From Acidobacteriota bacterium (GTDB lineage: Bacteria; Acidobacteriota; Terriglobia; Acidiferrales; UBA7541), in the NCBI GenBank assembly GCA_003224235.1, contig QHYU01000142.1:1-48495 (forward strand): 48,495 nucleotides of DNA. Reading direction: 5' to 3'. The stretch's first letter is position 1. Each line of letters starts with the position of its first letter. Below, piece by piece: positions 1 through 48,495 of this stretch. The notes below the pieces were generated by a model. It worked only from the letters and a program-made list of their open reading frames with translations. It was not told the DNA's origin and searched no databases. The translations under genes and the position numbers were made by a program.

Positions 1-277
1 CCCCTCCTGCGGGGGTGACCGAGCGCACCCGCGGCACTGCGACCTGCACCGCTCCGCCGCGCAACACCAGCCGCCGCGGCTTCACTCCATGTCGGTAATC
101 GCTGCGCGTGGCCGCGCGCTGGGAGCGCGGCGCTCCCAGCGCCTCCTCCACTTCCTCTTCCAGCACCTGCTCGATCAACTCCCGCATCCGCTCCCGCAGC
201 CTTTGCTCCAAACTCTCCCGCCAGGGGTTGGCCTCCTCTTGGCCCAGGTCCATCGCAGTGCTGCTAGTCTTCCTCAT
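1..277 (-). CDS. IS256/mutator-family transposase, N-terminal part (runs off left edge)
   Basis: The reverse strand from an ATG at 277 reads 92 codons without a stop and leaves the window. Residues 26-46 are a Glu/Arg-rich helix (LIEQVLEEEVEEALGAPRSQ) followed by a basic stretch ending in VLRGGAVQVAVPRVR, which is the typical N-terminal DNA-binding region of IS256-type transposases; the catalytic DDE core would lie to the left of the window. A strong ribosome site (AGAGGAGG) precedes the ATG by about 7 bases. The protein would cut and paste the element that carries it. Intactness of the whole transposase cannot be judged. Confidence 0.85.
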   Translation of the reverse strand, partial: MRKTSSTAMDLGQEEANPWRESLEQRLRERMRELIEQVLEEEVEEALGAPRSQRAATRSDYRHGVKPRRLVLRGGAVQVAVPRVRSVTPAGG

Positions 278-370
278 GGCGTATCCTCCTCTTGCCGAGA
301 CCTCCAGCGAAGAGATCCCGGCTTTGTTTTCAGGAGAATACGCCTTTCACTTTTCTACAGGAATCGGGAC
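1..370 (-). mobile_element. IS256-type insertion sequence, one end only
   Basis: The partial transposase at 1-277 and its upstream flank must belong to an insertion sequence whose outer end lies between the ATG and the FKBP gene stop at 450. The stretch CACTTTTCTACAGGAATC near 350-367 resembles the TGTxxAAAAGT style of IS256-family terminal repeats read from the other strand, so I place the boundary at about 370. Only one end is present, so neither the inverted repeat nor a target duplication can be verified. From there to 449 I see nothing. Confidence 0.4.
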
Positions 371-449
371 AGAACCAGTTTCCCGCCGGAAACCACAGCA
401 AACCCGCCAATGCCGGAACAAGCGCGAATTCGGCGCGCAGGGATAACAT

Positions 450-1271
450 TTAGGGACTCTCTTGGGCAGCTTGGGTTCCCGGTTTGTCTTGGATCGAGAG
501 CAGCTCCACTTCGAAGATGAGCGTAGCGTTCGGCGCGATGCCGCCCACTATGCGCTCTCCATAAGTAAGCTGAGGCGTTATGTAGAGCTTCCACTTGGAA
601 CCTACAGGCATGAGCTGAAGAGCCTCGGACCATCCTTTGATAAGCGACTTGACGGGCAACGTCGCCGGCTGGTTGCGCTTATAGGAGCTGTCGAACTCCG
701 TCCCATCCAGGAGCGTGCCCCGGTAATGACAGACGACCTTGTCACCGAGTGTTGGCTTTTTACCTTGGCCCTGCTTTAGGATCTTGTACTGCAACCCGCT
801 CGACAGCGTCACTACCCCGTCCTTCTTCAAGTTCTCAGCGAAGAATGCCTCTCCCGCCTTCTTGTTTTTCTCCGACAACATCAGCTTGGCGTGCTCGTAG
901 TCCTGTTTCCGCTCTTCCTCGAGTGTTTTCACCGTTGTAGTCACTTCATCGTCGGTCATGAGGAGCTTCTCGCCCGCCAGTGCATCCCTCATAGCTTTTA
1001 CCAACAGGTCCGCGTTGACATCGATCCTTTGCCACCTTAGGCTCCTGCCAAAGTCAGCCCCAATGGCGTAGCTCAGTCTGTCTTTCCGGCTGTGAAACTT
1101 TTGTTTTTCCTGCGGGGCGTTCTTGGTTGCTGCGGCTTGGTCTTCGGTCTTGATCGCGGGGGCCTGCTCCTGGGTCTTGTCCTTGTTTGGAGCCTGCTGC
1201 GAGGCGGCATTTCCGGCGAGCAGCGCCATTCCGACTACCATCATGCATCGGATTCCCAATTGTGAGGTCAT
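450..1271 (-). CDS. Secreted FKBP-type peptidyl-prolyl cis-trans isomerase (Mip/FkpA-like), copy 1
   Basis: This 273-residue protein starts at ATG 1271, preceded by GGAG; a longer in-frame reading upstream overlaps the next gene and lacks a signal peptide. Residues 1-25 form a signal peptide (MMVVGMALLAG core). An FKBP_N-type helical dimerisation segment follows (about 60-150, with KNKKAGEAFFAEN), then an FKBP catalytic domain (about 160-255) with SSGLQYKILKQGQG, GTEFDSSY and the C-terminal ATLIFEVELLSI strand. Such proteins catalyse proline isomerisation and act as periplasmic chaperones. It is a close paralogue of the gene just upstream (gap 52 bp), so the pair is a tandem duplication and probably co-transcribed with the large peroxidase-like gene. 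The partner substrate is unknown; assisting folding of that neighbour is inference. Confidence 0.92.
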   Translation of the reverse strand: MTSQLGIRCMMVVGMALLAGNAASQQAPNKDKTQEQAPAIKTEDQAAATKNAPQEKQKFHSRKDRLSYAIGADFGRSLRWQRIDVNADLLVKAMRDALAGEKLLMTDDEVTTTVKTLEEERKQDYEHAKLMLSEKNKKAGEAFFAENLKKDGVVTLSSGLQYKILKQGQGKKPTLGDKVVCHYRGTLLDGTEFDSSYKRNQPATLPVKSLIKGWSEALQLMPVGSKWKLYITPQLTYGERIVGGIAPNATLIFEVELLSIQDKPGTQAAQESP

Positions 1272-1323
1272 CGACTTGTCTCCACTTGTCAGCGTCTCCG
1301 ACTGTATCCGGCGTATCGGAGCC

Positions 1324-2526
1324 CTACCTTGCCGGGAGGGAACTCCCGGCAGCGGCGGTTTCCCGGATCGAAAGCAGCTCCACCTCAAAGATCAGCGTGG
1401 CGTTCGGGCCGATCCTGCTACGGCGCGGAGCGCGTTCGCCGTAGGCGAGATTGGGGGGAACGAAGAGCTGCCACTTGGAGCCAACGGGCATGAGTTGCAG
1501 GGCCTCCGCCCAACCTTTTATGACTCCGTTCAGCGGGAAGCTGACCGGCCCCTTGCGCTTATAGGAGCTGTCGAACTCCGTGCCGTTGAGGAAGATTCCC
1601 CGGTATTGGCAGACGACCATATCGTCAGCCGTGGGCTTCTTCCCCTCACCCGCTTTGACGATCCTGTACTGCAGCCCGCTCGGCAGGCTCACCACCCCTT
1701 CCTTCTCCTTGTTCTCGGCCAGAAATGCCTCGCCTTCCTTCTTGTTTTTCTCCGCGAGTTCTTTCCTCTCCGAAGCGGCCTGCACGTTCCTTCGGTCGGC
1801 TTGCACTCCAATCAAGGTTGCCCGGACCTGCTCTTCGTTCATGAGCGTTTGGCTGCCGGAGAGTGCGTCCTTAAACCCCTGCATCAGGAGATCCGCGTCC
1901 ACCTCTACCGACTGCTTCTGAAGAGCCTTCGCGACATTCATGCCCACGGCATAACTGAGCTTCTCCTTTTGGCTCTTGAAGGCCGGGGCGTTCTGCGCGG
2001 CGCCGGCTCCATCGGACTTCCCCACTGCGGGTTGAGTGATCTCGACCTGGATGGCCTTGCCCACATACTTCGCCTTGACAACCAATTCCTTGTAAAATCC
2101 CTGCGCAGCTACTTTCAGCTTGCTCTCCCCGGCGCGATGCACGATGATCTTGACTTGATCGCCTTGACTGGGCGATACCGTCACCATCTCCGGGTCTGAC
2201 GGAATCCATTCCGGGCTTGTTTTCGTTGGCTGCCCCTTCGCATCAATAACTTTGGCTCTGGCTTCCACCGTGTCTTGCGCGTTGGCGCCCACGTAAGTGG
2301 GTGCCGAGACCCAGCGCTCTCCCCCATACGTTGAGTCGGTGAGCCGGGGATCCAGTTTGAAGGAAAGCTGGATGCCAGTGATAGTGGAGGCGGGGACGGC
2401 CTTCTCTTCCGGCCCTTTCTGTTTTTCCACAGCCTGAGCATCACCAAACGGCAGCAATGGACCGGCGAGCACCAAGAGTGAGAGAATAATCGTGAACGCC
2501 TTAAGAGTGCTTTGCTTGTTTTCCAT
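1324..2526 (-). CDS. Secreted FKBP-type peptidyl-prolyl isomerase with extra N-terminal Ig-like domain, copy 2
   Basis: The gene encodes 400 residues from ATG 2526, with GGAGAAG as ribosome site. A signal peptide covers about 1-31 (IILSLLVLAGPLLPFGDAQA). Residues 45-165 form an added beta-rich domain (VEARAKVIDAKGQP, VTVSPSQGDQVKIIV) that resembles bacterial Ig-like (Big_2/cadherin-like) modules and is absent from copy 1. Then come the FKBP_N helical part (about 185-280) and the FKBP catalytic domain (about 290-385; GTEFDSSY, MPVGSKWQLFVPP, IFEVELLSI). It should be a periplasmic or surface prolyl isomerase. It lies 81 bp downstream of the peroxidase-like gene, with a strong hairpin in between, and 52 bp upstream of copy 1. 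The Ig-like domain may bind a client or surface; that is inference. Confidence 0.92.
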   Translation of the reverse strand: MENKQSTLKAFTIILSLLVLAGPLLPFGDAQAVEKQKGPEEKAVPASTITGIQLSFKLDPRLTDSTYGGERWVSAPTYVGANAQDTVEARAKVIDAKGQPTKTSPEWIPSDPEMVTVSPSQGDQVKIIVHRAGESKLKVAAQGFYKELVVKAKYVGKAIQVEITQPAVGKSDGAGAAQNAPAFKSQKEKLSYAVGMNVAKALQKQSVEVDADLLMQGFKDALSGSQTLMNEEQVRATLIGVQADRRNVQAASERKELAEKNKKEGEAFLAENKEKEGVVSLPSGLQYRIVKAGEGKKPTADDMVVCQYRGIFLNGTEFDSSYKRKGPVSFPLNGVIKGWAEALQLMPVGSKWQLFVPPNLAYGERAPRRSRIGPNATLIFEVELLSIRETAAAGSSLPAR

Positions 2527-2543
2527 ACTTCTCCATCAGAACT

Positions 2544-2578
2544 GCCCATCCTCTTCCCGGTAGGGGGAGAGGATGGGC
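2544..2578 (-). terminator. Strong intergenic hairpin between peroxidase-like gene and FKBP gene
   Basis: The arms 2544-2558 (gcccatcctcttccc) and 2564-2578 pair over 15 positions with one G:U-type mismatch and a 5-base loop. The hairpin lies 29 bp after the peroxidase-like stop and 18 bp before the FKBP start. No T-run follows on the minus strand, so it is a poor intrinsic terminator; an attenuating or RNA-processing/3'-end-protecting stem is as likely. Confidence 0.5.
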
Positions 2579-2607
2579 ACAGAGAGAAAGAGCCACTAGA
2601 GAGCTGC

Positions 2608-5600
2608 TTAGTGGCAGTACTGTGAAGTCGCAACCGGCGAACAGTCGGGACCTGAGGCCTGCGGGCCCACGAGCCTCTTGTTCGAGATTCCCAGGAAGTT
2701 CGGGATCGCACCCCCGGGGTTGCCCGCCGTGCCCGTCGCCGGAACGTCCAAGAACATGCGACCGCCGGATAGTGCGGGAGCACCACATGCCCGTTGTCCG
2801 GGACCAAACTGACTAGCAGCATCGCACATGGCCCCCGGCTCCACCCCAAAAGTGAAGACCCGACCGCCGGTATTTTCTGGGGCCGTACCATCCAAGGGCA
2901 GGATCAGTTCGGGATGGTCGAAGGGCGCCCGCTCGAACCTCACGCGGTCGTCAGTGAGTTCCAGCAGAAAGTCCACGAGTGCGACCTTCTCCTCCTCTGT
3001 TAGGTTGGATTGTTTCTCAAGACTGAGGTTGATGATGTTGAAGTCTCGGTGCTCGGCGTTAGTGATGGGGTAGTCTCCGCCGCGGACGTAGAAATCAACC
3101 ACCTGCCGCAGCGTCAGCTTGCCGCCGTTGTGGAAGTAGGGGCCGGTTAGCTCCACTTCGCGCAACTGGGGCGCCTTGATGCTGCCGAACCTCCCCACGC
3201 GGTTGACCATGGGCCACGTGCCCATCTCCGGACCGTCACCATTGTTGTAAGACTCATTGAGGACGCCCGCAGGATTGAAGGGACCCAGTGCGTCAATGAA
3301 CCCTTCAGTGATCGCAATGTCCGTGAGCGTGTTGATCCCGGCGTGTATCTCGTCCAACTCCGGCATCGAGTCGCCGACGGGAATTTTATTTGCAAAGGGC
3401 GCCAGGTAAGGAGGCAGCTTGGGATTGACGACGTCGTCGCTCTCCCCCGGGTTGATAAGCTGGTCTTGTGCGGTTTCCTCGAACAAGCCACCACCGTTGC
3501 CGAGACTCGGGTTGAAAGTGACCAGCGCCTGTCCAGGCTCAGTACTGCAATGAGCGCTATCGGCACACGGAGCACCGCCATTTCCGCCAAGGTTCTTCAT
3601 CAGCAGGGCTGCCAGCGACATCGGCCAGCCGAAGGCGTCATTTGCTCCCCGGCCAATGTCGTCGCAACGGCCAACCACATGTGATTGATCTGCCTCACAG
3701 ATTGTCACCCCGAGGTTGTACACACCGTTGTCGAAAAAGGCGGATCCGGCTCCGGTTGAGTCGGGCGTGAACGCCAACACGCCGTTGAAGTTGGTGATTC
3801 CGTCGGGGAACGCCAGACCCTGCGTAATCAACGGGCCCGTGTTGCTGGGAACGATACTCTGGTTGATGATTCGGCGTTCGACTGCGTCTTGTCCGTTCTC
3901 ATTTAACTCCGACTCGAGCAGGAAACCCGTAATCACTCGCGTCATGCCCAGGGGCTCAACAAGCGCTTCATTTCCTGCGGTGATAAACTCCCCAATAAAG
4001 TCCAAAAGTTGAGCCTTGAAGGTAAACGGCATGGTGTTGTCGGTCAGGGTGGCTCCGGCATGGCACTCGCCGCACCGCGCGGCCCTGAAGTTGGGGTTCT
4101 TGAGTGAGAGGTTGGACCCCTGGAAGATATCCAGGCCCAGCAAGGGATCCGGTTGATTCGATCCCGCCGTACGAGTCCCCTTGCAGGGCGCAACCGATAC
4201 GAGCGTTTGCGTAATTACACCCTCGCCTGCATGCGGGAACAGGCAATTGTTGGCATTTGGGTCTGCGAAAGTGGCATCCCGCTTGAAATTTCCTACCTCT
4301 CTAAAGCAGTGCCGTTGAGTCGCGGTGGTACACACAGGCAGCGGGCCAACGAGCCCTGGCTCCCCTACTTCTCCTATGGACTCAAACTGATCCGGATTCT
4401 TGTCCAGAAACTGGTCAAGTGGGGTATTGTCCGGCATCAGGAGGGTTGCCCAGACGGCAACTGACAACCCGAAGAAGAGGGACATGTTGGCTTCCATGTG
4501 AGTGAACTGGTTGGTGTTGGTCGCACTGGCCGCACCGTTCGCAATCGTGAGAAGGTAGTGATCGAACGGGTCGTCATCAGTTGGCAGGCCGGCCGCTAAG
4601 CCCGTTCCGGACGCGCAGTTTGGCGTCAGGGGGTCGGTGGGTGTCCGGCCGTCGGTGTAACACCCGTTGAGGTGGTGGTCGGCGTTCGGCCCGGAATTCG
4701 ACCAGAGATGGGGGTTGAACGCCCTCCGGATCAGACCCGGGTAATTGATGCAAAGGCCCGGCTTGCCAATTGCAGGGGTTCCAGGTGAACGCTCTCTAGC
4801 CAGCAGAGAACCACAAGCCGAACCATTCTGATTGGAGTAGGGTCCGAGCACGCCGTCGGTGGGATCCACCAACTGGTTGGCTAGAGGCGTCACACCGGCC
4901 TGCAGCAGCTTCTTGCCAATCTTGGCCCAGTTGCGTCCATCGAAAGACATCTCGAACTTGCTGAGGGCCGGGCCGGTGGCGAGCGAAGCTATACTGACGA
5001 AGCGGATGATCTGCCGGGTTGCCGTGAGCCCCGTACCGGAGTCCTCGGTTGCGCCCGGCGTGGTGATGAAGACGTGTTTCTGGGGGTCGGCGGCGCCAAA
5101 GACGCTGCCGCCATTGAAGTCATGACGGGCGCGCCCGTCCCAGAAGTTGTCAAAGTTCAGTGCCGCGGCGAAGACTGTGGGAGTGTTGCGGGGCTCCACC
5201 CTTCTGAATTGATTTCCACTTCCGTCTGTGCCTGCGAAGCCCGGAATGGGGTCAACGTTGACACTCGGCGGGATGGTCTCGGTCCTGCGCAGATCCGGCA
5301 GCAATGAGCGTACCAGACCCACGGCGGAGGGAAGACCGAATGACTGGCCGGGACCAGTTCCAATCGGGGGGATGTCCCGGAACATGCCGAAGTGGACGCC
5401 CATGGAGGAGGCGACATCGTTCTGGTCGGTGCCGTCCGGCCTTTGATTGGCGATATTGGCTTTAGCACACACCGTGCGGCTGAAAGGACCTGCAAAGTGA
5501 GGGGCACCGTTCAAGGTCCCGGGCGTGTTTTCCAGCACGCCCGCATTGATGGTTGCCACAATCGGACTACTGCACGCCGGGTCGCCGGCAATCTCGGGGT

Positions 5601-7173
5601 CTCTCAGCTTGTGAATAGGAAAGTCGCTGGCGACCAAGTCGTGATTCGCCCCTTGCAGCGTCGGCGACGATTGGCCGACCTCGAAGAAGAAGTCCGGGCC
5701 TGCAGGCCCCGCCTGTATGTCGTTCGGGTTCATCTGGTTCTTGGTGCGGTTGTCGGCGCCGGCGTGGGCGTGACAGGAGCCGCAGGCCTGGACAGTATCA
5801 CTGCCCACCTGCTGCTCCCAGAACAGGGCCTTGCCCAACACGGCCGCCTTCTGCCTGTTCCTCACGTAATCGTTCTCGTTGGATGGGACGACGTTATTGG
5901 CGTTTGTGTTAACGAGGTAACCCGGGTTTGCCCGATTTCCATAAGGAGGCACCCTCAACGAAGGCTTGCGCAGCCCGTTTGGGCCAGTGCCCCCGGCGCC
6001 AGTCAGGGGATCGCCCCCATTGGCGCGCCGGATGATATTCCCTCTGCCGGCCGGATCGAAAAGTCGCGCGCCCGCCGGAAGGGGGTTCACGGTACACCCC
6101 GGCCTGTACGTCCCGTCGCACTGGCTCGTTATAGCCAACGTCCCGCCGGGGACGGCAGGCCTCGAGTACCCGCTGGGGTTGTTGACGCCGAAGCCGAAAT
6201 AGCTAGGTTCGCCCGTATCGCCACCGCAGATCATCGAGCCTTCCGCAGGGACAACTTCCGTTGTGATGAGGCAAGTAAAGCTAGCCGGATTGGGCGGAAA
6301 GGTCGTCGTGTTGATATCCGGCTTAATTGGGGCGTTGTAGTCAATCTTAGTGTCCTGCACACGAGGGGTGCCCGGCGACACCTGCACGCTCTTGTATGTC
6401 CAAACCCACCTGTTCGGGTCGAATGGACCAGTCGTAACTGGAACACCCTTGGGGTTGTTGGCGGTCTTCGTGCCGGCACACCCGGTTAGCTGGTGCCCTT
6501 GTGGAGTGCTACACTGGACGAGTATATCTGGGACCATCCATGTGCCCCCGGGATAGTTAGGATTTAGCAGCCGCATTTCTTCCCCGTCGGTCGGATTGTA
6601 GTTGAGCGGGTGGAGCAGGAGGGGTGGCAGCGTGACGCCGAAGCCCGGACGGCGGATGACACCGTCGGAGCAGTACGCTGGATAGACCACCGCACTTGGC
6701 GATGGAGTATCCGTACCGTGACCAACTGTGGTGGTGCCCGGCGTAGTCTGCACCAGGGGGTCCGCAGAGGTTAACGACGAGCAAAGCGCCATAAGGTACG
6801 GATCGTCCAGGAGTTGCTCTAGCTCGTTCCAGATGGGAACGCCTTTCAATGAAGCTAACGGAAACTCAGGTTCGAACAAGAACGCACCCTTGAGTTTTGG
6901 GCCCAATTCACTCGGTCCCGAGAACGATCCATTTAATATTGTGCCACCCGATCCCGGGGTGATCTGCTGCTGCTGAGCAGCGGCGGGCATAACGGCCATG
7001 GCGTACGTCAGGAAAACCGCCATCGCGGTCCGGGCCGCACCCAATACTCTGAGCCTCGTAGCTTGCGTGATCCTGGGCCGCCTCCTTACAATGGAGGACT
7101 CCAAGCTCTGGTAACCGATCAAGCGCGAGACCGCCCGGACGTAAGTGTTCAAGGCCAACCAGCTCGTTCTCAT
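2608..7173 (-). CDS. Very large secreted di-heme cytochrome c peroxidase (MauG/CcpA-type) protein
   Basis: The protein has 1521 residues from ATG 7173 (GGAGGG seven bases upstream; a TTG one codon earlier is less well spaced). A signal peptide ends near residue 67 (VMPAAAQ). Two c-type heme motifs are visible: CGSCH at about 464-468 and CGECH at about 1034-1038. Between and after them are family signatures: RNTPTVFAAALNFDNFWDGR (about 662-681) and, near residue 1350, a segment like the C-terminal part of cytochrome c peroxidases (LREVELTGPYFHNGG, LTLRQVVDFYVRGG). Di-heme peroxidases of this family are normally 300-450 residues and reduce hydrogen peroxide or oxidise protein residues in the periplasm. 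Here the first 440 residues and the long inter-heme part are extra and Pro/Gly/Asn-rich. The substrate is unknown. It heads an apparent operon with two FKBP isomerases. Confidence 0.85.
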   Translation of the reverse strand: MRTSWLALNTYVRAVSRLIGYQSLESSIVRRRPRITQATRLRVLGAARTAMAVFLTYAMAVMPAAAQQQQITPGSGGTILNGSFSGPSELGPKLKGAFLFEPEFPLASLKGVPIWNELEQLLDDPYLMALCSSLTSADPLVQTTPGTTTVGHGTDTPSPSAVVYPAYCSDGVIRRPGFGVTLPPLLLHPLNYNPTDGEEMRLLNPNYPGGTWMVPDILVQCSTPQGHQLTGCAGTKTANNPKGVPVTTGPFDPNRWVWTYKSVQVSPGTPRVQDTKIDYNAPIKPDINTTTFPPNPASFTCLITTEVVPAEGSMICGGDTGEPSYFGFGVNNPSGYSRPAVPGGTLAITSQCDGTYRPGCTVNPLPAGARLFDPAGRGNIIRRANGGDPLTGAGGTGPNGLRKPSLRVPPYGNRANPGYLVNTNANNVVPSNENDYVRNRQKAAVLGKALFWEQQVGSDTVQACGSCHAHAGADNRTKNQMNPNDIQAGPAGPDFFFEVGQSSPTLQGANHDLVASDFPIHKLRDPEIAGDPACSSPIVATINAGVLENTPGTLNGAPHFAGPFSRTVCAKANIANQRPDGTDQNDVASSMGVHFGMFRDIPPIGTGPGQSFGLPSAVGLVRSLLPDLRRTETIPPSVNVDPIPGFAGTDGSGNQFRRVEPRNTPTVFAAALNFDNFWDGRARHDFNGGSVFGAADPQKHVFITTPGATEDSGTGLTATRQIIRFVSIASLATGPALSKFEMSFDGRNWAKIGKKLLQAGVTPLANQLVDPTDGVLGPYSNQNGSACGSLLARERSPGTPAIGKPGLCINYPGLIRRAFNPHLWSNSGPNADHHLNGCYTDGRTPTDPLTPNCASGTGLAAGLPTDDDPFDHYLLTIANGAASATNTNQFTHMEANMSLFFGLSVAVWATLLMPDNTPLDQFLDKNPDQFESIGEVGEPGLVGPLPVCTTATQRHCFREVGNFKRDATFADPNANNCLFPHAGEGVITQTLVSVAPCKGTRTAGSNQPDPLLGLDIFQGSNLSLKNPNFRAARCGECHAGATLTDNTMPFTFKAQLLDFIGEFITAGNEALVEPLGMTRVITGFLLESELNENGQDAVERRIINQSIVPSNTGPLITQGLAFPDGITNFNGVLAFTPDSTGAGSAFFDNGVYNLGVTICEADQSHVVGRCDDIGRGANDAFGWPMSLAALLMKNLGGNGGAPCADSAHCSTEPGQALVTFNPSLGNGGGLFEETAQDQLINPGESDDVVNPKLPPYLAPFANKIPVGDSMPELDEIHAGINTLTDIAITEGFIDALGPFNPAGVLNESYNNGDGPEMGTWPMVNRVGRFGSIKAPQLREVELTGPYFHNGGKLTLRQVVDFYVRGGDYPITNAEHRDFNIINLSLEKQSNLTEEEKVALVDFLLELTDDRVRFERAPFDHPELILPLDGTAPENTGGRVFTFGVEPGAMCDAASQFGPGQRACGAPALSGGRMFLDVPATGTAGNPGGAIPNFLGISNKRLVGPQASGPDCSPVATSQYCH

Positions 7174-7563
7174 CAAATTTCCCTCCTGTCAAGATATAAA
7201 CCAACGCACTGTGGGAAGGCCGGCGGAGGATTTGGAAGGAAACCCCAACTCGTCGTAGAATGCGCGCATATTGGGTGATGTCGTTGAGCCAACGCAAGCG
7301 AAGAAGAGCGCATTGCGTCGTTTTTCGCCGTTTTGCGTCTTGCCGGTCAGGCTGGTTGTTGTCTAACAGAAATTCTCAACGTTAATTAAATTTATGATAT
7401 TAATTCGCGTAGATTAACTTTCCCATAGGAGGGTGGTGGACAATGGACAGAGCACATTGTCAAGGAACGGTTCAAATGGCTGAAATCACACGGGGCTAAT
7501 CTCTATTTTTCTCATCCCAACCCGGTTTATCGATGCGCGGGCGCTTCTTGGACGTGCTCGTAA
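7174..7563. other. Intergenic upstream region of the peroxidase-like gene
   Basis: This stretch holds the ribosome site of the peroxidase-like gene and, at 7380-7420, an AT-rich block (ttaattaaatttatgatatt) unlike the GC-rich surroundings, which is a plausible promoter area for it. A short open frame on the plus strand (7429-7560, containing HIVKERFKWLKSHG) might be a gene scrap but has no start or recognisable family. Nothing else is supported. Confidence 0.4.
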
Positions 7564-7941
7564 ACAAGCAAGCCGGGCGCGACGGCGGAGGAGATAAGGC
7601 TCCTGAGGTCGGCAGACTCCCCACGCTTGTCGCCCATTCGTTCTTTGGCCTACTTCCAACCGGTCATCGAGGAACTGCTTTACAACCCCGTTCCCGACAG
7701 CTACCTAGAATATCTGCGGAGCAAAATGAAGCCATTCGCGGCGAGAAGATCAGCAGACGCGGACAGGGTCCGGCCGATGTTCAGAAAAATACGGATTCGG
7801 ATGATCGCTAACACCCCGCCTCGGCACATTAACGGATCGCGTTCACCAGCTCAATTTTTGATGCAGCCGGGTGCAATCAAAACGGGTCCTCAAGTGTCTT
7901 CAGATCCTACCGCTGATCGGAAACCGAAAGCCTGCCAGTGA
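7564..7941 (+). pseudogene. Remnant of an unrecognised protein gene (C-terminal fragment)
   Basis: After an in-frame TAA at 7561 the plus strand is open to a stop at 7939-7941. Residues encoded at about 7600-7740 look like real protein (SPIRSLAYFQPVIEELL, then NPVPDSYLEYLRSKM), with protein-like composition that degrades into low-complexity sequence after about 7750. There is no credible start or ribosome site upstream, only a TTG at 7627. I have the impression of a motif seen in accessory HTH/replication-type proteins but cannot name the family. I read it as a decayed gene end in an eroded region. Confidence 0.35.
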
Positions 7942-8191
7942 CCGAACTCACTGGATCGAACCTGCGCCATGCTCGTCCAGGCGCAGGTCGTGCCCTGGTG
8001 GGGAACGGGGAGACCGGCAGAGTTCAGTCCCAGCGGATTCCACCCCGTCACGGGCACCGCCTACCGGCAGAAGGATAGGCGGGTACGATTACAAAACCGA
8101 GTCGTTTCAACAACCGAGCGGACAACCACACACACTCTCGGGAAATGAGAAATTGGAATTTTTCCTGGATTTGGTGTTCGGGAAATGAACA

Positions 8192-8393
8192 CTAGAGCAG
8201 GTCGCCGTAGACCCGACGCCGGTACTGCCGGTAGCGATACTCCTGGTAGGGGATGCGGGGGCCGGCGATCGCCAGAATCAACGACACTGGAAGCATGAAA
8301 ACAAAGAACTTGACCATCATCCACAGGAAGGGCGCGAAATCGCGATGACCCCCAGACCATCAGTGCCAGCAGGACGACCTTCATGATATCCAT
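8192..8393 (-). pseudogene. Frameshifted gene for a ~66-residue membrane protein
   Basis: From ATG 8393 the minus strand reads MDIMKVVLLALMVWG, then loses its frame at a five-C run (8349-8353 on the plus strand). Dropping one base there restores a continuous frame with two hydrophobic segments (VVLLALMVWG; MMVKFFVFMLPVSLILAIAG) and a basic, Tyr/Arg-rich tail (YQEYRYRQYRRRVYGDLL) ending at a TAG at 8192. The corrected product would be a small inner-membrane protein of unknown role. A one-base error in a homopolymer (sequencing or mutation) is the simplest explanation. No ribosome site was convincing. Confidence 0.45.
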
Positions 8394-8999
8394 TGTCGTT
8401 TCGGAGCAGGCCGTGGGCGTACGCGAGTCGTTCGCGGAGCCTCCGCGGACGGTCTTTTTCCCGGCATTTTGCGTCGAAAACAGGACAAATTGACGCGCTT
8501 TTGCCACCTTTTTGATTGCCTTGTTGGGCGCCAGGATGGCGTCGGCGTCGACGTCGCGCGCCGGCTGCGTGTGACCTGCTCGCCGGCCCGCGACTGACCA
8601 GCGACCGGGCGGCACTGCTGCGCCGCGGATGCGGGCGACTTACTCGTCGGTCAGGTAGGGGTTGCGTTCCCATATCGTGGCCATGATACCTAACGTGGCC
8701 GAGCGGCACCCTGCACCCTGCCCGGCAAGAGCGGCCCGGCGCTACGTGGTCGAAGGCACGTCGCGCTTCGCCAAGGACGTGAGGATTCCCAAAGCACAAG
8801 GGGAGCACTATGGCAGCAAAACAGTGAAGGGTGGCATGAGGGCGGCACCAGAGATCCACGCAGAGATCACGTGAGGATTCCCAAGGAGATCGTCCTGATC
8901 TGGGGTCGGCTGTGGTCGAGTTCGTGGCCGACCACGAGCGAGTCCCCGAGAAGAACCGAGCCTCCAAAGGGTGCTCGAAGGTACGCAGCGGGGCACGTT
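8394..8999. other. Eroded intergenic stretch with no supported gene
   Basis: Open frames here are long on both strands only because the DNA is GC-rich; none has a ribosome site plus recognisable protein. A minus-strand 14-codon scrap at 8642-8683 (MATIWERNPYLTDE, then stop) reads like a natural gene end but stands alone. A 16-bp direct repeat, ACGTGAGGATTCCCAA, occurs at 8777-8792 and 8869-8884. Confidence 0.35.
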
Positions 9000-9290
9000 T
9001 CATGGGTCTGCGCCGACAAAGAGCACTCGCTCCGCGCGAAGACGGTAGATTTTGGTGAGTCGCTCGCCCAGTGTTGCCTTGGTGATAGGTTCGCTATTCA
9101 GCCTGACAGGGTTCGCATTTGAGACGTGGACAACAATCGTTCTGCTGTCACCGCAGTCCTCGGGCGAGATCGACCGCGGTAGGTGGACGAGAAATCCACT
9201 AGAGCCAGGCGGGAGCGTCGCGATCACTGTCAGCAGTAGGAACAAACCGGCAAATCCTGCCCCACTCAGGTATTCTCCCTTGGCGCTCAT
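9000..9290 (-). CDS. Short ExbD/TolR-like protein, probably C-terminally truncated
   Basis: The frame starts at ATG 9290 (or GTG 9314) and gives 96 (or 104) residues. It has one hydrophobic segment near the N-terminus (AGFAGLFLLLTVIATLP) and then an ExbD-like periplasmic domain: FLVHLPRS, TIVVHVSNANPVRLNSEPI, LGERLTKIYRLRAERVLFVG. ExbD forms the proton-channel complex with ExbB and energises TonB-type transport. Typical ExbD proteins are about 135-140 residues and continue for 35-45 residues after the equivalent of VLFVGADP, where this one stops. No exbB or tonB neighbour is present, and no ribosome site is evident, so it may be a non-functional remnant. Confidence 0.55.
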   Translation of the reverse strand: MSAKGEYLSGAGFAGLFLLLTVIATLPPGSSGFLVHLPRSISPEDCGDSRTIVVHVSNANPVRLNSEPITKATLGERLTKIYRLRAERVLFVGADP

Positions 9291-9507
9291 GTCAAGCCGC
9301 GTGTATTTGGACACCGGCGGGAGACAAGTCGTTCCCGCGAGTTATGGCCGTACTGCAGTTAACTTTTCTGCGCCTTGCCCTCAGTGTTTCGGTTCACCTT
9401 ATTCTTGCCGGTTAACTAAGGTCTCGAGTTCAAAAGGGAACCGATTTGGCCCACTATGGTTTCGCCACTGCCAGGCCAGCTATACTCCTGGGGTTTGGGA
9501 GAGGGCC

Positions 9508-9633
9508 ATGAGGCCTAAGGCGACGCTCCTCGTCACTGTGCTTACTCTGGTTAGCGTACACAGCTTTGCAACGAGATTGTTGGAACAAAAGGTCCCGCGC
9601 CCTAGGGTTTTCTTGGACACCGAATTGTGGTGA
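9508..9633 (+). CDS. Possible small secreted or membrane peptide (41 aa)
   Basis: An ATG at 9508 is preceded by GGGAGAGG and opens 41 codons. The product begins with a basic residue and a hydrophobic run (MRPKATLLVTVLTLVSVHSF), like a signal peptide, followed by only about 20 residues. The stop at 9631-9633 directly abuts the IS3-type fragment, so the frame may be the 5' end of a longer gene cut by that element. Family not recognised. Confidence 0.3.
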   Translation: MRPKATLLVTVLTLVSVHSFATRLLEQKVPRPRVFLDTELW

Positions 9634-9635
9634 AA

Positions 9636-9779
9636 ATGAGTGAGAAATCACACATGGAGGTGTCTGTGAGCGAAGAGCGGCGGGACGGTCGGGGTCGGTG
9701 GTCGGCGAAGCGCAAGACCGCGGCGGCATCCACAGACACTTCATTTAGGAGAACCGCTTCCCTATATCGAGAGTTATAG
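9636..9779 (+). pseudogene. IS3-type transposase OrfA, 5' fragment
   Basis: From ATG 9636 the plus strand encodes about 30 residues ending in SEERRDGRGRWSAKRKTAA, which matches the start of a family of IS3-type OrfA proteins (helix-turn-helix transposase subunits normally continuing into a leucine-rich HTH). After residue 31 the match stops abruptly and a TAG follows at 9777. The fragment is flanked by a near-perfect 12-bp inverted repeat (9657-9668 and 9731-9742). It is a dead remnant of an insertion sequence; the family name rests on recall of the motif, not on a search. Confidence 0.5.
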
Positions 9780-9905
9780 GACAGCGGTCACCTCTTTATC
9801 TATGGAAACTCCTATCTCAAGCAGAATAGCAGGCGCGCGGCCCCACTAGGTATTCTTTGACAGACTCTGATTAGTGGCTGTGTCGTTGCCGTACTGAGGT
9901 GAATT

Positions 9906-12900
9906 GTGAAGCTGTACTTCCTGCTGACGCGTCGGGGGCTGCCGGGACCGAGCCAAATCGAGCTAGAGGTCTCTGAGATCTTGCGGTGTCGCGGCTTCCT
10001 GATTGAGAGCGGCATCGCCGAGGAGATGTTGGTGTCCCCCGACCAGCTGGCTTCCACACATGATCTCTACCTGCTCAAGTCCTACACCGCGTTATCGCTC
10101 AGCCTTGCCGGTGTCTTGCACGCCGAGGGCGCACGGTTGCTCAATCCCTATCCGGGGTGCCTGGCCTCGCGAGATAAGATCATTGCTTCCAAACTCCTCC
10201 GCGCCGCCGGGATTCCGGCGCCTCGCTGCTGGGTCACAGCGGACCTGAAGCTCTTGGGCCCGATCGTTGAGGAGACCCCGCTGCTCATTAAGCCTCACAT
10301 GGGCTGGCGCGGTGAGGGAATTCACATCGTGCGTAACCGGCGGGAACTCGCCGCCGTTCCGCAGCCTCAGACACCCCTGTTGATCCAGGAATATCTCCAG
10401 GGCACCGGTGAGGGCTTGCGGATGTATGTCGCCGGCGATCAAATCTTCGCCGTGCTCAAGCGTTTCTCCTCCGCCAGCTCACCCGAACCCGGGCAGCCGT
10501 GTGCAGTCACTCCGGAACTACGCGACATCGCTTTGTGCTGCGGCCGGGCTTTCGGCCTGGGCCTGTACTGCGTAGATCTAATTGAAACTCCCAACGGCTT
10601 CAAGGTGGTGGATGTAAATGATTTCCCCGACTACAAAGGGGCGCCCGACGCCGCCGTCGCGGTAGCTGATTACATCGAAGGGTTCGCCACCCGGTGGTGT
10701 TCCCTCCAGCCATCGGAAATGGTTGTGCCGACTAGAGCACCGCACGCTTCTGGACCAGTAGGCCTCTTCAAGGCCTCCGGCAAGAGTGCTGAAGGCACGC
10801 TGAAATTGAGAATGTTGAAAACGGATTTAGGGGCATCGCGGCCGATCCCGCGACTCATTTGCTCGGACTGCTCCTCTGATTTGGTGGACGGGGCCGGGAA
10901 GGTTGTCTGCCCCCAGTGTGGGCGCAGTTGGCCTATCCTCGATGGAATTCCTCGCTTTTCCCAACCCTCCTACTATTGGGGCGATTTGCCGCAGAGGGAT
11001 GCAGCCCGGTTGCTGAGCGAGGCGAGAGAGCTAGGCTGGCGCGAGGCCCTCCTGCGCCAGTTCGCAGGCGATGAAGATCGGTTGTTCTCCGTTGTCAACT
11101 GGCAACGGGCCACATGGCTGTCGCTGCTCGGGCTCGGGCGCGACGCCGTGGCGCTCGATCTAGGCAGCGAGTATGGCGCTATCACGCATTCGCTGGCCCA
11201 CTTGGTGGCAGAGGTCTATTCGGTGGAGGCCATTCCCGAGCGGATCGAATTCACTCAAACGCGGCTGCAACAGGAGGGCATCTCCAATGTGCACCTGCTG
11301 CAGGACAACGCGGTCGCCCCGCGCTTCCCAAATAATTCCTTCGACCTCATCGTAGTGAACGGCGTCCTGGAATGGGTGGGCGAGTGGGAAACCAAAGGGC
11401 ACCCACGGGTCGCGCAGGCGCGCTTCCTCTCCAGGCTGCACCGATTGCTGAAAGATACCGGAGTAGTAGTGATCGGAGTTGAGAATCGATTTGGCTATAA
11501 CGCTTTGTTTGGAGGCATTGATCATTCCGGGCTTCCGACCACCAGTCTGATGCCGCGGTTTCTTGCCAGCCTGTACCAGCGTTATAGCCGCCGGCTGCAT
11601 CATCGCGCGTCTCTCAACCCCGAGAAGCCATACCGGACCTACATCCACAGCGAACGCGGATACCGGAAACTGCTGGCTGAGAGCGGGTTTGCCTCAGCAG
11701 ATTTCTACTGGGCCGATCCTGGCTACAACCGACCCTACACCCTAGTTCCTCTCGTGACCGCGCCCTTGCAAGAGCATCTGCGCGCTAAACTCAGTGATCC
11801 TTCGCAAAGACCGCGATCCAGACGGCGGCGCCTGGCCAAAGCCCTGTGGTTCAGCAGTGGCTTGAAACGCTCAGTGATTTCAGACTTTGTAATCTTGGCT
11901 GAGAAAGGGGTTGGCCTTCGTCGGCCCCTGAGCGAACGTCTCTCGGAGCACGTGCGCGCCGCTGTGCCGCAAGGGCCCAACTTGGCAGAACCGGTTTTGA
12001 CGCTCTCGACGAATCAATTCAGCAAGAAGAACGTAGTGCGGGTGTTCGAGTCGGGCGGAGAGAAACCGCGATTCATCCTCAAAACCTCCACTCCGGCGCC
12101 GGGGAGCCAAGAAGCCGTCCAGTCGGAGTTTCGCGGCCTCACGCTGGTCCGGCAGCATCTGCGCAGCCAGATCAACCCTCCCTTTTTCGTACCCGAGCCT
12201 CTGGGTTCTTTCTCGGTGGGATCGCTCCTTTATACCGTCGAGTCAGTGGCTGCGGAGCAGTCGTTTTCCCGGCTTATCTGCGCGCAGCCGCGCCACCACC
12301 AATTGGAGTATCTCCGTCGAGAACTGCCTCGCTGCATCAATGCGGCCAGGCAGTTGGCCCTGATGCTGCGAGGGGAGGCGACGGTGGAGAGGGTCCGAGT
12401 TATCGATCCAGGGATGTGGGGTCTCCTGCCCGAATTCATGACCGAGCCGAGCCTGCAGCGGCTCTTACACTTGGCCTCGTCAGTCCCCTTGTCTATCCAT
12501 AGCGGAGAAGGGGATTGGGTGCAGCACGGAAGCTTTACCGTCGAGAACCTCTTTCTAGAGCCCTCCAGCGGGAAATTGACGGTGACTGATTGGGGGCATT
12601 TAACCCGGGGAGTTCCGCCGCTTTATGACGTCTTCAGTTTACTGCTCTCCGTGGTCCCCACAGTGGTCCTAGAAAAGGAAGCGTTAGCCCCAGCGGAAAA
12701 CCTCCTGGAAAGACAGTTTTTGGCTGCTTTCTTTGGGCAGGGCCCCTGGGTGGAGTTCTTCCAGAAAATGATCCTCACCGCCTGCCAATGGCTAGCCAGT
12801 CCACCTGCCCTGGTCTGGGAAATGTTCCTGCAATTCCTATTTCTGCGTATTCAGCATTTTCTCTTGCAAGGCCGTCCATTGACGCGGCGCCAAACCCAGT

Positions 12901-13097
12901 TTCTGCATCCGATGATGCACAACCTTGTTAGGTTTGTCCATCTGGCTCTGCGACACAGCGGCCAGTTCTTGCTTCCTCCGGACCAGTGGCGCCAGCGGGG
13001 AGCGCACCAAGCTTATGGCGCGAATTGTTCTCCAGAGGCTCCCGGGCGCGCGATTGAAATGCCTGCGCGGCGCTCAGCCGAGGTCAGCGAAGAATGA
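9906..13097 (+). CDS. Four-part fusion: ATP-grasp ligase, zinc ribbon, SAM methyltransferase, APH-like kinase fold
   Basis: The 1063-residue cytoplasmic protein starts at GTG 9906 (GAGGTGA closely upstream). Residues 1-265 are an ATP-grasp fold: a lysine in LLIKPHMGWRGEG (129-138), QEYLQGTGEGLRMYVAG, and metal-ligand regions VDLIE (223-227) and VDVNDFPDYKG (235-245), which is RimK/inositol-kinase-like. Residues 317-352 are a Trm112-like zinc ribbon (C319, C322, C335, C338). Residues about 395-560 are a class I methyltransferase with VALDLGSEYGA (415-425) and FDLIVVNGVLEWV. Residues about 700-910 resemble aminoglycoside phosphotransferase/choline kinase: K726, HGS (874-876) with N881, and DWG (895-897). 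The usual catalytic Asp of HGD is Ser. Substrates are unknown; a peptide, amino-sugar or lipid-linked glycan substrate is possible. It is followed 38 bp later by a PilZ gene on the same strand. Confidence 0.8.
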   Translation: MKLYFLLTRRGLPGPSQIELEVSEILRCRGFLIESGIAEEMLVSPDQLASTHDLYLLKSYTALSLSLAGVLHAEGARLLNPYPGCLASRDKIIASKLLRAAGIPAPRCWVTADLKLLGPIVEETPLLIKPHMGWRGEGIHIVRNRRELAAVPQPQTPLLIQEYLQGTGEGLRMYVAGDQIFAVLKRFSSASSPEPGQPCAVTPELRDIALCCGRAFGLGLYCVDLIETPNGFKVVDVNDFPDYKGAPDAAVAVADYIEGFATRWCSLQPSEMVVPTRAPHASGPVGLFKASGKSAEGTLKLRMLKTDLGASRPIPRLICSDCSSDLVDGAGKVVCPQCGRSWPILDGIPRFSQPSYYWGDLPQRDAARLLSEARELGWREALLRQFAGDEDRLFSVVNWQRATWLSLLGLGRDAVALDLGSEYGAITHSLAHLVAEVYSVEAIPERIEFTQTRLQQEGISNVHLLQDNAVAPRFPNNSFDLIVVNGVLEWVGEWETKGHPRVAQARFLSRLHRLLKDTGVVVIGVENRFGYNALFGGIDHSGLPTTSLMPRFLASLYQRYSRRLHHRASLNPEKPYRTYIHSERGYRKLLAESGFASADFYWADPGYNRPYTLVPLVTAPLQEHLRAKLSDPSQRPRSRRRRLAKALWFSSGLKRSVISDFVILAEKGVGLRRPLSERLSEHVRAAVPQGPNLAEPVLTLSTNQFSKKNVVRVFESGGEKPRFILKTSTPAPGSQEAVQSEFRGLTLVRQHLRSQINPPFFVPEPLGSFSVGSLLYTVESVAAEQSFSRLICAQPRHHQLEYLRRELPRCINAARQLALMLRGEATVERVRVIDPGMWGLLPEFMTEPSLQRLLHLASSVPLSIHSGEGDWVQHGSFTVENLFLEPSSGKLTVTDWGHLTRGVPPLYDVFSLLLSVVPTVVLEKEALAPAENLLERQFLAAFFGQGPWVEFFQKMILTACQWLASPPALVWEMFLQFLFLRIQHFLLQGRPLTRRQTQFLHPMMHNLVRFVHLALRHSGQFLLPPDQWRQRGAHQAYGANCSPEAPGRAIEMPARRSAEVSEE

Positions 13098-13135
13098 CAC
13101 CTGGGCGAAGTTGAAAGAAGGGCTAGAAGCGCACG

Positions 13136-13651
13136 ATGTCCGAATCATCGAAGCACACTTCACAGCGCAGTGACGAGCATTCATCACCGGGTATGGAAGC
13201 TGCCGAACAACGTACCGCCCTCCGCTATCCGTTTTCTGCCGATGCAGAAGTGATTGAATTGCCGTCAGGGCCTCGATCCTCGGCCCGAACCTCAGATCTG
13301 GGACTGGAAGGCTGCTATATCGATACGCTGAACCCATTCCCAGTCAAGTCACTCGTTCGGTTGCGAATCCACAAGGGCGGGAAGGTGCTCGATGTCGAAG
13401 GCAGAGTTAGGTATCGCCACCCGGGACTTGGCATGGGAATCGCCTTCGTCGGACTAACTGCAGGGCAGCAGTCGGTAATCTTTGAGTGGCTGGCGGAGAA
13501 TGGCTTGGATCTCAAGGCAACTTCCAAGGAGACTCCGTCTGCTGCCGAAATGGATGGCTCGCTCGCATGCAGGCTCGTTTACCTGCTGGTTCGAAAGGGC
13601 ATCCTAAGTGAACAAGAAGCTGTCACCTTGCTACGTGACGGTTTTCTCTGA
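13136..13651 (+). CDS. PilZ-domain protein (c-di-GMP receptor candidate)
   Basis: The 171-residue protein has a PilZ domain at about 24-125: the RxxxR element is R26-TAL-R30 followed by YPFSADAEV, and the second element is DLGLEG (54-59), where the usual Ser is Gly. The strands RLRIHKGGKVLDVEGRV and GMGIAFVGL fit the beta barrel. The C-terminal 35 residues (LVYLLVRKGILSEQEAVTLL) form an extra helical tail. PilZ proteins bind cyclic di-GMP and commonly switch on polysaccharide synthesis. The start at ATG 13136 lacks a clear ribosome site; M20 (13193) is an alternative. It lies just after the fusion gene and next to the polysaccharide locus, so control of that locus is a reasonable inference. 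Confidence 0.82.
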   Translation: MSESSKHTSQRSDEHSSPGMEAAEQRTALRYPFSADAEVIELPSGPRSSARTSDLGLEGCYIDTLNPFPVKSLVRLRIHKGGKVLDVEGRVRYRHPGLGMGIAFVGLTAGQQSVIFEWLAENGLDLKATSKETPSAAEMDGSLACRLVYLLVRKGILSEQEAVTLLRDGFL

Positions 13652-13823
13652 AGCTGATTCGTGGCTGCCGAAAGTTTTGTCCTGGTCTGACCTGTAAGTC
13701 CTTCAGCTCGCACGGCAAGTTCTTTCCTCTCCCGGTCGCGCCGGAACAACAATTCGGGCCTCGATCAGGGCCATTTGGCCTCTGGGCGGTTCTAGCTTGC
13801 CCCAGTGCCGAACTCTGGGCCTG

Positions 13824-13967
13824 TCACGGAAGGGCAGTACCGAGGTTTGTAACTCGTGATCCGCGACTCTCCCACTCGGCTTGCTGGTCTGGGACAAGCC
13901 AGTCGGGTCCGCACATTTTGTTCCGAGCACGGAACTTGGCCTCAGCATTTGGCTCCCAGTCCATCAT
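13824..13967 (-). CDS. Possible 47-aa ORF overlapping the receiver gene stop
   Basis: An ATG at 13967 overlaps the TGA of the upstream receiver gene (ATGATG context), the arrangement typical of translational coupling. It encodes a Trp- and charge-rich 47-residue peptide (MMDWEPNAEAKFRARNKM...). No family is recognised, and chance cannot be excluded. The rest of 13652-13823 holds nothing supported. Confidence 0.25.
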   Translation of the reverse strand: MMDWEPNAEAKFRARNKMCGPDWLVPDQQAEWESRGSRVTNLGTALP

Positions 13968-14440
13968 GGCGCGGCCGAGGTCGCTTGAGGTAAGCTTCCC
14001 TCCAGAGCCAGTTTTGCGACTCCGGCAGCTTTTGGCAGCTCATCCAAGGCGTCCGGAACGTCAAAGGCCCCGGCCTCCAATGCCTCGGCCCATTGGCTGA
14101 GGTCAAAGGTCCGGGCCAAGAGAACGACCTCAAAACCTAAATCGTAGTGATGCGCAGCTTCGACCAGGCACCTCCACGATCCGTCACACAGAACGGGTGT
14201 GGTAAAGACCACCTGAAACCGACCGGATCTTGCGGATTCACAACCCACCGTAATGTTCTTGGTACACTCTGAGAAAAAACCCGCTTCCCTGAAGGCAATG
14301 TTTAGCCGTTCCGTGATAGAGTCGTCGTCACAGACGATCAGGATTCGAGCTTTATCCGGGACTCTCAACTTCAGCCTAGCAGCCGGGTGTGTTTTGTCAG
14401 CGGCTTCTTGGGCTGGCTTTTGAGACGCATGGCGCACCAC
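13964..14440 (-). CDS. Stand-alone receiver-like protein lacking the phospho-acceptor
   Basis: The frame runs from GTG 14440 (another GTG follows; both sit close to GAGAGG, so the start is uncertain) for 158 residues. Residues 30-150 resemble a CheY-type receiver: ARILIVCDDDS provides the first strand and acidic pair, GFEVVLLAR the fourth strand. At the expected phospho-Asp position the sequence reads VVFTTPVLCDG, so Thr replaces Asp, and the conserved Lys is absent (AFDVPDAL). It has no output domain. I recall this family of degenerate receivers (QWAEALEAGAFDV style) from Acidobacteria. It is the last gene of the minus-strand locus, and likely works by protein-protein contact, not phosphorylation. 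Confidence 0.65.
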   Translation of the reverse strand: MVRHASQKPAQEAADKTHPAARLKLRVPDKARILIVCDDDSITERLNIAFREAGFFSECTKNITVGCESARSGRFQVVFTTPVLCDGSWRCLVEAAHHYDLGFEVVLLARTFDLSQWAEALEAGAFDVPDALDELPKAAGVAKLALEGSLPQATSAAP

Positions 14441-14976
14441 CTCTCGTTTGTTTCCCCATTCTCGAACTCGGCCCTACCGCCACGTTGTTGCCTTGCACTG
14501 CATACATACGTCCGCGATACTTTTCAGCCGTTTAATAGTGTAGATTTATGGAGCTTAATATAAAATCTTTAAGCCCCTTACTGCTTTTACCACTGGATCG
14601 CCTCTCGATGTCAACGCCTCATCCAGAGAATTTGCCCGAAACAGAAACGGCCCCTAAAGAAGACGTGGACGATTTCTTGTGGCCGAGAGCCTCCGTCACT
14701 CGCCCCGAAAACGGTCCACTTCCCGGGATTTCAATTCAATATTCAAAGCGGGAACCGGGCTGCGGTCATGCTGTCGGCCAAGACGCAAGTGAGATTGAGC
14801 ACAAGGATTCGGGAGGAGACGCCGCGATCCTGGGGCCGCTCGCTGCGGGCCAGCTTTTTCGGCCCGGACTGATCCAGCTTTTTGCGGCCTGTTGTCTGCG
14901 CCAGCACCTTGTCGACATCTGGCTTCGCTGCGGATTGCATTTCGTGTCGTTGCCGCGCCCTTAAAGAGTCTGAGCC
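14441..14976. other. Gap between wecB and the receiver gene
   Basis: The 536-bp stretch contains the AT-rich segment 14525-14580 (taatagtgtagatttatgg), a likely promoter zone for the receiver gene transcribed leftwards. ORFs on either strand (138 codons plus, 65 codons minus) have no ribosome site, no recognisable family and unnatural composition. The 8-mer GGCGGTAG (ops-core-like) occurs on the minus strand at 14474-14481, which could be chance. Confidence 0.35.
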
Positions 14977-16071
14977 TCAGGAAATTTCGCGAAGGACGAT
15001 TTCGACGATTCGCTTTGCCGCTTGCCCGTCCCAAAGTGGTGGGACGCGTCCTCCATTTGTCCTACCCGCGAGGATGCTCCGTGCGGCAGCAACGATTCTT
15101 GCAGGATCCCGGCCTACGATTCGGTTGGTGCCCTCTCTGATGGTAATCGGTCGCTCCGTATTCTCTCGCAAGGTCAGGCAAGGTACGCCCAGCGCTGTCG
15201 TCTCCTCTTGGATGCCGCCAGAGTCAGTAAGTACAAGTCGGGCTTGGCTCAACAAGCAAAGAAAGTCCAAATAGCCGAGCGGTGGGACAAGCCGAAGTTG
15301 TGGGTGACTCTGATTCCCCATTTCCCTTAGTCTCTGCTGCGTGCGAGGATGGACGGGGAAAATTACTGGGAGCTGGTCGGCGAGTCGCGCGATGGCCTGC
15401 AGGAGTCCTCGCAGGGTTTCGACTGAATCTACGTTCGAGGGACGGTGGAGTGTCAGCACGGCAAAAGGGCCAAACCCGCCTCCGTTTTGCAGACCCAACT
15501 CGCGACCGATCTGTGATTGCTTCGCCAGCGGCAGAAAAAGCCGCAAGGCGTCAATCATGACGTTGCCAACGAGATAGATTCGTTCTGTCGGTAAGCCTTC
15601 GCGCTTCAAGTTTCGGACGGCGTCTTCTTCCGTCACGAACAGATAATGGGCCAGTGCGTCCGTCACCACGCGGTTGATTTCTTCGGGCATGGTTCGGTCG
15701 AAGCTGCGGAGTCCCGCCTCCACGTGGGCTACCTGAATCCCAAGTTTGACCGCAGCCAGCGATGCTGCGACGGTTGAATTCACATCGCCCACAACGAGGA
15801 CGAGAGCCGGCCGATACTCCAGAAAGACAGGCTCGATTCGCTTGAGGATCTCCCCTGTCTGCCATGCTTGGGAGCCGGAACCAACCCCGAGATTGAGGTT
15901 AGGTTTGGGGATACCCATCTGGCGAAAGAAGATCTCGGACAGTTTCTCGTCATAGTGCTGGCCGGTGTGAACGAGAATGGGCTCGATCTCAGGATGCCTG
16001 CGCATCTCACGTAGAAGCGGCGCGATCTTGACAAGATTGGGCCGGGCGCCGACAACGTTCACGATCTTCAC
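14977..16071 (-). CDS. wecB: UDP-N-acetylglucosamine 2-epimerase (non-hydrolysing)
   Basis: The 364-residue protein interconverts UDP-GlcNAc and UDP-ManNAc in the cytoplasm, supplying ManNAc-type sugars for surface polysaccharides. Start is GTG 16071 with AGGAG seven bases upstream. Diagnostic segments are VNVVGARPNLVKIAPL, LVHTGQHYDEKLSEIFF, VVGDVNSTVAASLAAVKLG, HVEAGLRSFDRTMPEEINR, FVTEEDA, LTLHRPSNVD, PVHPRTQQRL and LTDSGGIQEETTALGVPCL, all in the family order and over the usual length of about 360-380. It fits with the WecG/TagA-type transferase six kilobases upstream in the same orientation, which typically uses UDP-ManNAc. No ManNAc dehydrogenase is present in the window. Confidence 0.95.
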   Translation of the reverse strand: MKIVNVVGARPNLVKIAPLLREMRRHPEIEPILVHTGQHYDEKLSEIFFRQMGIPKPNLNLGVGSGSQAWQTGEILKRIEPVFLEYRPALVLVVGDVNSTVAASLAAVKLGIQVAHVEAGLRSFDRTMPEEINRVVTDALAHYLFVTEEDAVRNLKREGLPTERIYLVGNVMIDALRLFLPLAKQSQIGRELGLQNGGGFGPFAVLTLHRPSNVDSVETLRGLLQAIARLADQLPVIFPVHPRTQQRLREMGNQSHPQLRLVPPLGYLDFLCLLSQARLVLTDSGGIQEETTALGVPCLTLRENTERPITIREGTNRIVGRDPARIVAAARSILAGRTNGGRVPPLWDGQAAKRIVEIVLREIS

Positions 16072-16139
16072 TAGTTTGCTCCTGCCTGTTCCTGGGAAGC
16101 TTCTGGCGCTAAGGACAAAGCCCCTATGCTTGTACCGTC

Positions 16140-16159
16140 AGCGCACGCCGACGTGCGCT
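16140..16159. other. Perfect 8-bp hairpin between GH gene and wecB
   Basis: agcgcacg (16140-16147) and cgtgcgct (16152-16159) form an 8-bp perfect stem with a CCGA loop. It lies in the 135-bp gap and has no T-run on either side, so it is not a convincing intrinsic terminator; it may punctuate the transcript. Confidence 0.35.
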
Positions 16160-16206
16160 CGAAACCCTCGATTGTCTTGCTGGTAGGGCGGCTGGCTCGT
16201 CTTTAT

Positions 16207-18633
16207 TTACCGGCACTGCGCGATTTGCGGTCGAGAGACCTCGAACTCCGAAAAGGTAGGCACATAAGCGTTTTCGTCCTGAAGGATGAGCTGGGCCGCG
16301 ATTGATGAGCCCGAAAAAAACCGAAGTTCGACGCGGCGCACCTGATCGTCCGGGACATATGCAATGTCAGCCTTGCCGAGATTTTCATGAGTTTTCGAAT
16401 CCACCACAGCGAGCATCAGGGAACCGGCGCGCAGGCGCACGTCCAGGCTGGCAACATAACATGTTTCTTTGGCGACATGCAGGGGCTGAGAGACGAGTTG
16501 CCCCGCGTATTGCGTGACAGCGCTTTTCACGTGCACACCCGTCCCCGTGGTAGCGTAAGTTGAGGCGCTGCTCCGGCCCCAGGTCTCCAGTGTCGGCAGC
16601 GGCTGCCACGCTGGCCCGGATCCCGGATCAAGGATTGCAAGTGATGGCCTTGTGCCCCGCTCGCCCTCAAAATAGACCGGCTCGGAGGAAAGCGGGACTG
16701 AGTCTGGATCTACTGCGAGCCGATTGCCATATAGATCGATGAAACGGATTCCGGCTGTCCGAGAAATCCGCACCCGGGCGCCTGCTACGACGCTCCACAG
16801 TGCCCCCACAGTCCCCTGGGGTGTATCCCAAGCGAGTGCGTAGACGTTAGGACCGGAGGCCAGCTTCATAGCAACCCTAGCTTCCGAGAGCAGCGAGGCC
16901 ATATTCGCGTAGGCAGAGAGCGTATCCAGATGCAATTGCGGGCGCTGGCCGTGGTAGAAAGGCGCGTGGAGGAAATAGGGAACATTCCGAGCGAGCGAGA
17001 GCAAGTTGACCCGTACAACGAATTCGGCCTGCGTGTGCTCGTCGATTCCAGGAGCATTGATGCTTGGCCCTCCACGGGGGCCCATGATCCAATTTGCCTC
17101 GGTGCTCCAGATCGGATTGTTGCGGCCGTACAAGGCAATCAGGTTTGCGAGGGCATCGATCCGACCCGAGTAATCAAACACGCCGTCTTTTTCTTCCGGC
17201 GGGGTGCCTTGATAGGGATGCAGCGATACGTAGTCGAGCTTGCCGAGCAGACCTGCATCGATGAGTCGCTTGTCGTACAGAAGCCAGGCATACGTTCCCG
17301 TCGAGCAGCACACAAGCTTGCTGGTCGGATCGACCGCTTTGACTGCATCCATGGCCGAGTCGAGCAGTTTCAGGTCGGACTGCTGGTCTGCTTGATTCAT
17401 CGCCGAATAGTATTTGACGTCAATTTCGTTGAAGACGTCCCAATGGTCGACTTTCCCGTGGAGATGGCGGACTGTTTCGGCGACGAACCGCTTCCAGGAA
17501 GTGTAGAACTCCGGGCTCGGGGCGCCGGCCCAGACAGGAGACGTCTCTCCGAGGACGCAGAGCACTCGCATACCCTGGCGGCGATAGGCATCCACCACCG
17601 CATCGATGCGTGAAAAGTCATATTCTCCCTGGTTCCGCTCCACGATCGACCACCGCACGTAGACCCGCCCCCACTTTGCTCCCCACAAGCTGGCGTATTC
17701 ATCGGCCAGCCAGAGGAATCCGCTCGTCGAGATGTGCACACCGAAATTGTTCTTGATGGTTCGGGAAAGGTCCACATCTGGTGCGATCGCCACTCGGAGG
17801 GATCTTCGAAAGACGGTTCTCCCTGCGACACGTTCCTCGATCTCGACCTGGGCCGGTCCTCTCCACGAAGGGGCAGACCAATTTGTCGTACCGCTCGCCA
17901 CACCCGGGGCCGCGAGCCGAAGTGGAACATCTAGGGCCTGTGATGAAACCGCTGCACTACCCTGTTCTGGCTGGATGCGGATAGCTACATTCGCGTGAGT
18001 GGCGTCCCCACTGAAGTAGGCGCTGATCGGAACTGGCTCACTTGGCCGAAAGACATGGAACAATAAATGTCGGGGCAGAGGCAAGAATTCCACATAACCT
18101 TCGCCAGGCCTTAGCCGATAACTCGACATGGCTGGTCGCTTTGCTTCCGAAAAGGCGGCCTGCAAGAGGTAAAAGGGAGCCCCGCTGAACTGGGCGTCGG
18201 AAACGATCGCTAGCTTGGTGCCGCCCGCGGTAGGAACTGAGAACTCTATGGCCGGCGTTGTATGGTCCATCAGCGCCTCTAATGTCTGTTTTCCATTTAC
18301 GAGAAATCGTACCCGGATGCGGTTGAAAGCGGCCGGCTGTCCTTGGGGTACCGGCAGTCGGCCGTATTCTCCGAATACCAGAAGTCCGAAAAAACTGGCC
18401 TCTCCTTGGGGAATCGCGTACGTTACTTCCGATTGCGCCAAGAAGCGAATGGCTGTCCCCGCCGAGGACCCGGGCAGAACAAAATTTCTGACGATCTGGG
18501 GGGTGGCTTGCTGATTGGGGTCGCGGGCTCGAACCGATTCAGGCGCGAGCGTTTCCAGAGGTGTCGTTGCCTGAACCACCAAGGGATAAGACAGCAGCAG
18601 GAGAGTCGCGGGAAGGGAGATTCGTCTGAGCAC
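16207..18633 (-). CDS. Secreted clan GH-A (GH39-like) glycosidase with NPCBM-like module
   Basis: The 808-residue protein starts at GTG 18633 without a strong ribosome site. A signal peptide covers about 1-22 (LPATLLLLSYPLVVQA). Residues about 50-160 resemble an NPCBM-type carbohydrate-binding module (AIRFLAQSEVTYAIPQGEAS, FLVNGKQTLEALM). Residues about 290-620 are a TIM barrel: WGAKWGRVYVRWSIVE, then WDVFNEID with the acid/base Glu403 after Asn, LDYVSLHPY, and IWSTEANW with the candidate nucleophile Glu512. A beta-rich C-terminal part follows. Clan GH-A enzymes retain configuration and hydrolyse beta-glycosidic bonds. In an exopolysaccharide operon such an enzyme may trim polymer in the periplasm or release it. 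The substrate is unknown; GH39 is the best guess, with other clan members possible. Confidence 0.8.
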   Translation of the reverse strand: MLRRISLPATLLLLSYPLVVQATTPLETLAPESVRARDPNQQATPQIVRNFVLPGSSAGTAIRFLAQSEVTYAIPQGEASFFGLLVFGEYGRLPVPQGQPAAFNRIRVRFLVNGKQTLEALMDHTTPAIEFSVPTAGGTKLAIVSDAQFSGAPFYLLQAAFSEAKRPAMSSYRLRPGEGYVEFLPLPRHLLFHVFRPSEPVPISAYFSGDATHANVAIRIQPEQGSAAVSSQALDVPLRLAAPGVASGTTNWSAPSWRGPAQVEIEERVAGRTVFRRSLRVAIAPDVDLSRTIKNNFGVHISTSGFLWLADEYASLWGAKWGRVYVRWSIVERNQGEYDFSRIDAVVDAYRRQGMRVLCVLGETSPVWAGAPSPEFYTSWKRFVAETVRHLHGKVDHWDVFNEIDVKYYSAMNQADQQSDLKLLDSAMDAVKAVDPTSKLVCCSTGTYAWLLYDKRLIDAGLLGKLDYVSLHPYQGTPPEEKDGVFDYSGRIDALANLIALYGRNNPIWSTEANWIMGPRGGPSINAPGIDEHTQAEFVVRVNLLSLARNVPYFLHAPFYHGQRPQLHLDTLSAYANMASLLSEARVAMKLASGPNVYALAWDTPQGTVGALWSVVAGARVRISRTAGIRFIDLYGNRLAVDPDSVPLSSEPVYFEGERGTRPSLAILDPGSGPAWQPLPTLETWGRSSASTYATTGTGVHVKSAVTQYAGQLVSQPLHVAKETCYVASLDVRLRAGSLMLAVVDSKTHENLGKADIAYVPDDQVRRVELRFFSGSSIAAQLILQDENAYVPTFSEFEVSRPQIAQCR

Positions 18634-18678
18634 CGGACGCAGGATAGCCCAAGGATCAGCTGAATGGGGGGATTTCCC

Positions 18679-21180
18679 TCAGAAGAGCACGCGCCTCAGC
18701 GTAAAGATTTGCAAATCTTGCGGAGCGGACACAAATGACCAGCCATCCGACAAGTAAACGCTCGCGGACCAAGTTGTTGAGTCTTCCGGCTGTACTTGCA
18801 GCAACGTACCGGAATTCGAAATTGTTGCCGTCTCGAGCTGGTTGGAGAAGCGGAAGAGATAAACTCCTGAAACTCCAACCACCACATTCTCGGTCTGTAA
18901 CGTGGGAAAGTCGTCCGGCGGATTATTGGCGATATCGGCAAGCGAGCCATTTGGAGGAACCACATTCAAATACAGAAGAACCGGATCCATATAGTAGTTC
19001 GTCAGGAAGTAGGTGCCGTAGCTGGTGACCGGTCTTACGGCGATGGAGCTGAACTGCCGGCTTAGGACGTACTGGCTGATGTCCTCGACAGACTGTCCCC
19101 GGCGGGTGGCGTCGTCAGAATAGGTCACGCCAAACGTGGGATCGGCGACCGCCCATTTTCCCCAGAATGGATCATAGTATTCGGTAAGCGTGTGGGCATC
19201 GAATGAGGTCCCATTAAAGGTAATAACTCGAAGGCGCGCTGAAATGTGATTCTGATACAGCAGCTCTGTCAACACCGTAGCATAATCTAGGCATGTTGCA
19301 TTGGTAATGCCTCTGGAAGCGACCTGACTAGTCAAAGGAGAACCAGCAAGAGGCTTATTTGTAGGTCCCTCGGTCATGCCGCGGACCTGCGCGGTAAGAT
19401 TCTGAACTGTCTGGTAGAAATTGGTTTGGTCCGGAAGGTTGCCCGGTGCAGTCTGGAACGTGGTATCGGAAATATACCAACGGGCATTTTTTTTCGTCCA
19501 CAGGCGAGCAAAATAGTTCTGGCCCGGTACGAGGCCCCAAACAGGGATCGAAGTGTTGCTCACCTCGCCGCTATTGAAGACATCTTTTGCGCCCGGTGTG
19601 CTGCCCACATAGAGATAGTACGCGCCCACGTTGGGGACTGCGTTCCAGGTGAACGGGACGTAGGGATCCACGTTGACGGCGTCATCTTGAGGGTAGCTGA
19701 GTCTGGCAATCCCGCTGCCAGCTTGGAAGGTGCTGTCTCGATAATTCCAGGCACCGGCCTTTTTTGTCCATAGGCGGACATAATATTGGGTGCCGGAGAC
19801 AAGCCCTGTGACGGCAGCGCTTGTAACCGTTGTCTCTCCGCCGTCGTAAACATCCTTTGCGCCGCGTGCACTTCCGACATAGAGATAATAAACCTGAGCA
19901 TCCAAAATCGATGTCCAGCTGAAAGCCACCGTTATATCGACGTCGACGGCTTTGTCGGCCGGGTAAATCAGCGTTCCGATGCCTGTCCCCGTAACGAAAG
20001 ACGAGTCAGCGTATAGCCAGCCGCTTGATTTCTTAGTCCACAAGCGGACGTAGTAGGTCTTTCCGGCGACTAGAGAGGATACCGACCAACTGCTTGCCTT
20101 CGTTTCCCCACTGTCGCCAACATCCTTTCCCCCCAGTGTAGTTCCGACGTAGAGGTAGTATGTGATCGCGTCTGGTACGGTCGACCAACTGAGGGTCAGG
20201 TTCGGGTCTACGGCAGTGGCCTTGTCTTGCGGATAGATCAGCCGCGCGATTCCAGTTCCGGTATAAAAGGTGCTGTCAACATAACTCCACACGCTCGCTT
20301 TCTCAGTCCAGAGCCGAACGTAATATTTCTGGCCTGTGCGGAGACCGGGAACCTTTCCGTTCGTGTTCAACGTGTGTCCGCTGTCGTACACGTCTTTTGC
20401 CCCCATGCTGCTTCCCACGTAGAGGTAATACGCCTGCGCATCTGCTACCGCTGTCCAGCTGAACGGCAGGTGAGGGTCTACATCGACCGCGTTGTCTTGC
20501 GGCTGGATAAGCCGGGCAATCCCCGTGCCCGTGCGGAAAGTACTATCAACGTATTTCCAGATTCCAGATATCTCTGTCCAAAGTCGAACATAGTATTGCG
20601 TGTTGGCAGAAAGGCTAGTTACGAGCAGGCTGGTCTGATTAGTTGAGCCACTGTCATAGGCGTCCTTGGCTCCCACCGAAGTGCCCACGTACAGGTAAAA
20701 CGCCTGGGCCTCCGAGAGCGAGGTCCAACGGAAGGTCACATAGGGATCGATGTAGGTTGCGTTTTCCTGCGGATACAGAAGAAAGGCGATTCCAGTTCCG
20801 GCTGTAAACGCGCTGTCCACGTACCTCCATACGCCCCCATATCTTGTCCAGAGGCGGACGTAGTACTGCTTGCCGGACACCAGGCCGGGCACCCGGATCG
20901 TGGTAACAGCAAGCTCGCCGCTGTCGTAGACGTCTTTCATCCCCGCGGTGGTCCCGACGTAAAGATAGTAAGCATCCGCACCCGAGACTAATGTCCACCC
21001 AAACGGCTTCGAAGGGTCCACGTTGACGGCGTTGTTCGGGGGAAAGACAAGAGTTGAGACATTCGTCGGGTTCTGGCCGAACGCTGGGGGAGCGAACCCG
21101 AGAGGCAGGCTCAAGAACAACACTAGAATTACAAAGTTTCGGCTTCGCCATGGCTGAAACAGATGGCCTAGCAGGGCCAT
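18679..21180 (-). CDS. Secreted protein with six Fn3-like repeats and a transglutaminase-like domain
   Basis: I place the start at ATG 21180, with GGGGGA upstream; an ATG at 21210 adds ten residues but has no ribosome site. The 833-residue product has an N-terminal hydrophobic signal segment (NFVILVLFLSLPLGFAPPAFG). Residues 41-580 are six exact 90-residue repeats of fibronectin-III-like type, each carrying variants of PxDNAVDVDP, FSWTxVxDAQAYYLYVG and YYVRLWTK. Residues about 600-700 resemble the transglutaminase/protease core, with Cys630 (TNATCLDYA), His663 (FDAHTLTEYYD) and Asp680 (WAVADPTFG) in the order of the catalytic triad. Such domains hydrolyse or cross-link amides. The place in the operon suggests a role outside the cytoplasm in binding or attaching the polymer; that is inference. 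Confidence 0.78.
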   Translation of the reverse strand: MALLGHLFQPWRSRNFVILVLFLSLPLGFAPPAFGQNPTNVSTLVFPPNNAVNVDPSKPFGWTLVSGADAYYLYVGTTAGMKDVYDSGELAVTTIRVPGLVSGKQYYVRLWTRYGGVWRYVDSAFTAGTGIAFLLYPQENATYIDPYVTFRWTSLSEAQAFYLYVGTSVGAKDAYDSGSTNQTSLLVTSLSANTQYYVRLWTEISGIWKYVDSTFRTGTGIARLIQPQDNAVDVDPHLPFSWTAVADAQAYYLYVGSSMGAKDVYDSGHTLNTNGKVPGLRTGQKYYVRLWTEKASVWSYVDSTFYTGTGIARLIYPQDKATAVDPNLTLSWSTVPDAITYYLYVGTTLGGKDVGDSGETKASSWSVSSLVAGKTYYVRLWTKKSSGWLYADSSFVTGTGIGTLIYPADKAVDVDITVAFSWTSILDAQVYYLYVGSARGAKDVYDGGETTVTSAAVTGLVSGTQYYVRLWTKKAGAWNYRDSTFQAGSGIARLSYPQDDAVNVDPYVPFTWNAVPNVGAYYLYVGSTPGAKDVFNSGEVSNTSIPVWGLVPGQNYFARLWTKKNARWYISDTTFQTAPGNLPDQTNFYQTVQNLTAQVRGMTEGPTNKPLAGSPLTSQVASRGITNATCLDYATVLTELLYQNHISARLRVITFNGTSFDAHTLTEYYDPFWGKWAVADPTFGVTYSDDATRRGQSVEDISQYVLSRQFSSIAVRPVTSYGTYFLTNYYMDPVLLYLNVVPPNGSLADIANNPPDDFPTLQTENVVVGVSGVYLFRFSNQLETATISNSGTLLQVQPEDSTTWSASVYLSDGWSFVSAPQDLQIFTLRRVLF
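19441..21060 (-). repeat. Six tandem 270-bp coding repeats
   Basis: The DNA encodes six consecutive 90-codon units with no spacer (boundaries every 270 bp from 21060 downwards). Protein identity between units is moderate and the nucleotide copies have diverged, so the array is old and should not be slipping actively. Confidence 0.85.
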
Positions 21181-21393
21181 GAGAAATCCCCCAGAGGTTT
21201 TCGCAGGCATGACAGCCTGTGGAAAGATGGAGTTCCTTTGGGACTCTCCCTTCCCAGTTCACCATGCTAAACAGACAGCGGATCTTAGTCATTGGTACGG
21301 CGGTTCTAAACCGTATGGGACAAAAGTACTGCGTTTGCCGAGATAGTTAGGAATTGACTCTCTCGAACCTTTCGTTGAGTGTCGAGCGCTTAT

Positions 21394-22209
21394 CTAGCTC
21401 ACATTCTTCGCCCAGCGTGCCTTCCAGGCCGAAGCGAGATCAGTAAGTACGAGCCAGATAAAGGCCGAGTTAGTTTCCAGATACCGGCGCCAGAGGCGGC
21501 CAGGTTCTTGGAGCAAGCGATAGAACCACTCGAGACCAGAGCGCTGCATCCAGACTGGTGCCCTCCCGACGACGCCAGCTAGGACATCGAAACTGCCGCC
21601 CACTCCCTGGCACACCGCCACGCCCAGCCGGGGAAGGTTGCGGTCGCCCCAAAACTCCTTGTGAGGCGTGCTCATGCCCAATAAAATCAAGTCGGCCCCG
21701 CTGGCATTGATCTCCCGCGCGAGGATCTCTTCTTCGGATTCTTGGAAATAGCCATGGTGAAACCCGACCACCTGGACTCCCGGATAGCGGCGCTCGATCT
21801 CCACAACTGTGCGGGTGACAACCTCCCGGCGGGCGCCCAGCAAATAAACCCGGTAACCGCGTTCTGCCGCCGCCCTCAGCATCCTCTCCATCAGATCGGT
21901 ACCGTTGACTCGGCCTGGAAGTGGCCTGCCCAACAGCCGGGATGCCCAGACAACCGGAACACCATCGGCAAGAAGCAAGTCGGCTCGCTCCAGAACGTCA
22001 CGCAGCGCCGGGTGCTGACGGCAGCGGACCACCTTTGCCGCATTCACAAAAACTACGTGGGTTCGAATCCTAAGCTCCAGCCGGTAACAGAGTTCCTTCA
22101 CGGCCTCCTCAAGCGACAGTTTATCCACCGGGCAGCCGGCCACACAGATGCGCGCGGGAGTATTGGCGCCCCCTCTGATTTTTTCCGCGAGATCAACTGA
22201 TGAGGACAT
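21394..22209 (-). CDS. WecG/TagA/CpsF-family glycosyltransferase
   Basis: The start is ATG 22209, with GAGAAGGAA upstream, overlapping the previous gene by 17 bp; 271 residues. Family segments appear in order: CVAGCPVDKLSLEEAV, HVVFVNAAKVV, LLLADGVPVVWASRLLG, RVNGTDLMERML, GYRVYLLGARREV, and GADLILLGMSTPHKEFW. These enzymes (GT26) add N-acetylmannosamine or ManNAcA to the lipid-linked primer on the cytoplasmic face. That agrees with wecB at 15-16 kb. The 213-bp gap to the Fn3-repeat gene (21181-21393) shows no gene. Confidence 0.92.
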   Translation of the reverse strand: MSSSVDLAEKIRGGANTPARICVAGCPVDKLSLEEAVKELCYRLELRIRTHVVFVNAAKVVRCRQHPALRDVLERADLLLADGVPVVWASRLLGRPLPGRVNGTDLMERMLRAAAERGYRVYLLGARREVVTRTVVEIERRYPGVQVVGFHHGYFQESEEEILAREINASGADLILLGMSTPHKEFWGDRNLPRLGVAVCQGVGGSFDVLAGVVGRAPVWMQRSGLEWFYRLLQEPGRLWRRYLETNSAFIWLVLTDLASAWKARWAKNVS

Positions 22210-24403
22210 TACCGGGTTCCTTCTCGGCCGCAACCGGTACGGTGGTGGTTGGACAAAGGAGAATGGCGCTGCCAGCGGCAATCGCCTCTTCGATGGCAAA
22301 AGTAGCTTCCGTCACCTCACAAAGTTGATCGAAAGGAATCGGAGACTCTTGGCCGGTAATCATTGCCTTGAGAGTTCGCTCGAGTTCTTCTCGGTGACCT
22401 TTGTCCTGCTTGGATCTCACGCACCGGGTCTTTCCGTTCCTCGTCAGTTCGAGAGTGCGGAAGTCTTCCAGGCGGGCGATTCCTCCTTCACAGAAAACTT
22501 CGTAGTACTCCTTTGCGACTGCTCTATCCCCGTTAGCAAGGTAAAGCAAGTTAGTAAGCGAGCCGTCGCGAAATGAAAGGGTTACCGCGACATTGTCGCG
22601 GCTGTAACGCCATCCATCGGGAAGGGCGGCCGCCCACACCCGTTCGATCGGCACGCCAATCAGGGAGCGAGCCCAGTCAACAAAGTGGCAGAGCTCGCCG
22701 ACGATGCGGCCACCGCCACTTTTCTGCTGCGTCCAATGGTCGCGCGGCAAGAACCCGGCATTTATGCGGACATGAATCATCATCGGTTCTCGACGCTTCG
22801 AGAAGAAGCTTCGAAGCTGGCCCGTCAGAGGGGCGAATCGGCGGTTGAAGCCAACCATGAGGAATGGCGAGCCATTCGCTTTCTTTTTCCGCTCATAAAT
22901 GCTACGAATCTCCTCCAACTCTCCCCGGCGGGTTGCAAGCGGCTTTTCCACGAAGACGAGTTTGTTGTCCGAAATCGCAGCGGCCACGTAAGATACGTGA
23001 CTGTCATGACGGGAAAGGATAAAGACCGAGTCGATATCCGGGTCCTGGAGCAAAGCGGAAGGTGTCTGCGTTCGTGCGAAGCCAAACCCTCTCCGTGCGG
23101 ACTCAGCTGCTACACCCGAAGCGGTGGCCACGGATTCTAGGACAACGTTCTTCGCCGATCGCAAAGATGGAAAAATCGCCTCCCGTGCAAAACCTCCCGC
23201 ACCGATGCAGCCCACACGAAGTGTCCCCGAGATGGAATTCCTTTCTGCCCTTTTGGAGACGGGAGTTAAAGCGGGCTCGACGGGGAGTACCGCTGGGTAT
23301 TCTAGAAGCGCAGTGTAAGCGCGCCATTCTCGCAGATCCTCGTAGGCCTGGACCGCCTTCTCCATCGGATAACGTTGCTCCAACAGTGGAGCTACATCGA
23401 TGGCCCCACTTGCGAGGAAATTTAGAAACGCTTCCATGTTTCGCCTTTCCGTCCAGCGGACGTATCCGACCGGATAATCTTTGCCCTCCTCTTCGTACTG
23501 GGGGTCGTACCGGCCTGGGCCGTAGGACCGGGAGCACACAATCGATAGCTCTTTGGCATAGGCGATTCGCCGCGATATCCCCATTCCCACGTCGCCGACA
23601 ATGACAATGCGGCCTCGATCGCGGGTGATCCTGCCCGCCAGTTCGATAGGTTCGGAGGAAGGAGTCGCGGCGGTCAGAATCACCACGTCGACCCCATCCG
23701 GTGAAAATTCTCGGACGGCATCCTGAATCTGGGGATCACCGGCGACCAGACCTTTCTGAGCGCCAAGCATGGCAGCCTGTTCGGCTCGCCTGGCATCGGC
23801 ATCGATTGCAATAACCCGGCAGCCGGCCGCTCGCGCCAATTGGACCGTAAGGACGCCTACCAATCCTGCTCCGATTACGGCTACGCTTTCTCCAAAGGTC
23901 GCTTGGCTCTGGCGCAGGCCCTGAACCGCAATTGCCCCGATCGTCGTGAGGGCGGCTTGTTCTAGAGGCACCTTTTCCGGCACGGAAACTGCCAGATTGC
24001 GCGGAATGAAGTCGACTTCTGCGTGGTTGGCGTAACCAGCACCTCCGCAGGCTACGCGATCCCCTGGCCGAAATTCGGTAACCCCCAAGCCGGTGGCGAT
24101 GATGATTCCGGCACAGCTATATCCCAGCGGCGAGAGGTTGTCCAAGCGCGACCGAACCTTATGGTAGGCAGCCCAGACCCCATTGGCTCGGGCATAGTCG
24201 ATGACTTGCTGAACTAGATCGGGGCGCTGCAGCGCCTTCCCCATGAGCGACTTCTGTCCCGCTTCCAGTTTTGCGCGCTCCGTGCCTGCGCTAATCACGG
24301 AGAAGTGCGTCCGGACAAGAATCCCGCCGGCCCGCAATTCGGGCTCGGGAGTCTCGTAAACACTAACTTGCCCTGAGCGTGGATCTTCCAGGATAGCTCG
24401 CAT
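22193..24403 (-). CDS. Bi-domain oxidoreductase: MDR dehydrogenase fused to Gfo/Idh/MocA
   Basis: The 736-residue cytoplasmic protein starts at ATG 24403 after AGGATCC. Residues 1-365 are a medium-chain dehydrogenase/reductase: VRTHFSVISAGTERA, LGYSCAGIII, GDRVACGGAGYANHAE, and the Rossmann motif VAVIGAGLVGVLTVQLA. Residues about 390-715 are a Gfo/Idh/MocA unit: LRVGCIGAGGFAREA, SRHDSHVSYV, FVEKPLA, VGFNRRFAP and GGGRIVGELCHFVDW. Such two-domain proteins recur in exopolysaccharide clusters next to heparinase II/III genes, as here (three genes upstream); a role in making or oxidising a nucleotide or lipid-linked sugar is likely but not established. The next gene overlaps by 17 bp, so the two are coupled. 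Confidence 0.9.
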   Translation of the reverse strand: MRAILEDPRSGQVSVYETPEPELRAGGILVRTHFSVISAGTERAKLEAGQKSLMGKALQRPDLVQQVIDYARANGVWAAYHKVRSRLDNLSPLGYSCAGIIIATGLGVTEFRPGDRVACGGAGYANHAEVDFIPRNLAVSVPEKVPLEQAALTTIGAIAVQGLRQSQATFGESVAVIGAGLVGVLTVQLARAAGCRVIAIDADARRAEQAAMLGAQKGLVAGDPQIQDAVREFSPDGVDVVILTAATPSSEPIELAGRITRDRGRIVIVGDVGMGISRRIAYAKELSIVCSRSYGPGRYDPQYEEEGKDYPVGYVRWTERRNMEAFLNFLASGAIDVAPLLEQRYPMEKAVQAYEDLREWRAYTALLEYPAVLPVEPALTPVSKRAERNSISGTLRVGCIGAGGFAREAIFPSLRSAKNVVLESVATASGVAAESARRGFGFARTQTPSALLQDPDIDSVFILSRHDSHVSYVAAAISDNKLVFVEKPLATRRGELEEIRSIYERKKKANGSPFLMVGFNRRFAPLTGQLRSFFSKRREPMMIHVRINAGFLPRDHWTQQKSGGGRIVGELCHFVDWARSLIGVPIERVWAAALPDGWRYSRDNVAVTLSFRDGSLTNLLYLANGDRAVAKEYYEVFCEGGIARLEDFRTLELTRNGKTRCVRSKQDKGHREELERTLKAMITGQESPIPFDQLCEVTEATFAIEEAIAAGSAILLCPTTTVPVAAEKEPGNVLIS

Positions 24404-24429
24404 TTTTGGATCCTAAATTTGAGTTTTGC

Positions 24430-25920
24430 TCAGACCCCGCGCGCGGCGAAGACGAAAGTATGAAGCAGAATGGCGAGGTCCATGGAAAAGTTGCGATTTC
24501 GGATGTAGTAAAGATCATATTCGATGTTTTCGTGCATGAGGAAATTCCGGTCCGCACTCAGCTGCCATAGACCGGTGATTCCTGGCTTCACCTGAAGCCG
24601 CTGCCGCTGCAACCAGTTGTATTGCTCGACGATGAACGGCATCTCAGGTCGTGGTCCCACCAGCGACATCTCGCCCTTAATCACGTTGAGCAGCTGCGGA
24701 AGCTCGTCTAAACTCGTCCGTCGAAGAAATTGACCGAATGGCGTAATCCGGGGGTCTGCTGAGGTTTTCGGAGAGTATGCGTAAGGAGGAGCATCAGTAT
24801 GCATGGTTCGGAGTTTATAGAGCATGAAAAGTTTTCCATTCTGTCCGACACGTTGTTGCACAAATAGGGCGGGCCCGGAGGAGGTTATGCGAATGATTAA
24901 GGCAATGAAGAGCAGGAGGGGCGCCGTAAGAAGTAGAAGGGCTAGGGACAACGCCAGATCGACGAACCGTTTCGAATAATCGTAGCTGCTTCGGCTCTTT
25001 GGTCCCTCAAACGAAGCCAACAGCAGGCCGTCCAGATTCATGTAATTGATCCAGTAATCCGAAGGAGCAAAATGCTGGGGTACGAAGGAAATGGCCGCAT
25101 CGGCTGCGATCGCTTCCTTAGCGATCTCAGAGAACCTGTCACGAGAGATCGAGGGATCCGCGATAACGACCATCTCGGCATCGTACTGCCACAGGAGCTC
25201 CTGAGTCAGCGGCCCCGCCAAGACCGCGGCGGAACGACGCGGTCGATACGAGGACTCGAAAATCGTCGTGCCAATCCGCGCTAGCTCGTCGTCTACAATA
25301 GCAATCGGGTCGAGCCCCAGCTTGGGCGATCTAACGAGTACCGAGAAAATTCTGCGGCCGGTAGGACCCGCGCCATAAAGAACCACCTTTCGCATGCCAT
25401 ACCCCCGGATGTGCAGTGCACGGATCGCACGAATGAGGAATTGCTTTTCTGCAATCAGGAAGACTGGCACAAGTAAGAATGCGAAGACGATCATCCAGCG
25501 AGACAGCAGATAGCTGGTAAAGAAGGTGATGGAGAAAGCGGCGAGGAAGACTTGTGAGGAAACGCGAAGAACGCGCTCCGTCTCTTTCACACGCAGCAGG
25601 CTGCTGTCGCGACGGTATGCGCCGTTCCGCTCCAGCAGCCAAACACCCACGCATGCAAATGCAAACGCGACGCCGAGAACGGCTGTTGGCGAGTACTGAA
25701 TCCGCTTGCCCAACTGGAGAGAGTGGTATGCGAAATAGGCGCACAGAACCGCGGCCACGATTGTCGCCAAATCGGCGAGGATTTCACAGCCGGAGACAAT
25801 TTTGTCGAACCGAGCCTTGACCCATAGTTGGCTCTGTGCCTTCTTGGCGGACACTGTTGGCGAAAAAACCTCAGGAATCGGGGCACTAACTGATTCTCTT
25901 GCCCGAAAGGAAGTTGTCAT
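24430..25920 (-). CDS. Undecaprenyl-phosphate sugar-1-phosphate transferase (WbaP-type initiator)
   Basis: The 496-residue membrane protein starts at ATG 25920 with TGAGGT five bases ahead. It has four N-terminal membrane segments (about 50-140), a nucleotide-binding-like middle domain (MRKVVLYGAGPTGRRIF, VIADPS), a fifth segment (LALSLALLLLTAPLLLFIALI), and the catalytic C-terminus: QQRVGQNGKLFMLYKLRTM, SLDELPQLLNVIKGEMSLVG followed by PRPEMPF, and KPGITGLWQL. It transfers a hexose-1-phosphate, usually glucose or galactose, from a UDP sugar to undecaprenyl phosphate, the first step in building the repeat unit at the inner face of the membrane. It sits mid-operon, 26 bp from the bi-domain oxidoreductase. 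Confidence 0.95.
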   Translation of the reverse strand: MTTSFRARESVSAPIPEVFSPTVSAKKAQSQLWVKARFDKIVSGCEILADLATIVAAVLCAYFAYHSLQLGKRIQYSPTAVLGVAFAFACVGVWLLERNGAYRRDSSLLRVKETERVLRVSSQVFLAAFSITFFTSYLLSRWMIVFAFLLVPVFLIAEKQFLIRAIRALHIRGYGMRKVVLYGAGPTGRRIFSVLVRSPKLGLDPIAIVDDELARIGTTIFESSYRPRRSAAVLAGPLTQELLWQYDAEMVVIADPSISRDRFSEIAKEAIAADAAISFVPQHFAPSDYWINYMNLDGLLLASFEGPKSRSSYDYSKRFVDLALSLALLLLTAPLLLFIALIIRITSSGPALFVQQRVGQNGKLFMLYKLRTMHTDAPPYAYSPKTSADPRITPFGQFLRRTSLDELPQLLNVIKGEMSLVGPRPEMPFIVEQYNWLQRQRLQVKPGITGLWQLSADRNFLMHENIEYDLYYIRNRNFSMDLAILLHTFVFAARGV

Positions 25921-25950
25921 GAGTGACCTCAGAAAGTTGCTGGAGATTGA

Positions 25951-27129
25951 TTAGGCTTTCTCGACTGCAGAAGAAGAGTTCAGAAGCGAAGCAAGTAGGG
26001 TGCCCACTTGCCTTGCCCGAGAATCCCAGGTTCCGTCCCGGACAACATTCTGGCGAAGCTGACGGTCTGCTGAACCATCATGCTGCAGAGCATCCGCGAC
26101 CGCGGCGATGAATTCTTCGGTGGAACGATAAACTCGAACACCCGGAGTTCTCAGGTATTCATACAGCGGAGAAATGACCACCGGCTTCCCGGTGGCTAGA
26201 TATTCGCGCACTTTGATTGCGCTGCCGTAGCTGGTGAACTCATGGTTCTGCCGCCATGGCAGAACGCAGACATCGATCGCCCGCAGATAGCGTGGGAGCT
26301 CGGCGTAGGGTTTTGGTCCGAGGAAATGCACATTCGGAGCTGAGATCTGGACGAGATTGGATTTGGTTCCAATGAACACCCAGTGCCAGTCCGGCCGGCT
26401 TCTCGCGACCTCCTCAATGAGCGGCACGTCCATCACGTAATCAATCCAGCCGACATAGCCCAGGATCGGCCGGGGAATTTGGGCGATATCGCGGGCCGGC
26501 TCGGTCGCCTCGGTTGCAAAGTGGTCGAAATCCACCCCCTGCTCAAGAAAAAAGCGGTTGGGAGCATCGGACTCTTCGTAGAGTTTGCGGCCGGAATAGA
26601 ACACGACGCTCGCTTTTTGCTTCAGCCGTCGGTTCATCTCCTGTATCACCCGGCGGGAGACGGTGCTGTCCTCTTGGGCCTCGTATTTATCAGTGATTTG
26701 ATAGACCACGAGTTTTGTATCCAGCCGATCAACCAAGTCGGCAGCGAAAGGAATGGCAATCCAGAGCACAGGCTTGTGCATGCCACAGAGCGCCATCACC
26801 AATCGTATTTGAGCAATCAGAAGCAGACGATTCAAGAAACGAGCCACACGTGAATTGTAAAAAGGGAAGGAGAGCGGGGTTAGCACGTACAGGCCTTCTG
26901 GAACTTTGCGGAGCCACCGTAAGTAACTTTTTAGTTTCCGCTGAAACTTCAACAAGAAATCGGCATTCGAAATTGCCGGCAAGCCCATCCCTAGAGAGTT
27001 CACGAATAGCACCCGGTTTTGAGTTGCCAGTCGCTTGAAGATGTGATTTTTGGAGTGCGGGTGGTGATACCACCAGTCTTCGCCCGCGAAACAAATGATG
27101 GATTCTCCGGAAAGGCCGTAGTCTTTCAT
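25951..27129 (-). CDS. Glycosyltransferase, GT4-like (TuaH-like)
   Basis: The 392-residue cytoplasmic enzyme starts at ATG 27129, four bases after the stop of the heparinase-like gene; an upstream in-frame extension would overlap that gene. Features are the N-terminal WWYHHPHSKNHIFKRLA and NRVLFVNSLGMGLP, the interdomain ILGYVGWIDYVMDVPLIEEV, HWVFIGTKSN, and the nucleotide-sugar-binding C-terminal region RYLRAIDVCVLPWR followed by GSAIKVREYLATGKPVV with the Glu expected of GT-B enzymes. It probably adds one sugar to the lipid-linked repeat unit. Donor and acceptor cannot be deduced. Confidence 0.88.
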   Translation of the reverse strand: MKDYGLSGESIICFAGEDWWYHHPHSKNHIFKRLATQNRVLFVNSLGMGLPAISNADFLLKFQRKLKSYLRWLRKVPEGLYVLTPLSFPFYNSRVARFLNRLLLIAQIRLVMALCGMHKPVLWIAIPFAADLVDRLDTKLVVYQITDKYEAQEDSTVSRRVIQEMNRRLKQKASVVFYSGRKLYEESDAPNRFFLEQGVDFDHFATEATEPARDIAQIPRPILGYVGWIDYVMDVPLIEEVARSRPDWHWVFIGTKSNLVQISAPNVHFLGPKPYAELPRYLRAIDVCVLPWRQNHEFTSYGSAIKVREYLATGKPVVISPLYEYLRTPGVRVYRSTEEFIAAVADALQHDGSADRQLRQNVVRDGTWDSRARQVGTLLASLLNSSSAVEKA

Positions 27130-27133
27130 CCGC

Positions 27134-29089
27134 CTAGTTCTCCCACCAGATCCGAGTTTGCAGAGAGAAGGGCAGTGAGGCATCTGCCGCTACGCAAATT
27201 CTCCGTGTCAATCGTGTCGTTCCGTAAGCCGTTGAGATTTCGGTCGGTTCCTCCCAGGCGCGCAAAGTGACCGGGGCGCTTAGTCGAAATTCCACGGAGC
27301 GAATCCCTTGAACACGGCACCAAATCTGCCTTTCCTTTTCCTCCAAGGATTCGCATTTCCAGATCGGCCCCAGATGATAATGGGCCTGAAATCGATGTCG
27401 CCCAATGCCGGTGAACAAGTCATTGATCCGGACGAAGCCCGATGGCTCCAGCAGGAGCGTCCGAGTGTGCAGAACGCCGATCCTTCTATACCCGTGATGC
27501 GACGCCTCGAGCAGTAGACAACCATCCTCTTCCCGAGATTCAATAGACGTGACTTCTGCCTCGTTCCCAAGGCAGAACAGTGTCTGCTTGCCTGAGTCAA
27601 TTCGATTTTGCTCCTGCCCGTCTACTAGGACGGTATTGTGTGCCGCAGTGGCCCGAAAGCGATTCCGTGTGGCGGCTTCGCGCGTGTAGAAAGCAGTCCC
27701 CGAATCACAGAGGAGTTCTTCTCTGTCGATGCGGAGGATCAGACTCAGCTTGTCGTTGTGCGTGTGGCTGCCCTTACCTTTTAGCCCATTCGGAATCGCA
27801 AGGAAGAGCACTTCGGTTTCCCTCTGGCGAGCAATCGCGATGCCGGACTGCGGGAAAACCACAGCGCCAGGGCAATTCGAGTTAGGCCCGGAGCGGTGTC
27901 GCTGGAGGCTCCTGATTGGTCGTAGTCCGTACCAAGCGGTGTCCTCCGACCGCCTGTCAGACGCCTCTCCGAGCAGTGCCGCAACGAGCCCCAAGAGGTT
28001 TGAAATCGTCAGGGAATGCCTACGGGAAGCGCATAGTAGCTGTTCGACATCGTCGAGTAGGAGCTCCACTCTCCCATCGTCCACGTCGCCGATGTGAGGG
28101 ATTCGGCCTTCCACGTCAGCCAGTTCTTCCATCATCTGGTACATACGCCGGAGTCGGGCTAGCAAACTGGGTTTAGGGATGATTCCGGCAACCTGCATGA
28201 GGCGGAGCGCGACGGCGAACACTTGTGCCACGAAGACCTGGTAGCCGGTCGAGGCTTCGCAATCGCCTCCGTCCTCGTACACCTGGCGCAGGATCTCCTG
28301 CTCAATTTGGCTTCCATACTGATGGCGCTTGGCTGTCATGCCCTCGCCATCAAGGAACATCGATAGGCAAAACAAGCCGAGCAGATTACTCAGATAATGA
28401 TTACTCCGAACGATATGCGAGAACTCGATGTGGGATTCGATGAAAAGGAGATGATGCCAGAGCGAAAGCGTGACCTCTTGCAACCAATCCATCTCTTCGG
28501 TCCGAAACGGCCAAAGCAACTCCAACAGCAGGCAGATGCTGATCGAGCGAAGCGCCGCCTCCATCGCAATGGTCCAATTCACCCCGAATCCGACAGGCTG
28601 TTCCCTGATCCAATTGGAGAGAAGTTCCTTGGCCGCTTGGCGATAGCGTCTGTCTCCGCTCAACTTCCAGGCTTTTCCGAGCACCGGTAGAAACTGGAGG
28701 CGGGACAGTTCCCACGGAACTTTCACGTCCGAGCCATCGTGACGGACAACCGCAAGCGAACTGCTGGGCTGCTGCGGCCAGCCCTTGCCAGAGACAAAGT
28801 CCAGATTCCAAGGTGGCGGAAAACCTAGGGGCAGCGGGCCGTAGCCGAGAAAAGAGAACTTGCCTTCGCAGACTAACTCGGCATAGCAAAGAAGCGTGCG
28901 CCTAGCGGCTACTGGATACTGCTCCACAGAAGGGTGGTAGTAACCTACCGGGCAATATCGAACAGGGCAGATCCGCCTGAGAGCTGCGAGGAAGCGCAGG
29001 CGCTTCCAGCGCCGAGTGGTCCTCCAGAGCGCCTCACGCGCAAGCATCAGGGGCGATACCCCGGTCAAGACGGACCTAACGGGTCTCAT
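27134..29089 (-). CDS. Heparinase II/III-family (alginate-lyase-like) protein
   Basis: The 651-residue protein starts at ATG 29089. Its first half is an alpha/alpha-barrel type region (LSRLQFLPVLGKAWKLSGD, ELLSNWI, NWTIAMEAALRSISI, SNHYLSNLLGL), and the second half a heparinase II/III beta domain with GSHTHNDKLSLILRIDREE followed by LLCDSG, and RFRATAAHNTVLVDGQEQ. Enzymes of this group split uronic-acid polysaccharides by beta-elimination. There is no signal peptide, so it appears cytoplasmic or leaves with help. This protein and the bi-domain oxidoreductase form a recurrent pair in exopolysaccharide loci; the role is not settled (trimming of polymer or modification of repeat units). Confidence 0.88.
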   Translation of the reverse strand: MRPVRSVLTGVSPLMLAREALWRTTRRWKRLRFLAALRRICPVRYCPVGYYHPSVEQYPVAARRTLLCYAELVCEGKFSFLGYGPLPLGFPPPWNLDFVSGKGWPQQPSSSLAVVRHDGSDVKVPWELSRLQFLPVLGKAWKLSGDRRYRQAAKELLSNWIREQPVGFGVNWTIAMEAALRSISICLLLELLWPFRTEEMDWLQEVTLSLWHHLLFIESHIEFSHIVRSNHYLSNLLGLFCLSMFLDGEGMTAKRHQYGSQIEQEILRQVYEDGGDCEASTGYQVFVAQVFAVALRLMQVAGIIPKPSLLARLRRMYQMMEELADVEGRIPHIGDVDDGRVELLLDDVEQLLCASRRHSLTISNLLGLVAALLGEASDRRSEDTAWYGLRPIRSLQRHRSGPNSNCPGAVVFPQSGIAIARQRETEVLFLAIPNGLKGKGSHTHNDKLSLILRIDREELLCDSGTAFYTREAATRNRFRATAAHNTVLVDGQEQNRIDSGKQTLFCLGNEAEVTSIESREEDGCLLLEASHHGYRRIGVLHTRTLLLEPSGFVRINDLFTGIGRHRFQAHYHLGPIWKCESLEEKERQIWCRVQGIRSVEFRLSAPVTLRAWEEPTEISTAYGTTRLTRRICVAADASLPFSLQTRIWWEN

Positions 29090-29096
29090 CTTTTTC

Positions 29097-30449
29097 TCAC
29101 TGGTCAGTTTCTGTCGCTGGCAGGGCGACCGCCAATTCTTGACGACGCAGGATCCACAGAATCAGCATAGCCATCAGGGAGTAGCAAGCCGAAGACACCA
29201 CGGAAGCGCCGGCAATACCGAATTTCGGAATAGCCCAGAAGTTGACGCCGATGTTCAAAGCACAGGCAATGAACCAGGCCACGATCACGGATCGCGGGAA
29301 TCCCAGGCTGTTCAGGTACTGCACAATTACAGTCTCAATGCCTAGGAAAAACACCCCCGGCATGAGCAGCACAAAAGCTGTAGCTGCCGGCTGAAAAGCG
29401 TTGCCGAACAGAAGGTGGATGATCGGGTGCGCTAGTAGCGCCGCCAGAAGCACGACGGGGAGGAGCAGCACCGCGGTGCCCAAGGCTACCTTGTTCGCCC
29501 ACCGGAGGACGTCCTTCCCTGCGGGCATGGCCGAGAGCTTGGGGAACAAGACCGTGGCTATAGCCGCGGGCAGAAGCAGGATGTAGTCAGCCATGCTTCC
29601 TGCGACCGCGTAGTAGCCAGCTTGCTCGGCTCCCATCATGTACTTCACCATCAGCAAATCCGCCCGCAGCACTAGGAAGGCGAGAAAGGCGACCAGATAA
29701 GCCTTCGCACCGAGGCCAAGACTTTGACGAAAGAGCAAAAGCGAAGGAAGAGGGGCTACTGAAGTGAACTTTCGAAGCTCAGACACGGCGAGTACCGTGC
29801 AGGCCACCTGGGCGAGGACAGAGGCGACGAAGAGGGATTCGGCGCTTACCGCCTGCATCGCCATAACCGCAAGGATTATAAGCAAGTTGAGAATCCGTTT
29901 CGCCAGCTCGATCCCGTTGTAAGCTCGCACCCGCTGGATTCCCACGAGTAGGTTAACAGTGAGCAGATAGGCCAATCCGATCGGGATCCACGCTAGGCCC
30001 AGGGCAAGCAGCTTCCCGTGAACAGGGGCAAGGTTTGGCCAAAGCGAAAAAGCGAGCCCTGCGCCTGCAGCGCCCAAGCTGCCCAGACCCAGGCTCACCA
30101 CTAAGCTATTGCCAAGAAGACTTGGGAGCAGGTGCGGGCGCTTGGCCGCGTAATAGTTGTTTGAAGCGTGAAGGCCCAGGTTACCTGATTGGACCCCTAG
30201 CACACCCACGGCCATTGCCACGGCGAATTGGCCGCGGCCCTCGGGACCAAGGACTCTCGCGATGACAGAGGTGGTGAAAACGCTAATCGCTACACCCGCG
30301 AGTTGACTGGCATAGGTCCCGGCCACCTGGCGGACGAAAACAAAGCGGGCTTTGCCACTGAACTCCCTGGCGACCACAGCGGAAAAGCGTTGGCTATCCA
30401 GAGTCATGGTTTGATTGGGAGAGTTTTCCGGCTGAATCCCCTGTGTCAT
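29097..30449 (-). CDS. Wzx-like polysaccharide flippase (MOP superfamily)
   Basis: The 450-residue protein has about 12 hydrophobic segments, beginning with VFVRQVAGTYASQLAGVAISVF and containing VIARVLGPEGRGQFAVAMAV, both typical of oligosaccharide flippases. It would move the lipid-linked repeat unit across the inner membrane. Start ATG 30449 overlaps the stop of the upstream methyltransferase gene by four bases (ATGA), so the two are translationally coupled. It agrees with the Wzy and Wzz genes upstream. Confidence 0.92.
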   Translation of the reverse strand: MTQGIQPENSPNQTMTLDSQRFSAVVAREFSGKARFVFVRQVAGTYASQLAGVAISVFTTSVIARVLGPEGRGQFAVAMAVGVLGVQSGNLGLHASNNYYAAKRPHLLPSLLGNSLVVSLGLGSLGAAGAGLAFSLWPNLAPVHGKLLALGLAWIPIGLAYLLTVNLLVGIQRVRAYNGIELAKRILNLLIILAVMAMQAVSAESLFVASVLAQVACTVLAVSELRKFTSVAPLPSLLLFRQSLGLGAKAYLVAFLAFLVLRADLLMVKYMMGAEQAGYYAVAGSMADYILLLPAAIATVLFPKLSAMPAGKDVLRWANKVALGTAVLLLPVVLLAALLAHPIIHLLFGNAFQPAATAFVLLMPGVFFLGIETVIVQYLNSLGFPRSVIVAWFIACALNIGVNFWAIPKFGIAGASVVSSACYSLMAMLILWILRRQELAVALPATETDQ

Positions 30450-31228
30450 TGCGAGGCGATCGCGAGGTCGCGCTTCAGGCCAAAGTACCAGCCGCTGGCG
30501 AGCGCGAGCGGTAGCTTATCTGTGATCCGCGCGTTCCACCGGATGAAGCGAGGATAACGCGCCAACGTTACTCCGATAATTGGCCCGGACAGCAAGCTCG
30601 CAGCCTCCTGCCGAAAGATCCGGAGAGAGCATTGGGCAAATAATCTTTGCAGGCGACGCAAAGTGAAGAGCTGCACGTGTCCGTTGCCCTGATTATCTGT
30701 AGCGGAGACAAACTCGGTCGGGGGTTCAGCAAGCACATCGACCAGGCGCTGGAGCCGCAGCTTTCGGTAGATCCAAGAGTCGATTTCGAATTCGCCGAAG
30801 CCATTCGGAACCGTCACGATAGCGATTCCGTTTTCGTGCAGGCACCGGGTGCTCGCGGACAGCAAAGCGCGTGGATGCGTAACGTGTTCCAAGACCTCCG
30901 AAAGAATCACGGCATCGAAGGCCCCAGCCGCAATCGTTTCCACACGCCCACACACGAATTGGGCGTTCGGGATGTGCTGTGCCAGATGAACGGCATGCTC
31001 AATCGAAGGTGCATGCGGGTCGACGCCCGTGATTCGAAAACCGTCGTGCGCGAGAGGAAGCGCCAGAAAGGAACCGTTGCCACAACCCACGTCGAGCACC
31101 CGCAAAGAGGAAGGCGGACGTCCTGGAAAGGCTTGGCCAAACGTGTTGCGGACGAATCGCAGACGTTTGCCGTAACCCCACTGATTTTCGGGCACTTCTT
31201 GCTCGGTTGCGGGAAAGAAAGCCATCAT
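30446..31228 (-). CDS. SAM-dependent methyltransferase (class I)
   Basis: The 260-residue protein has motif I LRVLDVGCGNGSFLALPLA (about residues 42-60), ITGVDPHAP as the acidic loop, and FDAVILSEVLEHV, the hallmarks of a Methyltransf_11/23-type fold. C-terminal residues 215-250 include a hydrophobic or amphipathic segment (LPLALASGWYFG). Start is ATG 31228 (a second ATG follows). It probably methylates a sugar of the repeat unit or a lipid carrier intermediate. Its stop overlaps the flippase start. Confidence 0.9.
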   Translation of the reverse strand: MMAFFPATEQEVPENQWGYGKRLRFVRNTFGQAFPGRPPSSLRVLDVGCGNGSFLALPLAHDGFRITGVDPHAPSIEHAVHLAQHIPNAQFVCGRVETIAAGAFDAVILSEVLEHVTHPRALLSASTRCLHENGIAIVTVPNGFGEFEIDSWIYRKLRLQRLVDVLAEPPTEFVSATDNQGNGHVQLFTLRRLQRLFAQCSLRIFRQEAASLLSGPIIGVTLARYPRFIRWNARITDKLPLALASGWYFGLKRDLAIASQ

Positions 31229-31334
31229 TTTCTCGATCGCCGGATTTTAGGTTCTGCACGTGGGAAGGACGTCGGAGAAAACCAGTTGCTGCGCTCAGGG
31301 CTCTGCAGGCGCGATGTAATTGCGGCTGGCGGCA

Positions 31335-32012
31335 CTAGGAGACTGGTTTGCTTCCCTTGGCCCCAAGAAACCACCCGATGAACTGGCCCAGTTTCTGGTT
31401 GTGATAACACTCGTATTTCTTGATCGTAAGTCGTATTGGAGCGAAGATTGCCCGGAGCTTTCTCACGGTATAGAGTTCGATATGTACCGGCGCTGTGCTG
31501 TTCTCGATCCACAGCCTCCATTTGAGTCCGTGCTTCAGCATCAGAATCAACGGCACATGGGACCACCGGTTATAGACGAGCACATTGAAACGTCCCCCGG
31601 GGCGAAGCACTCGCAGAATCTCTTGAACCATCTCCCGTGGCTTATCTAGGTGATGCAAGACGCCGCACGAATAGACGTAGTCGAAGCTCTCGCTTGCAAA
31701 CGGAATTCTTGTTCCGTCGGCGTAAATAATGTGTGCGAGTCCCATTAGTCGCTGGCGAGCCAGCACCACGTGAGCCGGTGTGACGTCGATTCCATAAGCC
31801 TTGGCGCCGTGCTTGGCAAATTGCAGTACATCGCATCCCGATCCACACCCCACCTCGAGCACGCGCCGACCTTGATGATAACGGAACTCAGCGGCTTCGT
31901 AGAGCCATGGGTAACGCGAATAACGCTCCTGTTCAGACAGATAGAGCGGCGATTCATTCCAATGAGCGACTGCCAGTTGAGTCGCTGATGTAGAAGATAG
32001 AACATTCATCAT
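31335..32012 (-). CDS. SAM-dependent methyltransferase (class I)
   Basis: The 225-residue protein has RRVLEVGCGSGCDVLQFAK (about 49-67), AYGIDVTPAH, IPFASESFDYVYSCGVLHHL and LRPGGRFNVLVY, in the order of a UbiE/Methyltransf_11 enzyme. Starts at ATG 32012 or 32009. It is not closely similar to the methyltransferases on either side, so these are not simple duplicates. The 106-bp gap before the next methyltransferase (31229-31334) holds nothing supported. Substrate unknown; a sugar in the repeat unit is likely. Confidence 0.9.
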   Translation of the reverse strand: MMNVLSSTSATQLAVAHWNESPLYLSEQERYSRYPWLYEAAEFRYHQGRRVLEVGCGSGCDVLQFAKHGAKAYGIDVTPAHVVLARQRLMGLAHIIYADGTRIPFASESFDYVYSCGVLHHLDKPREMVQEILRVLRPGGRFNVLVYNRWSHVPLILMLKHGLKWRLWIENSTAPVHIELYTVRKLRAIFAPIRLTIKKYECYHNQKLGQFIGWFLGAKGSKPVS

Positions 32013-32070
32013 TTCGTGCTCGATGGGCAGAAGTTGAGACTCATTCTTTATGATCCTGAGATCTCTGGCG

Positions 32071-32172
32071 TTAAGCGAGCCTCAAGGAGTGGGCCGATCC
32101 TGTAGCCCGGCATAGCACCGGCTCCGCGTTCCGCGGCCACGTATGCTGTGGAATCAAGTCTGCCGGTCGGTC
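32071..32172 (-). pseudogene. Remnant of a GT4 glycosyltransferase 3' end
   Basis: The minus strand here reads IPQHTWPRNAEPVLCRA, which parallels ARHTWRQNAERVLSRS near the end of the glycosyltransferase encoded at 33105-34898. DNA agreement is high: CATACGTGG, GAACGCGGAGC and GTGCT occur in the same spacing at both places. There is no start or upstream part. It is therefore the leftover tail of a second copy of that gene, between two methyltransferase genes. Confidence 0.7.
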
Positions 32173-32174
32173 GC

Positions 32175-33089
32175 TCATTTGGTGAGTTCGCATACTAGGC
32201 GGTGTACGAAGCATTCGTTGAGCAAGGGGATCCATCGGAGTGGGTGGAAAAAGAAGGCGTAATATCTCATTTTCCACGCTTTCCACTTGCTGTTCATCGG
32301 CGAGAAAAGAGGCGCGCAAACAATTTTCTTTTGAGAGAAACGGGATGCTTTCACCATCCGGCGCCAACTGTGGATCGTGACCCCGTTGAGGGTCCACAGA
32401 CGGTCCGTCGGACGGAGTGGACTTGGACGATACCCGTCGGCACGTTCCGACAGGACGAACTCCGCCGCTTGCATCAGAGTTTTCGGCCGAAAAAGCAGAT
32501 TGGCGTAGGGCATCTTTGAAACGAAGCCATCGAAGTGCGAGCTGGTGGGATGATAAAAGGGAGGGAACACTGCATAGAGGGTTCCACGCGGCGCTAGGAC
32601 GCGCCGGCATTCGGCAAGCACCGCTTCCAGTTTTTCCACATGCTCGAAGACATCGTAGGAACAAATGATGTCGAATGAATTGTCTGTAAAGGGAAGCAGT
32701 TCGCCAATTCCCACGAGAAAAGATACGTCTGCGGAACGGGACTGAGCAAATTGGTTTCCTTCCTCGGTGGGTGGCAGACTGATCTCGAGGCCGACCACAT
32801 GCTTTGCACCTAGTTCTTTATAGCGAACCGTTCGTCCACCGTAGCCCGCCCCCAGGTCCAGGACACGCTTACCCCGCATGGCAATCCTGTTACCGAACCA
32901 CTTGAGGAAACCTCCCTGCAACTCATCAGCGTACTCTTCCCGTGCGCGTCCAAGCGTAGCCGGCGCGGTGTAGTACGCCGGAGGATGAGCGGGCCAGAGC
33001 GACAAATATGCTCGCGCAAGTTTTGCCGCCAGATGGAGCTCCTGTGCTCCGGTCAACGATTCTTTTTCAAGCGGAAGCGAACTGGGCAT
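32175..33089 (-). CDS. SAM-dependent methyltransferase (class I)
   Basis: The 304-residue protein starts at ATG 33089 (a GTG one codon before is possible), 15 bp after the glycosyltransferase stop. Motifs are KRVLDLGAGYGGRTVRYKE (about 73-91), HVVGLEISLP, LLPFTDNSFDIICSYDVFEHV and LAPRGTLYAVFPPFYHPTS. The long C-terminal part (about 195-304) with many aromatic and basic residues may bind the acceptor. Probable role: methylation of a glycan intermediate. Confidence 0.9.
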   Translation of the reverse strand: MPSSLPLEKESLTGAQELHLAAKLARAYLSLWPAHPPAYYTAPATLGRAREEYADELQGGFLKWFGNRIAMRGKRVLDLGAGYGGRTVRYKELGAKHVVGLEISLPPTEEGNQFAQSRSADVSFLVGIGELLPFTDNSFDIICSYDVFEHVEKLEAVLAECRRVLAPRGTLYAVFPPFYHPTSSHFDGFVSKMPYANLLFRPKTLMQAAEFVLSERADGYRPSPLRPTDRLWTLNGVTIHSWRRMVKASRFSQKKIVCAPLFSPMNSKWKAWKMRYYAFFFHPLRWIPLLNECFVHRLVCELTK

Positions 33090-33104
33090 CACTGGTCGAT
33101 CTTT

Positions 33105-34898
33105 TCAGGCCTTCCTCGTTTCGGCTTTCGACCCAGCAGGGGCGAAGTTGCGGACAGGGGAACATTTCGACCGGCTGAGCACGCGCTCCGCGTTCTGGCG
33201 CCACGTATGCCGCGCCAGGGCAGCGGCCCGTGCATTTCGACCCAAACGGCGACGCAAATCCGGATCTTGTGCTAGCAGCTCGATGGCCGAAGCAAGTTCG
33301 GCTGGATTTCCCGGCGGAACGAGCCAGGCAGTCTCTCCGTGCTCGAGAACTTGAGCAAGCTGGTCCAGGTTGCTTGCGATGATCCCCTTCGACATGGCCA
33401 TGTACTCGAATAGCTTGGTGGGGGATCCGAAGAACGGGCGGCCGTCTGATAGGGGCAGATGCGGTGACACCACGATATCCGAAGCATCCAAATAGGAAGC
33501 CACCCGGTCATGAGGCACGAGCCCCGTAAAGACCACCGCGCCGGTTCTCTCTTGTTCTCTCAGCGCCTGGCGCATTTCGGCACGGAACGGCCCATCACCT
33601 ACGAGGAGAAACCGCAAGCGGAACTTCAGGGCGATTTGTTCCCGCTCGCCGAAGAGCCTCAAGATTGCTTCCTGAAGCACCGGGACGCCGTGCCAGTAGC
33701 TGAAAGTTCCTACGAAAGTGATTACCATGTCATCCGGAGCCATGCGAAGCTCCGCTCTTAACTCTCTGCCGCCGCAATTCGGCTGAAACCGGGCCGGATC
33801 TACGGCATTCGGATTCACGAGAATCCGATTCTCCGGCACACCACGGCGCAGCAGTTCATCGCGAAGTGGATCCGATACCACGACAATTAGGGAAGCACTT
33901 GCGAGCGAAAATTCTTCACACAGGCGAAGCCAACCGGCAAACCGGGAGGGGTCCCAGTGCTTCGCCATCCAGATCTCCGAACCGTTGTATTCGAGAATCA
34001 GCGGAATCCGCATCCAGTGGGAGAGTAGCGCTCCGGCCACAACGAACCGTCCGTGCCGCTGGTAGAAGGTCCGGACGCGGCGAACAGCGAGGCACCTGCG
34101 GACTTGGGCGGCAAACCTGAGGTTGTACGCGAGCATGGCAGCTTCCCAAAACAGAAAAAACTGTCGAGTCGAGGGAATCACGTCGGACGAGAATTCCTGA
34201 ATAGGAAGCGGGCCCCCGGAGAACACTTCGCAGCGCACGTCTTGCTCGACCAGCCCTCCCAGGAATCCTCGGATATGACTCATAGCCCCGCCTGGTCCGG
34301 GACGATGCCATGGATAGGGGTAAAGGTATGCGACATCCAAGTCAAAATTTTCCGCTGCTGGACGGCTCATAGGTCTCGGCTTGGCCCAACACCCCAACTG
34401 GAGAAGAATCCAGCTCAGCGCGAACGTCATGCCATCGGCGAGTGCTGCAAAAACCGTTTTGGGGAACAAGCGCAGCCAATCGAATCGGCGAAAACGCTGG
34501 AGGCGCCCGCTGCTCTCCGCGAAGGCGGTTTCTCGGCAATGATGCAATAGCCCGGACCACGCCAACAGGAGCGGTTCGTGCAGGTCGCCCAGAGACTGAA
34601 AGAAAAATACAAGTGCCTCCCCCCGCAAGTCACGGAGCGCTCGCACTTGGCCCTTCCACCCGCCTTCGCGCAGCTTGCGATGGGAAAGCAATACGATCTT
34701 GTAATTGGCGTAATGATATCGGACGACCTCCATGGCTTGATCAGCCGTGCCGGTCCATACTACGAGGAACACGGTCGGAGGATTCTCACCGTGGTCCCTG
34801 CTGCTGAAGGGCTTGGCCTGGGATGGAGGTGCTGGCTCGTCCGTGCTGTCATTAAAACGAGCATCGGCCGATCCATTGGCTGCATCACATTTCCGCAT
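33105..34898 (-). CDS. Glycosyltransferase (GT4) with a long N-terminal extension
   Basis: I choose ATG 34898, ten bases after the preceding stop (a TTG at 34955 would overlap it); 597 residues. The C-terminal about 390 residues are a GT-B glycosyltransferase: YLYPYPWHRPGPGGAMSHIR, IPLILEYNGSEIWMAKHWDP, RILVNPNAVDPARFQPN, ITFVGTFSYWHGVPVLQEAI, and the donor-binding FGSPTKLFEYMAMSKGIIAS. The first about 190 residues are an extra domain with TVFLVVWTGTADQAMEVVRY and a membrane-like segment (FALSWILLQLG), absent from ordinary GT4 enzymes of about 380-400 residues. The enzyme should extend the lipid-linked repeat unit; the extension may tether it to the membrane. Confidence 0.88.
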   Translation of the reverse strand: MRKCDAANGSADARFNDSTDEPAPPSQAKPFSSRDHGENPPTVFLVVWTGTADQAMEVVRYHYANYKIVLLSHRKLREGGWKGQVRALRDLRGEALVFFFQSLGDLHEPLLLAWSGLLHHCRETAFAESSGRLQRFRRFDWLRLFPKTVFAALADGMTFALSWILLQLGCWAKPRPMSRPAAENFDLDVAYLYPYPWHRPGPGGAMSHIRGFLGGLVEQDVRCEVFSGGPLPIQEFSSDVIPSTRQFFLFWEAAMLAYNLRFAAQVRRCLAVRRVRTFYQRHGRFVVAGALLSHWMRIPLILEYNGSEIWMAKHWDPSRFAGWLRLCEEFSLASASLIVVVSDPLRDELLRRGVPENRILVNPNAVDPARFQPNCGGRELRAELRMAPDDMVITFVGTFSYWHGVPVLQEAILRLFGEREQIALKFRLRFLLVGDGPFRAEMRQALREQERTGAVVFTGLVPHDRVASYLDASDIVVSPHLPLSDGRPFFGSPTKLFEYMAMSKGIIASNLDQLAQVLEHGETAWLVPPGNPAELASAIELLAQDPDLRRRLGRNARAAALARHTWRQNAERVLSRSKCSPVRNFAPAGSKAETRKA

Positions 34899-34908
34899 GG
34901 TTGAAAAT

Positions 34909-36420
34909 TTAAGATGCAATGCTTTCCGAAACACCGTACTTATAGAGGAGAGCAACTGAGAAGACGTACCATAAATTCAGGTCTGAGTAATAACCGCTTG
35001 TGAGATTGAGACCACTCAGCCAGTATCCGAGAAAGATCCAGCGAAAGTACCTCCACACGAGCCGGGAATCACCTGAGCCACGCTGGCGGATCCTCCAGAA
35101 CGCGGCAACGAGCAGTATTTGAGCCAGTAAGTAAGGGACAAATCCCAGGATCCCTGTCTCAGCCAAGACCGCGCTCAAATTGCTGTGAGGGTAATCCAGT
35201 GCCTCGATTCCGTGGAACTCGGTAGAATACTTTGTTTGCTTCTCAGCGGCGTCGTGGAAGTTGTTCAGTCCCACACCCTTGAGCGGGTGGGACCAAAAGA
35301 GTTCAAACGATTGCTGCTGCTGTGCGATCCGTGCGTACAAATTGTCGAGGCTCGAAACGCGCTCGTCGTAGATGTCCGGAAGTGCCGCGCTTCCCCAGAG
35401 AAACACGCCGACCAGACAGACCACAGCTGTCAGGAGCATCACGCGCCGGACGCTCCCACGTGTCTGCAAGGATTCCAGCAAAAAGACGGTCAGCAGTGTC
35501 AATACAACGGATCGAAATAGAGGCATCAAGGCCACCAGGAGCGCGGAAGTTGCGCCTAGAGCGTGCAGACCGCGCCCCCAGCTGACCGTCTTCGCAGACG
35601 TGGCCCTCTTGAGGAACCCAAGGAGAAAGAATGTGATCAATCCAATCAGGGCCAAAGAGGTATTACTCAGGAAAGGGCCATTCACCCGAAGGAGCTGGAG
35701 GCCCGCGGAGCCTGCATAATAGAGGCCGGCATCAGGCAATGGAAGAAGATCTTCGCCACGCCACATTTCCGCTGCCCCGATCGCAGCCAGATAAATGGCC
35801 AAGAGACAGACGAGAAGGTGGATTTTGAGCAGATTTTCACGAACCCGAAAATTCTGGACGACATACCAGCCGAGCACTGCCGGGAAGAAAAAAGCTTCCA
35901 CAAGTGTCCGTACACCACCTTGAGAAGATTGGACGCCCGCCAAGGACAGGGCACCAGCAAGGAGGAAGCAACACCAAGTCACAGCGGACAAGCGCAATGT
36001 CGGATTAATTCTGGGCCAAATTCGCTGCGGTGCCAGTACCAAGCAAAACAGGAGCAATGCAATCATGCCACGATCGAGGGTAAAGAGGGGTCGTTCCCGG
36101 GGAAAGGACAGAAAGTGGTAGCCGAGGGGGAAAACAAGGATCCAAATGAGGAGCGCTGGATCGCAATCTCCTCGCAAAGCGGATGCTAAGACATGGACCA
36201 ACAATATGCAGCAGACCATTGCAAGGCTGCCGACTGCTAACCAGATCCACGGTAGCATGAGGACGGCGACACAGAGGATTGCGATAGTTAGTAACGCGAC
36301 CGCGTGTTGACGCCCAATGAAGTCTCCTCGACTGGCTGAAATCATGCCTGATCTATCCACGAGAAGCACCAGCCCAATCCAGCGCTTCGCTGCCCGGATG
36401 ACTCGGAGCGAGGAGCACAC
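34909..36420 (-). CDS. Wzy-like polymerase / O-antigen ligase-family membrane protein
   Basis: The 503-residue protein has about ten membrane segments and the Wzy_C-type periplasmic loop SHPLKGVGLNNFHDA followed by LDYPHSNLSAVLAETGILG, which marks the O-antigen ligase/polymerase superfamily. It would join lipid-linked repeat units at the periplasmic face. The frame starts at a GTG (36420) overlapping the Wzz stop (TAGTG); an ATG at 36345 is an alternative that fits the first membrane segment better. Polymerase is preferred over ligase because Wzx and Wzz are encoded in the same locus. Confidence 0.88.
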   Translation of the reverse strand: MCSSLRVIRAAKRWIGLVLLVDRSGMISASRGDFIGRQHAVALLTIAILCVAVLMLPWIWLAVGSLAMVCCILLVHVLASALRGDCDPALLIWILVFPLGYHFLSFPRERPLFTLDRGMIALLLFCLVLAPQRIWPRINPTLRLSAVTWCCFLLAGALSLAGVQSSQGGVRTLVEAFFFPAVLGWYVVQNFRVRENLLKIHLLVCLLAIYLAAIGAAEMWRGEDLLPLPDAGLYYAGSAGLQLLRVNGPFLSNTSLALIGLITFFLLGFLKRATSAKTVSWGRGLHALGATSALLVALMPLFRSVVLTLLTVFLLESLQTRGSVRRVMLLTAVVCLVGVFLWGSAALPDIYDERVSSLDNLYARIAQQQQSFELFWSHPLKGVGLNNFHDAAEKQTKYSTEFHGIEALDYPHSNLSAVLAETGILGFVPYLLAQILLVAAFWRIRQRGSGDSRLVWRYFRWIFLGYWLSGLNLTSGYYSDLNLWYVFSVALLYKYGVSESIAS

Positions 36421-37739
36421 TACTCAGGCTTACTTCCGTTCCGCTGTGCTAGGAAGTGAGGAATCTGCTCGCGAAGGCGTCGCAGATGTTGTGCCATGTC
36501 CCCTTGGACTTCCATTCCCAGGATCCTGGCTGGGTGATCGGCGCCGATGGAACGCCACTTTTCTGCGACAAGCAGGTGGGCGGTCGCGAACAGACCTCCT
36601 AGGAGCACACCGAGTGCCATCATCAGCAGGCGATGCGGTCTCGACTTCTTTTCTGGAATGTTCGCTACATCGAGAACCCGTACGCTCGGGATCTCCTTCG
36701 CCTCTTGGATCTTTGCCACCTCGTATTGTTTTGTCAGAGTCTCGAACACCGCCTCTTGAATCTTCACGCGTCGGTAGAGGTCATAGTAAGTGACACCGAG
36801 AAGCGGAAGCCTTTTGATGGATGGATACGGCGCACCCGAACTTGCAACCTCGCCCTGGCTGGCGGCAGCATCCGTTCCTCGCAGATTGGAAAGTTGGCGC
36901 TGCAGTTCGGCAGCACGAGCCGCCAGTGCGCGAACTCGTACATTGTTGTCGGTATAGATTTGCCGCAGGCTGCTCAGCTGCGCTTGAGCTGCGATCAATT
37001 CCCCTTGCAACTTAGCCGTGGCCTCGACCATGGCCTTTCCCTGTTCCTGGATGTCCACGGTTGTATTCCTGCTGGAAAATTGGCTCAGCTCCCGGGACGC
37101 CGAGTCCAGATCCTGCTTGACCGCTTTCAACCGTTCTTCGATGAACACACGTTCGCGATGGGCAACAGAGGTGGTCAGTTCCGCATTCAGTCGGTCCAGT
37201 TCTTCGAGATAACCGCGGGCGATTTCTGCCGCACGGGTGGGCGAGGTGTCGGTTACTGTCAGAGCGATGATCCCGCTCTTCCGATCCTCGTTAATGTCCG
37301 TGTTTTCCTCCAGCAGCTGCCTTGCATCCTTCCACATCCGCACCCCATACACAGCGCGAAGATCAAAGCGAGCGATCAACCGGTCTTCCACTGTGCGGCT
37401 CTGCAGGATTCCTATGAATAACGCTCCCGAATTTTTCATCCCCAGCGCGTTGGAAACCAGACTGCTGAGATTGTCGTCCATCTTGCTCGCCAGCAAAGCA
37501 AGCCCCATTGTCTCGGTCCGATCGGGTGGCATCAGCCGGGTCGTCGATTCGTAGCGCGGGAGAATCGTGAAGGCGACACCGGCGGCCACGATAAAGCCGA
37601 CCAGGCAGGCCGCGGCGACATACCGTCGCGAGTGCCACAAGCACGAAATCGCGGTCGTCAGAATAGGCTCCTCTCGTTTCCCGAGTGGGGGTTGCGAGAC
37701 GACCACCTCTGTCCCAAGTTCTACGGTCTCCATCTCCAT
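36420..37739 (-). CDS. Wzz-like chain-length determinant protein (no kinase domain)
   Basis: The 439-residue protein has a first membrane segment at about 40-60 (YVAAACLVGFIVAAGVAFTIL) after a short cytoplasmic tail, a long periplasmic coiled coil (about 170-300), and a second membrane segment near the end (LLMMALGVLLGGLFATAHLLV). YESTTRLMPPD fits the Wzz domain start, and TLTKQYEVAKIQEAKEIPSVRVLD the GNVR-type region. Proteins of this type set polymer length. No Walker motifs or Tyr-rich tail follow, so it is not a full BY-kinase like Wzc; no separate kinase gene exists in the window. Starts at ATG 37739 after GGGAAAAT. Confidence 0.9.
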   Translation of the reverse strand: MEMETVELGTEVVVSQPPLGKREEPILTTAISCLWHSRRYVAAACLVGFIVAAGVAFTILPRYESTTRLMPPDRTETMGLALLASKMDDNLSSLVSNALGMKNSGALFIGILQSRTVEDRLIARFDLRAVYGVRMWKDARQLLEENTDINEDRKSGIIALTVTDTSPTRAAEIARGYLEELDRLNAELTTSVAHRERVFIEERLKAVKQDLDSASRELSQFSSRNTTVDIQEQGKAMVEATAKLQGELIAAQAQLSSLRQIYTDNNVRVRALAARAAELQRQLSNLRGTDAAASQGEVASSGAPYPSIKRLPLLGVTYYDLYRRVKIQEAVFETLTKQYEVAKIQEAKEIPSVRVLDVANIPEKKSRPHRLLMMALGVLLGGLFATAHLLVAEKWRSIGADHPARILGMEVQGDMAQHLRRLREQIPHFLAQRNGSKPE

Positions 37740-37793
37740 ATTTTCCCAGTGCCCCGTAAGCCTCGTATGAAAGGGCTGACTTGTAACCAGCAG

Positions 37794-39749
37794 CTAGGCT
37801 GACAGACCCGCGGGGACGCCCAGTACTTCCACCCTGCTACTCTGACCGGGATCCGCCAAGTATTCTTTCCACCAGAGTGCGAAATTCAGCAGATACCACA
37901 CCTCGCCGCCGTGGCCTCGCTCGAAGAGCTGTCCGACTGCAGTGTAGCTCAGGAAGTCTGTCTCCTTGCAAAACTCAGCCAGTTTCTGGCGCGCGTAGTC
38001 CCCTAGTTTGTCGAAGAACCATTCGTAAACCGGCACCCCAAACCCTTGCTTCCGCCGGTCGATCAAGTCGTCTGGGATTACCCCGCGCACCGCTTTCTTG
38101 AGAATGTATTTCAGGACGCGGTTCTTTGTCTTGATCGCTGTCGGTATGCTCATTGCGAGCTCAACGAATTTGTGGTCGAGAAATGGGACACGTCCCTCTA
38201 AACTTACGCCCATGCTCATCTTGTCTATGCGCATGAGCAGGAGCTCTGGGAGCCGAAGATTCAAGTCTAGATACGTCATCCAGTGGAGATGTGATTTTTC
38301 CCAACTCTTTTCCTCAAATCTCCGACGGATCGGCTTCAACACATCCCAGGACGTCTGGCGAGTGAACTGTTCGCGGAGGCGAGGGGAGAGCAACCGTCGC
38401 TTTTGGGCCTCTGTGAAGGCTTCTGCCCCACCCCAGAAGATCGGTTGCCCTTCCGCGCCACGGCGAAGCAGTTCGTAGGGGAGACTCTGGCCCTGACCCA
38501 AGATCCGCAACCCGGCCAGGGCCAGCCGTTTCAGCAGTCGCGGGAGGGGCAAGTCATCGAGGCTTTGCAACTGGAGTTTTATCTTCCAACTCGGATAACC
38601 CCAGAACAGCTCATCCGAACCTTCTCCCACCTGGCAAACAATTACGCCGCTCTCCCGCGCCAGTTGGGAGACGTAGTAGATCGGAACACAGACCGGGTCC
38701 GCGATTGGCTCGTCTTGCAGGTAGACCATCCGCGGCAAGAAATCCAGCAGGTCCTCCTGTACCAGAATGCGTTCGTAATGTTCTGCCCCCACGAGGCAGG
38801 CCATTTCCCGCGCGAACTGGAGTTCATTGGGGCAGCTCTGGTTTTCTCCCTCGTACCCGATGCTGAATGTCTTGACTGGCCTGTCTTCTCGTTCCGAAAA
38901 GAGAGCAGCATTAGTGCTGGAATCAATTCCGCCTGACAGAAAAACCCCCACGGGCACATCGCTAACCTTCCGCAGCCTGACGGCAGTTCGCAACTCAGCG
39001 AGAATCTGTTCGGCGATGTCCTGTTCGGAGACCCCAATGAGCGGGTGGGTGTGATCCCAAACGTCCCAGTAGCGCTGCTCCAGGACTTGACCATTTTCTC
39101 GGAATCGCAACCAGGTCCCGCTCGGCACCTTGCGAATGCCCGCAAATAGAGTTTGGGGTGCCGGTGTCGTCAAGAACGACAGATAGTGGAAAAACGCCGC
39201 TTCGTCCAGGGCACGATTCTGCTCGGGGTCCTGAAGCAGAGCTTTGATCTCTGAAGCAAAAGTGACGCGTCCGTGGTGGACACTGTAATAGAGGGGTTTG
39301 ATGCCGATGCGGTCGCGGATCAGCCAGAGTTCCCTTTTCTTCGCGTCCCACAACGCGATCGCGAACATGCCCCGAAACTTTTGGAGGCATTCGATGCCCC
39401 ATTGCTCAAAGGCATGGAGGATGACCTCTGTATCCGAGTGATCGGTCTTCCACCGATGTCCTCCAATTTCCTCGAGCTCTCGACGGATTTCTGCGTGGTT
39501 ATAGATCTCTCCGTTGAACGAGACCCAAAGGGAACCATCCTCATTACACATCGGCTGAGCGGCAGCCGGAGACAGATCGATGATAGAGAGGCGCCTGTGC
39601 CCCAAGCCGATGCGGCCGTCGTCCGCAATCCAAGCGCCGGCTCCGTCAGGTCCGCGGTGGACCATCGTATCTCTCATCCGGATTAGGTAGGGCTCTGTGA
39701 CCCGGAATGAGCTGTTTCTAAAATCTAGTACACCGACAATTCCGCACAT
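37794..39749 (-). CDS. asnB: Asparagine synthetase-type glutamine amidotransferase
   Basis: The 651-residue protein begins MCGIVGVLDF, so Cys2 is the N-terminal nucleophile of a class II glutaminase domain (about 1-210; TMVHRGPDGAGAW, HRRLSIIDLS, FNGEIYNH). The synthetase half carries VGVFLSGGIDSSTNAALFS, the ATP pyrophosphatase P-loop, and RVPFLDHKFVELAMSIP. Canonical AsnB makes asparagine; relatives inside polysaccharide loci often amidate uronic acids of the repeat unit instead. Start ATG 39749 lies six bases after the antiterminator stop, with GTAGGA ahead. Its place among glycan genes favours sugar amidation, but asparagine formation cannot be excluded. Confidence 0.92.
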   Translation of the reverse strand: MCGIVGVLDFRNSSFRVTEPYLIRMRDTMVHRGPDGAGAWIADDGRIGLGHRRLSIIDLSPAAAQPMCNEDGSLWVSFNGEIYNHAEIRRELEEIGGHRWKTDHSDTEVILHAFEQWGIECLQKFRGMFAIALWDAKKRELWLIRDRIGIKPLYYSVHHGRVTFASEIKALLQDPEQNRALDEAAFFHYLSFLTTPAPQTLFAGIRKVPSGTWLRFRENGQVLEQRYWDVWDHTHPLIGVSEQDIAEQILAELRTAVRLRKVSDVPVGVFLSGGIDSSTNAALFSEREDRPVKTFSIGYEGENQSCPNELQFAREMACLVGAEHYERILVQEDLLDFLPRMVYLQDEPIADPVCVPIYYVSQLARESGVIVCQVGEGSDELFWGYPSWKIKLQLQSLDDLPLPRLLKRLALAGLRILGQGQSLPYELLRRGAEGQPIFWGGAEAFTEAQKRRLLSPRLREQFTRQTSWDVLKPIRRRFEEKSWEKSHLHWMTYLDLNLRLPELLLMRIDKMSMGVSLEGRVPFLDHKFVELAMSIPTAIKTKNRVLKYILKKAVRGVIPDDLIDRRKQGFGVPVYEWFFDKLGDYARQKLAEFCKETDFLSYTAVGQLFERGHGGEVWYLLNFALWWKEYLADPGQSSRVEVLGVPAGLSA

Positions 39750-39755
39750 AGATTC

Positions 39756-40343
39756 CTACGCGAAGTCCCGCACCGACATGCTGCATGGCTGGATTGGTTC
39801 CACATCCGACAAGTCAACGTCGACGACTACCGAGCGCCTGATCAAATCCACCGAGAGAACAATTCGGCAGTTTCCTTTCCTCCGCAGCAAGATCCCTTCG
39901 AATCCCTGGAGCGGTCCGCCCTTAATTCGCACGCGACGCCCGACGGCTGGATACGGATGCGGCTGCATCCTAAGACGCTGATTCAGGGCGGTGCGAATGG
40001 CTTCCATTTCCTCTTCCGGGAGCGCAGTCGGCAGACCGTTGAAGCTGACCAGATAAACTAAGCTTGGAATCTCCAAGACACGCATGCGGTCCCGCAAAGC
40101 AATACGCACGAAAACATAGCCCGGGAAGAGCGGTAACTGCAGCCGCACACGCCGGTCTTTCCATGGGCGGAGCGCCTCGTGCAGAGGGAGAAAGAATTCG
40201 ACACACCGCCTGCCTAGCTGCTGAGCCACTCGTTTTTCGTGGTTCGCGCAGGTATAGGCTGCGTACCAGCGTGGTTCGGTGTAAACCGCGGGAAGGGCGT
40301 ACTCATGCTGCCGCTTCAAATCGTAGGGAACAGTGGTTGCCAT
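39756..40343 (-). CDS. NusG paralogue, UpxY/LoaP-type transcription antiterminator
   Basis: The 195-residue protein starts at ATG 40343, preceded by GAGGTG; a GTG at 40355 is less likely. The NGN domain (about 20-120) shows EPRWYAAYTCANHEKRVAQQ and LPLFPGYVFVRIALRDR, and a KOW domain follows (VGRRVRIKGGPLQGFEGILL). Specialised NusG proteins of this size sit inside capsule or exopolysaccharide operons and help RNA polymerase to read through the long transcript, usually recruited at a leader sequence. Here it lies downstream of the SLBB and Wzi genes and upstream of asnB, with a hairpin-containing leader right before it. Confidence 0.92.
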   Translation of the reverse strand: MATTVPYDLKRQHEYALPAVYTEPRWYAAYTCANHEKRVAQQLGRRCVEFFLPLHEALRPWKDRRVRLQLPLFPGYVFVRIALRDRMRVLEIPSLVYLVSFNGLPTALPEEEMEAIRTALNQRLRMQPHPYPAVGRRVRIKGGPLQGFEGILLRRKGNCRIVLSVDLIRRSVVVDVDLSDVEPIQPCSMSVRDFA

Positions 40344-40434
40344 CTCGCTAGGCACCTCAGGCCGCCCGGATACAGCTTCGCCCCGTCACCTACAGGGCGC
40401 GTGTGACATAACCCTTTGCGTTTCAATTGGTTAT

Positions 40435-40487
40435 AGACAGGCCAAGTAGCTAATGCCTGTCTTTCTTGGTTTGGCGCTTTCGGCGCC
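40435..40487 (-). promoter_or_regulatory. Leader with two hairpins before the antiterminator gene
   Basis: The 292-bp stretch between the Wzi-like gene and the antiterminator start carries two stems. The first pairs agacaggc (40435-40442) with gcctgtct (40455-40462), 8 bp with a 12-base loop. The second pairs ggcgc (40473-40477) with gcgcc (40483-40487); on the minus strand its loop is CGAAA. Neither is followed by a T-run in the direction of transcription. They could be recruitment or pause elements for the antiterminator or an attenuator; both are inference. Confidence 0.45.
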
Positions 40488-40635
40488 CGAACCAATTCCA
40501 GCGCCTGCTCCCTGCCGCACGCTGAGGTGACCCGTTTTGCGATGTGTGCGTGCAGTCTGCACGTTCACGGTTTCGAAAACTTCATGCGCGCGTTGCCCAG
40601 GCGGGGACAGGTCGTAACGAAAAGTAAAACCGCTC

Positions 40636-42351
40636 TTAATCATGGTCCACCTGCTTATTCCAAAGTCTTGGGTGGAACGTGAGCTGGAGGGAAGAAGTAA
40701 GGTTCGATCTTGCACCCGGCGAGAGGACGGGAAACGCCCATCTCTCGTACTGGAGAAAGGTTGAAAGGTTCATCTGCGGACGAATCCTGAAACTGGCGTG
40801 CAGGCTGATGTCATTTACTGTGCCCCCGCCCGGAATGAAGTCGCCGGACACCTTACCGTGCCGCCAGCCGAGCTGGAGGGTGTTCTGCGGGCTGAACCAG
40901 TAAGTAGTCCACGCCTGGACTCCGTGGCCCTGACGGCCAATCCAGTGGCCGATTAGGCGTCCCTTGTAGGTGTAGCCGCTCAGATACCGAACGTTGAAGT
41001 AGTAGAAACCAGGGAAGAGCAGTCCATCTGGAAGGTCGGTGTAGGCTCCTTCCACGCGCAGATCCAGTTTGGGAATGCCGGGAACGCGGGGAACATAAAT
41101 TCCAGGATTCATGGCGGAGCGATGTGGGAAACGAATGGGAGAAATTTCGTCTTCGGCGAATGAGTCAGCATAGAGGATCAGCCGATTCCTCAAGCCCGGG
41201 ATGCGATAGCTGAAATCAAAGCCGGATCGGCGATCACCGGGGTCCTTTGGTCCTAGGGTGCCTTGCTCGCCGCCGTAGTCGGTCAGGCTTCGAAAAAAGC
41301 CGGCGAAGGTCATTGGCAGTCCCGGCCCCCCATAGATCGTTGTCCCCGAGAACCCAAATTCAAGGTTTGCAGTCGGCTTGAAGCTGATCTTTAGGCCGTA
41401 CAGGAAGGGTTGTGGGTCGACCGGACGCCCGAACAGCCCGGACTGGGTTTCGATGAAGCGATGTCCGGAAAGCCGACCAAAAAACGAGTCCACCCGCGCC
41501 GGGCCCAGCCAGCCTAGTAACGCTGGCAGCTTGAACGGCACCACCCGGGTTAGGCGCATCATCGGGATTGGCTCAGCGTTGTTGCTGAAAATCAGCGAGC
41601 CTCCGAGGCCGGGGCCCCACCACAAGCTCTGCTTGCCAAAGGAAAACTGCCAATTCTTAAAGTTCAGGGCGAGGTAGGCGTCCAGCAGTTGAAAGCGATT
41701 CGTTTCCGGAAAGGGGGCAGCTGGTTGGATCGGGGTTTGGTCGACCTTCGAGATCAGGGTCCGAACTGCCTCAGAGAGCGCAGGAACCCCAGGCGCGTGC
41801 TGATATTCGCCTCTCACGTAGATGGCAAAATGGCCTTCCTGAACGGCGGCGGAGAATCCCGTCGTCAGATTCGCTCCTTGCGCGAAAGGCCGGCCGAAAT
41901 CGTTCACAATCGTTTCCCCAAAGTGATAACCGTCGGTCAGCGGCCGCCCGCTGATGGACATCACTCGCGTGTAGACAGATTCCACTCGCAGGGAGCGAGT
42001 CCGCCCTCCTCCCAGGACTTCCAATTCAAAATCGAACTCGCGCTCGAGCGCAGCGTGCAGCCTAACGGCCAGGTCACTGGGCCTGTGATCTTCGAGGATG
42101 CTTTTTTGCAATGCGTCGCTCGCTTCTTCGACGAGGCGCGCGCATTCGATTCGGGTCCACGGCTTCATGCCGGTCATTGCGGTTGTCACGTAGCCCAGCG
42201 CAGACAATTGTTCCAAAACGGGGTAGACCCAGCTATCGAGTGGCTGGAAGATCGAAGCGGCTACTCGGTATCGGGGATATTCCTGCGTGAGTGCAGGTAT
42301 CACTGCTCCCACGACAGTGATCACAATCACCAATAGGCGTTTAACCCTCAC
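40636..42351 (-). CDS. wzi: Wzi-like capsule assembly outer-membrane protein
   Basis: The 571-residue protein starts at GTG 42351 with GGGAGG seven bases ahead, 15 bp after the SLBB gene stop. A signal peptide covers about 1-22 (LLVIVITVVGAVIPALT). The body is rich in aromatic, alternating strands typical of an outer-membrane beta barrel, and contains NWQFSFGKQSLWWGPGLGG and FSNNAEPIPMMRL, the segments that define the capsule assembly Wzi family. The C-terminus ends in strands (SLQLTFHPRLW). Wzi binds and anchors capsular polymer at the cell surface. Position directly after the export gene agrees with this. Confidence 0.9.
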   Translation of the reverse strand: MRVKRLLVIVITVVGAVIPALTQEYPRYRVAASIFQPLDSWVYPVLEQLSALGYVTTAMTGMKPWTRIECARLVEEASDALQKSILEDHRPSDLAVRLHAALEREFDFELEVLGGGRTRSLRVESVYTRVMSISGRPLTDGYHFGETIVNDFGRPFAQGANLTTGFSAAVQEGHFAIYVRGEYQHAPGVPALSEAVRTLISKVDQTPIQPAAPFPETNRFQLLDAYLALNFKNWQFSFGKQSLWWGPGLGGSLIFSNNAEPIPMMRLTRVVPFKLPALLGWLGPARVDSFFGRLSGHRFIETQSGLFGRPVDPQPFLYGLKISFKPTANLEFGFSGTTIYGGPGLPMTFAGFFRSLTDYGGEQGTLGPKDPGDRRSGFDFSYRIPGLRNRLILYADSFAEDEISPIRFPHRSAMNPGIYVPRVPGIPKLDLRVEGAYTDLPDGLLFPGFYYFNVRYLSGYTYKGRLIGHWIGRQGHGVQAWTTYWFSPQNTLQLGWRHGKVSGDFIPGGGTVNDISLHASFRIRPQMNLSTFLQYERWAFPVLSPGARSNLTSSLQLTFHPRLWNKQVDHD

Positions 42352-42366
42352 GGGAGGCCCTCCCCT

Positions 42367-45300
42367 TCACTTCCTGATCAAAGTAGCAGCAATCGCGGAG
42401 CCTTGAACCAGTTGTGCAACGGGCAAGAGGTTCTTCCAGAAAGAAGATTGCCCAATTGCCCTTTCAGGAACGATAATGGTGTCCCCGGGTTCGATTCGCG
42501 CGGAAAGTACCGCGCCGGTGCTCCACCAACGCTCTTCCTTGCCCGTGACCACCGATCCGTTAGCGCGGACGATGAAGATGGCCTTCTTTTCTGCCAGGTT
42601 GGTAATTCCTCCAGCCTGCTGCAAGTACCAAGCAGCATTCTTTCGGGGAACGTGGGTAATGGCATTGGAGTTGTAAACCTGGCCCGTAACCAAGACAAAG
42701 TCCGGTCGCTTGGGGATAAACAGAGTGTCGCCGGCGCGCACCTCGACGTCGTCCGGGGAATTTTCAAATGCGGCCAGATTGGCCCCGAGTCGAATCACCA
42801 AGCGACCCGTGACCCGCGCTTTTCGAAGAGCCTCGAGTACGCGCTCGCGTTGGTGAAGCGCAGCCTGCTGCAGTTCGGCTTGCCCTTTGGCATCTTCCGA
42901 GAGCGAAACCTTCACGCTACCCGCACTTTGTTCCACGCGCTGGATAAGCTCCTGCTTGCTTTTCTCTTGAAGCTCGCGAACTTCAATGCGCTCGAATACG
43001 GCAGCCTGAGGATAGGCCGTGGGCCGGAATGCGCCGGCGCGTTTGAGGACCGAACTCAACCGTTCGCCGGGCCGAATCCCATAAACGCCGGGGTGTTCGA
43101 CTTCACCCCGTACGGTGACGGACGCTCCGATATCCCGCCACCCGGGGAGCTGGCGAATCGTCAGGACGTCGCCGTCGCGCAAGGTAAGGTCATGGCTCGG
43201 GTCGCCTGCCAGCGCCGCTGGGAGATTGATTTCGAGGTGTTCTCCGGTCGTCTGTTTTTCGCCCTTGGCGAGGTATCGAGTAAGATCCGCGCTTTCCGTG
43301 TAAGCACTACGCAACAGGCCACCTGCAAGGCGGATCAAGTCTTCGACGCGCAGATTGCTCGTGCGCAAGTATCGGCCGGGCTTGGCGACCTCGCCCTTGA
43401 TGACTACACTGGGAGGATCCACCCGGATCGGATTGGGGTGTATCAGAAGGCGATCGCGGGGAAGAAGAAGGATGTTCTCTGTCGGATTGCCGGCCAGGGC
43501 CTGTTCCAGGTTGATGTTCAAGACCTTGAGTGAGCCATCGGGCATCGTGCGCATCAATTGCGCGGAGTCCAAAACCGCGTCGGGTGTCAGGCCTCCAGCG
43601 AACTGGATGGCGTCCCGCAAATGTGCCTCTCCCGGCGTGCGATATGTGCCTGGGCTTCGCACTTCCCCACCAACCGAGAAGCTGGGTGGGTCCTCGAAGT
43701 CGTACCGACTGAAGATGCGCACTGTGTCTAAGGGCAGGAGCTTCGGAGCCGAGGCTGGGTTCGCCAGAGCGGCGCCGAGATGGAAACTCTCCACATTCGG
43801 CCGATAGTCGGGAGGATTCAAACGGATTATTTCGGCGTACTTGGCTTCCGGTTCCGGGAGAAGATCTTTGTACGAGGATACAAGGTCGGTGACCCGCATG
43901 TCGGGCTGGAAAGCATAGCGCCCAGGCCGCAGCACATGTCCTTGCAGGTACACCGCATCTTGGTTGTGCGGTGCGATGGGAAAGATGTGAACTTCATCGC
44001 CGTCCTGGATGGCAATAGACTCTAATCTCTTTTCGTCCGCATTCCCGTCCTGCGCATCCGAAAGATCCACACTCAGCATGGTCCGCTTTTGGTGCGCCTC
44101 GATGCGCTGCACCTCGATGTGTCGCAGCGTGGCCGTGGGGAGGATTCCTCCGGCGAGTTCCAGCACCTCGGCCAGCGTTTTTTCTCCCCGCAGTTCATAG
44201 ATCGAGGGGCGCCGCAACATGCCTTCCACGGTGATTTGCGGGCCCAGCGGCGGAACCAGTAATGTGTCGCCGTTTTCCAGTCTTTTCAGGTCCGATCGAA
44301 CGCCGTGAAGCAAGAGGTCGTACACGTCCACTTCCTGGACGAGTTGCTTGCCGCGGAAATGGCGCAGCGTGCGGAGCGAACCCCTCTCGGTTGGACCGCT
44401 GGCGGCGAACAGAGCATTGATCGGCGTGGAAAGCGAGCTGATATCGTACGCACCGGGGTTTTCGACGTCGCCGACTACGTACACCCGGATTGTGCGCAGC
44501 CGGGAAAGAGAGACGTCGGCCGAAACGTCACGAAATTGCGTTCGCAGAATGCGTTGTACTGCTTGCTGGACTTCGCCTAGGGCTCGACCACTGACCAGGA
44601 TTGGGCCTACCTCGGGCAATGTCAGACGGCCTTCACGATCCACGGTTCGCACAAGTCGTTGAGAGACCCCGCCCCAGATGTCGATCGTCAAGCCATCTCC
44701 TGGTCCTACAACGTAGTCAGACCCAACAGGCAGATCCATGGGAACCAGTTGCGAGTCCAGAGCGTTGCGTCGGAAGACGTCCGTCCCAAAGCGCTCCATC
44801 ACAGGCTGGCGCGCTGACGCCTGCAAATACATGTCGTAAAGCGAAGGGATGTCCGCGTAGGGATTTGGCCTACGCACCATGGTTGCTGCTGGCCGATTTC
44901 GTTCTCCTTCTTTCCGCGAATTCAGAGAAGAGCCGGGTGAGAGATGGGTTCGCCCCTCAGGCAGCTTGTCGAAAGGCGTTTCCCCTTCCCTCCGGTCTAA
45001 AACGCGCGCCACTTCGCTTTCTTCGAGAGTAGCGGCGCGTTCACTCGGGGAGGAAAAGGGCTCACCTGGGCGCTGCATTAGAGGCACGCTCAGCCCAGCG
45101 CGGTCCTCCGAGCCAGTCTGTACAAGACGGGGGGAATTGCCACGACCCTGGCGCGGCGTCACGCGCTCTTGCAAGTCGGGCGAGTTCGGTTCTCCTGGCA
45201 GCTCCCGTCCGTAGAGCGATTGCTTACTGCTTTGCAGTTGTGGGCGCTCTTCCTCCGCACAGTGCCGCTCGCGCACCGGATCACAAAGGACTGTGGGTTC

Positions 45301-45825
45301 CAAACCTCTATCTGTCCGTCTACGATCAGTCGCGTCCTCCTCTTCGGCTTCGGCCTTGGCGAGTCGGTGGGCGCGCTCCTTGCGCACAAGATCTTGCTCT
45401 TTGGCAAGCTCGGAGTCCGGGTTTAGTTTGGGAATCAGATAGCCATAGCGCTGCAGGAGTCGAGTGCCCAAAGCGCGGAACGGCAGATCACGTGACAGTC
45501 GGTCGAAGATCGCTTGGTCGCTCAAGTCTGTGTCGTCAACAATCTGACCCTGATCCGTCGCTTCCTTTGCGACCCAACGCTTCAGCTCAACTAGCAGACC
45601 GGGCTCTTTCCGCAGCACTTCCTCGATCTGGCCCGGCGACGCTCCCACGCGATTCAAGTTTTCAGAGGCCAGGTCCGAAGGGGATGTTCTGACGCTTCTC
45701 TCCCGCTGCGACTGAGCAGCAGGGCAGACGAGGAGTGCGGCAAGCAACAAAGCGACAGCTTTCTTAAACTGCCCTCGGAGCGTGACCGCGATCTTGGCGA
45801 TGACTCTCAATCGAGAAAAACTCAC
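42367..45825 (-). CDS. Wza-like polysaccharide export protein with seven SLBB repeats
   Basis: The 1152-residue protein starts at GTG 45825 with a perfect AGGAGG five bases ahead. A signal peptide spans about 1-40 (AVALLLAALLVCPAAQS). Residues 40-365 are a charged, low-complexity part. A polysaccharide-export domain follows (SDYVVGPGDGLTIDIWGG, 369-386), then seven SLBB-type repeats at about 446, 530, 625, 715, 806, 902 and 1043, each carrying a V.GEV..PG.Y-like core (VTVRGEVEHPGVY, for example). The end has a hydrophobic helix (LLPVAQLVQGSAIAATLI). It should form the outer-membrane export channel. Wza itself has about 380 residues and two to three repeats, so this is an enlarged form. The GTGA start overlaps the preceding receiver gene. 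Confidence 0.92.
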   Translation of the reverse strand: MSFSRLRVIAKIAVTLRGQFKKAVALLLAALLVCPAAQSQRERSVRTSPSDLASENLNRVGASPGQIEEVLRKEPGLLVELKRWVAKEATDQGQIVDDTDLSDQAIFDRLSRDLPFRALGTRLLQRYGYLIPKLNPDSELAKEQDLVRKERAHRLAKAEAEEEDATDRRRTDRGLEPTVLCDPVRERHCAEEERPQLQSSKQSLYGRELPGEPNSPDLQERVTPRQGRGNSPRLVQTGSEDRAGLSVPLMQRPGEPFSSPSERAATLEESEVARVLDRREGETPFDKLPEGRTHLSPGSSLNSRKEGERNRPAATMVRRPNPYADIPSLYDMYLQASARQPVMERFGTDVFRRNALDSQLVPMDLPVGSDYVVGPGDGLTIDIWGGVSQRLVRTVDREGRLTLPEVGPILVSGRALGEVQQAVQRILRTQFRDVSADVSLSRLRTIRVYVVGDVENPGAYDISSLSTPINALFAASGPTERGSLRTLRHFRGKQLVQEVDVYDLLLHGVRSDLKRLENGDTLLVPPLGPQITVEGMLRRPSIYELRGEKTLAEVLELAGGILPTATLRHIEVQRIEAHQKRTMLSVDLSDAQDGNADEKRLESIAIQDGDEVHIFPIAPHNQDAVYLQGHVLRPGRYAFQPDMRVTDLVSSYKDLLPEPEAKYAEIIRLNPPDYRPNVESFHLGAALANPASAPKLLPLDTVRIFSRYDFEDPPSFSVGGEVRSPGTYRTPGEAHLRDAIQFAGGLTPDAVLDSAQLMRTMPDGSLKVLNINLEQALAGNPTENILLLPRDRLLIHPNPIRVDPPSVVIKGEVAKPGRYLRTSNLRVEDLIRLAGGLLRSAYTESADLTRYLAKGEKQTTGEHLEINLPAALAGDPSHDLTLRDGDVLTIRQLPGWRDIGASVTVRGEVEHPGVYGIRPGERLSSVLKRAGAFRPTAYPQAAVFERIEVRELQEKSKQELIQRVEQSAGSVKVSLSEDAKGQAELQQAALHQRERVLEALRKARVTGRLVIRLGANLAAFENSPDDVEVRAGDTLFIPKRPDFVLVTGQVYNSNAITHVPRKNAAWYLQQAGGITNLAEKKAIFIVRANGSVVTGKEERWWSTGAVLSARIEPGDTIIVPERAIGQSSFWKNLLPVAQLVQGSAIAATLIRK

Positions 45826-46202
45826 CGGTACCTCCTGGGGAATTGCGCTTTGCCGCGAAGCGCGTCGAGGATCCCTTCTTCGGAAGCCTCGACGCGGTTG
45901 GAATGAATGTCGAGAGAAGCCCAGTAGAAGACGCTGCTATTGCGTTCCGGCGCCAGCGCCAGAATCTTCATGTCCGGAAACTGGCAGAGCAGCGAATCGC
46001 AGAGGCGAGGTCGCTCGCCGGGCTCATCCAGAGCGATGATCAGAAAGTCCGGTTTTTTTTCCTCGACGACTCGGCGGATGTCGGCTTCGTCTTGGACTTC
46101 GCCGACGATCTCGATGTCAGGTTGCTCAGAAATTGTCGCGAGAACAAGCTCCCGCATGAGGCGGGGCTGATTTGCCACGACGACCCGAATGAGTTTCTCC
46201 AT
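45822..46202 (-). CDS. Stand-alone pseudo-receiver protein, coupled to the export gene
   Basis: The start is ATG 46202 with GGAG six bases ahead; 126 residues. The whole product is one CheY-like fold related to the receiver of the LuxR-type regulator upstream: LIRVVVANQPRLMRELVLATI, PDIEIVGEVQDEADIRRVV, KKPDFLIIALDEPGERP, PDMKILALAPE. The acidic pair is missing (VVANQ), the phospho-acceptor position is Ala (IIALDEP aligns with the usual LLDLDMP), and the conserved Lys is absent. It has no HTH. It cannot be phosphorylated in the usual way and may act as a partner or decoy of the LuxR-type protein. Its TGA overlaps the GTG of the SLBB gene by four bases. Confidence 0.72.
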   Translation of the reverse strand: MEKLIRVVVANQPRLMRELVLATISEQPDIEIVGEVQDEADIRRVVEEKKPDFLIIALDEPGERPRLCDSLLCQFPDMKILALAPERNSSVFYWASLDIHSNRVEASEEGILDALRGKAQFPRRYR

Positions 46203-46302
46203 GCCAGGCTCCACTCTCCGTTGCTGCAAGTATCGGATAATGAGGAAATAAAGGAAGGTTCATCGTGGAGTGGAGCAAAAAGGTCCCAAACATACCGACC
46301 TG

Positions 46303-46395
46303 GTACCCACCGTGGTGACTCGTCAGTACCAAAAAAGTACCGGTTCGCACCCACCAGTACCAACTGCGGCGAGCCGTCAGTACCCAAAAAGTACC
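46303..46395. promoter_or_regulatory. Array of six phased GTACC sites (two 54-bp units)
   Basis: GTACC occurs at 46303, 46326, 46337, 46357, 46380 and 46391 on the plus strand. Distances are 23, 11, 20, 23 and 11 bp, so one 54-bp pattern occurs twice, and the spacings are close to one or two helical turns. Units 46303-46341 and 46357-46395 agree at 32 of 39 positions, with an A-run between the last two sites in each. The array lies between the LuxR-type gene and the receiver/export operon, about 100-190 bp ahead of the receiver ATG. It looks like a multi-site operator or promoter control region. Confidence 0.65.
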
Positions 46396-46423
46396 AAGTT
46401 TTCAGAACAGACAAAGAGGCAGG

Positions 46424-47083
46424 CTAGACGAAGACGCCCTGCTCGCGAACCATCTCCACCACTGCCAGGCGGTCGTCCGCCCCGACTCTTTGGAGCATGC
46501 GGTGAATGTGGTTCTTCACCGTCTGCTCCGATAGATTCAGGCGCATGGCGATCTCCTTGTTCGTGAGTCCCTGGGCGATGAGCGGAACCAGTTGCTGTTG
46601 ACGGCGCGTCAAGCCGAGCTTGTACCGTATGCGGAGAGTCGGCAAAGCTGTCGAATCGCTGCAAACCAACTTGAACAAAGAGAGGCAAAGCCGCGGAGGG
46701 CACACTGCCTCATCCTGCGCTACCGCGCGGACCGCCGCGACCACATCTGTTGCGGAGGCATCTTTGAGGACGTAACCGAAAACCCCGGCCCGAACGGCAC
46801 TCAAGAATGCTTCTTCGTTTTCATCCATGCCGATCATGATCACCTTCAGACCCGGTACAACCTCGATGACCCTGCGAACGAACTGAAAGTCTGACGCCGC
46901 GCTGGTAACCGAATCGAGAAGAAGGATCTGGCAATTGGACTCGGCGATCTGTTGGATGGCTTGTGGAGAATAGGGCGCAGTGCCTGCAACCGAGATATCG
47001 CTCTTCGTTTTCAGGATGCGCGAGAGTGCTTCCCGCAGCAAGCGGTTGCCTGCCAAGAGGAAGACTGTGGTCTGAGGACTCAT
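46424..47083 (-). CDS. LuxR/NarL-type response regulator
   Basis: The 219-residue protein starts at ATG 47083 with GGAGGG eight bases ahead. A receiver domain (about 5-120) retains the phospho-acceptor Asp (CQILLLDSVTSA) and Lys (GYVLKDAS), but the N-terminal acidic pair is replaced (VFLLAGNRLLREAL). The C-terminal HTH (about 150-215) is typical: GLTRRQQQLVPLIAQGLTNK, then EIAMRLNLSEQTVKNHIHRM. It binds DNA as a regulator. No histidine kinase is nearby. It is the first gene of the minus-strand polysaccharide locus and ends 29 bp before the GTACC array, making that array its obvious candidate target. Confidence 0.92.
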   Translation of the reverse strand: MSPQTTVFLLAGNRLLREALSRILKTKSDISVAGTAPYSPQAIQQIAESNCQILLLDSVTSAASDFQFVRRVIEVVPGLKVIMIGMDENEEAFLSAVRAGVFGYVLKDASATDVVAAVRAVAQDEAVCPPRLCLSLFKLVCSDSTALPTLRIRYKLGLTRRQQQLVPLIAQGLTNKEIAMRLNLSEQTVKNHIHRMLQRVGADDRLAVVEMVREQGVFV

Positions 47084-47822
47084 TGACACATCCCTCCAAC
47101 CAATGGCCCACAGTGGATCAACATCTGGCACCTGGGAGATCTTGATGTCGCAGCGAAACGTCTCATGGCTATTAAAACTGGCTGCGCCTACCAAACTGCA
47201 TCATCGATTCGTTCCAGCCTAGTTTGCTCTGTCTGTGGCCACTGACGGGCCTGCTTCGAACAAGTAACTACTCGACTGCAACAATGACGTGTTTGCTTGT
47301 TGCGAAAGATCCCCGGACGGTGCCGTCGAAGGCCACCTGGTTGTTCCTTGGCTCAGGTGCTGCCTGGTCCAGATAGGGGTATTGATTCACCTGATTTGAC
47401 ATGTCGCGCCGATACCTGTACCAGCGATTCACACCGATTTGTTCTCGATTTGGTATCCCGGGAGCGAGATGGAATTCGGGCGCACCTGGGTCACCACTAC
47501 AAATTTCATGGGAGCTTCAAGCAACGCGAGAATCTTCACCGTGATTCGTTGACAGTACGCGGAGTCAATGGCCTCAATTCACTTCGGCTCGAAAAAAACT
47601 AACTAATGTAGAACTCGAGGAATTCGTTCGTCTTTCCTCTGGGAGCCCAGGATAAATTCTCCCCACGCAGGAACTGAGTAGCTTGTTTATCCTACTCCGA
47701 TCGTCTTCCTCCTATCTTTTTCAGAGCTATTGAAGAGTCCAAAAGGTAATCACCGCAATCGTGGCCTGAGCCACTCGACTCAAAGGGAAGTAGGAGCGAA
47801 CTCGTTGCTCCGACGCTGCTAG
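47084..47822. other. Upstream region of the LuxR-type gene; no gene seen
   Basis: The 739-bp stretch holds the ribosome site of the regulator and presumably its promoter (TTTTAATAG on the minus strand near 47169-47177 is a weak -10 candidate). ORFs on either strand lack ribosome sites and protein-like composition. The stretch ends at the IS1380-type element. Confidence 0.4.
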
Positions 47823-48495
47823 CCCGGATTTCTCACGAGGTGTGGACTGACGCGATGGGAAGCAAGTCAGGAGCGAGGAATTTCGGTAGCGGGAGGGCTG
47901 GGGAGGTGTTTCGGCCGTTGTTGGTGGCCGGTGAAGTTGTGCAGAGCAGGCACCCGGCGATGTGCGAGCACACCTCGCCGTTTGGAAACAGCGCGCGCGG
48001 TGGGTTTCAGGCCGAACAGGGTTTTTTTAGCAGCGGAGTGCGGACCAGGCCGCGGTGAACAGGTGCTTCCAGGGGTAGGCGCCGCTGTAGCAGACCCAGA
48101 TGCGGCGGGTGGTGACCCGCACCCGGGCGGCGATTTTCAGCAGCTTCAGCCGAATCGTTTCGGCCTGCGCTTCGGCCCACTCCGTTCCGCGCAGACCGAT
48201 GCGCCGCAGAGCATGGACCAACACATAGGCCAGCGAGGAGAAGTAGAGACGAAGCTGGTTGGCGAGCAGGGTCTCGGTGCTCAGGCGATCCGAGAACAAA
48301 CTCAACTGCTCCTTGATGCGGTTCTCCATGTCGCCCCGCGCGCAGTAGAGCTGTTCGTATAGCCTTTGGGCCGGCCCTTGCTCCGGGGCCAGCGACGTGA
48401 CGACGTAGCGCGGATTTTCCTTACCTTCGATCTGCTCGGCCTTGGCCACCACACGCCGCGCCCGCGACCAACTGGCCCGCGTGCGATAGAAGAAC
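47823..48495 (-). mobile_element. IS1380-type insertion sequence, 3' part (runs off right edge)
   Basis: A C-terminal transposase fragment is followed by about 200 bp of non-coding sequence that ends, on the plus strand, with CCCGGATTTCTCACGAGG at 47823-47840, which looks like the terminal inverted repeat style of IS1380-family elements. The preceding CTAG (47820-47823 area) could be part of a 4-bp target duplication. The other end is outside the window, so the boundary is a proposal. Confidence 0.6.
48027..48495 (-). CDS. IS1380-family transposase, C-terminal part
   Basis: The minus strand is open from the right edge to a TAA at 48027, giving about 155 residues. Segments VVAKAEQ, NPRYVVTSL, RLYEQLYCARGDMENRIKEQ, LSLFSDRLSTETLLANQLRL and TIRLKLLKIAARVRVTTRRI are the typical C-terminal part of IS1380-type DDE transposases, including the conserved YCARGxMENRIKE helix with its catalytic Glu. 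The fragment lacks visible frameshifts and may belong to an intact element. Confidence 0.88.
   Translation of the reverse strand, partial: FFYRTRASWSRARRVVAKAEQIEGKENPRYVVTSLAPEQGPAQRLYEQLYCARGDMENRIKEQLSLFSDRLSTETLLANQLRLYFSSLAYVLVHALRRIGLRGTEWAEAQAETIRLKLLKIAARVRVTTRRIWVCYSGAYPWKHLFTAAWSALRC

Follow-up and report, generated by a model that had tools for sequence, protein, structure and literature searches.

What function is served by a compact set of short, regularly spaced DNA sites lying between the gene for a LuxR-type regulator and the first gene of a polysaccharide export operon? We investigated this question for a contig of 48,495 nucleotides from an Acidobacteriota bacterium of the class Terriglobia (the window, i.e., the whole stretch of DNA analyzed). 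In the 221 bp that separate the end of the LuxR-type gene from the start of a receiver-like gene, GTACC occurs on the plus strand at 46303, 46326, 46337, 46357, 46380, and 46391 (gaps of 23, 11, 20, 23, and 11 bp), just as an earlier note on this DNA had reported in describing six such sites with a repeated 23/11 spacing. The neighboring genes are all on the minus strand, and the array is thus better read as GGTACT, in the minus-strand order GGTACTTTTTGGGTACTGACG...GGTACT...GGTACTTTTTTGGTACTGACG...GGTACC. The placement given in that note, between the LuxR-type gene and the receiver/SLBB operon, holds on this strand, with the end of the LuxR-type gene at 46424 followed by the array, the start of the receiver-like gene at 46202, and the SLBB gene. 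The features of the region are as follows.

46424..47083, minus strand: LuxR/NarL-type regulator with an atypical receiver and a GerE domain, the candidate reader of the array
46391..46395, minus strand: site 1, GGTACT, farthest from the promoter
46380..46384, minus strand: site 2, GGTACT, 11 bp from site 1
46375..46395, minus strand: tandem direct repeat of 21 bp, GGTACTTTTTGGGTACTGACG, comprising two sites separated by a T-run and fitting the family consensus TTGGTACT-n3-TTGGTACT
46357..46361, minus strand: site 3, GGTACT, 23 bp from site 2
46337..46341, minus strand: site 4, GGTACT, 20 bp from site 3
46326..46330, minus strand: site 5, GGTACT, 11 bp from site 4
46321..46341, minus strand: second 21-bp copy, GGTACTTTTTTGGTACTGACG
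46302..46307, no strand: site 6, the full palindrome GGTACC, 23 bp from site 5
45822..46202, minus strand: first operon gene, encoding a receiver-like protein of 126 aa whose phospho-acceptor is not conserved in its family
42367..45825, minus strand: SLBB/Poly_export (Wza-like) outer-membrane export protein

The SLBB gene is followed by genes for Wzi and a NusG paralog and then by a run of Wzz, Wzy, Wzx, and glycosyltransferase genes, so that a Wzx/Wzy-type polysaccharide cluster of ~31 kb extends in one direction from the promoter region down to position 14977. The NusG paralog (39756-40355), the fourth gene of this cluster, occupies the place of an RfaH/LoaP-like anti-terminator. At the contig end lies a DDE transposase fragment (PF13701; 48027-48494).

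Within the window, no other 5-mer is found six times in a span of 93 bp, and the 23/11 spacing is repeated nowhere else. In 40 Markov shuffles, nearly all such clusters consisted of homopolymer or dinucleotide runs. The same note held that two-thirds of the bases between the cores differ between the two 54-bp units and saw selection on the cores in this. That figure is wrong: an alignment of the units shows identity at 34 of 54 positions overall and at 17 of the 24 bases between the cores. The two units could thus be a young duplication, which would by itself explain their likeness, and evidence for conservation had to come from relatives, which restore the argument.

A search of 41 relatives recovered orthologs of the receiver-like gene in 30 (ordinary receivers make up many of the weaker matches), and a strict cutoff gave orthologs in 49 of the 89 genomes of the family. 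For the upstream analysis, we used 78 close receiver-like matches in public acidobacterial (Terriglobia) contigs, 76 of them with a usable upstream region, which together with the window gave 77 loci. In the 300 bp upstream of these genes, GTAC occurs 289 times versus 63 expected from the same loci or 70 under a dinucleotide model, i.e., an excess of about 4-fold (267 versus 65 in a nonredundant set of 70 loci). Ten of 11 control palindromic tetramers in the same regions lie at 0.64 to 1.08 of expectation, and the remaining one, AATT, shows a slight excess (1.42). The density of GTAC across the 77 loci has a single sharp peak, between -200 and the receiver start and concentrated 60 to 200 bp before it, with 0.025 per bp at -200 to -100, 0.0095 at -100 to 0, and a flat ~0.002 elsewhere within 3 kb. 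At least three GTAC cores are present at -220 to -40 in 56 of the 77 loci, and 46 have a pair of cores 10 to 12 bp apart. Hence, the search for GTACC arrays upstream of SLBB operons in related genomes that the earlier note had suggested found position, core, and helical phase kept in dozens of acidobacterial relatives. On this comparison, the array almost certainly serves the receiver/SLBB operon as a conserved cis-regulatory operator. Two side observations were made in these collections. The receiver-like genes of loci L045 and L046 are tandemly duplicated, the second copy being devoid of a promoter array of its own. In genus g6, another conserved noncoding element, AGTACTnnntGGTACTAGTTTCGAA...GTAC, is present (L149:2042-2082, L150:2056-2096, L151:1997-2037, and L152:2058-2097), with two copies in genome G018, beside unrelated genes.

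The distances between cores over the 77 loci peak at 11, 22 to 23, 33 to 35, 46, 55 to 56, and 67 bp, forming an 11-bp ladder. With the 11-bp peak itself left out of the periodicity test, the mean cosine at a period of 11.25 to 11.5 bp is 0.26 versus 0.015 ± 0.025 in the null, whose largest value is 0.108. The consensus of core pairs 11 bp apart is TTGGTACT-n3-TTGGTACT, represented in the window by GGTACTTTTTKGGTACT, with 41 of 52 such pairs oriented in the direction of the gene; as read from these sequences, the arrangement is head to tail rather than a single inverted repeat. Thus, the "cooperative operator" of the earlier note stands as regards the operator, by virtue of its conservation across relatives, and the strict 11-bp ladder makes cooperativity plausible.

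Downstream of the arrays, we identified a conserved block, TTGAACCTT (variants TTGATTCTT, TTGAATCTT, and TTGATCCTT), followed after about 24 bp by nATACT, with the whole placed roughly 50 to 75 nt before the start codon. The distance from the start of the TGAACC-type box to the start of ATACT is 29 to 31 bp in 35 of the 38 loci with a recognized -10 element. The GTAC cores are in register with the TGAACC box, with a periodicity peak at 11.0 bp. In the window, the corresponding elements are as follows.

46255..46262, minus strand: copy of the conserved box, TGAACCTT, spanning roughly -41 to -34 of the predicted promoter and helically in phase with the array
46229..46234, minus strand: predicted -10 element GATACT, an nATACT at a fixed distance from the box

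Transcription is predicted from these elements to start near 46222. The TGAACCTT box of the window is 45, 68, 79, 99, 122, and 133 bp from the six sites. With nATACT taken as the -10 element, the TGAACC box would fall at about -41 to -36, the array being upstream of it. Since GAACC is one base off GTACC, the TGAACC box may itself be a degenerate, promoter-proximal site.

The candidate for the protein that reads the array is the product of the adjacent LuxR-type gene. Its GerE domain (PF00196; E = 5e-16) and receiver domain (PF00072; E = 6e-11) place it in the NarL/LuxR (GerE) family, and its relatives in the PDB include NarL, DevR, and VraR, with a full-length match to DevR (3c3w; E = 1e-20) and a match to NarL (1a04; E = 8e-21). 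A LuxR-type gene is adjacent in 45 of the 77 loci, upstream and codirectional in 23 and divergent in 22, so that it is the array and not the gene order that is constant. In the other 32 loci, a simple motif search recognized no adjacent LuxR-type gene; the array is also present where such a gene is not adjacent, which indicates that it belongs to the promoter of the operon. Among the 89 genomes of the family, 48 have both the LuxR-type and receiver-like genes, 1 only the receiver-like gene, 9 only the LuxR-type gene, and 31 neither, as counted without correction for phylogeny. The genome under study has a single protein of this LuxR subfamily (the next best is 32% identical) and, likewise, a single array. 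Unlinked LuxR paralogs of genus g6 (L128, L137, L139, L141, L143, and L145) have a conserved GTAC cluster 340 to 490 bp upstream, facing a divergent gene for a PilZ-domain protein, and no GTAC array was found near the unlinked LuxR relatives L123, L129, L131, L136, L140, and L144, a point against the LuxR reading. The PilZ-domain gene opposite these clusters hints at a link to cyclic di-GMP.

The recognition helix of the protein, SEQTVKNH, retains Lys (27 of 30) and Asn (30 of 30) at the places of Lys182 and Asn183 of DosR, which contact bases (PMC4082495; PMC5861037). In members with an SE[YF]TV[RK]NH helix (Q replaced by Y or F and usually K by R), a GGTCA half-site is found in 7 of 10 loci, compared with 0 of the 67 others, and GGTCA-n5-GGTA there replaces GGTAC-n6-GGTAC. 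Such covariation is the trace expected of a binder with drifting specificity; kinship among the seven GGTCA loci confounds it with phylogeny, and L062 is an exception, combining an SEFTVRNH helix with ordinary GTAC sites.

These observations bear on the possibility that the array is a real conserved operator bound by some other regulator, such as one of the OmpR/PhoB type encoded elsewhere, with the LuxR-type gene merely a neighbor. Direct repeats at 11 bp upstream of -35 are typical of the OmpR/PhoB-type regulators, whose winged-helix domains would fit head-to-tail sites at this distance, and the array is kept where no adjacent LuxR-type gene was found. However, the linkage, the co-occurrence counts, the GTAC clusters of the g6 paralogs, and the covariation of helix and half-site point to the LuxR protein, and we regard the involvement of another regulator as unlikely. 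The assignment of the LuxR-type protein as the binder, made in the earlier note, is favored by the linkage, the co-occurrence, and the covariation, from which we infer that the adjacent LuxR protein quite probably reads the array.

The receivers at this locus are atypical. In the LuxR protein, the acidic pair is replaced by x-Asn (Asn in 30 of 30), and the phospho-acceptor Asp is lost in many members, although the protein of the window keeps an Asp (LLLDS); the functional phosphorylation pocket of acidic pair, Asp, and Lys is accordingly incomplete. Such a pocket is typical of the NarL/LuxR family without being required of it, and atypical receivers are known. The receiver-like protein gave no Pfam match; its predicted structure (mean pLDDT, 76.5) folds like a receiver, and the structures nearest to the model are the CheB, RcsB, DosR, and NarL receivers (TM of about 0.5 to 0.6). 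In both families the acidic pair is replaced and the phospho-acceptor position is variable, and their sequences suggest that neither protein is likely to be an ordinary phospho-receiver. Because the receiver is without the usual acidic pair, the input is likely to be a signal other than classical phosphorylation.

The position of the array relative to the predicted promoter bears on its effect. The cores of the window lie at about -80 to -170, short of the -10 element, in front of a promoter whose -10 (GATACT) is fair and whose -35 is poor. As the array is upstream of the predicted promoter and in register with it, the geometry favors activation over repression on a core promoter, and, read from this geometry, the array would rather likely activate the operon. 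The LuxR protein might instead bind as a repressor or for its own autoregulation. Such a role would fit the 22 loci in which the LuxR and receiver genes diverge from either side of the array, as well as the reach of the sixth site and the TGAACC box towards the promoter; against it, the sites stop short of the -10 element, are phased to the promoter box, and keep their tie to the start of the receiver gene whatever the arrangement, and the -35 is poor. Hence, we deem repression or autoregulation improbable and retain activation of the operon as the preferred reading.

That the array is no operator at all but a neutral tandem duplication, a dispersed repeat of the REP or transposon type, or a repeated coding segment of an overlapping 124-aa ORF (46040-46414, minus strand) is hardly credible: the 34/54 identity of the two units would fit duplication, the ORF does overlap the array, and the contig end carries an IS fragment, but the array is single copy, site position and phase are kept in relatives though the surrounding sequence is largely unalignable, and spacings of 11 and 9 to 13 bp are not multiples of three. 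The neutral reading is, on the sequence comparison, already refuted by this conservation. In the whole 4.57-Mb genome, the pattern GTACN{6,8}GTACN{6,34}GTAC matches the array alone, and the 21-mer GGTACTTTTTnGGTACTGACG has two copies, both in the array, even at 3 mismatches; a second array was thus not found by pattern search in this genome, which therefore offers no regulon of its own. In 20 related genomes, the pattern gave, besides the expected upstream arrays, mostly scattered matches resembling coding GTAC (Tyr) repeats. A dispersed, REP, or IS-derived repeat or a transposon end is ruled out by the single copy in 4.57 Mb, and a coding repeat by the spacing of the sites, which differs between relatives and does not follow multiples of three. 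We likewise ruled out a known RNA element or leader, since there is no Rfam match and the array is upstream of the predicted transcription start.

The account that we propose is that of an upstream activating region for the promoter from which the polysaccharide export and biosynthesis cluster would start (receiver-like, SLBB/Wza-like, Wzi, NusG-like, and onward). Copies of the LuxR/NarL protein would bind RGTACY half-sites (TTGGTACT, head to tail, 11 bp apart, with a T-rich spacer) on one face of the helix, and the row of protein would extend as far as the TGAACC box near -41, itself in register, and bring RNA polymerase to this promoter of fair -10 and poor -35. Cooperative, switch-like control would follow from the presence of several phased sites. 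The computation establishes the array, its conservation, position, and helical phase, the conserved promoter block, and the statistical tie to the LuxR gene; the LuxR protein as binder, its cooperative binding, and the activating effect are what we infer. Taken as a whole, an upstream activator array read by the LuxR protein and driving the ~31-kb cluster is probably correct, and the interpretation in the earlier note was largely right.

By analogy, the array may work like the multisite activator regions known for NarL/DosR or PhoB, and it departs from each of these systems in some respect. The half-site of DosR is GGGACT, and DosR sites are inverted repeats. The half-site GGTACT of the array resembles that of the DosR/DevR box of Mycobacterium tuberculosis, the proteins are similar over their full length, and the equivalents of Lys182 and Asn183 are kept; in contrast, the array consists of direct repeats of TTGGTACT at 11 bp, up to nine of them, rather than an inverted repeat of GGGACT half-sites, the third DosR contact, Lys179, is Gln here, and the receiver pocket is atypical. 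The DosR consensus half-site was not found in the papers searched. The NarL heptamers of Escherichia coli (TACYYMT) occur upstream of promoters as several short sites built on a TAC-Y core, recognized by a protein of the same family, and the array shares these traits. It differs from them in its GTAC core and strict 11-bp phase, and the sequences after TAC misfit YYMT (TACTTTT and TACTGAC break TACYYMT). With the PhoB/PhoP/OmpR boxes, it has in common 11-bp direct repeats upstream of -35, whereas the locus yielded no winged-helix regulator and the linked one has a GerE domain. Exopolysaccharide control of the VpsT/RcsB type likewise combines a LuxR-type regulator and an atypical receiver at polysaccharide genes, VpsT being a distant match (3kln; E = 4e-10), with a different site. 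Limited open-access literature searches for regulation of exopolysaccharide by LuxR-type proteins in Acidobacteria, for a GGTAC motif, or for such an operator returned nothing relevant. We thus describe a newly recognized, lineage-wide architecture of operator and promoter for polysaccharide export genes, which belongs to a known class, the phased operator arrays of response regulators.

More tentatively, and with a doubt that outweighs our confidence, these loci could represent a Terriglobia-wide switch for capsule or exopolysaccharide, in which a single NarL-family regulator, atypical and probably independent of phosphorylation, would polymerize head to tail on 11-bp-phased GTAC sites (at a single promoter in this genome) together with a cotranscribed pseudo-receiver, and in which helix and half-site would have coevolved from GGTAC to GGTCA. 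Acidobacteria of the class Terriglobia are abundant soil bacteria and difficult to culture, and limited open-access searches turned up no paper on how their polysaccharide genes are controlled. A conserved operator, together with a predicted regulator, a consensus site, a promoter, and a natural specificity variant, offers a directly testable entry point. The footprint is strong enough for regulon mapping across uncultured genomes, and it presents an apparent case of protein-DNA coevolution in a NarL-family regulator with a receiver that seems incapable of the usual phosphorylation chemistry.
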